Assembly: GCA_903843705.1 (NCBI GenBank)
Contig: CAIMQW010000241.1
Location: 1-42,108, forward strand
Reading direction: 5' to 3'
Origin: an uncultured Holophagaceae bacterium
GTDB taxonomy: Bacteria > Acidobacteriota > Holophagae > Holophagales > Holophagaceae
Length of the DNA stretch: 42,108 nt
The first letter of the stretch is position 1, and each line of letters starts with the position of its first letter. This document shows, piece by piece, positions 1-42,108 of this stretch. The notes below the pieces were generated by a model. It did not search any database. It saw nothing but the letters and a program-made list of their open reading frames with translations, and had not been told where the DNA came from. A program made the translations under genes and the position numbers.

Positions 1-60
1 CTCAAAGGCTTCCTATCTTCTATCCGGTTTTCAAAGACGCCCCCATGCTTCCACATGGTC
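1..60 (-). promoter_or_regulatory. rRNA-operon leader-like segment at left edge
   Basis: Read on the minus strand, positions 40 to 21 give a TCTTTGAAAAC block followed by CGGATAG. This resembles the boxA-type antitermination leader that precedes the 16S gene in many bacteria. If so, an rRNA operon would start just off the left edge and run leftward. The remaining stretch, 61-220, has no convincing ORF. It holds an A/T run near 144-155 that could serve promoters in either direction. The rRNA gene itself is not in the window, so this is only a resemblance. Confidence 0.3.
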
Positions 61-220
61 GAAACTGCCTTTCGGCTGCTTCTTGCACCCCGCAGCCTCA
101 ACTGCGCAGGACAATCAGACTAACACCAGGGCCCGATGACGCAACAAAAAATTTACCTCGGGGGACCAGAACCTTCCGCCAACGCTACGCCTTAGGCCAT
201 CATGGGCCCATGGAGCTGCC

Positions 221-1093
221 ATGAAGACCCTCCGGAAAGCGGTCATTCCAGTCGCGGGGCTCGGCACCCGATTCCTCCCCGCGACCAAGGCTCAACCCAA
301 GGAAATGCTCCCCTTAGTGGACACGCCGGTCATCCAATACGTGGTCGAGGAGGCCATCCGGGCGGGCATCGAGAGCCTGGTCCTGGTGACAGGGCGGGGC
401 AAGGCGGCCATAGAGAACCATTTCGACGTTGCCTTCGAGCTCGAGGACACCCTGCGGCGCCGGGGGAAGCAGGAGGACCTGGAGCTGGTGCAGGGCATCA
501 GCAACTTGGCCCACTTTGCCTACGTGCGCCAGGGTGAACCCCTGGGTCTCGGCCACGCAGTCCTCTGCGCGCGCTACGCTGTCGGCGACGAGCCCTTCGC
601 CCTGCTCCTCGGCGACGATGTCTTTGATGAGCGGGACTCGGCGCTGGAAGCCCTCATCGCCGCCTATCACGCCACAGGAAAGTCCGTGGTGGGCGTGCAG
701 GAAGTGCCCCTGGACCATGTCTCCCGATACGGCATCGTCAACGCCACGGATACCCACGACGCACCATGGGATGTGACAACCATTGTCGAAAAGCCAGCGC
801 CGGAAGACGCACCCAGCCGGTGGGCCGTGGTCGGCCGCTACGTGCTGGAACCCCGCGTCTTCGAGCACCTGGCCGCGCTGGAACCCGGGGTCGGCGGCGA
901 GTACCAGCTCACCGATGCCCTGGCCGCCTTGGCCCGGGAAGGGCGGCTGGTCGCCGCCCCCATTCCCGCCAAGCGCTACGACACCGGCAACAAGCTGGAC
1001 TACCTGAAGGCGAACATCGAGTTCGCCCTCAAGCGTGACGAACTGCGCCCCGAGTTCATCGCCTACCTGAAGGAACTGGCCCGAGGCCTGTAG
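221..1093 (+). CDS. galU: UTP--glucose-1-phosphate uridylyltransferase
   Basis: This enzyme makes UDP-glucose from UTP and glucose-1-phosphate for cell-surface polysaccharide and glycan synthesis in the cytoplasm. The 290 residues match the usual length. The nucleotidyltransferase signature GLGTRFLPATKAQPKEMLPL lies at residues 14-33, with TPVIQYVVEEA following. The metal/nucleotide segment LLLGDDVF is near residue 128, VEKP near 190, and the GGEYQLTDAL block near 226. A GGAG five bases before the ATG supports this start. An out-of-frame ORF begins slightly upstream at 202 and is a shadow. The gene stands alone and converges on copA with a 6-bp gap; no hairpin terminator with a T-run is visible between them. 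Identification is secure. Confidence 0.95.
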   Translation: MKTLRKAVIPVAGLGTRFLPATKAQPKEMLPLVDTPVIQYVVEEAIRAGIESLVLVTGRGKAAIENHFDVAFELEDTLRRRGKQEDLELVQGISNLAHFAYVRQGEPLGLGHAVLCARYAVGDEPFALLLGDDVFDERDSALEALIAAYHATGKSVVGVQEVPLDHVSRYGIVNATDTHDAPWDVTTIVEKPAPEDAPSRWAVVGRYVLEPRVFEHLAALEPGVGGEYQLTDALAALAREGRLVAAPIPAKRYDTGNKLDYLKANIEFALKRDELRPEFIAYLKELARGL

Positions 1094-1099
1094 CTCGGG

Positions 1100-3205
1100 T
1101 CAGCGCCGCAGGCGCAGCGCGTTGAGCACCACCGTGAGGCTGCTCAAGCCCATGGCCACGCCGGCCAGCATGGGGCCGCCGAAGCGCTCCAGTTGCCCGA
1201 GGGCCGCCAGCGGCACCAGCACGAGGTTGTAGCCGAAGGCCCAGCCCAGGTTCTGCCGGATCACGCGATGGGTGCGCCGCGCCAGGCGCCGGGCCGCGAG
1301 GATCGGCTCGAGGCCCGGCCGCAGCAGTACCAGCGGCGCCGCCGCCATGGCGGCCCCTGTGCCCTGCTCCCCCGCCCCGGAGCCCATGGCGATGCCGCAG
1401 TCCGCCTGGGCCAGGGCTGGTGCGTCATTCACACCGTCGCCCACGAAGCAGACCACCGCACCCTGTGCTTGCAGCGTCTTGAGGTGCGCCAGCTTGGCTT
1501 CCGGACGCACCTCGGCCGTCACCTCCGAGATGCCCGCGGCCTCTGCCATGGCCAGCGCCGGAGCGGCCCGGTCCCCGGTCAGCAGGTGCAGGCGCAGGCC
1601 CTGCTGCCTGAGCTGGGCCACCACGCCAGGGGCCTCGGCGCGCAGCCGGTCTCCGAGGATGAACACCCCCTGGAGCCCTGAAGCATCGGCGAGCCCCACG
1701 GCGATGCCGTCATCCTCGATCGGGGGGAAGGCCGTCTCTAGAAAAGCGGCACTGCCCAGGCGCCAGGCCCGGCCTTCCACGTCCCCGGTGATCCCGCCCC
1801 CGGGGTGAGACCGGAAGGCCTGAACCGGAAGGTCCGGCCCGGCATGGGCCGCACGGAGTCCCCGGGCGATGGGATGCTCCGAGTCCCGCTCGAGGCTCGC
1901 CCCGACCGCCAGGAGGGAGGCTTCAGGCAGCCCTGCACAGGAGATGATCTGGCGCAGCCGGGGCCGGCCTTCGGTAAGCGTTCCCGTCTTGTCAAAGACC
2001 AGATCGGTAGCCTGGCCCAGGGCCTCCAGGGCGGCAGCATCGCGCACCAGCACGCCCTGACGGGCCGCAGCGCCGAGCCCCACCATCACGGCTACTGGGG
2101 TGGCCAGGCCGAGGGCGCAGGGGCAGGCGATCACCAGCAGCGTCACCGCCGGGCGCCAGGCCTGGGCGAACCCGCCGCCGAGCCACCACCAGCCGGCGAA
2201 GGTCACCGCCGCCAGGACGAGGATGAGTGGCACGAAGACCGCGCTGATCCGGTCGGCCAGGTCCTGGGCCGGTGCCTTGGAGCCCTGCGCCTGGGCCACC
2301 AGCGCGGCCATTCGGGCCAGCTGGGTGTCAGCCCCGACGGCGAGGACCTCCAGCTCCAGGGCCGAACCGTGCACCACCGTGCCTGCCACCAGCGCCTCGC
2401 CCGGGCCCTTGGGCACCGGCAGGGGCTCGCCTGTGAGCATGGACTCATCGACCTCGGCTAGGCCAGAGCTCACACGACCATCCGCAGGCACCGCCTGTCC
2501 CGGCAGCACCCGCACCCGGTCGCCCGGATGCAACGCCGAGACGGGCACCTCCAGCACGGAACCGTCGGCTTCGATCCTCAGCGCGGTGGGGGGCGCAAGA
2601 GAGAGCAGCGCCTTCAGGGCGTCCATAGCCCGGGTCTTCGCCCGGGCTTCGAGATACTTGCCGGTGAGCAGGAAGGCCACTAGGGCCGCGGCAGTCTCAA
2701 AACTGAGGTGATTGGCCCCGTGCCACCACTCGCCCGCCGCGAAGGTCCAGGCGATGCCAGCGCCCAGCGCGATGAGCGTATCCATTGAGGCCTGGCCATG
2801 CCGGGCCTGACGGAGAGCGCGCTGGAAGAAGCCCAGCCCCGCCCCGAAAACCACGGGCGTGGCCAGCAGCAGCTGCACCCACCCGGGGAGGTGCCTACCC
2901 AGGCCCGGGACCATAATCGCCAGCATGGGGGCCGTGAGCACCAGGGCCAGGAGCATGCGCCGCCGGGCGGGAGCAAGGTCATCACCCGCAGGCTTGTCCG
3001 GCTCGATCACGGCCAGGCCGTAGCCGGCATCCTCCATCTGAAAGGCCATGGCCTCGAAGGTTGCGGAGCCCGCCACGGTAACCGTACTGGTGGCCAAGTT
3101 CACGGCCGCCGCGGCCACGCCCGGCGTGGCCTTCAGCGCTTTTTCCACATGGCGCACGCAAGCCGCGCAGGTCATGCCCGAGACGGAATAGGTCTGCTGG
3201 CCCAA
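1100..3205 (-). CDS. copA: Cu(+)-translocating P-type ATPase (P1B-1)
   Basis: This is an inner-membrane pump that exports monovalent copper using ATP. An N-terminal heavy-metal domain with GMTCAAC (residues 10-16) is followed by membrane helices, the actuator loop TGEP (258-261), the ion-binding CPC (361-363), and the phosphorylation motif DKTGT (405-409). SEHPIARG and GDGVNDAP follow in the P/N domains. The late helices carry YN (in GWAFGYN) and MxxSS (in MGLSS), the P1B-1 copper signature. At 701 residues it is a one-HMA version. The start is TTG with CGGAGGG six bases upstream. It is the last gene of the merR-copZ-copA operon, 23 bp after copZ. Family and class are well supported; transport specificity is inferred from the motifs. 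Confidence 0.93.
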   Translation of the reverse strand: MGQQTYSVSGMTCAACVRHVEKALKATPGVAAAAVNLATSTVTVAGSATFEAMAFQMEDAGYGLAVIEPDKPAGDDLAPARRRMLLALVLTAPMLAIMVPGLGRHLPGWVQLLLATPVVFGAGLGFFQRALRQARHGQASMDTLIALGAGIAWTFAAGEWWHGANHLSFETAAALVAFLLTGKYLEARAKTRAMDALKALLSLAPPTALRIEADGSVLEVPVSALHPGDRVRVLPGQAVPADGRVSSGLAEVDESMLTGEPLPVPKGPGEALVAGTVVHGSALELEVLAVGADTQLARMAALVAQAQGSKAPAQDLADRISAVFVPLILVLAAVTFAGWWWLGGGFAQAWRPAVTLLVIACPCALGLATPVAVMVGLGAAARQGVLVRDAAALEALGQATDLVFDKTGTLTEGRPRLRQIISCAGLPEASLLAVGASLERDSEHPIARGLRAAHAGPDLPVQAFRSHPGGGITGDVEGRAWRLGSAAFLETAFPPIEDDGIAVGLADASGLQGVFILGDRLRAEAPGVVAQLRQQGLRLHLLTGDRAAPALAMAEAAGISEVTAEVRPEAKLAHLKTLQAQGAVVCFVGDGVNDAPALAQADCGIAMGSGAGEQGTGAAMAAAPLVLLRPGLEPILAARRLARRTHRVIRQNLGWAFGYNLVLVPLAALGQLERFGGPMLAGVAMGLSSLTVVLNALRLRR

Positions 3206-3228
3206 GGTACGCCCTCCGGGCCCGGGGT

Positions 3229-3435
3229 TCAGGCCGGACCCACCATCTCATACCCCGCCTCGGCCACGCTCGCGGCCATGGCCTCGTAGGAAGCCTCGCC
3301 CTCCACCGTCGCCGTGCCCTTTTCTACGTCCGTGGCGACGGCGGTCACGCCGGCCACCCCCTTCAGGGCCTTCTCCACATGCTTCGCGCAACCGCCACAG
3401 GTCATGCCCTGAACCCGATACACCACACCGTTCAT
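3229..3435 (-). CDS. copZ: CopZ-like copper chaperone (HMA domain)
   Basis: This is a single 68-residue heavy-metal-associated domain, the usual size of a free copper chaperone that passes Cu(I) to the ATPase. The metal site GMTCGGC lies at residues 10-16. The downstream EKALKGVAGV and the terminal AGYEM segment align with the N-terminal domain of the neighbouring ATPase, which suggests a shared or duplicated origin. A strong GGAGG lies five bases before the ATG. It sits between the regulator (18 bp upstream) and copA (23 bp downstream) in one transcription unit, so coordinated copper handling is the natural reading. Other HMA proteins (mercury or zinc) cannot be excluded by sequence alone. 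Confidence 0.88.
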   Translation of the reverse strand: MNGVVYRVQGMTCGGCAKHVEKALKGVAGVTAVATDVEKGTATVEGEASYEAMAASVAEAGYEMVGPA

Positions 3436-3453
3436 GCTTGCCTCCTCCTGTCT

Positions 3454-3936
3454 TCAGGATCTGTGCTCGGCCAGGGCCGGCAGGCGCGCCGACTCCAGAA
3501 GCAGGGTTTCCATCAGGTTGCAGCCCAGGTCCCGGCTGTAGCCATCGGGGGTCCCGAGGGTGTTGCGCAGGATGTCCACCAGGAGCTGAATCTCCATCAG
3601 CCGGCCCTCCAGGACGGTGAGCTTGCCGGACAGGGCCTCCCGGACGTGCTCGCAGGGAGCCGTGTCCTGGCGGAGGGCCCGGAGCAGCTCCTGGACCTCC
3701 TCGAGGCTGAAGCCCGCGGCCTGGGAGGCCTTCAGGATCTGGACCCAGTGCACCGCCTCCGGGGGGAAGAGCCGGTAGCCCTTCGGCGACCGCGGCAGCT
3801 CGCCAAACACGCCGGCATCCGCGTAAAAGCGGAGGTTGCGGGCCGTGATCCCGGAGCGGGCAGCCAGCTGGCCGATCTTCAGCATCCGGATGGGGGTGCT
3901 TACGGCGGGAACGGGGGTGTCGAGTACGGTTGCCAC
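3454..3936 (-). CDS. MerR-family metal-responsive regulator
   Basis: This is a 160-residue MerR activator. The winged-helix segment starts at IGQLAARSGITARNLRFYADAG (about residues 21-42), and a dimerisation helix runs from about 98 to 125. Two cysteines sit where this family binds metal: Cys95 (in PCEH) and Cys139 (in LGCN), 44 residues apart, as in ZntR-type proteins. The start is set at a GTG with AGGAGG just upstream. An in-frame ATG at 4008 lies upstream of the operon's own promoter and is rejected. It is first in an operon with copZ and copA and probably controls it autogenously by twisting the 19-bp-spacer promoter. Serine, not cysteine, is usual at the first position in copper-sensing CueR, so the inducing metal is uncertain. 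Confidence 0.88.
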   Translation of the reverse strand: MATVLDTPVPAVSTPIRMLKIGQLAARSGITARNLRFYADAGVFGELPRSPKGYRLFPPEAVHWVQILKASQAAGFSLEEVQELLRALRQDTAPCEHVREALSGKLTVLEGRLMEIQLLVDILRNTLGTPDGYSRDLGCNLMETLLLESARLPALAEHRS

Positions 3937-3964
3937 GGGAACCTCCTGGTCAACGACTCCCCTT

Positions 3965-3995
3965 AGATTAAGGTTCCAGCTGAGTGGAAACTCAA
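3965..3995 (-). promoter_or_regulatory. MerR-type promoter/operator of the merR-copZ-copA operon
   Basis: On the minus strand, TTGAGT (-35, 3995-3990) and TAATCT (-10, 3970-3965) are separated by exactly 19 bp instead of 17. The spacer contains the dyad TTCCA-N6-TGGAA. The long spacer and central dyad are the hallmark of promoters that MerR proteins activate by DNA distortion. The GTG start of the regulator follows 28 bp downstream of the -10 box. Confidence 0.85.
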
Positions 3996-4015
3996 GGACA
4001 AAAATCACAATTCAA

Positions 4016-5899
4016 CTATATGCGCTCTGAGCGATGTATTAACAAGTGGAGGATGGTCACCGCCGCAGGGGTGATCCCTGGGATCCGGCTGGCCTGGCCC
4101 AGCGTCTCAGGACGATGAAGTGCCAGCTTTTCCAACACTTCTCTGGAAATACCGTGCAGGTGGTCCACCCGCAGGTCCGAGGGGATCCGCACGTGGTCCC
4201 AGGCCCTCTGCCCTTCGAGGAGTCGAGCCTCCCGGTCCCGGTAGGGGGCGTAGCGCAGGTCGAAGAGCAGCAGGTCCCGCTCCCGGGCCGCATCCCAGCC
4301 GGGCTGATTCGGGTCCCAGCCCTCCAGCAGGGCCAGGCAGGCATCGGCCTCCGCCGTCCCCATCTGCTGCCGCCGAAAGAGCTCCGCCAGGGTCAGGCCC
4401 GCGTCCAGCCGGATGCCGGCCCCCGCCGCGACGGCGCCAAAGGGGCTGGTCTGGGTGACCCAGGCCTCGTCGCAGCGGGCCTTCAGCTGCTCGCGGGACG
4501 CCGCCCGGGCCTCGACCTGGGCCAGTTCCTCGGGCGCGAGGGCTCCCACCGCCCGGGCCACAGCCAGCAGGCGGCTGTCCGCCAGGTCGCAGGCCAAGGC
4601 CAGCCGGTGCTCGGCCCGGGCCGTGAGCATGCGGTAGGGCTCGTCCGTACCCTTGGTGACGAGGTCATCCACCATGACGCCGAGGTAGGCCTGGTCCCGG
4701 CCCAGCACCACCGGCTCCTGCTTCCGGAGCCACCGGACGGCGTTGATTCCGGCCAGCAGTCCCTGGCCCGCCGCCTCTTCGTAGCCCGTGGTCCCGTTGA
4801 TCTGACCCGCGAACCAGACCCCCTCCAGCTCCGCCACAGAGAGATCCCGGCGCAGCTGCAGCGGGTCGAAGCTGTCGTATTCGATGGCATAGCCGGGTCG
4901 GAGGATCTCCGCCGCTTCGAAGCCCGGGAGGCTCCGCACCAAGCGCAGCTGCACCTCCGGCGGCAGGGAGGTGGAGAGGCCCGCCAGGTAGGTCTCCTCA
5001 GTTTCCAGACTCTCGGGTTCCACGAAGATCTGGTGCCGCCCCTTGTCCGGGAACTTCACGAACTTGTCCTCGATGGAGGGGCAGTAGCGGGGCCCCACCC
5101 CCTCGATGTGCCCGCCGTAGAGGCTGGACTGGCTGAGGTTCTCCCGCACAATGGCCTCGGTCTGGGCCGTGGTGTGGACGATGTGGCAGGGGACCTGCCG
5201 CTGGGGAATGGTGGTGCTGAAGAAGCTGAAGGGACGGGGCGGGTCGTCGCCCGGCTGGACCAGGAGGCGGCTGAAATCGATGGACCCGCTCGCGATCCGG
5301 GGGCTGGTGCCAGTCTTCAGGCGCCGGTGCCGCAGGCCCAGGCTCCGCAGCTGCTGGGCCAGATGGGTGCTGGCGGGTTCCCCGGCGCGACCCGCCTCCA
5401 GGCGCCGGGCACCGATGAGGACCTGCCCGTTGAGGAAGGTGCCGCTGGTGACCACCACGGCATCGCAGGGCAGCACGGAGCCGTCCAACAGCTCCACCCC
5501 CAGTAGGCCCCGGGTGCCCTCCCGCCAGACCAGCCGGGCGGCCATGCCCTGGCGCAGCTTCAGGTGGGCCGTGCGCTCCAGCAGCCGCCGGGCGGCGATG
5601 CGGTACTTGACCTTGTCGGCCTGAGCCCGGGGCCCGCGTACCGCCACGCCCCGGCTCTCGTTGAGGATGCGGAAGTGAATGCCGGTGGCGTCGATGAGAC
5701 GGCCCATGGCGCCCCCTAGGGCGTCGAGCTCGCGCACCATGTGCCCCTTGCCGACCCCCCCGATGCTGGGATTGCAGCTCATCTGGCCGATCTGGTCGAG
5801 GTTCATCGTAAGCAGGGTCGTGGCCATGCCCATGCGGGCCGCAACCTGCGCTGCCTCAAGTCCCGCGTGCCCTCCGCCGATGACGACAACCTGCTGCAA
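4016..5899 (-). CDS. mnmG: tRNA U34 carboxymethylaminomethyl modification enzyme MnmG (GidA)
   Basis: This is the FAD-dependent subunit that, with MnmE, modifies the wobble uridine of several tRNAs. The Rossmann FAD motif VIGGGHAGLEAA begins at residue 6. SCNPSIGGVGKGH, then the SIEDKFVKFPDK block and INGTTGYEEAAGQG, are diagnostic for MnmG and separate it from TrmFO. I chose a TTG start with GGAGGA four bases upstream. It gives 627 residues, the normal family length, and the Rossmann motif starts right away. The open frame extends to 6340, but that extension runs antisense through pssA and has no family match. No mnmE is in the window. It is divergent from pssA, with 78 bp between starts. 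Confidence 0.95.
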   Translation of the reverse strand: MQQVVVIGGGHAGLEAAQVAARMGMATTLLTMNLDQIGQMSCNPSIGGVGKGHMVRELDALGGAMGRLIDATGIHFRILNESRGVAVRGPRAQADKVKYRIAARRLLERTAHLKLRQGMAARLVWREGTRGLLGVELLDGSVLPCDAVVVTSGTFLNGQVLIGARRLEAGRAGEPASTHLAQQLRSLGLRHRRLKTGTSPRIASGSIDFSRLLVQPGDDPPRPFSFFSTTIPQRQVPCHIVHTTAQTEAIVRENLSQSSLYGGHIEGVGPRYCPSIEDKFVKFPDKGRHQIFVEPESLETEETYLAGLSTSLPPEVQLRLVRSLPGFEAAEILRPGYAIEYDSFDPLQLRRDLSVAELEGVWFAGQINGTTGYEEAAGQGLLAGINAVRWLRKQEPVVLGRDQAYLGVMVDDLVTKGTDEPYRMLTARAEHRLALACDLADSRLLAVARAVGALAPEELAQVEARAASREQLKARCDEAWVTQTSPFGAVAAGAGIRLDAGLTLAELFRRQQMGTAEADACLALLEGWDPNQPGWDAARERDLLLFDLRYAPYRDREARLLEGQRAWDHVRIPSDLRVDHLHGISREVLEKLALHRPETLGQASRIPGITPAAVTILHLLIHRSERI

Positions 5900-5977
5900 A
5901 CGCTCCTCCAGGGGGATCAGGATACCCTCGGGGCCCGGATCCCACCCGGCGGGCATGGGATGTGAGAAACTGAGGCC

Positions 5978-6817
5978 ATGAAACCCCGACTGACCCCCGA
6001 GGAACGCCGAGCCCGTCGCCAGCGCGCGATGCGGCGGGGCATGTTCGTGCTGCCCTCCAGCATCACCATGGCCTCGATCTTCTGCGGCTTCTCCAGCGTG
6101 GTCATGTCCATCAACGCCGCCGGCGCGCGACCGGAGTACTACTTCCAGTGGGCCGCGGGCCTGCTGGTGCTGGCCGGGGTCTTCGACGGCCTCGACGGCC
6201 GGGTGGCCCGGGCCACCAACACCGCTACCGAGTTCGGCGTCCAGCTGGACAGCCTGGCCGACGTGGTGAGCTTCGGCATGGCCCCCGCCATCCTGGCCTA
6301 CCGCTACGGCTTCTTCCACCTGGGCATCCAAGACAGCCACCTCCGGGCCGCTGGCTGGGCCGCCTGCTTCGTGTTCACCGCCTGTGGCGCCCTGCGCCTA
6401 GCCCGCTTCAACGTCAGTGTGGGCGCCGTGGACCCCCGCTACTTCGTGGGCCTCCCGATTCCCGCTGGCGCCGCCTGCGTGGCCTCGGTCATCATCTGGC
6501 ACCCCACCCCGCCCTCGGTGACCTTCTGGGCCTACGCCTTTGCCCTGGAGCTATTCCTGGTGGGCCTGCTGATGGTGTCCACGCTCCGCTTCCCAAGCTT
6601 CAAGAAGAAGGCTGCCAGCCCCAGAACCTCCATGGTCACCAGCCTCAGCATTGTGCTGGTCTTTGCGATGATGATCCTGCTCCAGCACCAGTTCTTCATC
6701 GCGTTCTTCAGCACCTACGTCCTGCTGGCGCTGGCCCTGAACGTGGCCTGGAAAGTCGGCTGGCGCGGCATCGAATCCCCCCAGGACGCCGCGGAAGAGC
6801 CCGAAACCGTCAACTGA
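5978..6817 (+). CDS. pssA: CDP-diacylglycerol--serine O-phosphatidyltransferase
   Basis: This is an integral membrane enzyme that condenses CDP-diacylglycerol with serine to make phosphatidylserine, the precursor of phosphatidylethanolamine. The CDP-alcohol phosphotransferase motif D-x2-D-G-x2-A-R-x8-G-x3-D-x3-D is complete from about residue 70 (FDGLDGRVARATN) to SLADVVSF. Several hydrophobic helices follow, and the C-terminal stretch from about 225 is strongly hydrophobic. The length of 279 residues suits the membrane (type II) PssA. GAGG lies just before the ATG. A phosphatidylserine decarboxylase, often adjacent, is not present here. Among CDP-alcohol transferases the serine enzyme is the best match, but the headgroup is assigned by family resemblance. 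Confidence 0.88.
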   Translation: MKPRLTPEERRARRQRAMRRGMFVLPSSITMASIFCGFSSVVMSINAAGARPEYYFQWAAGLLVLAGVFDGLDGRVARATNTATEFGVQLDSLADVVSFGMAPAILAYRYGFFHLGIQDSHLRAAGWAACFVFTACGALRLARFNVSVGAVDPRYFVGLPIPAGAACVASVIIWHPTPPSVTFWAYAFALELFLVGLLMVSTLRFPSFKKKAASPRTSMVTSLSIVLVFAMMILLQHQFFIAFFSTYVLLALALNVAWKVGWRGIESPQDAAEEPETVN

Positions 6818-6839
6818 GCCGGGCGGAGTCGCTCGCGGA

Positions 6840-8213
6840 TCAGGTCAGGATGCCCGCGATGCAGGCGCTCAGGAAGTTTGCCAGGGTGCCAGCCAGCATG
6901 GCCCGGAAGCCCAGTCGGGCCAGGTCGCCGCGGCGCTCCGGCACCAGCGCGCCGATGCCGCCCACCTGGATGGCGATGCTGCTGAAGTTGGCGAAGCCAC
7001 AGAGGGCGAAGGTGGAGATGAGCCGCGCCTTCGCCGAGAGGTTGGTCATGGCGCCCAGGTCCAGGAAGGCCACGAACTCATTGACCACCATGCGCTTGCC
7101 CAACAGTCCACCCACCTGGCCTGCCTCGGACCAGGGCACCCCCATGAGGAAGGCCGGGACCTTGAAGGCGCCACCCAGCACCCACTCCAGGGAGAAGCCG
7201 GGATGGACGGCCTTCATCAGCCCGTTGATCAGATAGATAAGCGCGATGAAGGCGATCAGCATGACCGCGACGTTGAAGGCCAGCTGGCCGCCCTCGAAGG
7301 CGCCGCGGGCCGCCGCGTCCAGCACGTTGGCATCGTGGCAGGGGATGTCGACCTTTACCTCGCCGGCGGTCTCTGGGGCCTCGACTTCAGGCTCCAGCAG
7401 CTTGGCCATCATCACGGCCCCTGGCGCGGTCATGATCACAGCGGTGAGCAGGTGGACGATGTCCACATGCGCCACCTGCACATAGGCGACCATGATGCTG
7501 CCGGACACGTGGGCCATGCCCGCGGTCATGATGAGCATCAGCTCGCTGCGGGTCATGCGGGCCAGGAAGGGCCGGATGGTGAGCGGCGCCTCAGTCTGAC
7601 CCATGAGGATGCTGGCGGCCACGCTGACGCTCTCGGCGCCGGAGACCTTCAGGAAGCGGCCCATGGCCCGGGCAGCGGCGGTGACCACCCACTGCATCAC
7701 ACCGAGGTAGTAGAGCACCGCGAAGATCGAGGCCACGAAGATGATGGTGGGCAGCACCGCGAAGGCGAAGACCATGCCCACCTTGCTGCCGGGACCGTCG
7801 GATAGGGACCCGAAGACGAAGCTGGCCCCCTCGTGAGCGTAGGTCATGAGGTGTTCCACCACGATGCGCATCTTGTCGAAGGTCGAGCCCACCAGGTTTC
7901 CCCGGAGGAGGCCGACGACGATGACGCCGAACAGCCCCCAGTTGAGCATCTTGTTCTCATAGGACGCGTAGCGGCGAAGCAGCATGGGCGCGAACATCAA
8001 CGCCAGCACCACCCAGCCCATGCCCCGGGGGAAAGGGATGAAGGACAGCAGGCCAGCGAGGGCATCGCCCTTGAGGACGACCAGGGCGAAGATCCACTGG
8101 AGCCCCAAGCCCCAGACGATGGTCCGCCAGTGAATGGCCTTGCGGTTGTGGGAGAGGGCGTAGGCAAAGGCGATGAAGGCCACCATTCCGGCCAGGCCCA
8201 TAAGACGTTCCAT
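6840..8213 (-). CDS. nupC: NupC-type concentrative nucleoside transporter
   Basis: This is a 457-residue inner-membrane symporter of the CNT family, importing nucleosides with protons or sodium. Family motifs are present: GQTEAPLTIRPFL in the first substrate-binding half and VVNEFVAFLDL in the second. Multiple hydrophobic segments include MIRIVVEHLMTY-like and NVAVMLIAFIALIYLINGL helices. GGAG lies six bases before the ATG. It is the last gene of a minus-strand run, nine bases after the Roadblock gene, and converges on pssA with 22 bp between them. Nothing in the sequence tells which nucleosides are carried. No nucleoside catabolic genes are nearby. Confidence 0.9.
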   Translation of the reverse strand: MERLMGLAGMVAFIAFAYALSHNRKAIHWRTIVWGLGLQWIFALVVLKGDALAGLLSFIPFPRGMGWVVLALMFAPMLLRRYASYENKMLNWGLFGVIVVGLLRGNLVGSTFDKMRIVVEHLMTYAHEGASFVFGSLSDGPGSKVGMVFAFAVLPTIIFVASIFAVLYYLGVMQWVVTAAARAMGRFLKVSGAESVSVAASILMGQTEAPLTIRPFLARMTRSELMLIMTAGMAHVSGSIMVAYVQVAHVDIVHLLTAVIMTAPGAVMMAKLLEPEVEAPETAGEVKVDIPCHDANVLDAAARGAFEGGQLAFNVAVMLIAFIALIYLINGLMKAVHPGFSLEWVLGGAFKVPAFLMGVPWSEAGQVGGLLGKRMVVNEFVAFLDLGAMTNLSAKARLISTFALCGFANFSSIAIQVGGIGALVPERRGDLARLGFRAMLAGTLANFLSACIAGILT

Positions 8214-8222
8214 TTAGAGCTC

Positions 8223-8579
8223 CTAGAGTTCCTTATTGAGGGCCTCGACCGCCTGCTCCATGTAGAAGCGGGCGCGGCCCAGCAGGCCATCCCGATGCAT
8301 CACCATGACCAGGGTGCAGTGTTCCATGGCGCCCATCATGAGGATCCAGTGCTGATCGGTGGCGAAGGCGACCTGCTTCACCTCGCCGAGGTCGAACTCC
8401 GCCACAGCCTCCTGGAGATGACGCTTCACCACGTGCTGGTAGGCGCCCAGGAACTGGAGACCTTCGTTGGAGACCTGGATGGTGCGGGCACACACGGGAT
8501 CGCCGTCCCGGTCGTTGAAGGTCGCGGCCAGAGACTCCGGCACGTTTTCGATGAGCTTGTCCAGAATTTGCTGGAACAT
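8223..8579 (-). CDS. Roadblock/LC7-like small protein
   Basis: This 118-residue protein has the alpha-beta pattern of Roadblock/LC7 domains: FQQILDKLIENVPESL helix, strand with DRDGDPV, helix LQFLGAYQHVVKRHL, strands KQVAFATDQHWILMMG and HCTLVMVMH, and a final helix GRARFYMEQAVEALNKEL. Such proteins regulate small Ras-like GTPases such as MglA in polarity and motility. The start is the ATG at 8579 with GGAG eight bases upstream. The open frame continues 30 codons upstream, but those residues show no domain. No GTPase gene lies in the window. The neighbour nupC begins 9 bp downstream, so the two are probably co-transcribed. Function beyond the fold is unknown. Confidence 0.7.
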   Translation of the reverse strand: MFQQILDKLIENVPESLAATFNDRDGDPVCARTIQVSNEGLQFLGAYQHVVKRHLQEAVAEFDLGEVKQVAFATDQHWILMMGAMEHCTLVMVMHRDGLLGRARFYMEQAVEALNKEL

Positions 8580-8633
8580 GGCGGGACTCCGGTTCTGCGT
8601 GCCCAAAGCATGACCGCGATGGGTGTCTATGGC

Positions 8634-8663
8634 AAAGCCCGCCGAGCCCCCAACCGGCGAGGC
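8634..8663 (-). terminator. Weak hairpin between two minus-strand genes
   Basis: The 86-bp gap after the secreted-protein gene contains a GC-rich hairpin on the minus strand. GCC-T-CGCCG (8663 downward) pairs with CGGCG-GGC with one bulge, leaves a loop of about ten bases, and is followed by only TTT. It may attenuate read-through into the Roadblock gene. The short T-run makes full termination doubtful. Confidence 0.25.
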
Positions 8664-8665
8664 CC

Positions 8666-9346
8666 TCACTTCCGGAGGAATAGTGCCTCGAAGTCGCGGA
8701 GGGCCACCGGGTCCCCGTCCCGCTTGAGGGGGCCATAGAAGTCCTGGGGGCTCAGCTCGGCAAACTCGCCGAAGGTGGCCACATTGCCGTTGATATAGGC
8801 GATGAACTCATCCTGGCGCCCCTTGATGTAGCCCCGGAAGGGGCGGGACACCAGGCCCAGGATGGCCGAATCCAGGGCGGTCCAGGTCTCCAGGTGGGTC
8901 TCGAAGCCGTTCTTGCCCTCCCAGTATTTGTAGGAGGTCAGCATGCGGGCCCCCACCGCAAAGGGGGTCTTGAGGCGACCCCGCTCGGCCCGGCCCACCA
9001 CCAGGTAGACCCGGTGCCCTGGGCGCTGATAGACCAGGCGCAGGCTGCCAGTGAGACCCCGGGTGTCGTTGATGCTCCAGGCGCCGTCCGGGTGGGTGAA
9101 CGCATAGAAGGCCGGCACAAACTGGCAGTGCCGCCACATGGCCGCCCCCAGGCGCGGGTGGTCGAACAGCTTCTCCATGGTCGCCATCCGCACGTGCTTG
9201 GGCTGGGTCTTTGTGTCGAAGACGAAGTCCGCCCGCTGGATGATGTCCCGGGCTTCCTCCCGGGCCGCAGGCTCCAGCTGTTCCAGAAAGGCCGGGGGCT
9301 GGGCCAGCAAGGAGAAGGTCAGGAGGGCGGGGAACAGGGCACGCAT
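8666..9346 (-). CDS. Predicted secreted protein of unknown function
   Basis: I do not recognise this 226-residue protein. Residues 1-16 (MRALFPALLTFSLLAQ) look like a cleavable signal peptide, so it is probably periplasmic or outer-membrane associated. The mature part begins with a helix (PAFLEQLEPAAREEARDIIQRADFVF). A mixed region follows with several alternating hydrophobic strands, such as LRLVYQRPGHRVYLVVGRAERG and FAVGARMLTSYKYWEGKNGFETHLETW. It then ends in FGEFAELSPQDFYGPLKRDG. No cysteines form pairs and no catalytic motif stands out. It is first in a minus-strand run with the Roadblock and nupC genes and is divergent from the HEAT-repeat gene at 9412. Coding is supported by the signal peptide and open frame. 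Confidence 0.7.
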   Translation of the reverse strand: MRALFPALLTFSLLAQPPAFLEQLEPAAREEARDIIQRADFVFDTKTQPKHVRMATMEKLFDHPRLGAAMWRHCQFVPAFYAFTHPDGAWSINDTRGLTGSLRLVYQRPGHRVYLVVGRAERGRLKTPFAVGARMLTSYKYWEGKNGFETHLETWTALDSAILGLVSRPFRGYIKGRQDEFIAYINGNVATFGEFAELSPQDFYGPLKRDGDPVALRDFEALFLRK

Positions 9347-9411
9347 GGGAAAACGCTATCACTTTCATGTTGGATCTTGACCCGGGAGTGCCCCGAACCG
9401 ATGGGAAGGTC

Positions 9412-12081
9412 ATGACTGCCCCGCTCCGCTATGTCCCCGTGACACCCCTGGACGAGTTCCGGGCCTGCCTCGGCAACCACCTAGAAGACGACGGCACCTC
9501 CCAGGTCCGAATCCACCAGCTCATGGGCCAGCTCCGCCAGTTCACGCTGCCCGAGCTCGGGGACCGCCTGACCAGGGCCTCGGCCAGCATCGCCATGAAG
9601 CGGTTCGTCCTGGGACTCACCGCCAAGTTTGATTGGCCGGAGTGGGTGCCCTGGATCTTTCAGGTACTCCAGCAGGAGCCCGACCTTGGCGTCTTTGACG
9701 AAGGCTGTGCCGCCCTGGGCCGTCTGGAGCTCCGCTCGGCCCGGGAGGCCCTGCAGAAGCTCGCGGCTCTGCGCACGGACCCGGACCGGCAGCTCATCCT
9801 CCGCCGGGAGCTGGGCACGGCCGAGAATCAGCCTTTATCGTTTTATCTGGGGCGCTTGCTCGAGGGCGAGGGCAACCCCCGCCTGGCCCACCAGGGCGCC
9901 CGGGGTCTGGCCGCCGTCGCCGAACCGGAGGACTTCCACGCCCTCTGGGGAGCCCTTGTCGGCGCCGATCCCCTGGCCTTCCGTCTGCTGCTGCGAGCAG
10001 TCACGGAGCTGCCGGGAGAGCTCTCCGGCCCGGCCCTGCTCGAGCTGTTCCGGGAGAGCGTCCAGACCCTCCAGGACCTTGAGGCCCTGGAACGCCTGAC
10101 CCATCGGCTGCAGACCGGAGCCCGCACCACCGCCCGGGCGGAACTGGCCAAGGCCCTCACCCTATGCCTGGAGGGTCGGCAGGACGAGGCCCTGCGGGCC
10201 CTCCAGGTCGCCCTTGAAGCCGGCGAAGCCGGGGACCCCCTCCCTTCCCTGGAGCATCTGCGGACCCAGGTGCACGGGCCCTACCAGCAGTTCATCACCG
10301 AGGCCCTGACCATCCTCGTGGAAGGCAAGGTCGCCCGGTTCAGCGCCATGGTGACCGAGGCCCAGGACACGGCCGCCAAGCAGAGCCTCGGCCTGATCAC
10401 CACCCTGGACCTCGCCTGTGAGTGCTTGGTCCGCAAGGTCACCGGGGGCGAGCTGCCCGCAGACCTGGTTGTCCCGGTCCTCCAGGAGGCCTTCGACCAG
10501 GTGCCTGGCTGCGCGGGCCTGGACCTCGCCTTCTGCCGTCTGGTGCCGGCCCAAGACGAGGGGGCGCTGGACCGCATCCTCCAGGTACCGGATTCCAAGC
10601 GCCGCACCGCCTGCCTTGACATCCTCGGCGCCCGGGAGGAAGACGCCCTGGTGCCCTTCTTCCTGCGGGCCATGCAGGACACCATCGTCGAGGTCGGGCA
10701 GCGGGCCATGCACCACTTCGGCAAGCTGCCCTCCAGCTTCCTGACGGTCATGGGCCTCTTCGAGTCCGGCCAGCCCGAGCAGGTCCGGACGGCGCTCCGG
10801 ATCTTCACAGAAAATGGCACCAAGGCCGCGGCAGAGCCGCTGACGGCCTACCTCAAGACCGATGTCCGGGACGACCTCCTGCTGGAGGCCGTGGAGGCCC
10901 TCGGGGCGATCCGGTGCCCCAGCGGGGCCCCGGTCCTCCTGGACCTGCTGCACGACGGCAAGCCCGCCCGCTTGCAGGAGGCCCTCGTGGAGGCCCTGGC
11001 AGCCCTGGCCACTCCCGAGGCCGGCCTGGGCCTGCTGGCGAAATCCGCCCACCTCAAGCTGCCACAGGTCCTCATAGTGGCCACCGAGGGACTGCTGGCA
11101 GCCTTCCCCGGCTTCGAGCGCCCGCTACCCCAGGACGCCCTGCCAGCTCTGGAACAGCTCATCACCCGCTGCTGCGACGAGCGCGAGGGTGAGGGCCAGC
11201 GGCTGCGGGCCATCCTCGCCACCCAGCACCTCTACTGCTTCGACCAGGACCTCTACTCCAGGCTCAAGGACCTGTTCTCAGACTTCCTCTTCGACCTCCG
11301 GACCAAGGGCGGTTGGGACCGGGAGACCAACGACCGGGTCTCGGCAGTGGTCAAGGAACTTGGCCGGCGCAGCGCCAGCCTGGAGCACATTGCCAGCAAG
11401 GAGGAGAAAGTGCGGACCCTGGTCCAGGCGCTGCCTCCCCATGGCCCCCCCCGGGCCGCGGCGCTGCTCACGCTCCGGGAGGCCCTGCAGGATCCGGAGT
11501 TCATCATGCGGACCGAGCTCTCCAGCGAGCTCGCGGCCTTCGTGCTGAACGACCTCCAGCGGAAGGATCTGGACTGGCGGGAGCAGGCGCGCCTCTGTGA
11601 GATCGGCGCCCTCACCCGGCACTTGGAGCTGGCCGAGCCCCTGAAGGAAGTCTTCAAGGGAGCAACCGGCTTGGGCCTGCGCAGCGCGGCCAAGGAATCG
11701 CTCCTGGCCCTAGGCCTCACCGAGGAGGAGATCTCCCGTCGGGCCCCCATCCAAACCATCCTCCTGCTGGAGCCCAGCTCCTTCTTCCGGAAGCGGCTGC
11801 TGGCCGCTCTGGGCCAGACCTGGGATATCCGCGACGCCGGCACCCGCACTGAGGCCGCGTCACTCCTGGCGGAGCGACCGGTGGACCTGCTGATCTCCGA
11901 GCAGATGGACGCCATGGGCGACCTGCGGCCCTGGCTGAAGATGCAGTGTGAGACCCATCGCTGCCGCCAGGTGCTGCTCTCCACGGCGGCCCGGGACGCC
12001 AGCACCACGGAGCCCTGGCTCATGGGCGTGCTCTATAAACCCTACGCACCCGATGCGCTTCTGAAAGCACTCGAGCCCTGA
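9412..12081 (+). CDS. HEAT-repeat protein with C-terminal degenerate receiver domain
   Basis: This is an 889-residue cytoplasmic protein (no signal peptide). Most of it is helical repeats of HEAT/armadillo type, with recurring units such as PFFLRAMQDTIVEVGQRAMHHFGKLP and LLDLLHDGKPARLQEALVEALAALATPEAG. The last ~105 residues (from Gln781) follow the receiver fold: ILLLEPSSFFRKRLLAAL, then VDLLISEQMDAMGDL, LLSTAAR and LYKPY. The conserved Lys876 is kept, but the phospho-acceptor aspartate is Glu830 and the acidic pair is LE, so normal phosphorylation is unlikely. The ATG at 9412 has GGGAAGG upstream and is preferred over the one at 9367. It probably acts as a scaffold whose receiver part is fixed or binds partners. 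Its partners are not known. Confidence 0.8.
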   Translation: MTAPLRYVPVTPLDEFRACLGNHLEDDGTSQVRIHQLMGQLRQFTLPELGDRLTRASASIAMKRFVLGLTAKFDWPEWVPWIFQVLQQEPDLGVFDEGCAALGRLELRSAREALQKLAALRTDPDRQLILRRELGTAENQPLSFYLGRLLEGEGNPRLAHQGARGLAAVAEPEDFHALWGALVGADPLAFRLLLRAVTELPGELSGPALLELFRESVQTLQDLEALERLTHRLQTGARTTARAELAKALTLCLEGRQDEALRALQVALEAGEAGDPLPSLEHLRTQVHGPYQQFITEALTILVEGKVARFSAMVTEAQDTAAKQSLGLITTLDLACECLVRKVTGGELPADLVVPVLQEAFDQVPGCAGLDLAFCRLVPAQDEGALDRILQVPDSKRRTACLDILGAREEDALVPFFLRAMQDTIVEVGQRAMHHFGKLPSSFLTVMGLFESGQPEQVRTALRIFTENGTKAAAEPLTAYLKTDVRDDLLLEAVEALGAIRCPSGAPVLLDLLHDGKPARLQEALVEALAALATPEAGLGLLAKSAHLKLPQVLIVATEGLLAAFPGFERPLPQDALPALEQLITRCCDEREGEGQRLRAILATQHLYCFDQDLYSRLKDLFSDFLFDLRTKGGWDRETNDRVSAVVKELGRRSASLEHIASKEEKVRTLVQALPPHGPPRAAALLTLREALQDPEFIMRTELSSELAAFVLNDLQRKDLDWREQARLCEIGALTRHLELAEPLKEVFKGATGLGLRSAAKESLLALGLTEEEISRRAPIQTILLLEPSSFFRKRLLAALGQTWDIRDAGTRTEAASLLAERPVDLLISEQMDAMGDLRPWLKMQCETHRCRQVLLSTAARDASTTEPWLMGVLYKPYAPDALLKALEP

Positions 12082-12125
12082 TCAGAGTCCGGGCGGCTAT
12101 GCTTTTTTTTAGACCCGAGGCCCCC

Positions 12126-13601
12126 ATGCCCGCCCTCTCCCCATGGCTCCGACTCCCGGCCGCGCTGCTCTGCGTCATGCCGGTCCTGGCCCAGACTCCC
12201 GCCCAGGATGCGGGGCTGGCCGAGCGCCTCTACCGTAGCGGGGACCGGGCCTATTCAGACAAGGGCTACAAAGAGGCCCTGGAGACCTGGGCCCAGTTGC
12301 TCCAGGCTGCTCCCAGAAGCGTCTTCGCACCCCAGGTGCTGCTGCGGCTCGCCCGCCATCAGGTGGAGATCGAGCAGAAGCCCGAGGCGGCCATGCCTTA
12401 CCTGGACCGCCTGCGGAGCGAGTTCATCAAGGCCCCCGAAGCCGCCGAGGGACTGCTGCTTCGCGGCGTCCTGCTGGCCCGGCAGGCCCGACGGCCCGCG
12501 GACCTCAAGGACGCCATGGCCGAGTTCAACCGGGTGCTGGATCTCTTCCCCGACGCTCCGGCCTGTGCCGAGGCGCGCCTCCAACTGGGGCGCGCCTGGC
12601 GCGACCAGGGCCAGGCGGGCCGGGCCCTCCTGTTCTTCATCGACGCCTTTCGCCTCCGCGAAGAGGGCCCGACGGCAGCCCCGGCGATGCTGGAGGCCGC
12701 CAAGGCCCTGGACACCCTGGGCGATCTGCCAGGCTGCCTGCGCCTGCTCCAGCGGCTGCGGGCCAAAGCGCCCCAGAGCCCCGAGGCCCGGGAAGCCGAG
12801 TGGCGCACCGCCGTACTCGTGAAGCAGCGCCTGCAGAAGCCCCCTCTCAAGAACGATGGCCCCTGGCCCGCCGGCCGGACCAAGTGGCTCAAGACGCCCA
12901 TCCTCCTGGCCATGGCCCCGGATGGAGACCTGCTCCTGTTCCAGAACGACCTCGACCACGCCTTTCGCCTCCACGGGAGTGAGCTGACCCCCCAGGGTCC
13001 CGCCGCGCCCGGCACCCGGGCGATGGTTGTGGCCCCCTCTGGCCCCCTCTGGCTGCTGACCAAGGCGGGCCTCCTGAGGGAAGACTCGTCCACAGCCCTC
13101 CCCCTGGGCCAACTCGGAGCCATCTCCGGTGCCGCCCTGGACCGCTGGGGCACGCTCTGGGTGGCTGATGCCAAGACTCCGGCCCTGACCCTCTTTCCGC
13201 TGGAGGGGGCCTCGCGGACCATCGCCTGTCCCACGGCCTCCGCCCTGGCCTCCCTCCCCACCGGCGGGGTCATCATTGCTGCGGATGCAGACCGCAAGCT
13301 GCTGTTCCTGGATCCCGACGGCCAGCCCCGCACCATCGTTCCCTATGGTAAGGATCTGCCAGCGGCATTCCGGACCGTGACCGCCCTCGCCGCCGATGGG
13401 GCGGGGCAGGTGGCTGCCCTGGTGGACGGCGGCGAGTTCGGCGAAGGGGTCGTGATCTACGGCCCGGACGGCGCCGTGCTCCGGCAGGCGACCTTCAAGG
13501 CTCTCGGCATCACCGGCCGCATCACCTCCCTGGCCCTGGACCGCTCCGGTGGCCTGATCCTCTGCGACCGCCGCAACGACCTGCTGATCCGGTTGAACTG
13601 A
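12126..13601 (+). CDS. Secreted TPR plus beta-propeller protein
   Basis: This 491-residue exported protein starts with a signal peptide (PAALLCVMPVLAQ, cleavage after about residue 23). Residues ~25-240 are TPR-like helical pairs, including AERLYRSGDRAYSDKGYKEALETWAQLLQ, similar to the YbgF/BamD style of envelope TPR. Residues ~255-491 are repeated strands of NHL/SMP-30 type (ILLAMAPDGDLLLF, GAALDRWGTLWVADA, TSLALDRSGGLILCD), suggesting a propeller. The start at 12126 follows GAGG; an in-frame ATG at 12099 would place extra residues before the signal peptide. A TATGCT box at 12098 may be its -10. The stop is one base from the next ATG, so translation is coupled to the PEGA gene. Probably an envelope scaffold; function not known. 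Confidence 0.75.
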   Translation: MPALSPWLRLPAALLCVMPVLAQTPAQDAGLAERLYRSGDRAYSDKGYKEALETWAQLLQAAPRSVFAPQVLLRLARHQVEIEQKPEAAMPYLDRLRSEFIKAPEAAEGLLLRGVLLARQARRPADLKDAMAEFNRVLDLFPDAPACAEARLQLGRAWRDQGQAGRALLFFIDAFRLREEGPTAAPAMLEAAKALDTLGDLPGCLRLLQRLRAKAPQSPEAREAEWRTAVLVKQRLQKPPLKNDGPWPAGRTKWLKTPILLAMAPDGDLLLFQNDLDHAFRLHGSELTPQGPAAPGTRAMVVAPSGPLWLLTKAGLLREDSSTALPLGQLGAISGAALDRWGTLWVADAKTPALTLFPLEGASRTIACPTASALASLPTGGVIIAADADRKLLFLDPDGQPRTIVPYGKDLPAAFRTVTALAADGAGQVAALVDGGEFGEGVVIYGPDGAVLRQATFKALGITGRITSLALDRSGGLILCDRRNDLLIRLN

Positions 13602-13602
13602 C

Positions 13603-15630
13603 ATGCGCCTCCACCACTTCCTCCTCCTGCCCCTGCTCTGCGGCCTCCTCCTTGGGCAGGAGGCCGCCGTGAAGGACGCCTTCCTCCAGGCCAAGTCCCT
13701 GTGGGCCACCCAGGGCGACCGGGAAGGCGCCACGCAGCGCTTCGACAGCGTAGTGGCGGCCCTCGCGCCCAGGGGCATCGCGCTGGAGCCCGAGGGCGTC
13801 CAGATGCTCTGCGAGACATACAACTGGCTCGCGGTCCTGGATGACCGCAGCCCCCAGCACAAGCCTCGCGCCCAGGTACGCCTCCAGGCCCTCATCGACC
13901 TCAACCCCGACTTCGACGTGGATCGCGCCCTCACCTCTCAGCGCCTCGCCACCCAGTTCGACCGCATGAAGGGCGAGAAGCATGCGCTGGTCAAGCTCAG
14001 CCTCGCCCCCGAGGGCGGCCGCCTGTTCGTGGACGGCAAGACGGTGCCCGCCCTGCCCCGGAAGTACCTGCCCTTCGGCGTCCACAAGCTGGCCTATGCG
14101 CGGCCGGGGCACACCTCCGTCGAGCTCACCGTCGAACTCGGCCCCAAGGACGTGAAGACCGCGGAGTTCAAGCTCGAGCGCACCGCGTCGACCCTCACGC
14201 TCTACGTCCAACCCAGCGACATCGAAGTCCTGCTGGACGGCAAGAGCCTCGGGCATACCACCGGAAAGGCCGGGCCCGAAGCCGCGGCGCTGGCGACCCC
14301 CCTGGGCCTGCGCCCCGAGGACCTCTCTGCCGCCTTCGTCATCCCCGAGCTCCCTGCCGGCAAGCACCGCCTGGAGCTGCGCGCCCCATGTTTCCGGACC
14401 CGGGTCCTGGCACTGGGCGAAGACCTGGCGACACCCCCGGCCGATCACACCCTCGAGCCCATTCGCATGGAAGCCTCCAAAGGCTCGCTGTCCGTGGCCT
14501 CCGCCTGGCCGGGGGGCGAGCTCTTCCTCTCCGGTCAGAGCCTCGGGCCCCTGCCGGTGGTGAAGGCTCTGGTCTGCTCGGGGCCTTACGATCTGCTGGT
14601 GCGTTTCCCGGGAGGCGGCTTCTCCCAGCGCGTCACCCTGGAGGATAGCAAGGCTCTGGACCTCGAAGCCCGCCCGAAGCCCCGCCTGGCCTTTGCGGGA
14701 CTCGAAGCCGGAGACTTCACCGGCCGCGCCCGGTTCCAGGCCCTGCTGGAGGCCCTGGGGGACCGTCTGCAGCAGCTCGCCTTCCTGCCCGCACGCACGG
14801 GTGAGGCCCCCCGGGATGCCCTCGCCCGCCTGAAGGCCTCCCGCGAGGCGGAGCTGGTCCTGCTCGCCTCCCCGGTCCAGGATCCGATCATCCACCGCGT
14901 GGAGCTGGTCCTCACCACCCTCGATGGCGAGGAGGAACGCCTGCTGGTGAAGCCCCTGGAACAGGATCCCCTCGGCACCCTCGCGACCCGCCTCAACACG
15001 CTGCCGCGCCTCATGGAGCCCAGCCTCGGCCTCACGCTGCTCGACGTGCCCGGAGAAGCCGGGCCCTGGGTGCTCGCGGCCTCGGAGGCGGCGCTCAAGG
15101 CCGGGATCCAGACCGGCCAGCCCCTGCTGCAGATCGAGGGCAAGCCCCTGCCTTCCGCCGAGGCCCTCCGGCAGCAACTGGGCTCCACAAAGGCGCCCCT
15201 CTCTCTCAGCCAGGGGGGAGCCGCCCTGACACTGCCCGTGCTCCAGGAAGCCCTCGAGCTGCCCCTGGGCTCGCCCGACCTGAGCTATCCCGCCGTCCTC
15301 AGCCACCTGCGACTGCAATACGCCGGGGCCAAGGGGGACGACGCCAACCTGGTCAAGCTCAACATGGCCCTGGCCCTGATGCAGTTCCGCCGCTACGACA
15401 AGGCCATCGAGCTGCTCCGTGACGCGCGGGTCACCACTGTGCGCGGCGTCAGCCAGGGTACCATTGACTATCATACGGGGGTCTGTTTTATCCACCTGGG
15501 TGCGACCTACCAGTCAGAAGCTGCACAGGCTTTCCGTCAGGCACTGAAGTATCCTCAGGCAACCCTCCTCGGTCCCGAGGGCCCCCTGGTCGCACCCCTC
15601 GCCCGGCAGGCCCTTGAAGATCTGAGGTAA
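13603..15630 (+). CDS. Secreted PEGA/PDZ/TPR protein
   Basis: This is a 675-residue exported protein. A signal peptide (HHFLLLPLLCGLLLGQ) is followed by a helical region. PEGA-like surface repeats come next, in which a short 'dGk' turn is followed by a GxHxL/V strand (RLFVDGKTVPALPRKYLPFG, then IEVLLDGKSLG and ELFLSGQSLG). Around residue 470-550 there is a PDZ-like segment (ASEAALKAGIQTGQPLLQIEG, KPLPSAEALRQQL). The C-terminus has TPR-type helices (NMALALMQFRRYDKAIELLRD, ATYQSEAAQAFRQALKY). PEGA domains usually bind cell-surface polymers. It overlaps almost exactly with the previous gene (one-base gap) and is followed by a small membrane protein, so the three probably form one envelope complex. 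The PDZ call is moderate. Confidence 0.75.
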   Translation: MRLHHFLLLPLLCGLLLGQEAAVKDAFLQAKSLWATQGDREGATQRFDSVVAALAPRGIALEPEGVQMLCETYNWLAVLDDRSPQHKPRAQVRLQALIDLNPDFDVDRALTSQRLATQFDRMKGEKHALVKLSLAPEGGRLFVDGKTVPALPRKYLPFGVHKLAYARPGHTSVELTVELGPKDVKTAEFKLERTASTLTLYVQPSDIEVLLDGKSLGHTTGKAGPEAAALATPLGLRPEDLSAAFVIPELPAGKHRLELRAPCFRTRVLALGEDLATPPADHTLEPIRMEASKGSLSVASAWPGGELFLSGQSLGPLPVVKALVCSGPYDLLVRFPGGGFSQRVTLEDSKALDLEARPKPRLAFAGLEAGDFTGRARFQALLEALGDRLQQLAFLPARTGEAPRDALARLKASREAELVLLASPVQDPIIHRVELVLTTLDGEEERLLVKPLEQDPLGTLATRLNTLPRLMEPSLGLTLLDVPGEAGPWVLAASEAALKAGIQTGQPLLQIEGKPLPSAEALRQQLGSTKAPLSLSQGGAALTLPVLQEALELPLGSPDLSYPAVLSHLRLQYAGAKGDDANLVKLNMALALMQFRRYDKAIELLRDARVTTVRGVSQGTIDYHTGVCFIHLGATYQSEAAQAFRQALKYPQATLLGPEGPLVAPLARQALEDLR

Positions 15631-15643
15631 TTCGGAGGTGCCC

Positions 15644-16033
15644 ATGCGTCATCAGCGCGGTGAAGGCAAGATCGGATGCCTGGTGTCCCTGCTCGTGCTC
15701 GGAGTGCTGGGCGCGGCCGCCTTCAAGGCCGTCCCGGTCTACTACGGCAACAGCGAGCTAATCGATGCCTGCGATTTCATCGCCTCGGGCGCCAGCCGCA
15801 AGCCCCTCGAGGTGGTCGAGCGCGAGGTGAAAGACAAGGCCAGGGAGCTCGGGGTGGTGGAAGCCCTGGCGGACAAGAACGCCATCCGGGCCAGCAAGGC
15901 CACCAACGGTGAGGCCGGCACCTGCACCATCGCCCTCCGCTACAAGCGCCCCATCGACTTCTACGGCGTCTACAAGTTCACCCTGGTGACGGACAAGCGC
16001 ATCACCAAGCCCATCTTCGAAAACATCTCCTAG
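15644..16033 (+). CDS. Small protein with one N-terminal membrane helix
   Basis: This is a 129-residue protein with a basic start (MRHQRGEGK) and one hydrophobic helix, IGCLVSLLVLGVLGAAAFKA (residues 10-29). A soluble domain of about 100 residues follows, probably periplasmic. That part is alpha-beta, with a long charged helix (KPLEVVEREVKDKARELGV) and strands (CTIALRYKRPIDFYGVYKFTL). It resembles small single-helix proteins of the DUF4845 kind, but I cannot confirm that. GGAGG lies five bases before the ATG at 15644. The in-frame GTG at 15638 overlaps the ribosome-binding site and is less likely. It follows the PEGA gene by 13 bp and is probably in that operon. Confidence 0.7.
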   Translation: MRHQRGEGKIGCLVSLLVLGVLGAAAFKAVPVYYGNSELIDACDFIASGASRKPLEVVEREVKDKARELGVVEALADKNAIRASKATNGEAGTCTIALRYKRPIDFYGVYKFTLVTDKRITKPIFENIS

Positions 16034-16106
16034 GCTGCTCGGCGGGAAATCTGGACCTCCGCTGTTAGCGCTTGCACCTGGGGGCGCCTCGCGGCAACCT
16101 GCCCCC

Positions 16107-17378
16107 ATGCCTATGTCACTGCCTGACGACAACCGGCTCGGTCCCGGCGAAGCCCTGCATCCCGTGCGGGTGCCCGGCTCCAAGTCCGTCACCAACCGGG
16201 CCCTGCTGCTTGCGGCCATCGCCCCGGGCACGAGCACCCTCCGAGGTGGCCTTGAGGCCGAGGACACCAGCTGGATGCGCCAAGCCCTGCGGGAGCTGGG
16301 CTTCCCACTCGAGGAAGGCGCGAGTGGCTGGCGACTGCTCGGGGGCGCGCGGCCCCAGACCGAAACCCCCCTCTGGCTGGGGGCCTCGGGCACGACGCTG
16401 CGCTTCCTGCTGCCCTGGCTGGCCCTGTCGGCGCAGGGACCCCTCCGGCTGGAGGGCGATCTCCGCCTGTTCGAGCGGCCCCTGGGTCCCCTACTTGGCC
16501 CCCTCCAAGCGCTGGGAGCCACCTGGACCCCGGACGCCTCCGGGGCTTGGCTCCGGCCCGCTCCGGAGCCGCCCCGGCGGCTGGAACTCCAGGTTGACGC
16601 CCGGCTCAGCAGCCAGTTCCTGTCGGGCCTGGCCCTGGCCGCCGCCGCCCTGCCCGAGGACAGCACCCTCACCTGGACCTCCGTCGCCAGTTCCAGCTAC
16701 CTGGACCTGACCACGCAGTGGCTCCAGCGGTTCGGCTGCGCAGCCGTACTTGAACCAGGCCGCTGGCACCTCCCCGGTGGCGATGTGGCAGCCCGGGACC
16801 TGGAGTTGCCCGGGGACTGGAGCGGCGCGGCCGCCTTCCTCGCCGCCGCTGCCGTCACCGGCCGCAGCCTGCGGGCGGGCCCCCTGGATCCCCGGGATGC
16901 CCAGGGGGACCGCGCCATGGCTGACATCCTGGCTGCCGCCGGCTGCCGGACCGCCTGGGTGGAACCCCAGTGCCTGGAGGTCTCCGGCAGACTGCTGCGC
17001 GGCCTGGACGCGGACCTGACGGAGTGTCCGGACCTCGGGCCCGTGCTGGCGGCCCTGGCGGCCCTGGCGCCCGGTCCCTCCGAGCTGCGCGGTCTGCACA
17101 CCCTGCCCCTGAAAGAGTGCGACCGTCTGGACGCCTCTGCGGAGCTGGTCCGCTGGCTCGGCGGGCAGGCCGACATCCTCGGCGATCACACCCTGCGCAT
17201 CACCCCGGGAGCGCCCTCGGCCCCCCGAGCGCCCTTCAATCCCCGGAACGACCACCGCATGGCCTTCGCGGCGGCTGTGGGCGGGCTCCGCTGTGGCGGC
17301 GAGTTGGAGGATCCCCACTGCGTAGGCAAGACCTTCCCCGACTTCTGGGGGGTCTGGCAAAGCATGCTCGGGCGCTGA
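16107..17378 (+). CDS. aroA: 3-phosphoshikimate 1-carboxyvinyltransferase (EPSP synthase)
   Basis: This enzyme of the shikimate pathway joins shikimate-3-phosphate and phosphoenolpyruvate. The length of 423 residues is normal. PGSKSVTNRALLL carries the PEP-binding lysine, LRLFERPLGPLL an arginine, CPDLGPVLAALAAL the catalytic aspartate, LPLKECDRLD another substrate segment, NDHRMAFAAAV the H-R pair, and VGKTFPDFW the terminal lysine. The PEP loop reads LGASGTTLRF, where most enzymes have GNAGTAMRP or GNSGTTxRL, so the usual asparagine is absent. A second in-frame ATG lies two codons on; neither has a clear ribosome-binding site. It is followed by a broken gene, not by other aromatic-pathway genes. 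Confidence 0.93.
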   Translation: MPMSLPDDNRLGPGEALHPVRVPGSKSVTNRALLLAAIAPGTSTLRGGLEAEDTSWMRQALRELGFPLEEGASGWRLLGGARPQTETPLWLGASGTTLRFLLPWLALSAQGPLRLEGDLRLFERPLGPLLGPLQALGATWTPDASGAWLRPAPEPPRRLELQVDARLSSQFLSGLALAAAALPEDSTLTWTSVASSSYLDLTTQWLQRFGCAAVLEPGRWHLPGGDVAARDLELPGDWSGAAAFLAAAAVTGRSLRAGPLDPRDAQGDRAMADILAAAGCRTAWVEPQCLEVSGRLLRGLDADLTECPDLGPVLAALAALAPGPSELRGLHTLPLKECDRLDASAELVRWLGGQADILGDHTLRITPGAPSAPRAPFNPRNDHRMAFAAAVGGLRCGGELEDPHCVGKTFPDFWGVWQSMLGR

Positions 17379-18136
17379 AAGCCGCCTGGCTTGGCGACTG
17401 GAAGGCGCCCTTGGGGGCTCGATCGGGGCCGCCGCTGGGGGGACCTGCCTTGGGCCCTCGCGCCCATCAGCCAGGCCTGGCTCCTGGGCGGCCGAGAGGG
17501 GCGCCGGCCCCGCCTGGAGCAGGAGGCCCACCGGTCCGTTGGGCCCCAGGTCGCCCGGATGCCCACCCAATTCGAGCCCCGACCCGACCCGCTCTGGATC
17601 GCCCGCCTGCGGCACGGCAGCCCCGCCGTGGCCGCGACCCGGCGCGGAGCCCGGGAGGACGAGCTCCTTGCCTGGGCCTGGGAGACCCAGCTGGGCGGCG
17701 ATGGGACCCGCTGGATGGCGGCGAGGTCGGTTGTTGGACCTGCCCCGGCGGCTACGCTGGGTGGCCGTGCTCGGCGCTGTCGATGACCAGGGCGTTCTGC
17801 ATCTGCCGCTCTTTCTGGAGCTGATCCCCCCGGCGAGTCGGGCCCTGCCCCCGGGCCGGTGGGAGGAGCTCCTCGGGTACCAGGACGCGGACGGCCGCCT
17901 CTTGCCGAGCGGGCTCCTGCAGCCGAAGCTTCCCTGGCCCGCCCTCCAGCGCCATGCCGAGCCCCTGCTGCTGACGCCCCTACCTGAGGAATTGCGCCCC
18001 TTCCGGGCTTGTCCCTGGCTGAGAGCTGCCCGGCGAAGCCGCCGAGAGCCTCGGCCTGGCCCGCCCCGCCCTCTACGCCACCGCCAAGCGGTTGGGCGTG
18101 GACCTCGTCGCCGAGCGTCTCAAGCGTCCGGACTGA
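17379..18136 (+). pseudogene. Broken gene for a C-terminal HTH (Fis-like) protein
   Basis: Three consecutive frames carry protein-like sequence that reads on after removing one base at each of three points. They run from DWKAPLG to GLDRGRRWGDLPWALAPISQ (extra G in the GGGGG run near 17412), from RWMAAR to LLDLPRRLRWVAVLGAVDDQ (extra base near 17732), and from RACPWL to GEAAESLGLARPALYATAKR (extra base near 18025). The restored product would be about 250 residues and end in a helix-turn-helix of the Fis type (SLGLARPALYATAKRLGVDL). No clear start codon remains; the first frame runs into the end of aroA. All three shifts are +1. Real gene decay is likely, since neighbours are intact, but repeated indel errors in the sequence cannot be excluded. 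The N-terminal part is not recognised. Confidence 0.65.
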
Positions 18137-18165
18137 GCCTGCGGGACTGTAAAGAAAATCCTACC

Positions 18166-19962
18166 TCAGACGCGCCGACCGAAGCTCCGCTCAAGCTCCG
18201 CCAGGGTGAGCTTCTTGAGGATGGGCCGGCCGTGGGGGCAGGTGTTGGGGACGTCGCAGGCCAGGAGGTCCTGGATGAGGCGGAGGGCCAGGTCCGGGGG
18301 CAGGGCGTGGTGTTTCTTGATGGCGGCGCGGCAGGCCAGCTCGGCGTTCAGGTCGCGGCGGAAGGTGTTCATGTCCACGCGTCCCTCCCGTTCCAAGCGG
18401 ATCATCAAGTCATCCAGGAGGGTCTGCGGGTCCCGTTCCGCCAGGAAGTCCGGCAGGCCGCGCACCACCAGGGCGTCCGTTCCAAAGGGCTCCACCTCCA
18501 TGCCCGCGGCCTCCAGCTCGGGCAGGAAGGGGAGAAGGCGGGCCAGGGCCTCGGGGCCCACCAGCACCACCTGGGGCGGCAGCAGGGGCTGGATGGCCGG
18601 AGCGTGGCGGCGCAGGAAGAGCCGCTCAAAGAGCACCCGCTCGTGGGCCACGTGCTGGTCGATGATCCAGAGCTCTGGGCCGTCCGCCCCGGAGATCTCG
18701 GCCACCAGGTAGGTCTGCTGGAAGGCCCCCAGGTAGCGGATCGCAAGGCCGGTTTCGCTCCCCTCGGCCACCCCTGAGGGCGCCGCCTCGTAGGTATAGA
18801 CCGTGTCCAGGGGCCGGGTATCAAATGCCTCGGCCATGGCCTGGTAGGCGGCGAGGCCCCCGCCGGAGTGGTCGGACCAGAGACGCGGGTGCTGAGGCGC
18901 CGCCCGGCGGGAAGGGTCCAGGTCGAACTCGGCGTCCATGGGCTTGGGGGGCAGTTCCAGGACTGATGCCAGGCCTCCGCGCAGCTTCGCCCAGGCCTCC
19001 TCTGCCGCGTTGCGCACCCAGGCGAAGATGCGCTGGGGCTCCCGGAAGCGCACCTCGGCCTTGGTGGGGTGCACGTTGACATCTACCGCCTCGGGCGGGA
19101 CCTGCAGGAACAGCACCGCCGCCGGGTAGCTGCCCTTGGCGAAGGTTCCGGACCAGGCCTCGGACAGGGCGGCCAGCAGCAGGCGGTCCCGCACGGCCCG
19201 GCCGTTCACGAAGAGATAGAGCCGGTTGCGGTCCCGAAAGCTGAGGTCCGGCGGTGAGACAAAGCCCCGAAGCTGCCAGGGGGCCTCGCCGTTCACAAAG
19301 GGCACCAGCCTCCCCAGCTTGTCCCCCAGCAGGGGTGCCAGGCGCTGGCCCGGATCCTCCACTGGGGGCAGCACCAGGGGAGCGCCCCGGTCGGGCCGCA
19401 GGATCCAGTGGACGCCGGGCGAGCTCAGGGCCAGCCGCGCCACCACGCCCCAGAGCTGGGCGTGCTCGGTGTCCGTGGCCTTCAGGAAGCGGCGCCGGGC
19501 CGGCAGCTGGGCGAACAGATCCCGGACCGTCACGGTGGTTCCCCGGCTCCGGGGCGTCGGCGTGACCTCCTTGATGACGCCGAACTCGCAGCGCAGGCGA
19601 TGACCCGCGCCCTCGGTCTCGGCGCTGGTGAGGTCAAAGCGGCTCACGCTGGCGATGCTGGGCAGGGCCTCCCCGCGGAAGCCGAAGGTGTCGAGATGGC
19701 CTAGGTCCTCGGCCGTGCGGACCTTGCTGGTGGCGTGGCGCTCCAGGGCGAGATACAGCTCGTCCCGGGCCATGCCCGAGCCGTCGTCCGCCACCTCCAG
19801 CAGGCGCTTGCCGCCCTCCTCCCAGGTGACCTCGAGGTGCCGCGCCCCGGCGTCCAGGGCGTTCTCCACCAGCTCCTTGAGCACCGAGGCGGGCCGCTCC
19901 ACCACCTCCCCCGCCGCAATCTGGTTGGCCACCTGGTCACTGAGGATCCGGATTCTGGACAT
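18166..19962 (-). CDS. mutL: DNA mismatch repair protein MutL
   Basis: This is a homodimeric GHKL ATPase that links MutS to strand nicking. The N-terminal ATPase motifs are complete: residues 5-41 include ILSDQVANQIAAGEVVERPASVLKELVENALDAG, then DDGSGM, the HATSK loop, and GFRGEALPSIASV. The C-terminal domain has DQHVAHERVLFE at 435-446, a small variant (Val for Ala) of the DQHAx2Ex4E endonuclease motif, and a late CPHGRP, so it is probably the nicking type. The length of 598 is typical. There is no Shine-Dalgarno sequence; a TAGCTT box ends 7 nt before the ATG, suggesting a leaderless message. MutS is not in the window. It is convergent with the broken gene upstream of 18136 and divergent from the protease at 20043. 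Confidence 0.95.
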   Translation of the reverse strand: MSRIRILSDQVANQIAAGEVVERPASVLKELVENALDAGARHLEVTWEEGGKRLLEVADDGSGMARDELYLALERHATSKVRTAEDLGHLDTFGFRGEALPSIASVSRFDLTSAETEGAGHRLRCEFGVIKEVTPTPRSRGTTVTVRDLFAQLPARRRFLKATDTEHAQLWGVVARLALSSPGVHWILRPDRGAPLVLPPVEDPGQRLAPLLGDKLGRLVPFVNGEAPWQLRGFVSPPDLSFRDRNRLYLFVNGRAVRDRLLLAALSEAWSGTFAKGSYPAAVLFLQVPPEAVDVNVHPTKAEVRFREPQRIFAWVRNAAEEAWAKLRGGLASVLELPPKPMDAEFDLDPSRRAAPQHPRLWSDHSGGGLAAYQAMAEAFDTRPLDTVYTYEAAPSGVAEGSETGLAIRYLGAFQQTYLVAEISGADGPELWIIDQHVAHERVLFERLFLRRHAPAIQPLLPPQVVLVGPEALARLLPFLPELEAAGMEVEPFGTDALVVRGLPDFLAERDPQTLLDDLMIRLEREGRVDMNTFRRDLNAELACRAAIKKHHALPPDLALRLIQDLLACDVPNTCPHGRPILKKLTLAELERSFGRRV

Positions 19963-19969
19963 GGGGTAA

Positions 19970-19975
19970 AAGCTA
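19970..19975 (-). promoter_or_regulatory. -10-like box close to the mutL start
   Basis: TAGCTT on the minus strand fits the -10 pattern TANNNT and is followed by 7 nt and the mutL ATG. No ribosome-binding site exists. Transcription would therefore start at or within a base or so of the ATG. No convincing -35 was seen; the region upstream is a short repeat. Confidence 0.35.
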
Positions 19976-20038
19976 TCAGCTATCGGCGGTCGGCTGTCAG
20001 CTATCGGCTGTCAACCACCGCCAGTCTGGGCAGACTGG
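19971..20038. repeat. Short direct repeats and a palindrome between mutL and the protease gene
   Basis: TCAGCTATCGGC occurs at 19976-19987 and again at 19997-20008, with CGGCTGTCA also doubled. This gives a run of AGCTATCGGC-like units. Then CCAGTCTG at 20021-20028 and CAGACTGG at 20031-20038 form an eight-base perfect inverted repeat with a GG centre, only 4 bp before the ATG at 20043. The palindrome covers the place where the protease ribosome-binding site would be. It could hide the start codon region or bind a dimeric regulator; neither is shown. Confidence 0.6.
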
Positions 20039-20042
20039 AACT

Positions 20043-22610
20043 ATGAACCCACGCACCCTGCTCTTCTCCCTCGCCCTGCTGCCCGCCCTGGTGCAGGCGG
20101 CACCCCACACCCAGGCGCCGGACGCGGCCTGGCTGACGTTCACCACGCCCCACTACCGCATCCACTGCCCGGCGGCCTTCGAGGGCTTCGGCCGCGAGGT
20201 GGCGGGCCGGGTGGAGGGCGTCCACGCCCAGTACCTGGGCCTAGTGGGCTATGTCTACGAGAAGCCCATTGACATCGTGATCCTGGATCCGGTCATGGAC
20301 AGCAACGGGATGGCCTTCCCCATCCTCCAGCGGCCCCACGTGGTGCTCTGGAAGACGGAACCCGAGGCGGATTCTGTAATTGGCCACCACCACGGGTGGG
20401 CGGAGCTGCTGGTCGCCCATGAGCTGGGACACATGCACCACCTGCTGCGGCCCCAGCGGAAGCCCAACCTCTGGCAGCGCTGGACTGCCGTCATGGGGCC
20501 CCTTCCCGGGAAGGCCCCCCGCTGGGTGACAGAGGGCTACGCCACCCTCATCGAAGGCAAGCTCACGGGCAGCGGCCGCCCCCACAGTGCCGTTCGCGCC
20601 GCGGTGCTGCGCCAGTGGGCACTGGAGGGGAAGCTCCCCGCCTACGAGGCCCTCAGCGGCAACGGCGGCTTCCTGGGCGGCAGCATGGCCTACCTGGGCG
20701 GCAGCGCCTACCTGGAGTGGCTGGAGACCAAGGCCGCCGACCCCAAGGTCTTCCAGACCCTGTGGACCCGGCTGGCGGGAAAACGCAACTTCGAGGACGC
20801 CTTCCTGGCCACCTTCGGCTTCGGCCCCCGGGACGGCTATCAGCGCTTTTGCGCAGAGCTGACCCACACGGCCTTGGAGCTGGAGCGCCGGGTTATGGCT
20901 CAGGGCCTGCGGGAAGGAGAGTTGTTCACCCAGCTGAAGGGGGAAGTCACGGACCTGTCCCTGAGCCCCGACGGCTCCAAGCTCCTGGCCCGCGTGCTGG
21001 ATCCCAAGCAGCCCGGCCTGTACCTGTGGGACCTGAAGGCCCCGGTCGCCAAGAAGGCCAAGCCCAAGGACCCGGACGAGCCTGAGGACCATGCCTCTGC
21101 GGCGCCCGTGGTGGCGCCCAACCGCCGCCTGGGCCGCATCCACGGCGCCCTGCCCTGGAAGCCGGTCTGGACTTCCGCTGACACCATCGGCTTCCGGCTG
21201 CGACTGCCGGATGGGGAGGGTGTGCTGCAGGCCCAGCCCTGGCAGTGGCAGCCCGCAAAGGGGGCCCGCCCTGCGGCCTCGTCGCCCAAAACCAGTCGCG
21301 CGACGGTCCCCGCCTGGAAGGAAGTGGACGGCATCTGGAACCTGGTGGACGCCACCGGGAAACCCCTCACGCGCACCCTCGCTGCCGCCTGGAACCCCGC
21401 GGCCACGCCCGACGGGAAGTGGATCTACTACACCCAGCTCAGCGCCACGGGTCTCCAGATCCGCCGCCTGGACACCAGCCTGCCACCCCTGGAAGCCAAG
21501 GCCCTGCCGGTGGATCCCGAGCCCCTGGTGCGGGACATGGCCCTGCCGAAGGCCGACGAGCCCAGCCCCCTGCCGGCCCCCGTGGAGGTCGCGCCCCACG
21601 CTTATCGCGTCGGCGAGAGCCACGACAGCTTCTCTCTGGTGGGCTTCAGCACCTCCCCAGCCGGAGTCAGCACCCAGCTGGGCCTGGGCGGCAACGACAT
21701 GCTGGGCCGCCTGAACTGGCAGGTGCTCGCGGGCCTCAGCCTTGGCAATGTCGGAGGCATGAGCCTTGGCAATCTTGCAGGTCCCCGGGGCGCCACGGCC
21801 GGGGCCTCCTGGCATGGCTGGCGCTGGGCGCCCTCCCTGCAGGTCTTCTCGAGCCTGGAGCGGCCCTCCCGTCAAGACTTCCTTGCCACCCAGGGCTTCG
21901 ACCGCGAGCGCCGGGGCTTCGAGCTGGCCTTCGAGGAAGTGGACCAAGGCCGCCCCCGAAACACCCTGCGCCCCTATGTCGCCGTCGAGCGCGTGACCCC
22001 CACGGGAGGTACCGCCCTCGGCCGCTCCCTGGTGGGGGTGGACGCGGGGCTCGGAAACACCTGGAGCCGGAACGAGCAGGGTCTCCAGGCTTCGGTGGCA
22101 GTACAGGAGCAGCAGGGCCGCACCGACGGCCAGGCCTGGCAGCTGACCCGCGCCACCTTCCGGGTGGGGTGGATCAACCCCTTGGTGCCCCTCCGAGTGC
22201 AGGCCGAGGGCGGCCGCATTGGTGGGCTTCCCACGGACCTGGATCGCTTTCACCTGGGGGGTCTGCCCACCTCCCTCCTGCCCAGCGCCCTGGACGCCAA
22301 CCGCGCGGTTCAGGCGGCCCTGCCCGCCTACACCGCCACCGGCAACCGCCTCCAGCGCCTGCGGGGGGAGCTGGGGAGTCCCTTCCGGCTCTACCTCGAG
22401 GCCAACACCCTCTGGCAAGATTCGTCCCCCAAGCCCAGGGCCCTGCGCGTCGCGGGCCTGGAACTCGACGGCCGGGGCTTGGGCCTGCCCCAGGACATCC
22501 TGCGCCGCCTCACCGGCAACCTGAGCTTCACCCTGGGGGTGCACCGCCCCCTGGATGGCATCATGAAGGGACGCACGGTGGGAACCTTCTCACTGCTCCT
22601 GCGCCCCTGA
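20043..22610 (+). CDS. Exported gluzincin metalloprotease with PD40 repeats and C-terminal beta-barrel
   Basis: This is an 855-residue protein with a signal peptide (LLFSLALLPALVQA). Residues ~30-300 form a zinc-protease domain of the peptidase MA-like gluzincin kind: HELGH at 126-130 and a third ligand in WVTEGYA (Glu164). The middle part has TolB/PD40-type strands (LSLSPDGSKLLARVL, TPDGKWIYYTQL). The final ~280 residues are alternating amphipathic strands with aromatic ends (GLSLGNVGGMSLGNLAG, SLVGVDAGLGNTWS, GNLSFTLGVHRPLDG), as in outer-membrane barrels. The protease would therefore sit on the cell surface or periplasmic side, tethered by its own barrel. The chain ends in FSLLLRP, lacking the usual terminal Phe/Trp. 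Substrate unknown. The next gene starts 12 bp later. Confidence 0.75.
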   Translation: MNPRTLLFSLALLPALVQAAPHTQAPDAAWLTFTTPHYRIHCPAAFEGFGREVAGRVEGVHAQYLGLVGYVYEKPIDIVILDPVMDSNGMAFPILQRPHVVLWKTEPEADSVIGHHHGWAELLVAHELGHMHHLLRPQRKPNLWQRWTAVMGPLPGKAPRWVTEGYATLIEGKLTGSGRPHSAVRAAVLRQWALEGKLPAYEALSGNGGFLGGSMAYLGGSAYLEWLETKAADPKVFQTLWTRLAGKRNFEDAFLATFGFGPRDGYQRFCAELTHTALELERRVMAQGLREGELFTQLKGEVTDLSLSPDGSKLLARVLDPKQPGLYLWDLKAPVAKKAKPKDPDEPEDHASAAPVVAPNRRLGRIHGALPWKPVWTSADTIGFRLRLPDGEGVLQAQPWQWQPAKGARPAASSPKTSRATVPAWKEVDGIWNLVDATGKPLTRTLAAAWNPAATPDGKWIYYTQLSATGLQIRRLDTSLPPLEAKALPVDPEPLVRDMALPKADEPSPLPAPVEVAPHAYRVGESHDSFSLVGFSTSPAGVSTQLGLGGNDMLGRLNWQVLAGLSLGNVGGMSLGNLAGPRGATAGASWHGWRWAPSLQVFSSLERPSRQDFLATQGFDRERRGFELAFEEVDQGRPRNTLRPYVAVERVTPTGGTALGRSLVGVDAGLGNTWSRNEQGLQASVAVQEQQGRTDGQAWQLTRATFRVGWINPLVPLRVQAEGGRIGGLPTDLDRFHLGGLPTSLLPSALDANRAVQAALPAYTATGNRLQRLRGELGSPFRLYLEANTLWQDSSPKPRALRVAGLELDGRGLGLPQDILRRLTGNLSFTLGVHRPLDGIMKGRTVGTFSLLLRP

Positions 22611-22622
22611 GATCCTCCCGGA

Positions 22623-23810
22623 ATGCCCTTTCTTCTCGCTCTTGTTTTCATCCTCCTGGTCCAGTGGCTCCACCTGCGCTTGCTGCGGCTGGAACTGCCG
22701 GAGCGCACGCACCGATGGCTGCCCTGGCTCCTGGGCCTGATCCACATCCCCCTGGTGGTGTTCGCCCTCATGCGCATGGCCGCCACCGGCAACCACAGCG
22801 CCATGCCCCTGCTGCGGGGACTGGCCCGGGGCGGCTTCTACTTCCAGGCCTTCAGCGTGCTGCACCTGGTCATCGGCATGGTGGGCCAGGGGCTCTGGCG
22901 GCTCTCGACCCGCCTGGCCGAGCGGAGCGGTGCGGGCGAGGAGGCCCCGGAAGATCCGAGCCGGCGCACCTTCCTGCGGGTGGCCGCCGTGGCCAGCACT
23001 GGGGCCGCGGTCACCCTGGGCGGCAGGGGCTCCCGGGAGGCCTTCGGCGATCCGCTGATCACCCGTCGGGACTTGGCCTTCCCGGACCTGCCGGCGGGCC
23101 TGGATGGCCTGCGCCTCGCCCACCTGAGCGACCTCCATGCCGGTCCCCTGGTGGGCGCCGAAGCCCTCGGCCGCTGGCGGCTTCTCACAGAGCGGGAGCG
23201 CCCAGACCTGCTGGTCTTCACCGGCGACCTCGTGGACAGCCGCCCGGAGGAACTGGGCCCCCTCCTGGCCGCCTTCCGGGGCTTCGAGCCGCCTCTGGGC
23301 CGCTTCGCCGTGCTGGGCAACCATGACTACTTCGACGACCCCCGCCCGCTCTGGCGGGACCTGGAGCTCGCGGGCATCCGCTGCCTGGAGAACTGCGCAG
23401 CCCTGGTGCCCCGGGGGGGCGCCGTCCTCGCGGTATTGGGACTGCAGGACCCTATGGCCCGGAACGGCCAGTTCCGGCGCATGATCTTCGGCCCCGGCCC
23501 CCGCCCCAACGAAGCAGCGCGGGACCTGCCCGCCGACGCCTTCCGCATCTGCCTCAACCACCGGCCCAGTGAGTGGGAGCACGCCCTGGCTGCGGGCGCA
23601 CGGCTCACCTTGTCGGGCCACACCCACGGCGGCCAGATCAATCCCATCCCGGGCTTCAGCAGCGCGCACCTCATCGGCCCACGCACGGACGGCCTCTACC
23701 GGCAGGGGGAAGACCTGCTCTACGTGAGCCGCGGCCTCGGCGTGGTGGGCTTGCCCATCCGCATCGCCGCCCCCCCCGAGATCGCGATCCTGACCCTCCG
23801 AAGGGGATAG
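22623..23810 (+). CDS. Membrane-anchored metallophosphoesterase (YkuE/YaeI-like)
   Basis: This is a 395-residue calcineurin-type phosphoesterase. Three hydrophobic helices (2-24, 33-50, 72-95) precede a segment SRRTFLRVAAVAST (113-126) that has the look of a twin-arginine motif. Then come the metal ligands: SDLH (169-172), GDLVD (201-205), GNHDY (232-236), and GHTHGGQ near the end. YkuE/YaeI relatives act on UDP-diacylglucosamine-like or related phosphodiesters, but the substrate here is unknown. It follows the protease by 12 bp, probably in the same transcript. It ends 2 bp from the convergent GDT1 stop. The motif is well placed for a fourth helix instead of true Tat export. Confidence 0.88.
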   Translation: MPFLLALVFILLVQWLHLRLLRLELPERTHRWLPWLLGLIHIPLVVFALMRMAATGNHSAMPLLRGLARGGFYFQAFSVLHLVIGMVGQGLWRLSTRLAERSGAGEEAPEDPSRRTFLRVAAVASTGAAVTLGGRGSREAFGDPLITRRDLAFPDLPAGLDGLRLAHLSDLHAGPLVGAEALGRWRLLTERERPDLLVFTGDLVDSRPEELGPLLAAFRGFEPPLGRFAVLGNHDYFDDPRPLWRDLELAGIRCLENCAALVPRGGAVLAVLGLQDPMARNGQFRRMIFGPGPRPNEAARDLPADAFRICLNHRPSEWEHALAAGARLTLSGHTHGGQINPIPGFSSAHLIGPRTDGLYRQGEDLLYVSRGLGVVGLPIRIAAPPEIAILTLRRG

Positions 23811-23812
23811 CC

Positions 23813-24082
23813 TCAGCCCTTGACGAGCACCCACACGCCCACTGCGATGAAGGTGCAGCCCGCAGCCCACTTGATGGCTGCCTCGGGGATGTAGCGGAAC
23901 AGGATGCCACCCACGGCCACGCCGATGGCGGTAGCGCAGACCAGGGCGGCGCTAGCGGCGAAAAAGACCGTCCAGACCTGGCCGCTGCGCACCGTCGCCG
24001 TCATGGCCGCAAGCTGAGTCTTGTCGCCCACCTCCGCGAGGAAGACGGTGACGAAGGTGGTCCAGAACAGCGAGCGGATCAT
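23813..24082 (-). CDS. Half-size TMEM165/GDT1-family membrane protein
   Basis: This 89-residue protein has three hydrophobic segments and the family motif E-x-G-D-K-T at residues 17-22 (FLAEVGDKTQLAAM). Full-length bacterial GDT1 proteins carry two copies of this motif in about 190 residues, one per half. This one has a single copy, so it would have to work as a dimer or with a second half-size gene elsewhere. Known relatives export manganese or exchange calcium. No manganese riboswitch is visible in the short gap upstream. It is convergent with the phosphoesterase and divergent from the RNase D-like gene. Confidence 0.85.
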   Translation of the reverse strand: MIRSLFWTTFVTVFLAEVGDKTQLAAMTATVRSGQVWTVFFAASAALVCATAIGVAVGGILFRYIPEAAIKWAAGCTFIAVGVWVLVKG

Positions 24083-24148
24083 AGGGCTCCTTTACATTCC
24101 TGCGGACTCTCAAGCGTAATGGAAGCGGTTCTGCGGCACACTGGTCAG

Positions 24149-25096
24149 ATGGTGCTCGACCACTTTGACCTCCCCACCACCTACGTGGACACGCCCGAGA
24201 AGCTGCAGGAGGCCCTGCCCCTGTGGCATGCGTCCGGACTGCTCGCCGTGGACATCGAGTGCAGCCTCACGGGCATGCACCACTGTGTCCTGGCCTTAAT
24301 GCAGGTTGCGACCCACGACCAGGCCTGGCTGGTGGACCCGCTCCCCCTCCAGGACCTCATGCGCCCGGCTCTCCAGGCCATGGGGCAGGTGCCTTGGATC
24401 GTCCATGACTTCTCCGGCGACGGCATCGTCTTCAAGCGCCTCTACGATGTCGTGCCCGACAGCATCTTCGACACCATGCTGCTGTCTCGGGCCCTGGGCT
24501 ACCCGCAGCCGGGCCTGAAGACCATGGCCCGCCTCAAGCTCGGCCTCGACATCCCCAAGGAAGAGCAGGACTCCAACTGGATGCTGCGCCCTCTGCGGGA
24601 CTCCCAGATCAGCTACGCCAGCCGTGACGCGGCCCTGCTCCTGCCCCTGCTCCGCACGCTGGCGGATGAAGCTGAGACCAAGCGGGACCATCCGGAGATC
24701 GGCCCCCGGCTCGCCAGCCTGCCCAAGGAGATCCGCCACCTGCTGCGCCGGATCCGCGCCTACGGCAACCCCAAGCATGACCCTATTGTGGACAAGGCAA
24801 GGCACCTCGGGACCCTGGCCATGGAGCGGGCCCGGCAGCTCACGACCATGCGCTGGGTCTGGGGCAACGAGGGTGACGTGGCCGCCGTCATGGAGCTGGG
24901 CAACCGCTGGATCCTGGCCCGCCTGACGCATCCGCCCGCCACTCGGGAAGCCCTGGAGCGGACCATGCCCAACCCCCGCTTCCGCCGGAAACGCCTGGAC
25001 GCACTCTGGGCGGTTTTCGAGGCGGGGCCCCATGAAACTCAGGAAGAGGCAGAATCGGCCGATGGGTTGATCTGGAACAACCCGGGAAACCCATGA
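24149..25096 (+). CDS. RNase D-like 3'-5' exonuclease domain protein
   Basis: This is a 315-residue protein with a DEDDy exonuclease domain: VDIECS (Asp35, Glu37), VHDFSGDGIVFKRL (third acidic residue), and ISYASRDAALLLPLL (Tyr and last Asp). RNase D trims the 3' ends of tRNA and other stable RNAs. The part after ~210 (RRIRAYGNPKHDP through WAVFEAG) is helical and resembles an HRDC-like region, only loosely. The open frame reaches back past 24119, where another ATG lies; neither start has a ribosome-binding site, and 24149 is a guess. The stop overlaps the fliW ATG as ATGA, so the two are translated together, next to csrA. Confidence 0.85.
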   Translation: MVLDHFDLPTTYVDTPEKLQEALPLWHASGLLAVDIECSLTGMHHCVLALMQVATHDQAWLVDPLPLQDLMRPALQAMGQVPWIVHDFSGDGIVFKRLYDVVPDSIFDTMLLSRALGYPQPGLKTMARLKLGLDIPKEEQDSNWMLRPLRDSQISYASRDAALLLPLLRTLADEAETKRDHPEIGPRLASLPKEIRHLLRRIRAYGNPKHDPIVDKARHLGTLAMERARQLTTMRWVWGNEGDVAAVMELGNRWILARLTHPPATREALERTMPNPRFRRKRLDALWAVFEAGPHETQEEAESADGLIWNNPGNP

Positions 25097-25509
25097 CCCT
25101 CTCCCCTGACCTCCCTGTCGATGACGGCATCCTGCTGAGCTTCCCCAAGGGTCTGGTGGGCTTCCCGCAGTTGACGGACTTCCGGCTCTTCGAGCCGCTG
25201 GATGGCTACCCCCTGAAGTTCCTGCAGGCGGTGACATCTCCCGAGATCTCGTTCACCTGCATCGACCCAGCGGCCGTCAAAAGTGACTACGAAGTCCCCC
25301 TGGGCGAGGAGGACTCCGAAGCCCTTGCCCTGGCGTCGAATCAGGACGCCATGGTGCTGACTCTGGTGGTCATCCCCGAGGATCCCCGCGGAATGACCAC
25401 CAACCTGGCCGGCCCGCTCGTCATCAACGTGCGCACTCTGACCGGCTTCCAGATCGTGCTCAACTCCGACAAGTTCCCCCTGCGCTACCCAATCCTGGCC
25501 CAGGACTGA
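25093..25509 (+). CDS. fliW: Flagellar assembly factor FliW
   Basis: This is a 138-residue FliW. It binds CsrA and releases it when flagellin is exported, linking flagellin synthesis to filament assembly. Family features are ILLSFPKGLVGFPQLTDFRLFEP near the start, the EISFTCIDPAAV segment, MVLTLVVIPEDPRGMTTNLAGPLVINVRT, and a C-terminal YPIL. It overlaps the RNase D-like gene (ATGA) and precedes csrA by 23 bp. The GGGAAAC before the ATG is a modest ribosome-binding site, helped by coupling. The pairing with csrA is the standard arrangement in flagellated bacteria. No flagellin gene is in the window. Confidence 0.94.
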   Translation: MTLSPDLPVDDGILLSFPKGLVGFPQLTDFRLFEPLDGYPLKFLQAVTSPEISFTCIDPAAVKSDYEVPLGEEDSEALALASNQDAMVLTLVVIPEDPRGMTTNLAGPLVINVRTLTGFQIVLNSDKFPLRYPILAQD

Positions 25510-25520
25510 GTAAGCTCTGG

Positions 25521-25526
25521 TAGCCT
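25521..25526 (+). promoter_or_regulatory. -10-like box close to the csrA start
   Basis: TAGCCT fits TANNNT and is followed by 6 nt and the csrA ATG. No ribosome-binding site is present. It lies in the 23-bp gap after fliW. A second box, TAAGCT, sits at 25511. A leaderless csrA message is possible, but read-through from fliW is also likely. Confidence 0.3.
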
Positions 25527-25532
25527 TCCAGC

Positions 25533-25784
25533 ATGCTGGTCATCACCCGGAAGCAGGAGGAGTCCATCATCATCGACGGTGAAGTCGAGGTGATCGTACT
25601 CGGCATCACCAAGAATGGTGTGCGTCTGGGCATCAAGGCACCCCGCAACGTGCAGGTGCACCGACGGGAAGTGTTCGAGGCCATCGCCGCCGAGAACATC
25701 GCTGCCATCGAGGCTAAGGCCCCGGTCCGGGCTGCCGCCGCCCTGCTCCGGGCCGCTCAAGTCAAGAACCCCGGGGACCGATAA
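25533..25784 (+). CDS. csrA: Carbon storage regulator CsrA
   Basis: This is an 83-residue RNA-binding dimer that represses or activates translation by covering GGA motifs near ribosome-binding sites. The start MLVITRKQEESI and the second RNA-contact strand PRNVQVHRREVFEAI (with Arg44) are textbook. The last ~25 residues (alanine-rich, then KNPGDR) form a longer tail than in E. coli CsrA (61 residues). It follows fliW, its antagonist, and precedes a YjfB-like gene by 18 bp. The ATG has no ribosome-binding site. Confidence 0.97.
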   Translation: MLVITRKQEESIIIDGEVEVIVLGITKNGVRLGIKAPRNVQVHRREVFEAIAAENIAAIEAKAPVRAAAALLRAAQVKNPGDR

Positions 25785-25802
25785 AGGCCCATCGAGGTCC
25801 TC

Positions 25803-25976
25803 GTGGAGGTTTCTCCCGCCGGTGCCATTGCCCAGAGTCAGGCCCTACTCCAGAGTGGCGTCGCCGTAGGCGTCCTCAGGAAGAGCCTCGACATCGAGGC
25901 CCAGCAGGGGGCGGCCCTGGTGAAGCTCATGGACCAGGCCGCGGGTCTGGGCCAGCAGATCGACACCAGCGCGTGA
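25803..25976 (+). CDS. YjfB-like putative motility protein
   Basis: This 57-residue gene starts with GTG and is easily missed. It reads VEVSPAGAIAQSQALLQSGV and then VAVGVLRKSLDIEAQQGAALVKLM-type helix sequence, ending LGQQIDTSA. The pattern (an A-x2-Q start, then a 'vlrKsLDieaqqg' helix, then a short Gly-x2-Ile-Asp tail) fits the YjfB motility family. GAGG lies five bases before the GTG. It follows csrA by 18 bp, and its placement next to fliW-csrA supports a role linked to flagella. The molecular function of the family is unknown. Confidence 0.7.
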   Translation: MEVSPAGAIAQSQALLQSGVAVGVLRKSLDIEAQQGAALVKLMDQAAGLGQQIDTSA

Positions 25977-26005
25977 TGCCGATTGGCATTCAAAGGAATA
26001 GGGCC

Positions 26006-26030
26006 ACCACCAAGGCTTGTGGTCTGTTTT
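26006..26030 (+). terminator. Candidate terminator of the fliW-csrA-yjfB run
   Basis: ACCAC (26006-26010) and GTGGT (26019-26023) form a five-base stem with an eight-base loop, followed by CTG and TTTT. The stem is short. A second small hairpin, GATGCC-GATT-GGCATT at 25975-25990, overlaps the previous stop codon. Together they mark the likely end of the transcript; each is weak. Confidence 0.3.
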
Positions 26031-26075
26031 CCCTTGTGGAGGGATTGGAGCCCTACCAAACCTAGCCGCGTAGTG

Positions 26076-26105
26076 CTCCATCCATAGCCTCCGGTTTGGG
26101 TGGAG
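26076..26105 (+). repeat. Left subterminal hairpin of the tnpB element
   Basis: CTCCATCC pairs with GGGTGGAG (one T-G pair), leaving a 14-base loop. The stem matches that of the right-end hairpin at 27410, while the loop differs. Subterminal hairpins of this kind are the recognition sites of the single-strand transposase TnpA. Confidence 0.6.
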
Positions 26106-26166
26106 GTGAAGCGCGGTGTTGTATTAGTCAAAAACTGTCCATTTCGATGAATTAGAATAGAGGTTC

Positions 26167-27426
26167 ATGCTTCGCAAGGTCACTTACGCCCTGTATCCCA
26201 ACGCGACCCAGGAGGCCGCGCTGTTGGATATGAAGGGCTCCCACTTGCGCCTGAGCAACGCTGCCCTGGAGCAGCGGATCTCGGCGTATCGGCGTTGTGG
26301 TGTGACTGTTCGGTTTAAGGACCAGTGCAAGGACCTGACGGACCTGCGGGCCGCCGATCCTGAGTTCAAGGCCCTGAATGCGCAAAGCTCCCAGGTCACT
26401 CTCAAGCGGGTTGATCTGGCCATGCAGGCGTTCTTTCGCCGGATTGGCCGGGGTGAGACCCCTGGATTCCCCCGGTTCAAGTCCTTCGACCGGTTCTCCG
26501 GGTGGGGCTATAAGACCCACGGGGACGGCTGGAGGCTGACCCCAGGCAAGGACTTTCACCACGGGCGCCTCCGGCTGGCCGGAATCAGGAACCTCCGCAT
26601 CCGTGGCAAGGCCAGGTTGAAGGGGGAGCCCGTCACCTGTGAGATCAGCCACAAGGCTGGCCGTTGGTATGCCTCCATCTCCCTGGAGGTCCGTCCGAAC
26701 CGCGAGTGCGGGGCCGGTGCGGCTGGCCTGGACTGGGGCGTGGAGACCTTTGCCACCCTGGTCCATCCCGATGGCCGAATCCAGGAGATCCAGAATCCAC
26801 GGTGGGTGAAGCAGGCTGAGGACGCTCTGGCCGAGGCCCAGCGGGTGATGGCCCGCCGGCAGGGGCCGGTGGGCCGAAAGCCCTCGAAGGGCTGGCTGAA
26901 GGCTAAACGCGAGGTCACTCGCATCCAGCGCAAGACCGCAAACAAGCGGCGCAACTTCCTCCACCAGGAGTCCAACAGCCTGGTGAAGGCGCTCGGGCTC
27001 ATCGCCACCGAGGTTCTGAGCGTGAAGGCCATGACGGCTTCCGCCAAGGGCACCGTGGAGGAGCCCGGCAAGAACGTGCAACAGAAGGCGGGGCTGAACC
27101 GGGGCATCCTGGACACAGCTCCGGCAGCATTCCTATCCATCACGAAGGCAAAGGCGGAAGAGGCCATGGCGGAGTGGGTGGATGTCCCAACGAAGTCGGT
27201 GAAACCGAAGCAGACCTGCAGAAAATGCGGCAGCCAGCGCAAAAAGACGCTGGCTGACCGAACGCATGTCTGCGAGGTCTGTGGTCACACCGAGAAGCGG
27301 GATGTGAATGCGGCGTGGGTAATGCTGAATTGGGCCCTTTGGGGCAGTGCAACGGGCAGGGTATCGGCCCGGCATGGCGGCGCGACGCGAGTCGCTCCAA
27401 GTTGCGAAACTCCATCCATACCGTGA
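26167..27426 (+). CDS. tnpB: TnpB RNA-guided endonuclease (IS605 OrfB family)
   Basis: This is a 419-residue TnpB, the ancestor-like relative of Cas12. It cuts DNA next to a short motif, guided by an RNA made from the element's right end. The RuvC parts are complete: Asp189 in [12 protein letters not shown], Glu282 in [11 protein letters not shown], and Asp379 in RDVNAAWVM. The zinc finger C351-x2-C354 and C369-x2-C372 (CRKCG, CEVCG) is intact. An N-terminal helix-turn-helix-like region ([19 protein letters not shown]) is also present. No frameshift is visible, so it is probably active. AGAGG lies close before the ATG, and TAGAAT at 26153 could be its -10. It converges on uvrA. Confidence 0.93.
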
Positions 27427-27442
27427 GGTTGGGTGGGGTAGT

Positions 27443-27461
<19 letters not shown>
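27340..27461 (+). ncRNA. Predicted omega-RNA at the 3' end of tnpB
   Basis: In this family the guide RNA overlaps the 3' end of tnpB and runs through the right end into the flank. Here a perfect stem GCGAC-GCGA-GTCGC with a GNRA loop lies at 27382-27395. The right-end hairpin follows at 27410-27438, then the element end near 27445. The next ~16 bases would be the guide; they are the antisense of the last uvrA codons. The 5' limit is approximate, and transcription is inferred from the family. Confidence 0.4.
27410..27438 (+). repeat. Right subterminal hairpin of the tnpB element
   Basis: CTCCATCC pairs with GGGTGGGG using two T-G pairs and a 13-base loop (CCGTGAGG inside). It overlaps the tnpB stop codon (27424-27426) and matches the left hairpin stem. 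TAGTTCA follows directly and ends at the uvrA stop. Confidence 0.65.
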
Positions 27462-30280
<2,819 letters not shown>

Positions 30281-30289
30281 AAGTTCTCC

Positions 30290-30318
30290 AGTTTACTCCG
30301 TTTTTTTTTCGCTTTCAC
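30290..30318 (-). promoter_or_regulatory. Candidate uvrA promoter
   Basis: On the minus strand, GTGAAA (30318-30313) and TAAACT (30295-30290) are 17 bp apart, with an A-run between them. The match is four of six at each box. The start codon lies 9 nt downstream of the -10, so the leader would be only a few bases long, although GGAG is present. Confidence 0.35.
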
Positions 30319-30328
30319 GCCTTGCGTC

Positions 30329-30334
30329 TAGAAT
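30329..30334 (+). promoter_or_regulatory. -10-like box close to the CHAD gene start
   Basis: TAGAAT is a good -10 and is followed by 6 nt and the ATG at 30341. No ribosome-binding site exists. A weak -35 (TTTCGC) lies 16 bp upstream. Transcription would start at the ATG, giving a leaderless message. Confidence 0.4.
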
Positions 30335-30340
30335 CATGGG

Positions 30341-31252
30341 ATGCATCCAGCCGACCTGGCGATCCTGCTGCACCGAGCCCTCGAGGTGCGCTTGGCGCGC
30401 CTACAGGAACTGCTGGGCCAGGCGCACTGGTCCGAAGACATGGAGCAGCTGCACCAAGTCCGGGTGGCGGCCCGGCGCCTAGGCGCCGTGCTGGACCTGG
30501 TGGACCCGGAGGTCTATCCGGGCCACAAGGGCCAGCGGCGAGCGCTGAAAGGCCTGGTGGACGTACTGGGCCTCCCCCGGGAACTCGATGTCCATGCGGA
30601 CCACCTCAGGGCGCACCATCTCGAGGCCAGGAGCACCACCCAGGCGGCCGTCATCGAGCACCTGCTGGAGCAGGTGGACCGGAGCCGCGCGAAGGCCCGG
30701 CGGACCATGGCCAAGGAGCTGCACCGCCTCCGGCTCCCGGACCTGGCGCGGCTGCTGGAGGTGCCCGCCCTGCCCGAGCCCTTCCAGCGCGCCACCCTAC
30801 AGGAGGCTGCCTGGACCTGCCTGGAGCCCCGCATCGCCGCCGCCCTGGGCGACCTGGCGGCGCTCTCGGCCCAAGAGGATCCCACAGCCCTGCACAAGGC
30901 CCGGGTCCGGATCAAGAAGCTGCGCTACGCCGTGGAGGCCCTGGAAGGCGCCTTCGCCCTGCCTCCGGAGCCGGTGCAGAAGAAGCTGCGGGAGCTGCAG
31001 ACCCTGCTGGGGAACCACCATGACCTGGCGGCTCTGGAGGCCCTGCTCTGGAAGGCCGAGGCCCGCCTCCGCTCCCACGACCGCGCCACGCTGTGCGGGG
31101 GTGTCCTGGAGCTCCTCGGCGATGTGGCTGAGGCCCGCCGCTCGGTCTTCTGCGCCTTTGTCACCGCCGCCGAGGGGCAGGATCCGGCGATCTTCGGCGA
31201 CGACCTGAGGCCGGCCCTGGGCCTACCTCTGCTCAAGGAGAGCCGGCCATGA
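30341..31252 (+). CDS. CHAD domain protein
   Basis: This 303-residue protein is an all-helical CHAD domain, a histidine- and lysine-rich module that binds inorganic polyphosphate. Two half repeats carry the motif: [22 protein letters not shown] near residue 34 and [22 protein letters not shown] near 187. [15 protein letters not shown] follows. No CYTH (triphosphate tunnel) domain is attached, unlike many relatives. The ATG has no ribosome-binding site but a TAGAAT box six bases upstream. It overlaps the histidine kinase gene by four bases (ATGA), so the two proteins are made together. It is divergent from uvrA. Confidence 0.88.
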
Positions 31253-32874
31253 GCTTCTGGCAGGTGCGGCTCCGCCCTCTGGCCTGGCTGCGCAGCCTCC
31301 ACGCGAAGCTGTTCCTGCTGCTGGGGCTGGTCACCAGCGTGCTCACCGTGGCTGTGGCCTACTCCATCGTGCGCAATAGCCGGCGTGAGCTAGAGAACTA
31401 CTCCAAGCGGTTGACCATCGAGACCGCCGCCACGGTGGAGACGGACATCCTGGAGCGGGACCCCACCTTCAAGGACCCGGACAAGCTGGACCAGGTGCTG
31501 GCAAGCATCGCGGGGCCTGACCGTAGCATCTTCCAGATCGATGTCTTCCGCCGGGTGGGCAAGGGTAACGAGGTCGACCTGGTCCGCTCCTCCGGGGACG
31601 AGACCCTAGTGGACTGGGGTCCCGAGATCGGCTCCTACCTATCCCTGCCCGGTCCCCAGGCCGAGCTTGTGGACCTCAACACCGGGCGGCAGGCCTGGAA
31701 GGTCTACCTGCCCATCCGCAGCCGCAAGGGGAACCAGCCCCCCCTGGGCCTCATCCGCGCCTACTGCGACCTGGAGCGCTGGGAGGTGGTCTGGGACAAC
31801 AACCTGAAGCGGACCTACCGCACCCTGCCCGGCGTGCTGCTGGGCGAGTTCATCCTGCTCTGGCTCATCCTCCGCGTGCTCATCAGCGACCCCATCGAGG
31901 CCATGGCGCTGACCATGCAGCGGCTGGAGCGGGGCGAGTCCGGCGCCCGTGCGCCGGTGCGGCGCAGCGACGAGCTGGGCCTCATCGCCGCCCGTTTCAA
32001 CGACATGGCCGTGCAGCTGGAGCTGGCCGGGGAAGAGCGCGAGGCGCTCATCCGCGAGATCCGCGGTCTCAATACCAACCTGCAGGACCGCATTGATGTG
32101 GCCCTCTCGGAGCTGCAGACCAAGAACCGCGAGCTGGCCGCCCTGGTGGAGCGCAACGCCCTCCTCCGGGAGGAGCTGGGGGCCCAGGAGCGCCTGGCCG
32201 TGGCCGGCCAGCTCACGGCCACCTTCGCCCATGAGGTAGGAACACCGCTGAACCTCGTCACAGGCCACCTGCAGCTGCTGGACACCCAGAAGGACCTGCC
32301 GGACAAGACCCGGGAGCGCCTCCGGGTGATCCACGGGCAGATCCAGCGGGTGGGCGACATCGTTCGCCGCCTGCTGGACCTCACGCGGCGCCCCCAGCTC
32401 CAACAGCAGGCTCAGTCCTTCGCGGACCTGTTCGAGGATCTGCAGCAGCTCTGGGCTCCCACCCTGGCAGCCCACGGCGTCACCGTGGAGGCCGCGGCCC
32501 CCACCGACTGCTGCCTCGACGTGGACCGCAAGCAGATGGAGCAGCTCTTCCTGAACCTCATGAACAATGCCATCGACGCCATGCCTGTCGGGGGCTCGGT
32601 CCGGATCTCCGTGGCCCCCGGCGAGGAGAGTTCCCCGAGCGGACTCTGGTGGGAGCTGCGGTTCCAGGATTCGGGTCAGGGCATCCCCGCCGAGCTCATG
32701 GGCAAGGTCTTCCGCCCCATGTTCACGACCAAGCCCGAAGGCGAGGGCACGGGCCTAGGCCTCAGCATCTGCCGCGAGATCGTGCGGAACCACGGCGGCG
32801 AGATACGCATCGACAGCACCGAAGGCACCGGCACCGCCGTCGTCTTCACCCTGCCCGGCGCCCTACCCGCCTGA
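31249..32874 (+). CDS. Sensor histidine kinase (HAMP, HisKA)
   Basis: This is a 541-residue inner-membrane kinase. Helix 1 (LFLLLGLVTSVLTVAVAYSIV, ~17-38) and helix 2 (LLGEFILLWLILRVLI, ~197-212) enclose a periplasmic sensor domain of about 150 residues. A HAMP linker follows (LISDPIEAMALTMQRLERGE), then a short coiled coil, the phosphorylated His328 in TFAHEVGTPLNL, and the ATPase boxes LNLMNNAIDAM, QDSGQGIP and GTGLGLSICREIV. No response regulator is adjacent. The gene overlaps the CHAD gene (ATGA), which suggests polyphosphate or phosphate status as a theme, but the signal is unknown. A sigma-54 activator is only 3.3 kb away on the other strand; it lacks a receiver and is not an obvious partner. 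Confidence 0.92.
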   Translation: MSFWQVRLRPLAWLRSLHAKLFLLLGLVTSVLTVAVAYSIVRNSRRELENYSKRLTIETAATVETDILERDPTFKDPDKLDQVLASIAGPDRSIFQIDVFRRVGKGNEVDLVRSSGDETLVDWGPEIGSYLSLPGPQAELVDLNTGRQAWKVYLPIRSRKGNQPPLGLIRAYCDLERWEVVWDNNLKRTYRTLPGVLLGEFILLWLILRVLISDPIEAMALTMQRLERGESGARAPVRRSDELGLIAARFNDMAVQLELAGEEREALIREIRGLNTNLQDRIDVALSELQTKNRELAALVERNALLREELGAQERLAVAGQLTATFAHEVGTPLNLVTGHLQLLDTQKDLPDKTRERLRVIHGQIQRVGDIVRRLLDLTRRPQLQQQAQSFADLFEDLQQLWAPTLAAHGVTVEAAAPTDCCLDVDRKQMEQLFLNLMNNAIDAMPVGGSVRISVAPGEESSPSGLWWELRFQDSGQGIPAELMGKVFRPMFTTKPEGEGTGLGLSICREIVRNHGGEIRIDSTEGTGTAVVFTLPGALPA

Positions 32875-32948
32875 GAAATCACTCCGCGAGACGATCACAG
32901 AGAAAAGGCGCCCCGCAGTTAACAAAGTCGCGCGGCCCTCAGTTCCCT

Positions 32949-33028
32949 TTTTGTGTTCTTTGTGCCCTTTGTGGTTAAACCTTCTTCACAAGAAAAGCTG
33001 AACCACAAAGAACACAAAGGGCACATAG
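32949..33028. repeat. Inverted repeat of CTTTGTG modules in the intergenic region
   Basis: The left arm reads TTTTTGTGTTC, TTTGTGCCC, TTTGTGGTT (32949-32976). The right arm (33001-33028) is its inverse with the middle two modules swapped: AACCACAAAGAACACAAAGG then GCACA. The inner ten bases CTTTGTGGTT / AACCACAAAG match perfectly across a 24-bp spacer. The intergenic interval 32875-33100 is otherwise non-coding. Related 'CTTTGTGxxx' intergenic repeats occur in several bacterial groups. It may end transcription of the kinase gene. Confidence 0.6.
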
Positions 33029-33100
33029 AAAAACAGCCACGGATCTCTTTGAGGTTTTTGCTGTCTGCGTGGTGATGTCCTTGTTAGCCCAATGCCAGTG

Positions 33101-33892
33101 TCAGATCTCGACAACTTCGATGTCGCCCAGCTCTTCCTCCAGGAAGCGGCTACCCACTTCCTTCAGGCGGCTGCTTGCGTCCGTGAGCTGGACCCGCAGG
33201 GACCCCCGGGCACTCTCCGTGCGGTAGCCAAGGCTGCCCTTCAGGAGCCGATCCACGGCCTTAGCGGTGACACGGCCGCTATCGATCCAGTGGGTGCCCG
33301 GGCGACTCCGCTCCAGGCTCGTCATCAGGGTCGGGTAGTGGGTGCAGCCCAGGACCACGCTCTTGACCTCGAAGGGGATTTGGTTCATGTAGCGGCGGCA
33401 GATGCTGTCCGTGACAGGGTCATCGAACCAGCCCTCCTCTGCCAGGGGCACCAGCAGGGGGCAGGCCACGCTGAAGATCACCTTGCCGGGATCGCGGCGG
33501 CGGATGGCGACCTCGTAGGCCTCGCTACTGACGGTGGCCAGGGTGCCGATGATCCCGACGGCGCCGGGGCGCTCGGCCGCGGCCTCCGCGCCGGGTTGGA
33601 TCACGCCGATGACCGGGCAGGGACTGACGGCCTGCAGGGCATTGAGGCCGTGGGCGCTGGCGGTGTTGCAGGCGATGACGACGAGCTTGGGATCGTGGCG
33701 CTGGAGCAGCTCACCCATCTGCAAGGTGTAGCGCTCGATGGTCCGGTGGCTCTTGGTGCCGTAGGGCAGCCGCGCCGTGTCCCCGAGGTAAACGAGGTCC
33801 TCCTGGGGCAGTAGCTGGCGCAGCGCGTGGATTACGGTCAGGCCGCCGATGCCCGAGTCGAAGACGCCGATGGGCTGGTTGGAGCGCGTCAT
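33101..33892 (-). CDS. murI: Glutamate racemase
   Basis: This enzyme makes D-glutamate for peptidoglycan. The product has 263 residues. The start segment IGVFDSGIGGLTV, the first catalytic Cys75 in VVIACNTASAHGL, and the second Cys183 in VLGCTHYPTLM are present. The start at 33892 overlaps the prmA stop as ATGA; the open frame extends eleven codons further without support. It is the last gene of the activator-prmA-murI run. It ends next to the repeat region at 32949-33028. Confidence 0.95.
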   Translation of the reverse strand: MTRSNQPIGVFDSGIGGLTVIHALRQLLPQEDLVYLGDTARLPYGTKSHRTIERYTLQMGELLQRHDPKLVVIACNTASAHGLNALQAVSPCPVIGVIQPGAEAAAERPGAVGIIGTLATVSSEAYEVAIRRRDPGKVIFSVACPLLVPLAEEGWFDDPVTDSICRRYMNQIPFEVKSVVLGCTHYPTLMTSLERSRPGTHWIDSGRVTAKAVDRLLKGSLGYRTESARGSLRVQLTDASSRLKEVGSRFLEEELGDIEVVEI

Positions 33893-34758
33893 GCGGACAC
33901 CCGCACGGCGAGAATCGCAATCCACTCGCCCTCAGTGAGCACCTTCTCGGGCCGGAAGCCCTGGGTGATCAGGCTCACCAGGGCCTCGTCCGTGCGCTCC
34001 GCCAGGATGCCGCTGGCGATGAGCCAGCCCCCAGGCGCCGCGACCTCCGCCATGCGGGGCAGCAGCTCCTGGATGGTCACGAGCAGAATGTTGGCGAGCA
34101 GGCCCATGTAGGGGCCGGTCACCCGCGGATGGTCCAGGGTGCCGACGAAGCTCGCATAAGGGGTGGCGCCCTTCAGCAGGTGCGCATTCAGCTCCATCAG
34201 TTCGTGCATGGCCGGGCCGCAGTCCGGGTCGATGTCGAAGGCTGTGAGGCCCTGTCCGCCCAGCAGGAAGGCTGCCAGCGACAGGATGCCCGTCCCCGCG
34301 CCGATGTCCAGGACCGGTCCCTGCAGGCGGCCGGCGTCGGCGAGCTCCTCCAGTAGGGTCATGCAGAGCCGCGTGGTCTCGTGGCCACCGGTGCCGAAGG
34401 CCAGGCCCGGATTCACCACTAGGTCAATGCGATCCGTGGGTCCCGGCGTTTGCTCCCAGAGGGGACGCACGTGGAACCGCGAACCCACCCCGAAGGCACC
34501 GAAGCCCTCGCGGCTCTTGGCCAGCCAGTCCTCATCGCCGAAGCTCTCAGCCGCCAACAGGCAGACGCCGGGAAAGGCCGCCAGGCCCGCGGCGTCCGGT
34601 GGCGCTAGGTCCGGCGGGAAGTAGGCATAGCAGGCCCGGGGCGGATCCGCCTCGCGGTAGAAGGCCGAGGAACCCACCGCCTCCAGCCAGGCGCAGAGAC
34701 CTTCCTCCTGGGGATCCGGCACGCCCAGTTTCCATCGCAGATGTATCGCGCTCACCAT
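33889..34758 (-). CDS. prmA: Ribosomal protein L11 methyltransferase (PrmA-like)
   Basis: This is a 289-residue SAM-dependent methyltransferase that modifies L11. The substrate-side motif NPGLAFGTGGHETTRLCM and the SAM loop VLDIGAGTGILSLAAFLLG are the PrmA signature, followed by FDIDPD and LLANILLVTIQELLP. The N-terminal third is divergent but has the usual small domain. It has no ribosome-binding site. A TAAGAT box lies six bases before the ATG, inside the 20-bp gap after the sigma-54 activator gene. Its stop overlaps murI. The target L11 is inferred from the family. Confidence 0.92.
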   Translation of the reverse strand: MVSAIHLRWKLGVPDPQEEGLCAWLEAVGSSAFYREADPPRACYAYFPPDLAPPDAAGLAAFPGVCLLAAESFGDEDWLAKSREGFGAFGVGSRFHVRPLWEQTPGPTDRIDLVVNPGLAFGTGGHETTRLCMTLLEELADAGRLQGPVLDIGAGTGILSLAAFLLGGQGLTAFDIDPDCGPAMHELMELNAHLLKGATPYASFVGTLDHPRVTGPYMGLLANILLVTIQELLPRMAEVAAPGGWLIASGILAERTDEALVSLITQGFRPEKVLTEGEWIAILAVRVSA

Positions 34759-34764
34759 CCCGAG

Positions 34765-34770
34765 ATCTTA
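34765..34770 (-). promoter_or_regulatory. -10-like box close to the prmA start
   Basis: TAAGAT on the minus strand is followed by 6 nt and the prmA ATG. There is no ribosome-binding site. No clear -35 was found upstream in the activator's last codons. The message could be leaderless, or prmA could simply be read through from upstream. Confidence 0.3.
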
Positions 34771-34778
34771 GCAGGAGC

Positions 34779-36203
34779 CTATTCCGGCTCCGCCTCGGCG
34801 GGATCCTCGAGGTCCAGGCGCTTCATCTTCTCGAGGAAGGTGGTGCGCTTGAGGCCCAGCAGATCCGCGGCGCGCTTCTTGTTGCCCCGGGTGATGGCGA
34901 GGCTCTGCAGCATCAAGGTCTTCTCCATGCCCGACACCACCTGGTTCAGGTCCAGGCCCTCCGGCGGCAGGTCCATACCGAAGGCCGGGGCCGGCTCGCG
35001 GGGAGCGAAGGCTTCGGTGAACCGGAGCTCGGTCACCGGGCCCGGCTCCGCGCCCAGGTCGCCGCGGCGCTCGGCCAGGAAGGCGAAGTCCTCCCGGGTG
35101 AGCACGGGTCGCTTGTCGGACAGAACAATGGCCCGCTCGATAGCGTTCTCCAGTTGGCGGACGTTGCCGGGCCAGGGCAGCGCCATGAGCAGCGGATCCA
35201 CGCTGGGGTGCAGGGCCTTGGGGTAGAGTCCGTGCTCGCGGGCCTTCCGGTTCAGGAAGTGCTGGGCCAGGAAGGGCACCTCCTCCGGCCGGGCGCGCAG
35301 GGGCGGCATGGTGATGGGCACCACCTCGAGCCGGTAGAAGAGATCCTCCCGGAAGCTGCCGTCCTGCACCTTCTTCCACAGGTCCACGTTGGAGGCGGTC
35401 ACCACCCGCACATCCACCTTGACCGGAGCGCCGCCACCGAGCGGCTGCACCTCGCGCTCCTGGAGCACCCGCAGCAGGCGCACCTGGGCCGCCAGGGGCA
35501 TGGTGCCGACCTCGTCGAGGAAGATGGTCCCGCCATGGGCCTCGCGGAACTTGCCCGGGGTGTCCTTGCGGGCATCCGTGAAGGCGCCCTTGTTGTAGCC
35601 GAACAGCTCCGACTCCAGCAGGTTCTCGGGGATGGAGCCGCAGTGCACGGCCACGAAGGGCTGGTTCGCATCGGCGCTCATGCGGTGGATGGCGCGGGCG
35701 ATGACTTCCTTGCCCGTGCCGCTTTCGCCCAGGAGCAGGACCGTGGCCCGGGTGGCGGCGGCGCTGCGGGCCCGCGCCAGGACATCCTGCATGGCGGTGC
35801 TGGCGCCCACCAGCCCGTAGGCCAGGGCCTGCGAGGCACTCAGCTGTGTGGTGGGACTGGAACGGGGACGCAGGCCCGGCACCGGCGGCTCAGGTCCCAG
35901 CACCCCCCAGCGCACCGAACCCAGGGCGCCCCAGGCGGCCAGTGCCTTCGGTTCCAGGGCGGGCCCGTCGGCTTTCAGGGCGAGCAGGATGGGCAGGGCG
36001 CCCACCTCGGCCATCATGTGGTTCAGTTCCGGCGGGGGCACAGCGCTCTTCACGCTGATCACCCAGAGGTCCACCTCCCGGGGCGCCAGCGCGGGCAGCG
36101 AGCCGCGGTCCGCGGTGACCTCCCAGAGCGCAGCCCACCGATGCTCCAGCCCCCCGGTGTCGTCCCCGAGGGTGGACCAGTGCAGGCGGGGAAGCGGGGC
36201 CAT
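34779..36203 (-). CDS. Sigma-54-dependent activator without a receiver aspartate
   Basis: This is a 474-residue enhancer-binding protein. Residues 1-110 lack any recognisable phosphorylation site and look like a degenerate sensor domain. The AAA+ part follows, with Walker A GESGTGKE (159-166), the sigma-54 loop GAFTDA (206-211, where GAFTGA is usual), and Walker B GGTIFLDE (224-231). Then come [12 protein letters not shown] and a C-terminal Fis-type HTH ([20 protein letters not shown]). GGAG lies close before the ATG at 36203. It heads the run with prmA and murI, although those genes may have other promoters. Its target genes are unknown; no -24/-12 promoter was seen in the adjacent gaps. Confidence 0.9.
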
Positions 36204-36323
36204 AAGCTCCTTGGATGAAATCTGCCTGGAGGGCGGTCAGAGATGCCACGTCAGAAAAATGACTACAGAAAAAAGATACTTGCTTCTCGGCGTACGATGG
36301 AAGAAACACTACCGGAGGTTTCC

Positions 36324-36875
36324 ATGTCCCTCACGGAATCCACCATGGTTGCCCTAGGCTCGGCCTGTCCTGACTTCACCCTGCCCGGCGTGGATGGTCG
36401 CCTCTGGTCGCTGCACGACTTCCATACCCCCGCGCTCCTGGTGGTGGCCATGTGCAACCACTGCCCCTATGTGCAGGCCATCGATGACCGCCTGAACCAG
36501 CTGGCGCAGGCCTATGCCGGGCGTTGCGCCGTGGTGGGTCTCAACGCCAACGACGCCGTGACCCACCCCGAGGACAGCTTCGAGGCCATGCGCCGCCGCG
36601 CCCTGGCCCGGGGCTATGCCTTCCCCTACCTCTGGGACGAGGAACAGGCCGTGGTGCAAGCCCTGGGCGCCGTCTGCACGCCTGATTTCTTCCTCTTTGA
36701 TTCCCACCGCCGCCTGGCCTACCGCGGGCGCCTGGACAACAACTGGAAGGACCCCGCCCGGGTCACCCGCCAGGACCTGAGAGAGGCCATCGAGGGCGTC
36801 CTCACGGCCCAGCCCCCCCTCGAGCTCCAGCACCCCAGCATGGGCTGCAGCATCAAGTGGAGGGTCCGGTCCTGA
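36324..36875 (+). CDS. Thioredoxin-fold (AhpC/TSA-like) protein
   Basis: This 183-residue protein begins like a peroxiredoxin (LGSACPDFTLPGVDGRLWSLHDF) and has a CNHCPYV motif near residue 48, with strand-helix order as in the thiol-disulphide/AhpC-TSA superfamily. VCTPDFFLFDSHRRLAYRGRLD follows. Proteins of this type with CxxCP are commonly annotated as thioredoxin family, perhaps peroxiredoxin-like. There is no signal peptide, so it is cytoplasmic. The ATG at 36324 has GGAGG just upstream; the open frame starts 27 codons earlier without support. It opens a plus-strand group. Exact substrate unknown. Confidence 0.85.
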   Translation: MSLTESTMVALGSACPDFTLPGVDGRLWSLHDFHTPALLVVAMCNHCPYVQAIDDRLNQLAQAYAGRCAVVGLNANDAVTHPEDSFEAMRRRALARGYAFPYLWDEEQAVVQALGAVCTPDFFLFDSHRRLAYRGRLDNNWKDPARVTRQDLREAIEGVLTAQPPLELQHPSMGCSIKWRVRS

Positions 36876-36917
36876 GCCTTCGGCCGGGTATGATCGATGT
36901 TTCCGTCCGGAGCCCTC

Positions 36918-37559
36918 ATGCGCCTCGCCCTTGTTCCGCTCTGCCTCGCGGCGCTGCCGCTCTGCGCCCAGTGGGACCTGCGGCTGGAGCTGCCCCGGCC
37001 CTCGGGCCAGAGCCTGCCCCAGACCCTGCTCTCCGGCACGGGCCAGCTGGTGGCCGGCGACCTCAGCACCGGCGGCGGCTTCATCGCTTCCGCGAACCGT
37101 CAGCTCTTCCAGGTGGGCCCTCTCCTCAAGGTGGAGGGCGGGCTGGAATACAGCCAGCTGAGCGCTGACGGCAGCCTGTCGAAAGGCACCGCGGCCCAGG
37201 GCACGAAGCTCCAGCAGAAGGGCTTGGGCGTGGGCCTGAGTGCCCAGGTCTGGCTGCCCTTCGTGGGCCTGGCCGGCGAGATTGGCCTCATCCAGCGCTT
37301 CCAACGCTACACCTTCGACACCGCCGGAGCAGCGAGCTCCAAGGACCTGAGCCGCACCTGGCTGCGGGTCGGGGCCCGCTGGCGGATCCCTGCGGTGATC
37401 GTCAGTCCCTACCTGGTCGCCAGCTACCAGCAGCCGGTCAGCAAGGACCGCCCCGTGAAGCTCAGCAGCGTATCGGATCTGACCACCTATTTCGCCGCCC
37501 AGGGTAATGGGCAGGAGTTCGAACGCATGTGGACCTTCGGCGCGGGGGTCTCCTTCTGA
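36918..37559 (+). CDS. Small predicted outer-membrane beta-barrel
   Basis: This is a 213-residue protein with a signal peptide (MRLALVPLCLAALPLCAQ). Alternating strands follow (LLKVEGGLEYSQLSADGS, GVGLSAQVWLPFVGLAGEIGLIQRF, RTWLRVGARWRIPAVIVSPYLVASY). The last residue is Phe (FGAGVSF), the usual barrel-assembly signal. The size suits an eight-stranded barrel. The function is not recognised. CCGGAG lies before the ATG at 36918, and a TATGAT box lies at 36889. The stop overlaps the next start (TGATG), so it is co-translated with the phosphatase. Confidence 0.7.
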   Translation: MRLALVPLCLAALPLCAQWDLRLELPRPSGQSLPQTLLSGTGQLVAGDLSTGGGFIASANRQLFQVGPLLKVEGGLEYSQLSADGSLSKGTAAQGTKLQQKGLGVGLSAQVWLPFVGLAGEIGLIQRFQRYTFDTAGAASSKDLSRTWLRVGARWRIPAVIVSPYLVASYQQPVSKDRPVKLSSVSDLTTYFAAQGNGQEFERMWTFGAGVSF

Positions 37560-39229
37560 TGGTGCAGCCCCGGTTCAGCCTCCTCTGCCTGCTGCCCCTC
37601 GTGTCGGCCCTGGTGGCCGCCCCACCCGTACGACCGCGGCCCAAGCTCGTGGTGGTCATCTCCGTGGACCAGCTCTCCGCGCAGCTCATGCAGGCCTTCG
37701 GCCCGGAGCTCAAGGGCGGCATCGGGCGGCTGCGCAAGGAAGGGGTCTTCTTCACTGAGGCCTACCACGACCACGGCTTCACGGAGACCGGCCCCGGCCA
37801 CTCCGTGCTCCTCTCGGGCCGGTTTCCCGCCCACACGGGCATCGTCGAGAACCGATGGGTGGAACGCAGCACCGGCAAGTTCGTCTACTGCGTCGAGGAT
37901 CCCCAGGCCAAGCCCCTGCACGCTCCGACGCAGCGCGGCGCCTCCAACGTCCGCCTGCTCGGAGACGAGCTGGGCGACTGGCTCCAGGCCCAGGTGCCGG
38001 GCAGCCGAGTCTTCGCCCTCTCGGGGAAGGACCGCGCGGCCATCCTCATGGCCGGGCGCAAGCCCACGGGGGTCTACTGGTTCACCGGCCCGGCGGGGTT
38101 CACAAGCTCCAGCGTCTACCAGGACCGGCTCCCGGCCTGGCTGGTGGCCTACGACCAGGGGCTGTCGGAGCGGATCGCTTCGGACAGCTGGCTCTGGCTC
38201 AAAGATCCGGAGACCCCCGATGGGCGGACGGGCCAGTGGGTGTTCGGGGCGCAGACCGTGCGGAATGGCGGCCTGCCCCGGCTCATCCAGGGCGTGGGCA
38301 TGCCTCTGGACAAGGGCTTCGAGGCCCGGTTCCGGCCCTCTCCCTTCCTGGACCAGGTGACCCTGGAAGCCGCGGAAGCCCTGTTGGACGGTGAGCACCT
38401 GGGCCAGGGCCCCGGCACCGACCTGCTGGCCCTGAGCTTCTCCGCCACGGACTACATCGGGCACCAGTACGGCATGCTCGGCACCGAGATGCGCGACCAG
38501 CTCCATCGCCTGGATCGGGGGCTGGGCCGTCTCCTGGACCGGATCCGCCGCCAGCATCCCGGAGCCTGGGTGGTCCTCTCCGCCGACCACGGCGCCCTGG
38601 ACATGGTCGAGGCGCTCGCCGAGCAGGGCTTCCCGGCCCGCCGCCTGCAGATCGAGCCTTTCATGGCCGCCCTGCAGGCTGAGCTGCGGACAGCCTTCAA
38701 GGTGGACCGCGACCTGCTGAAGCCCGTCCAGGAACCCAGCGTGCTCTACCTGGATGAAGCGATCCTGTCGGCCGCGAAGCTGGACCGCGGCGAGGTGCTT
38801 CGCCGGGCCCAGGGCTGGCTGCGCGCCCGCCCCGAAATCGCCGACGCCTTCACCTACGAGGAGATGCTCGCCACGGATCCCGCCGCCATCGGCAATCCGC
38901 GAGACAGCACCCTGCGCGTCCTGCTCCGCCGCAGCTTTCACGCTGAGCGCAGCGGCGACCTCTTGCTGGCGGTGAAACCCTTCGTGGTCATGGGCGCGCC
39001 TCCGGCGGCCTATCCAGCGAGTCACGGCACGCCCAATGCGTATGACCGGCGCGTCCCGCTGATCTTCTGGGGCCCCTGGAAGGCCGGCGAACGACGGGAA
39101 CCCGTGCGCATCGTGGACCTGGCCCCCACCCTCGCCCGGGAGTTGGGCCTGAAGCCTGGCCCCGTGGACGGCCGGGCCCTCGACCTGGGCGCCCCGCCCA
39201 CCGGAAAGCCTGCCTCTCCGAAGCCATGA
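37559..39229 (+). CDS. PafA-like alkaline phosphatase family protein
   Basis: This is a 556-residue exported phosphatase. A signal peptide (SLLCLLPLVSALVAA) is followed by the first metal aspartate in VVVISVDQLSA and the nucleophile Thr in FTETGPGHSVLLSG. ENRWVE and ALSGKDRAAIL carry the Asn and the Lys-x-Arg pair typical of PafA. The remaining metal ligands are in SATDYIGHQYG, LSADHGA and SHGTPN. PafA enzymes are periplasmic and release phosphate from many monoesters. The start overlaps the barrel gene's stop (TGATG); GTG three bases on is an alternative. The stop overlaps the sirtuin ATG. The match to PafA is by motif memory. Confidence 0.85.
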   Translation: MVQPRFSLLCLLPLVSALVAAPPVRPRPKLVVVISVDQLSAQLMQAFGPELKGGIGRLRKEGVFFTEAYHDHGFTETGPGHSVLLSGRFPAHTGIVENRWVERSTGKFVYCVEDPQAKPLHAPTQRGASNVRLLGDELGDWLQAQVPGSRVFALSGKDRAAILMAGRKPTGVYWFTGPAGFTSSSVYQDRLPAWLVAYDQGLSERIASDSWLWLKDPETPDGRTGQWVFGAQTVRNGGLPRLIQGVGMPLDKGFEARFRPSPFLDQVTLEAAEALLDGEHLGQGPGTDLLALSFSATDYIGHQYGMLGTEMRDQLHRLDRGLGRLLDRIRRQHPGAWVVLSADHGALDMVEALAEQGFPARRLQIEPFMAALQAELRTAFKVDRDLLKPVQEPSVLYLDEAILSAAKLDRGEVLRRAQGWLRARPEIADAFTYEEMLATDPAAIGNPRDSTLRVLLRRSFHAERSGDLLLAVKPFVVMGAPPAAYPASHGTPNAYDRRVPLIFWGPWKAGERREPVRIVDLAPTLARELGLKPGPVDGRALDLGAPPTGKPASPKP

Positions 39230-39942
39230 GCCCCTCCCTCATGGCCCTCTCCCGCGACGCCCGGCTGGTCATCCTGACCGGCGCTGGGATCTCGGCGGAG
39301 AGCGGCGTGCGCACCTTCCGGGACGGCGACGGACTGTGGGAGCGACACCGCCTGGAGGACGTCGCCACCCCGGAGGCCTTTCGGCGCGATCCCGACCTGG
39401 TCCACCGCTTCTACAACGAGCGCCGGCGAGGTCTCGCCACCGCCGAACCCAACGCCGCCCACCGCGCCCTCGTCCAGCTCGAGAGCGCCTGGGCGGGGGA
39501 CCTGCTGGTCGTGACCCAGAACGTGGATGACCTCCATGACCGGGCGGGATCGAAGCACCTCGTCCACATGCATGGCGAGCTCCTGAAGGGCCGCTGCCTG
39601 GGCTGCCGGACGGTGGTGGCCTGGCCCGGGGACATGGATTGCGACAGCCGCTGTCCGGTCTGCCCCACGGGTGGCATGCGCCCCCACATCGTCTGGTTCC
39701 ACGAGCTGCCCCTGTGCCTGGATCCGATCTACGAGGCCCTGGAGCGCTGCGACCTCTTCGTGGCCATCGGCACCAGCGGCCACGTCCATCCCGCGGCGGG
39801 CTTCGTGGAGGCCGTGGGTCCCCGCTGCCGCACCCTCGAGCTGAACCTGGAACCCAGCCGCGTGGTCAGTGCCTTCCAGGAGGGGCGTACCGGCCGCGCC
39901 ACGGACCTGGTCCCGACCCTGGTGGCCGAACTGCTGAGCTAG
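39226..39942 (+). CDS. cobB: NAD-dependent protein deacylase (sirtuin)
   Basis: This is a 238-residue sirtuin. TGAGISAESGVRTFRD binds NAD, TQNVDDLHDRAGS and HMHGEL hold the catalytic histidine, and CLGC plus CPVC give the zinc site. GTSGHVHPAAGF completes the fold. FYNERRRGL matches the Tyr-x2-Arg of CobB/SIRT5 enzymes that also remove succinyl groups. It overlaps the phosphatase stop (ATGA), so expression is linked, though no functional link is known. It is convergent with the propeller gene. Confidence 0.94.
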   Translation: MSPSLMALSRDARLVILTGAGISAESGVRTFRDGDGLWERHRLEDVATPEAFRRDPDLVHRFYNERRRGLATAEPNAAHRALVQLESAWAGDLLVVTQNVDDLHDRAGSKHLVHMHGELLKGRCLGCRTVVAWPGDMDCDSRCPVCPTGGMRPHIVWFHELPLCLDPIYEALERCDLFVAIGTSGHVHPAAGFVEAVGPRCRTLELNLEPSRVVSAFQEGRTGRATDLVPTLVAELLS

Positions 39943-39963
39943 AAAAACCCCACGCGGTCGCGT
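39943..39963 (-). terminator. Terminator candidate for the propeller gene
   Basis: On the minus strand, ACGCG-AC-CGCGT (39963-39952) forms a tight stem and is followed by GGGG and TTTTT. This is the best terminator in the window and lies just after the stop of the minus-strand gene. It may also limit convergent read-through from cobB. Confidence 0.45.
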
Positions 39964-39981
39964 CAGGTCTTGCTGGGACCG

Positions 39982-41286
39982 CTAAGCCTGGCCTACGGCC
40001 GTGAGGATGGCCCCGTGGTTCGGATCGCCCTGCCTCCAGATGACCCCGACCTGGTCGCCCGGCGAGAGCATCGCGGCCGGCGTCTGGACTTCCCGGTGGC
40101 TGGGCGCGCCGAGCAGGATGGGCTGGGAACCCCAGGTCCGCCCATCGAAGCGCCGGGCGTACACCAGAGACTGGTCGCCCTGATTCTGCAGCCAGACCAC
40201 CAGGGCGTGTCCCTGCTCGTTAGTGGAGAGGGCATGGGCCTGGCTCTGGCCCAGGTCCTCGACCAGGAGGGTGCGCTGGGGTTCCCACTGGCCCCGAAGG
40301 AAGCGCTTCGCGTAGAGCTTCGTCCGGCCCGCGGCCTCCTGTCGCCAGACCGCGTGGGCCTGTCCCTGGCCGTCGATGCCCACCTGGGGCCAGAGGATGC
40401 CGCGTCCCACCGCCAGCGGCCCGGCAGGTCTCCACTCGACGCTGAGCCCATCCAGGTGGCTGGCATGGAGCTGCTGCTCGCCCCTTCCCGCTTCATCCAC
40501 CCACAAGACGATGGCATTCCCGCGGGCATCCAGGGCCAGGCGCAGGTGGGTAGCCCGCCCTGGAGCCACGGCGGTGGGCCGGTCGCTCCAGCAGCGGCTG
40601 CCGGGATCGTAATGGCAGGCCACCAAGCCGTCTCCCTCCGGTTCCCCTTCGGTGCTCCAGACCGCCAGCCCTGTCCCGGTGCCGTTCACGGCGAGCTGGG
40701 GGAAGAGTGGCCTCCGAGAAGGACTGCCCAGCGGCGTCGGCTGTAGAGCCCAGGTGGCCTCCTCGGCGCTGTAGCCGCTGGTGTAGACCTGGTAGGCCCC
40801 GGGCTCCCCGAGGCACCACACCGCCAGGATGTTCCCCTGGGGATCCATGGCCGTGTGCAGGCTGCTGACCTGCCCGGACGCCTCCTGCAGGTGCACAGGG
40901 TAGGGCACCCAGGTGTCCTCGGAACCCAGCATGTGCCGCGCGCAGACCCGAGCCTGACCGTCCTCCTGCTCGTGCCAGATCACCGCCAGTTCGCAGCGGC
41001 AATTCATGGCGATCTCCGGGGCCTGGGCCTGGGTGCGGGCGCTGTCGAGGCGGCGGGGCACCAGGTCCCACCCGCGACGGTCCGGGTGGTAGCGGCAGAT
41101 GTAGATGCCCTCCCCGTCCTCACTCCGGTGATGCCAGGCCGCCAGTGCGTTCCCCCGGTCATCCAGGGCAATCTGGGGACGGCCCACCTGCCCCCGGTCC
41201 AGCACGCGCGGTTTGGCCCAAGGCAGATTTACCGGGTCGGAAGTCGACTCTGGCAGCCACCGTTTGAGCAGGGATTGGAGCGACAC
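39982..41286 (-). CDS. Eight-repeat beta-propeller-like protein, no signal peptide
   Basis: This is a 434-residue protein made almost wholly of repeats of about 50 residues. Each has a strand of the form P-x-h-A-h-D-x-x-G-x-A-h-x-V-W. Eight are visible: IALDDRGNALAAW, IAMNCRCELAVIW, TAMDPQGNILAVW, LAVNGTGTGLAVW, LALDARGNAIVLW, VGIDGQGQAHAVW, LSTNEQGHALVVW and MLSPGDQVGVIW. Between them are vyarry-like strands. This is the look of a seven- or eight-bladed propeller. The N-terminus (MSLQSLLKRWLPES) has no signal, unusual for such proteins. The start is GTG with GGAGG eight bases upstream, behind an AT-rich region. Function unknown; a ligand-binding or scaffold role is plausible. Confidence 0.75.
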   Translation of the reverse strand: MSLQSLLKRWLPESTSDPVNLPWAKPRVLDRGQVGRPQIALDDRGNALAAWHHRSEDGEGIYICRYHPDRRGWDLVPRRLDSARTQAQAPEIAMNCRCELAVIWHEQEDGQARVCARHMLGSEDTWVPYPVHLQEASGQVSSLHTAMDPQGNILAVWCLGEPGAYQVYTSGYSAEEATWALQPTPLGSPSRRPLFPQLAVNGTGTGLAVWSTEGEPEGDGLVACHYDPGSRCWSDRPTAVAPGRATHLRLALDARGNAIVLWVDEAGRGEQQLHASHLDGLSVEWRPAGPLAVGRGILWPQVGIDGQGQAHAVWRQEAAGRTKLYAKRFLRGQWEPQRTLLVEDLGQSQAHALSTNEQGHALVVWLQNQGDQSLVYARRFDGRTWGSQPILLGAPSHREVQTPAAMLSPGDQVGVIWRQGDPNHGAILTAVGQA

Positions 41287-41334
41287 GGCCAGCCTCCGTC
41301 GCAGGGCCGGCCCAAGGGAATGAACCGGATCGTC

Positions 41335-41410
41335 ATTCTACCCCTTACTAAATTTTTCCTTTTTAAAACATTTAAATGATTTGTAATTTTTCGACTAATA
41401 AGATCAATTC
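41335..41410 (-). promoter_or_regulatory. AT-rich upstream region of the propeller gene
   Basis: This stretch is strikingly AT-rich for the window, with runs such as AAATTTTTCCTTTTTAAAAC. On the minus strand, TTGATC (from about 41406) with TACAAA 16 bp further on is a possible promoter. Such AT islands also attract nucleoid proteins. A GC-rich hairpin at about 41412-41428 lies between this and the next gene. Confidence 0.35.
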
Positions 41411-41441
41411 CTGGGACCCCTGCGGGGGCCTGCCGGACGAC

Positions 41442-42108
41442 CTACCCCTTGAGCAGCCGCTCTTCCGCCAGCCGCAAAAGGTGCTCGCTCGCCAGGACGC
41501 CGTCCTGATGGTTCATGCGCTGGAAGTGTTCGCAGAGGTGCCGGAGGGTGCGGGGGATCGCCGAGGCGAACAGAGACTTCTTCCGGTGCACGATCTGGTG
41601 CCCGTAGGTGCCGAGGATCTTCAGGTTCCGCTGGATGGCACTGAGGGTGAGTTCCTCGAGCAGGGCCTCGTGGTTCCAGCCCAGCTCCTGCTGGAGAGGA
41701 CGCACGAGGGCCCGGCCGGCCTCCGGGGACCAGTCCCAGTAGCCGTCGTAGAGGATGCTGGCCAGGTCGTAGGTGGCTGCGCCGCGACGAGCATCCTGGA
41801 AGTCGATGACCACCAACCGGTCCCCGTGCACCATGAGGTTGCGCACGTGGAAGTCCCGGTGGGCGAAGAAGCGTGCCCGGGTCTCCAGGCTGGAGTGGGC
41901 CTCCTCCATCAGGCGGTCCAACCAGCGGGGGGGCTCCTTCTGCAGGAAGTCCTGGAAGAAGTTCGTCCGGCAGTAGTCCCACTCGAACTGGAACTTGGCC
42001 TGGTCGAAGGCGCGCTGCATGAAGAAGGCGTGGCCCGGCGCCCCCAGGGTCAGGGCCCCCGCCAGGGTGGCCAGCAGCCAGCCCGCCCGCTCAGCCCAGG
42101 CGAGTTCC
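41442..42108 (-). CDS. amgK: AmgK-like sugar kinase, partial (5' end outside the window)
   Basis: The visible 221 residues are the C-terminal part of a phosphotransferase of the aminoglycoside-phosphotransferase fold. The catalytic loop HRDFHVRNLMV and the metal aspartate in VVIDFQDARRGAATYDLASIL match AmgK, which phosphorylates MurNAc or GlcNAc at the anomeric carbon for peptidoglycan recycling. The FFQDFLQKEPPRWLDRLMEEA segment also fits. The reading frame continues from the ATG at 42020 back to the edge of the window (ELAWAERAGWLLATLAGALTL), so the true start is beyond 42108. No MurU gene is visible, but it could lie upstream. Other APH-fold kinases are possible. Confidence 0.75.
   Translation of the reverse strand, partial: ELAWAERAGWLLATLAGALTLGAPGHAFFMQRAFDQAKFQFEWDYCRTNFFQDFLQKEPPRWLDRLMEEAHSSLETRARFFAHRDFHVRNLMVHGDRLVVIDFQDARRGAATYDLASILYDGYWDWSPEAGRALVRPLQQELGWNHEALLEELTLSAIQRNLKILGTYGHQIVHRKKSLFASAIPRTLRHLCEHFQRMNHQDGVLASEHLLRLAEERLLKG

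Follow-up and report, generated by a model that had tools for sequence, protein, structure and literature searches.

A predicted HEAT-repeat and pseudo-receiver fusion protein that co-occurs with flagellar genes in Holophagaceae

What is the function of a large helical-repeat protein that ends in a receiver-like domain with Glu in place of the phospho-accepting Asp, and does that domain still act as a switch? The question is raised by a gene, here called HEATREC, on a Holophagaceae contig (the window, the whole 42,108 nucleotides analysed). Its open reading frame starts at ATG 9412, preceded by GGAAGG at 9404-9409, and ends with the stop at 12081; a second in-frame ATG lies upstream at 9367, but alignments with homologues begin at the first residue encoded from 9412 rather than at that ATG. 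The protein has zero NCBIfam matches, and within the terms searched we found no paper in the open-licence literature on either the fusion or the protein. Its principal parts are as follows.

9412..12081, + strand: HEATREC, HEAT / pseudo-receiver fusion gene, 889 aa (ORF and translation; orthologue in 55/77 family genomes)
9445..11709, + strand: HEAT-type alpha-solenoid, residues 12-766 (HEAT_2 match; full-length AF2 model; structural matches)
11752..12078, + strand: predicted C-terminal pseudo-receiver, residues 781-889 (AF2 on 54 homologues; 6m8o match)

By family match and by model, the N-terminal part is a HEAT-repeat alpha-solenoid. The Pfam family HEAT_2 matches it at 4e-12 (46.7 bits against a cut-off of 27.7; best stretch residues 452-530), and the AF2 model of the full-length protein (pLDDT 89.8, pTM 0.70) is nearly all helix up to residue 775, with structural matches that include solenoids of the importin-beta, SF3b and beta-catenin type, at the large rmsd expected of flexible superhelices.

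For the C-terminal domain, structure prediction gives a receiver fold with high confidence. An AF2 model built from 54 homologues (pLDDT 90.7, pTM 0.84) has receiver topology, its best structural match in the PDB is the LytR receiver 6m8o (Z 16.8, rmsd 1.7 A, 109 residues), and its matches also include the receivers 2jb9 and 7e90, both of the Asp-to-Glu kind. The initial annotation, which had described the last ~105 residues as receiver-like and the fusion to a HEAT protein as an unusual architecture, was thus borne out on the first point, no other fold being predicted, and supported on the second. In sequence searches, Pfam gave no receiver family on HEATREC even at E<=1, PF00072 (gathering score 30.2 bits) at that threshold reached 32/54 homologous domains (best 6e-4) and not the window protein, and a PDB sequence search with the domain alone returned only a hit to a response regulator (12.6 bits, E 1.5). 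The domain thus lies below the reach of PF00072, and surveys that rest on this model have probably missed it. In the reciprocal direction, a profile of the pseudo-receiver hit seven further sites in the genome to which the window belongs, all overlapping PF00072 receivers, and in an alignment with 40 of the 118 receivers listed for that genome Glu830 and Lys876 share columns with the canonical Asp and Lys. Chance resemblance is ruled out by the fold, by these reciprocal matches and by the column agreement, and also by the invariance of Glu830 across homologues down to 30% identity.

Residue states were read from an alignment of 54 full-length homologues, in which G071 contributes two sequences and the split or partial copies of G015 and G062 are excluded. 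The sites and segments that bear on switching are these.

11770..11775, + strand: Glu787-Pro788, replacing the Asp-Asp pair (DD1 acidic and DD2 Pro, each in 54/54)
11779..11811, + strand: helix alpha1 (residues 790-800), which holds F791-F792-R793-K794-R795, the most densely conserved motif
11899..11901, + strand: Glu830 at the phospho-acceptor position (54/54 homologues)
11986..12018, + strand: shortened loop between beta4 and beta5 (residues 859-869), without helix alpha4 (DSSP of the model), ending in invariant Trp869
12037..12039, + strand: Lys876 at the conserved active-site Lys (54/54 homologues)

Both Glu at the acceptor position and the retained Lys, as first annotated, hold throughout the homologue survey, and none of the 54 has Asp at the acceptor. 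The acidic pair, first read as LE, is corrected here: residue 787 is Glu in 45 and Asp in 9, and residue 788 is Pro in all. Thr858 is conserved in 51, with one Ser, one Cys and one Ala. Across the protein, 55 columns have D or E in at least 50/54 sequences and in 41 of these the two acids replace each other on the tree, from 1 to 11 times; DD1 shows 4 such changes and Glu830, one of three fixed Glu, none. On these residues and the model the domain is best described as a pseudo-receiver, devoid of the phosphotransfer residues and predicted to be dead to phosphate: Glu830 for Asp and Pro788 for the second acid would preclude Asp phosphorylation and remove a metal ligand, and Glu830, Lys876 and Thr858 most likely form a fixed cluster of polar groups where the active site used to be.

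That constellation invites the reading given in the initial annotation, a receiver fixed on, with Glu830 as a phospho-Asp mimic that permanently locks the domain in the active, effector-binding state known from normal response regulators. Invariant Glu830 and Lys876 and the nearly invariant Thr858 are what it would call for, Asp-to-Glu mutants with constitutive activity exist (PMC4395418), and 2jb9 and 7e90 are of this type. The machinery that would read out such a state appears to be gone, however. Helix alpha4 is absent from the model, and the spacing from Thr to Lys is 18 (30 sequences) or 20 (24), against 22 in 36/40 same-genome receivers. The K-3 position is V, I, T or A in 54/54 and never aromatic, so there can be no Y-T coupling; the K+2 position is Tyr in 44 and Phe in 10, and Phe there is reported to bias CheY towards inactive conformations (PMC12632262). 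The Pro at DD2 also speaks against it, and Asp-to-Glu by itself is described as often failing to activate receivers (PMC4395418). Nor is the substitution itself rare, since Glu is the commonest replacement in Asp-less receivers, at 26% (PMC4395418). As stated, then, the fixed-on reading is not supported, and we consider it unlikely. Loss of the alpha4/beta5 switch instead suggests that the pseudo-receiver is a constitutive docking module.

A domain that has lost its phosphotransfer residues might also be a vestige, left to cap the C-terminal end of the solenoid and without any partner. Capping domains are plausible on solenoids, and a HEATREC paralogue of about 650 aa manages without the domain. 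Conservation argues otherwise: the receiver exceeds the HEAT part in 313/338 distant pairs (mean 44.8% against 36.3%), and the aligned C-terminal stretch has fifteen invariant columns, charged alpha1 residues among them, which makes a mere vestige quite improbable. Within F791-F792-R793-K794-R795 three residues are invariant and two occur in 53/54 homologues, and this alpha1 patch is the likely docking face. A further alternative is that a small molecule or ion takes the place of phosphate in the altered pocket and so regulates the scaffold. Variation is slight or absent at the pocket residues E787, P788, S789, E830, T858 and K876, and ligand-binding pseudo-receivers often use the alpha2, beta3-alpha3 and alpha3 regions (PMC12632262). 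The loss of a metal ligand and the nearness of Glu to Lys may, however, mean that the pocket is just filled, and we give ligand gating very little credence.

Which process the docking module would serve is suggested by its distribution. By sequence search HEATREC is present in 55/77 family genomes, three further matches being to the paralogue alone and not counted. Among 297 Acidobacteriota genomes drawn evenly from a larger set, no full-length relative was found outside Holophagaceae, so HEATREC is not a general flagellar part; a contig-database scan gave 43 loci whose titles name Holophagaceae, Holophagales, Geothrix or Acidobacteria, with one exception, titled Bacillota; the records of G. 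limicola Red804 and G. rubra Red803 are among those that carry HEATREC. FliG occurs in 52/55 HEATREC genomes, and in the remaining three the flagellar rod matches number 6, 3 and 5, so that all 55 are flagellate, as judged by genes rather than by swimming seen. Of the genomes without HEATREC, 18/22 have neither FliG nor any rod match. In the other four (G010, G022, G025, G060) the locus itself was not found: the TPR, PEGA and Roadblock-like neighbours are also missing, as is aroA in three, and in the fourth the aroA match starts 517 bases from the contig start.

On a tree of the PEGA protein, which covers the 63/77 genomes that have a usable PEGA sequence, HEATREC presence changes at least 4 times and FliG follows in the same direction in 4/4 independent pairs (sign test p 0.125; four pairs cannot reach 0.05). 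At least 4 HEATREC losses thus fall on lineages that lost the flagellum too, while the neighbouring genes, listed here for context only, were retained.

8223..8669, - strand: divergent neighbour, weakly Roadblock/LC7-like (15.6 bits, under the cut-off of 23)
12099..13601, + strand: TPR protein, 500 aa, syntenic neighbour (retained in 14 genomes without flagellar genes and HEATREC)
13603..15630, + strand: PEGA/TPR protein, 675 aa, syntenic neighbour (Pfam, synteny)

Gene order around HEATREC is conserved through most of the family, and only 17 bp separate it from the TPR gene in the window. HEATREC might therefore share an envelope or other function with its TPR and PEGA neighbours, the flagellum being a mere correlate. 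Presence is uncoupled in both directions, however: the neighbours persist in those 14 genomes without HEATREC, and HEATREC persists in genus g11 (G073-G076), where TPR and PEGA were not found. At six HEATREC-less loci inspected, the flanking genes adjoin and leave no room for it. A joint function with the TPR, PEGA and Roadblock-like neighbours was rejected on these grounds, and we regard the neighbour-function reading as very unlikely.

HEATREC itself lies in no flagellar or chemotaxis cluster; it stands among the TPR, PEGA, aroA and nucleoside transporter genes, and the flagellar loci of its own genome are on other contigs (C57 and C53). Over 51 upstream regions we found no convincing flagellar promoter: sigma54-like sites occur in 12/51 against 8.8 in shuffles, and sigma28-like sites in 7/51 against 1.75, at differing positions. 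The receiver-less paralogue is present in 30/77 genomes, all 30/30 flagellated. At seven paralogue loci there is no flagellar cluster nearby; a gene weakly similar to M29 peptidases occurs in the surroundings at 5/7, and the single neighbours compared with Pfam include a transglycosylase, a Reg_prop-GGDEF sensor, a Cache kinase and a PilZ protein. For the paralogue loci and for parts of the wider genome comparison, genes were called with a crude heuristic based on base composition. A triple-CheW protein occurs in 53/77 genomes and was not found in five HEATREC genomes, each of them only 58 to 87% complete. We rejected general chemotaxis as what HEATREC tracks, since aflagellate Geothrix relatives (G004, G007, G008, G013, G049) retain four CheW matches each and have no HEATREC. 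When the flagellum is lost its chemotaxis genes go too, and this comparison therefore cannot separate a role in the motor from one in assembly or in chemotaxis.

Because HEATREC is kept with flagellar genes and absent where those are lost, we infer a functional tie to the flagellum, and it is probably an overlooked part of how Geothrix-type bacteria build or steer flagella; the link is correlative. Our preferred explanation, which we hold to be reasonably probable on this correlative link, is that HEATREC is a cytosolic, family-specific flagellar or flagellar-chemotaxis scaffold with its pseudo-receiver as a constitutive docking module. The HEAT solenoid would be the platform, a partner would dock on the pseudo-receiver, and the whole would serve construction, placement or chemotactic control of the Holophagaceae flagellum. 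We think it rather unlikely that HEATREC is an unrecognised component, specific to Holophagaceae, of the flagellar switch or of the chemotaxis relay. By convergence it would then be a bacterial counterpart of the HEAT_PBS protein through which haloarchaea couple chemotaxis to the archaellum; a CheY-type domain, frozen by Glu at the acceptor, Pro in the metal site and deletion of alpha4, would sit on the HEAT platform as a permanent CheY-like subunit.

HEATREC offers a pseudo-receiver missed by Pfam, in which Glu is strictly kept and the switch helix is gone in the model. Its losses alongside flagella, at least 4 in number, form a natural experiment and indicate a process that can be tested. 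If the preferred explanation is true, HEATREC would be both a lineage-specific flagellar factor and a clean example of a receiver turned docking part. How bacterial pseudo-receivers switch on and off was termed a mystery in a 2025 review (PMC12632262). As in other Asp-less receivers and pseudo-receivers, a receiver fold without phospho-Asp has Glu, the commonest substitute, at the acceptor, and HEATREC matches their usual pattern of a retained first acid and Lys with the second acid lost (PMC12632262, PMC4395418). It differs from them in its C-terminal position on a HEAT solenoid, in having no alpha4 and in lying beyond PF00072.

Several individual systems resemble it in part. ChxR and HP1043 are Asp-less receivers that also miss part of the secondary structure in the pocket region, and ChxR likewise has Glu at the acceptor (PMC4395418). 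HP1043 (2pln) is among the structural matches of the pseudo-receiver (Z 13.3). Both proteins have DNA-binding, OmpR-type outputs, and unlike HEATREC neither is known to have a scaffold. Rim15p of Ascomycota is also a large protein that ends in a pseudo-receiver whose acceptor position is Glu, but it is a fungal protein kinase (PMC12632262). FrzS of Myxococcus xanthus is likewise a pseudo-receiver on a non-catalytic protein that acts in a motility apparatus by protein docking (PMC12632262), although its acceptor is Ala (PMC4395418). In FrzS a coiled-coil tail follows the domain and the apparatus is type IV pili rather than flagella; HEATREC lacks that layout, its receiver being C-terminal, after the solenoid. 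To our knowledge FrzS has no HEAT repeats. On the scaffold side, and likened by description, there is OE2401F, the HEAT_PBS protein of Halobacterium salinarum, which is of HEAT type and tied to motility as HEATREC appears to be; it interacts with CheD and OE2402F (DUF439/CheF) and is required to switch flagellar rotation (PMC2666748). OE2401F is archaeal, is encoded in the che region and is described as having only HEAT-like repeats (PMC2666748), whereas the neighbours of HEATREC are not che genes.

An 889-residue protein is encoded at 9412-12081 (+), ATG to stop codon; Pfam matches it to HEAT_2 (4e-12) and, with the threshold relaxed to E<=1, to none of the receiver families. For the last 125 residues, AlphaFold2 run on an alignment of 54 homologues (pLDDT 90.7, pTM 0.84) predicts the order beta1-alpha1-beta2-alpha2-beta3-alpha3-beta4-beta5-alpha5; a Foldseek search of this domain against the PDB gave 265 matches at E<=0.001, the best 50 of which are mostly receivers or response regulators. 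By VIA-align the LytR receiver superimposes at Z 16.8 (rmsd 1.7, 109 residues), and all 50 structural matches listed have Z >15. The full-length model (pLDDT 89.8, pTM 0.70) is an almost all-helical solenoid to about residue 775, then a receiver; by VIA-align its top matches are receivers, followed by SF3b, beta-catenin and karyopherin solenoids. The initial annotation's HEAT scaffold with a C-terminal receiver is thus borne out by prediction, which gives no other fold for the C-terminal region.

Active-site residues were compared across 54 full-length copies from 53 genomes of the family (G071 contributes two; G015, with its copy split across two contigs, and G062, with a partial copy, were left out). 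Glu830 at the acceptor position and Lys876, the residues first described, both occur in 54 of 54, and Asp is found at 830 in none. The acidic pair, previously given as LE, is instead Glu-Pro: position 787 (DD1) is Glu in 45 and Asp in 9, and position 788 (DD2) is Pro in all 54. Position 858 is Thr in 51 (Ser, Cys and Ala once each), K-3 (873) is Val 23, Ile 12, Ala 11 or Thr 8, and K+2 (878) is Tyr 44 or Phe 10. A joint alignment with 40 receivers of the own genome, out of 118 listed, places all six key positions in matching columns; the acceptor in those 40 is Asp in 38, Cys in one (L147, C55:4417-4752) and Ala in one (L160, C1:211-540). A further own-genome receiver (L143, C154:1615-1953), by profile among the nearest to the pseudo-receiver domain, has Asp-Pro for the acidic pair and Cys for Thr and keeps the acceptor Asp; it is possibly a halfway form.

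Thr and Lys lie 18 residues apart in 30 sequences and 20 apart in 24, whereas the 40 own-genome receivers have 22 in 36 cases and at least 21 in every case, and the AlphaFold2 model has no helix between these positions; together these indicate that alpha4, a helix normally on the output face, is lost. This bears on the earlier proposal of a receiver fixed on by a phosphomimetic Glu. According to PMC4395418, 26% of Asp-less receivers have Glu, more than any other replacement, and Asp-to-Glu changes can activate receivers, but are often insufficient alone. PMC12632262 reports that DD2 is non-acidic in ~80% of pseudo-receivers, that Phe at K+2 biases CheY towards inactive states, and that 47% of pseudo-receivers retain both Y-T coupling residues, a pair not kept in the window domain. 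Without alpha4 the usual meaning of "on" is undefined here. Taken together, these points favour a locked pseudo-receiver over a response regulator that is always active.

On a tree built from the HEAT part alone, Glu/Asp exchanges number 4 at DD1, six at position 881, nine at position 805 and zero at Glu830. D or E occupies 55 columns in at least 50 of the 54 sequences; 41 of these exchange D and E, and only E89, E592, E830, D423 and D825 are fixed in 54/54. Position 830 retains Glu itself, beyond mere acidity. Among 338 distant pairs mean identity is 44.8% for the receiver vs 36.3% for the HEAT part (receiver higher in 313), and conservation away from the old active site is densest in alpha1 (F791-F792-R793-K794-R795).

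A search of 77 family genomes found matches in 58, of which 55 carry the gene; in G010, G022 and G060 the sole match is a ~650-aa paralogue without receiver. This paralogue (L061, L062, L065 and others) occurs in 30 of the 77, all 30 flagellated by FliG or rod genes, and was not found in the own genome (86% complete). One example is:

L061:4510-6438, receiver-less HEAT paralogue

Among 297 genomes drawn from the phylum, no full-length relative was found outside the family, where matches are confined to HEAT or receiver stretches. A scan of genome contigs gave 43 loci titled Holophagaceae, Holophagales, Geothrix or Acidobacteria, apart from one Bacillota title (L109, JAJTBC010000045.1), where the Holophagaceae locus is present with gene order kept; that record is probably a metagenome assembly with the wrong label. 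A second, divergent full-length form (~30% identical, acceptor also Glu) occurs at L057 (G071) and L058 (G072), G071 having both forms. Open-licence papers yielded no description of the fusion.

The gene lies outside flagellar clusters, and its link to flagella is a correlation over gene content. In the upstream regions sigma54-like motifs occur in 12 of 51 (8.8 in shuffled sequence) and sigma28-like motifs in 7 of 51 (1.75 in shuffled sequence), the latter at varying positions, so that no convincing promoter of flagellar type emerges. FliG turned up in 56 of the 77 genomes: 52 of the 55 gene carriers and 4 of the 22 non-carriers (Fisher 5e-11 on the raw table, ignoring relatedness). No FliG match was found in three gene carriers, G020, G027 and G028 (88%, 58% and 77% complete), where flagellar rod matches number 6, 3 and 5, and among 28 genomes examined, the 18 lacking both gene and FliG have zero rod matches; CheW has few or no matches in most gene-less genomes. 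In the four flagellated, gene-less genomes (G010, G022, G025, G060) none of the three neighbours searched for was found either, and three of these genomes lack aroA, further along the locus; in G060 the aroA match starts 517 bases from the contig start. Most simply, the locus would be missing from these assemblies, and in G022 (95% complete) it may have been truly lost whole. Informative genomes agree fully: the 55 that carry the gene also have flagellar genes, and the other 18 lack both.

A tree of the PEGA neighbour, covering 63 of the 77 genomes, requires 4 changes in presence of the gene, all forced by well-supported branches: an eight-genome Geothrix clade, G047, genus g6 (represented there by four genomes) and G054. 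FliG is concordant in 4 of 4 independent pairs and discordant in 0 (p 0.125; 0.05 is out of reach with under 6 pairs). At the six flagella-less loci inspected (L121-L126) the flanking genes are adjacent, with no space for 2.7 kb, and the TPR neighbour is retained in 14 of 18 flagella-less genomes; in genus g11 (4 genomes) the gene was found, and TPR and PEGA were not. Separately, L035, L121 and similar relatives carry two membrane-protein genes between the Roadblock-like and 226-aa genes; in the window, 8223-8669 and 8666-9346 (-) overlap directly and the pair is missing.

The own genome encodes a chemosensory cluster:

L171:4002-9582 (contig C305), CheY, CheZ-like, triple CheW (510 aa), CheA, CheW

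With this cluster co-occurring almost as well (triple CheW in 53 of 77 genomes), the flagellar process served may be motor function, assembly or chemotaxis. The CheZ-like protein begins MDQSEIDTLLAGG, which may resemble the CheY-binding N-terminus of FliM.

Non-catalytic HEAT solenoids usually keep partners together. In the pseudo-receiver the Asp and one of the metal ligands are gone, with fold, old pocket (E787, E830, T858, K876) and alpha1 strongly constrained; most economically, it would act as a constitutive docking module. Docking by a pseudo-receiver is likewise described for FrzS in pilus-driven motility (PMC12632262), and a Halobacterium HEAT_PBS protein, likened here by function, is required for flagellar switching and interacts with Che proteins (PMC2666748), showing that a HEAT scaffold can serve motility.
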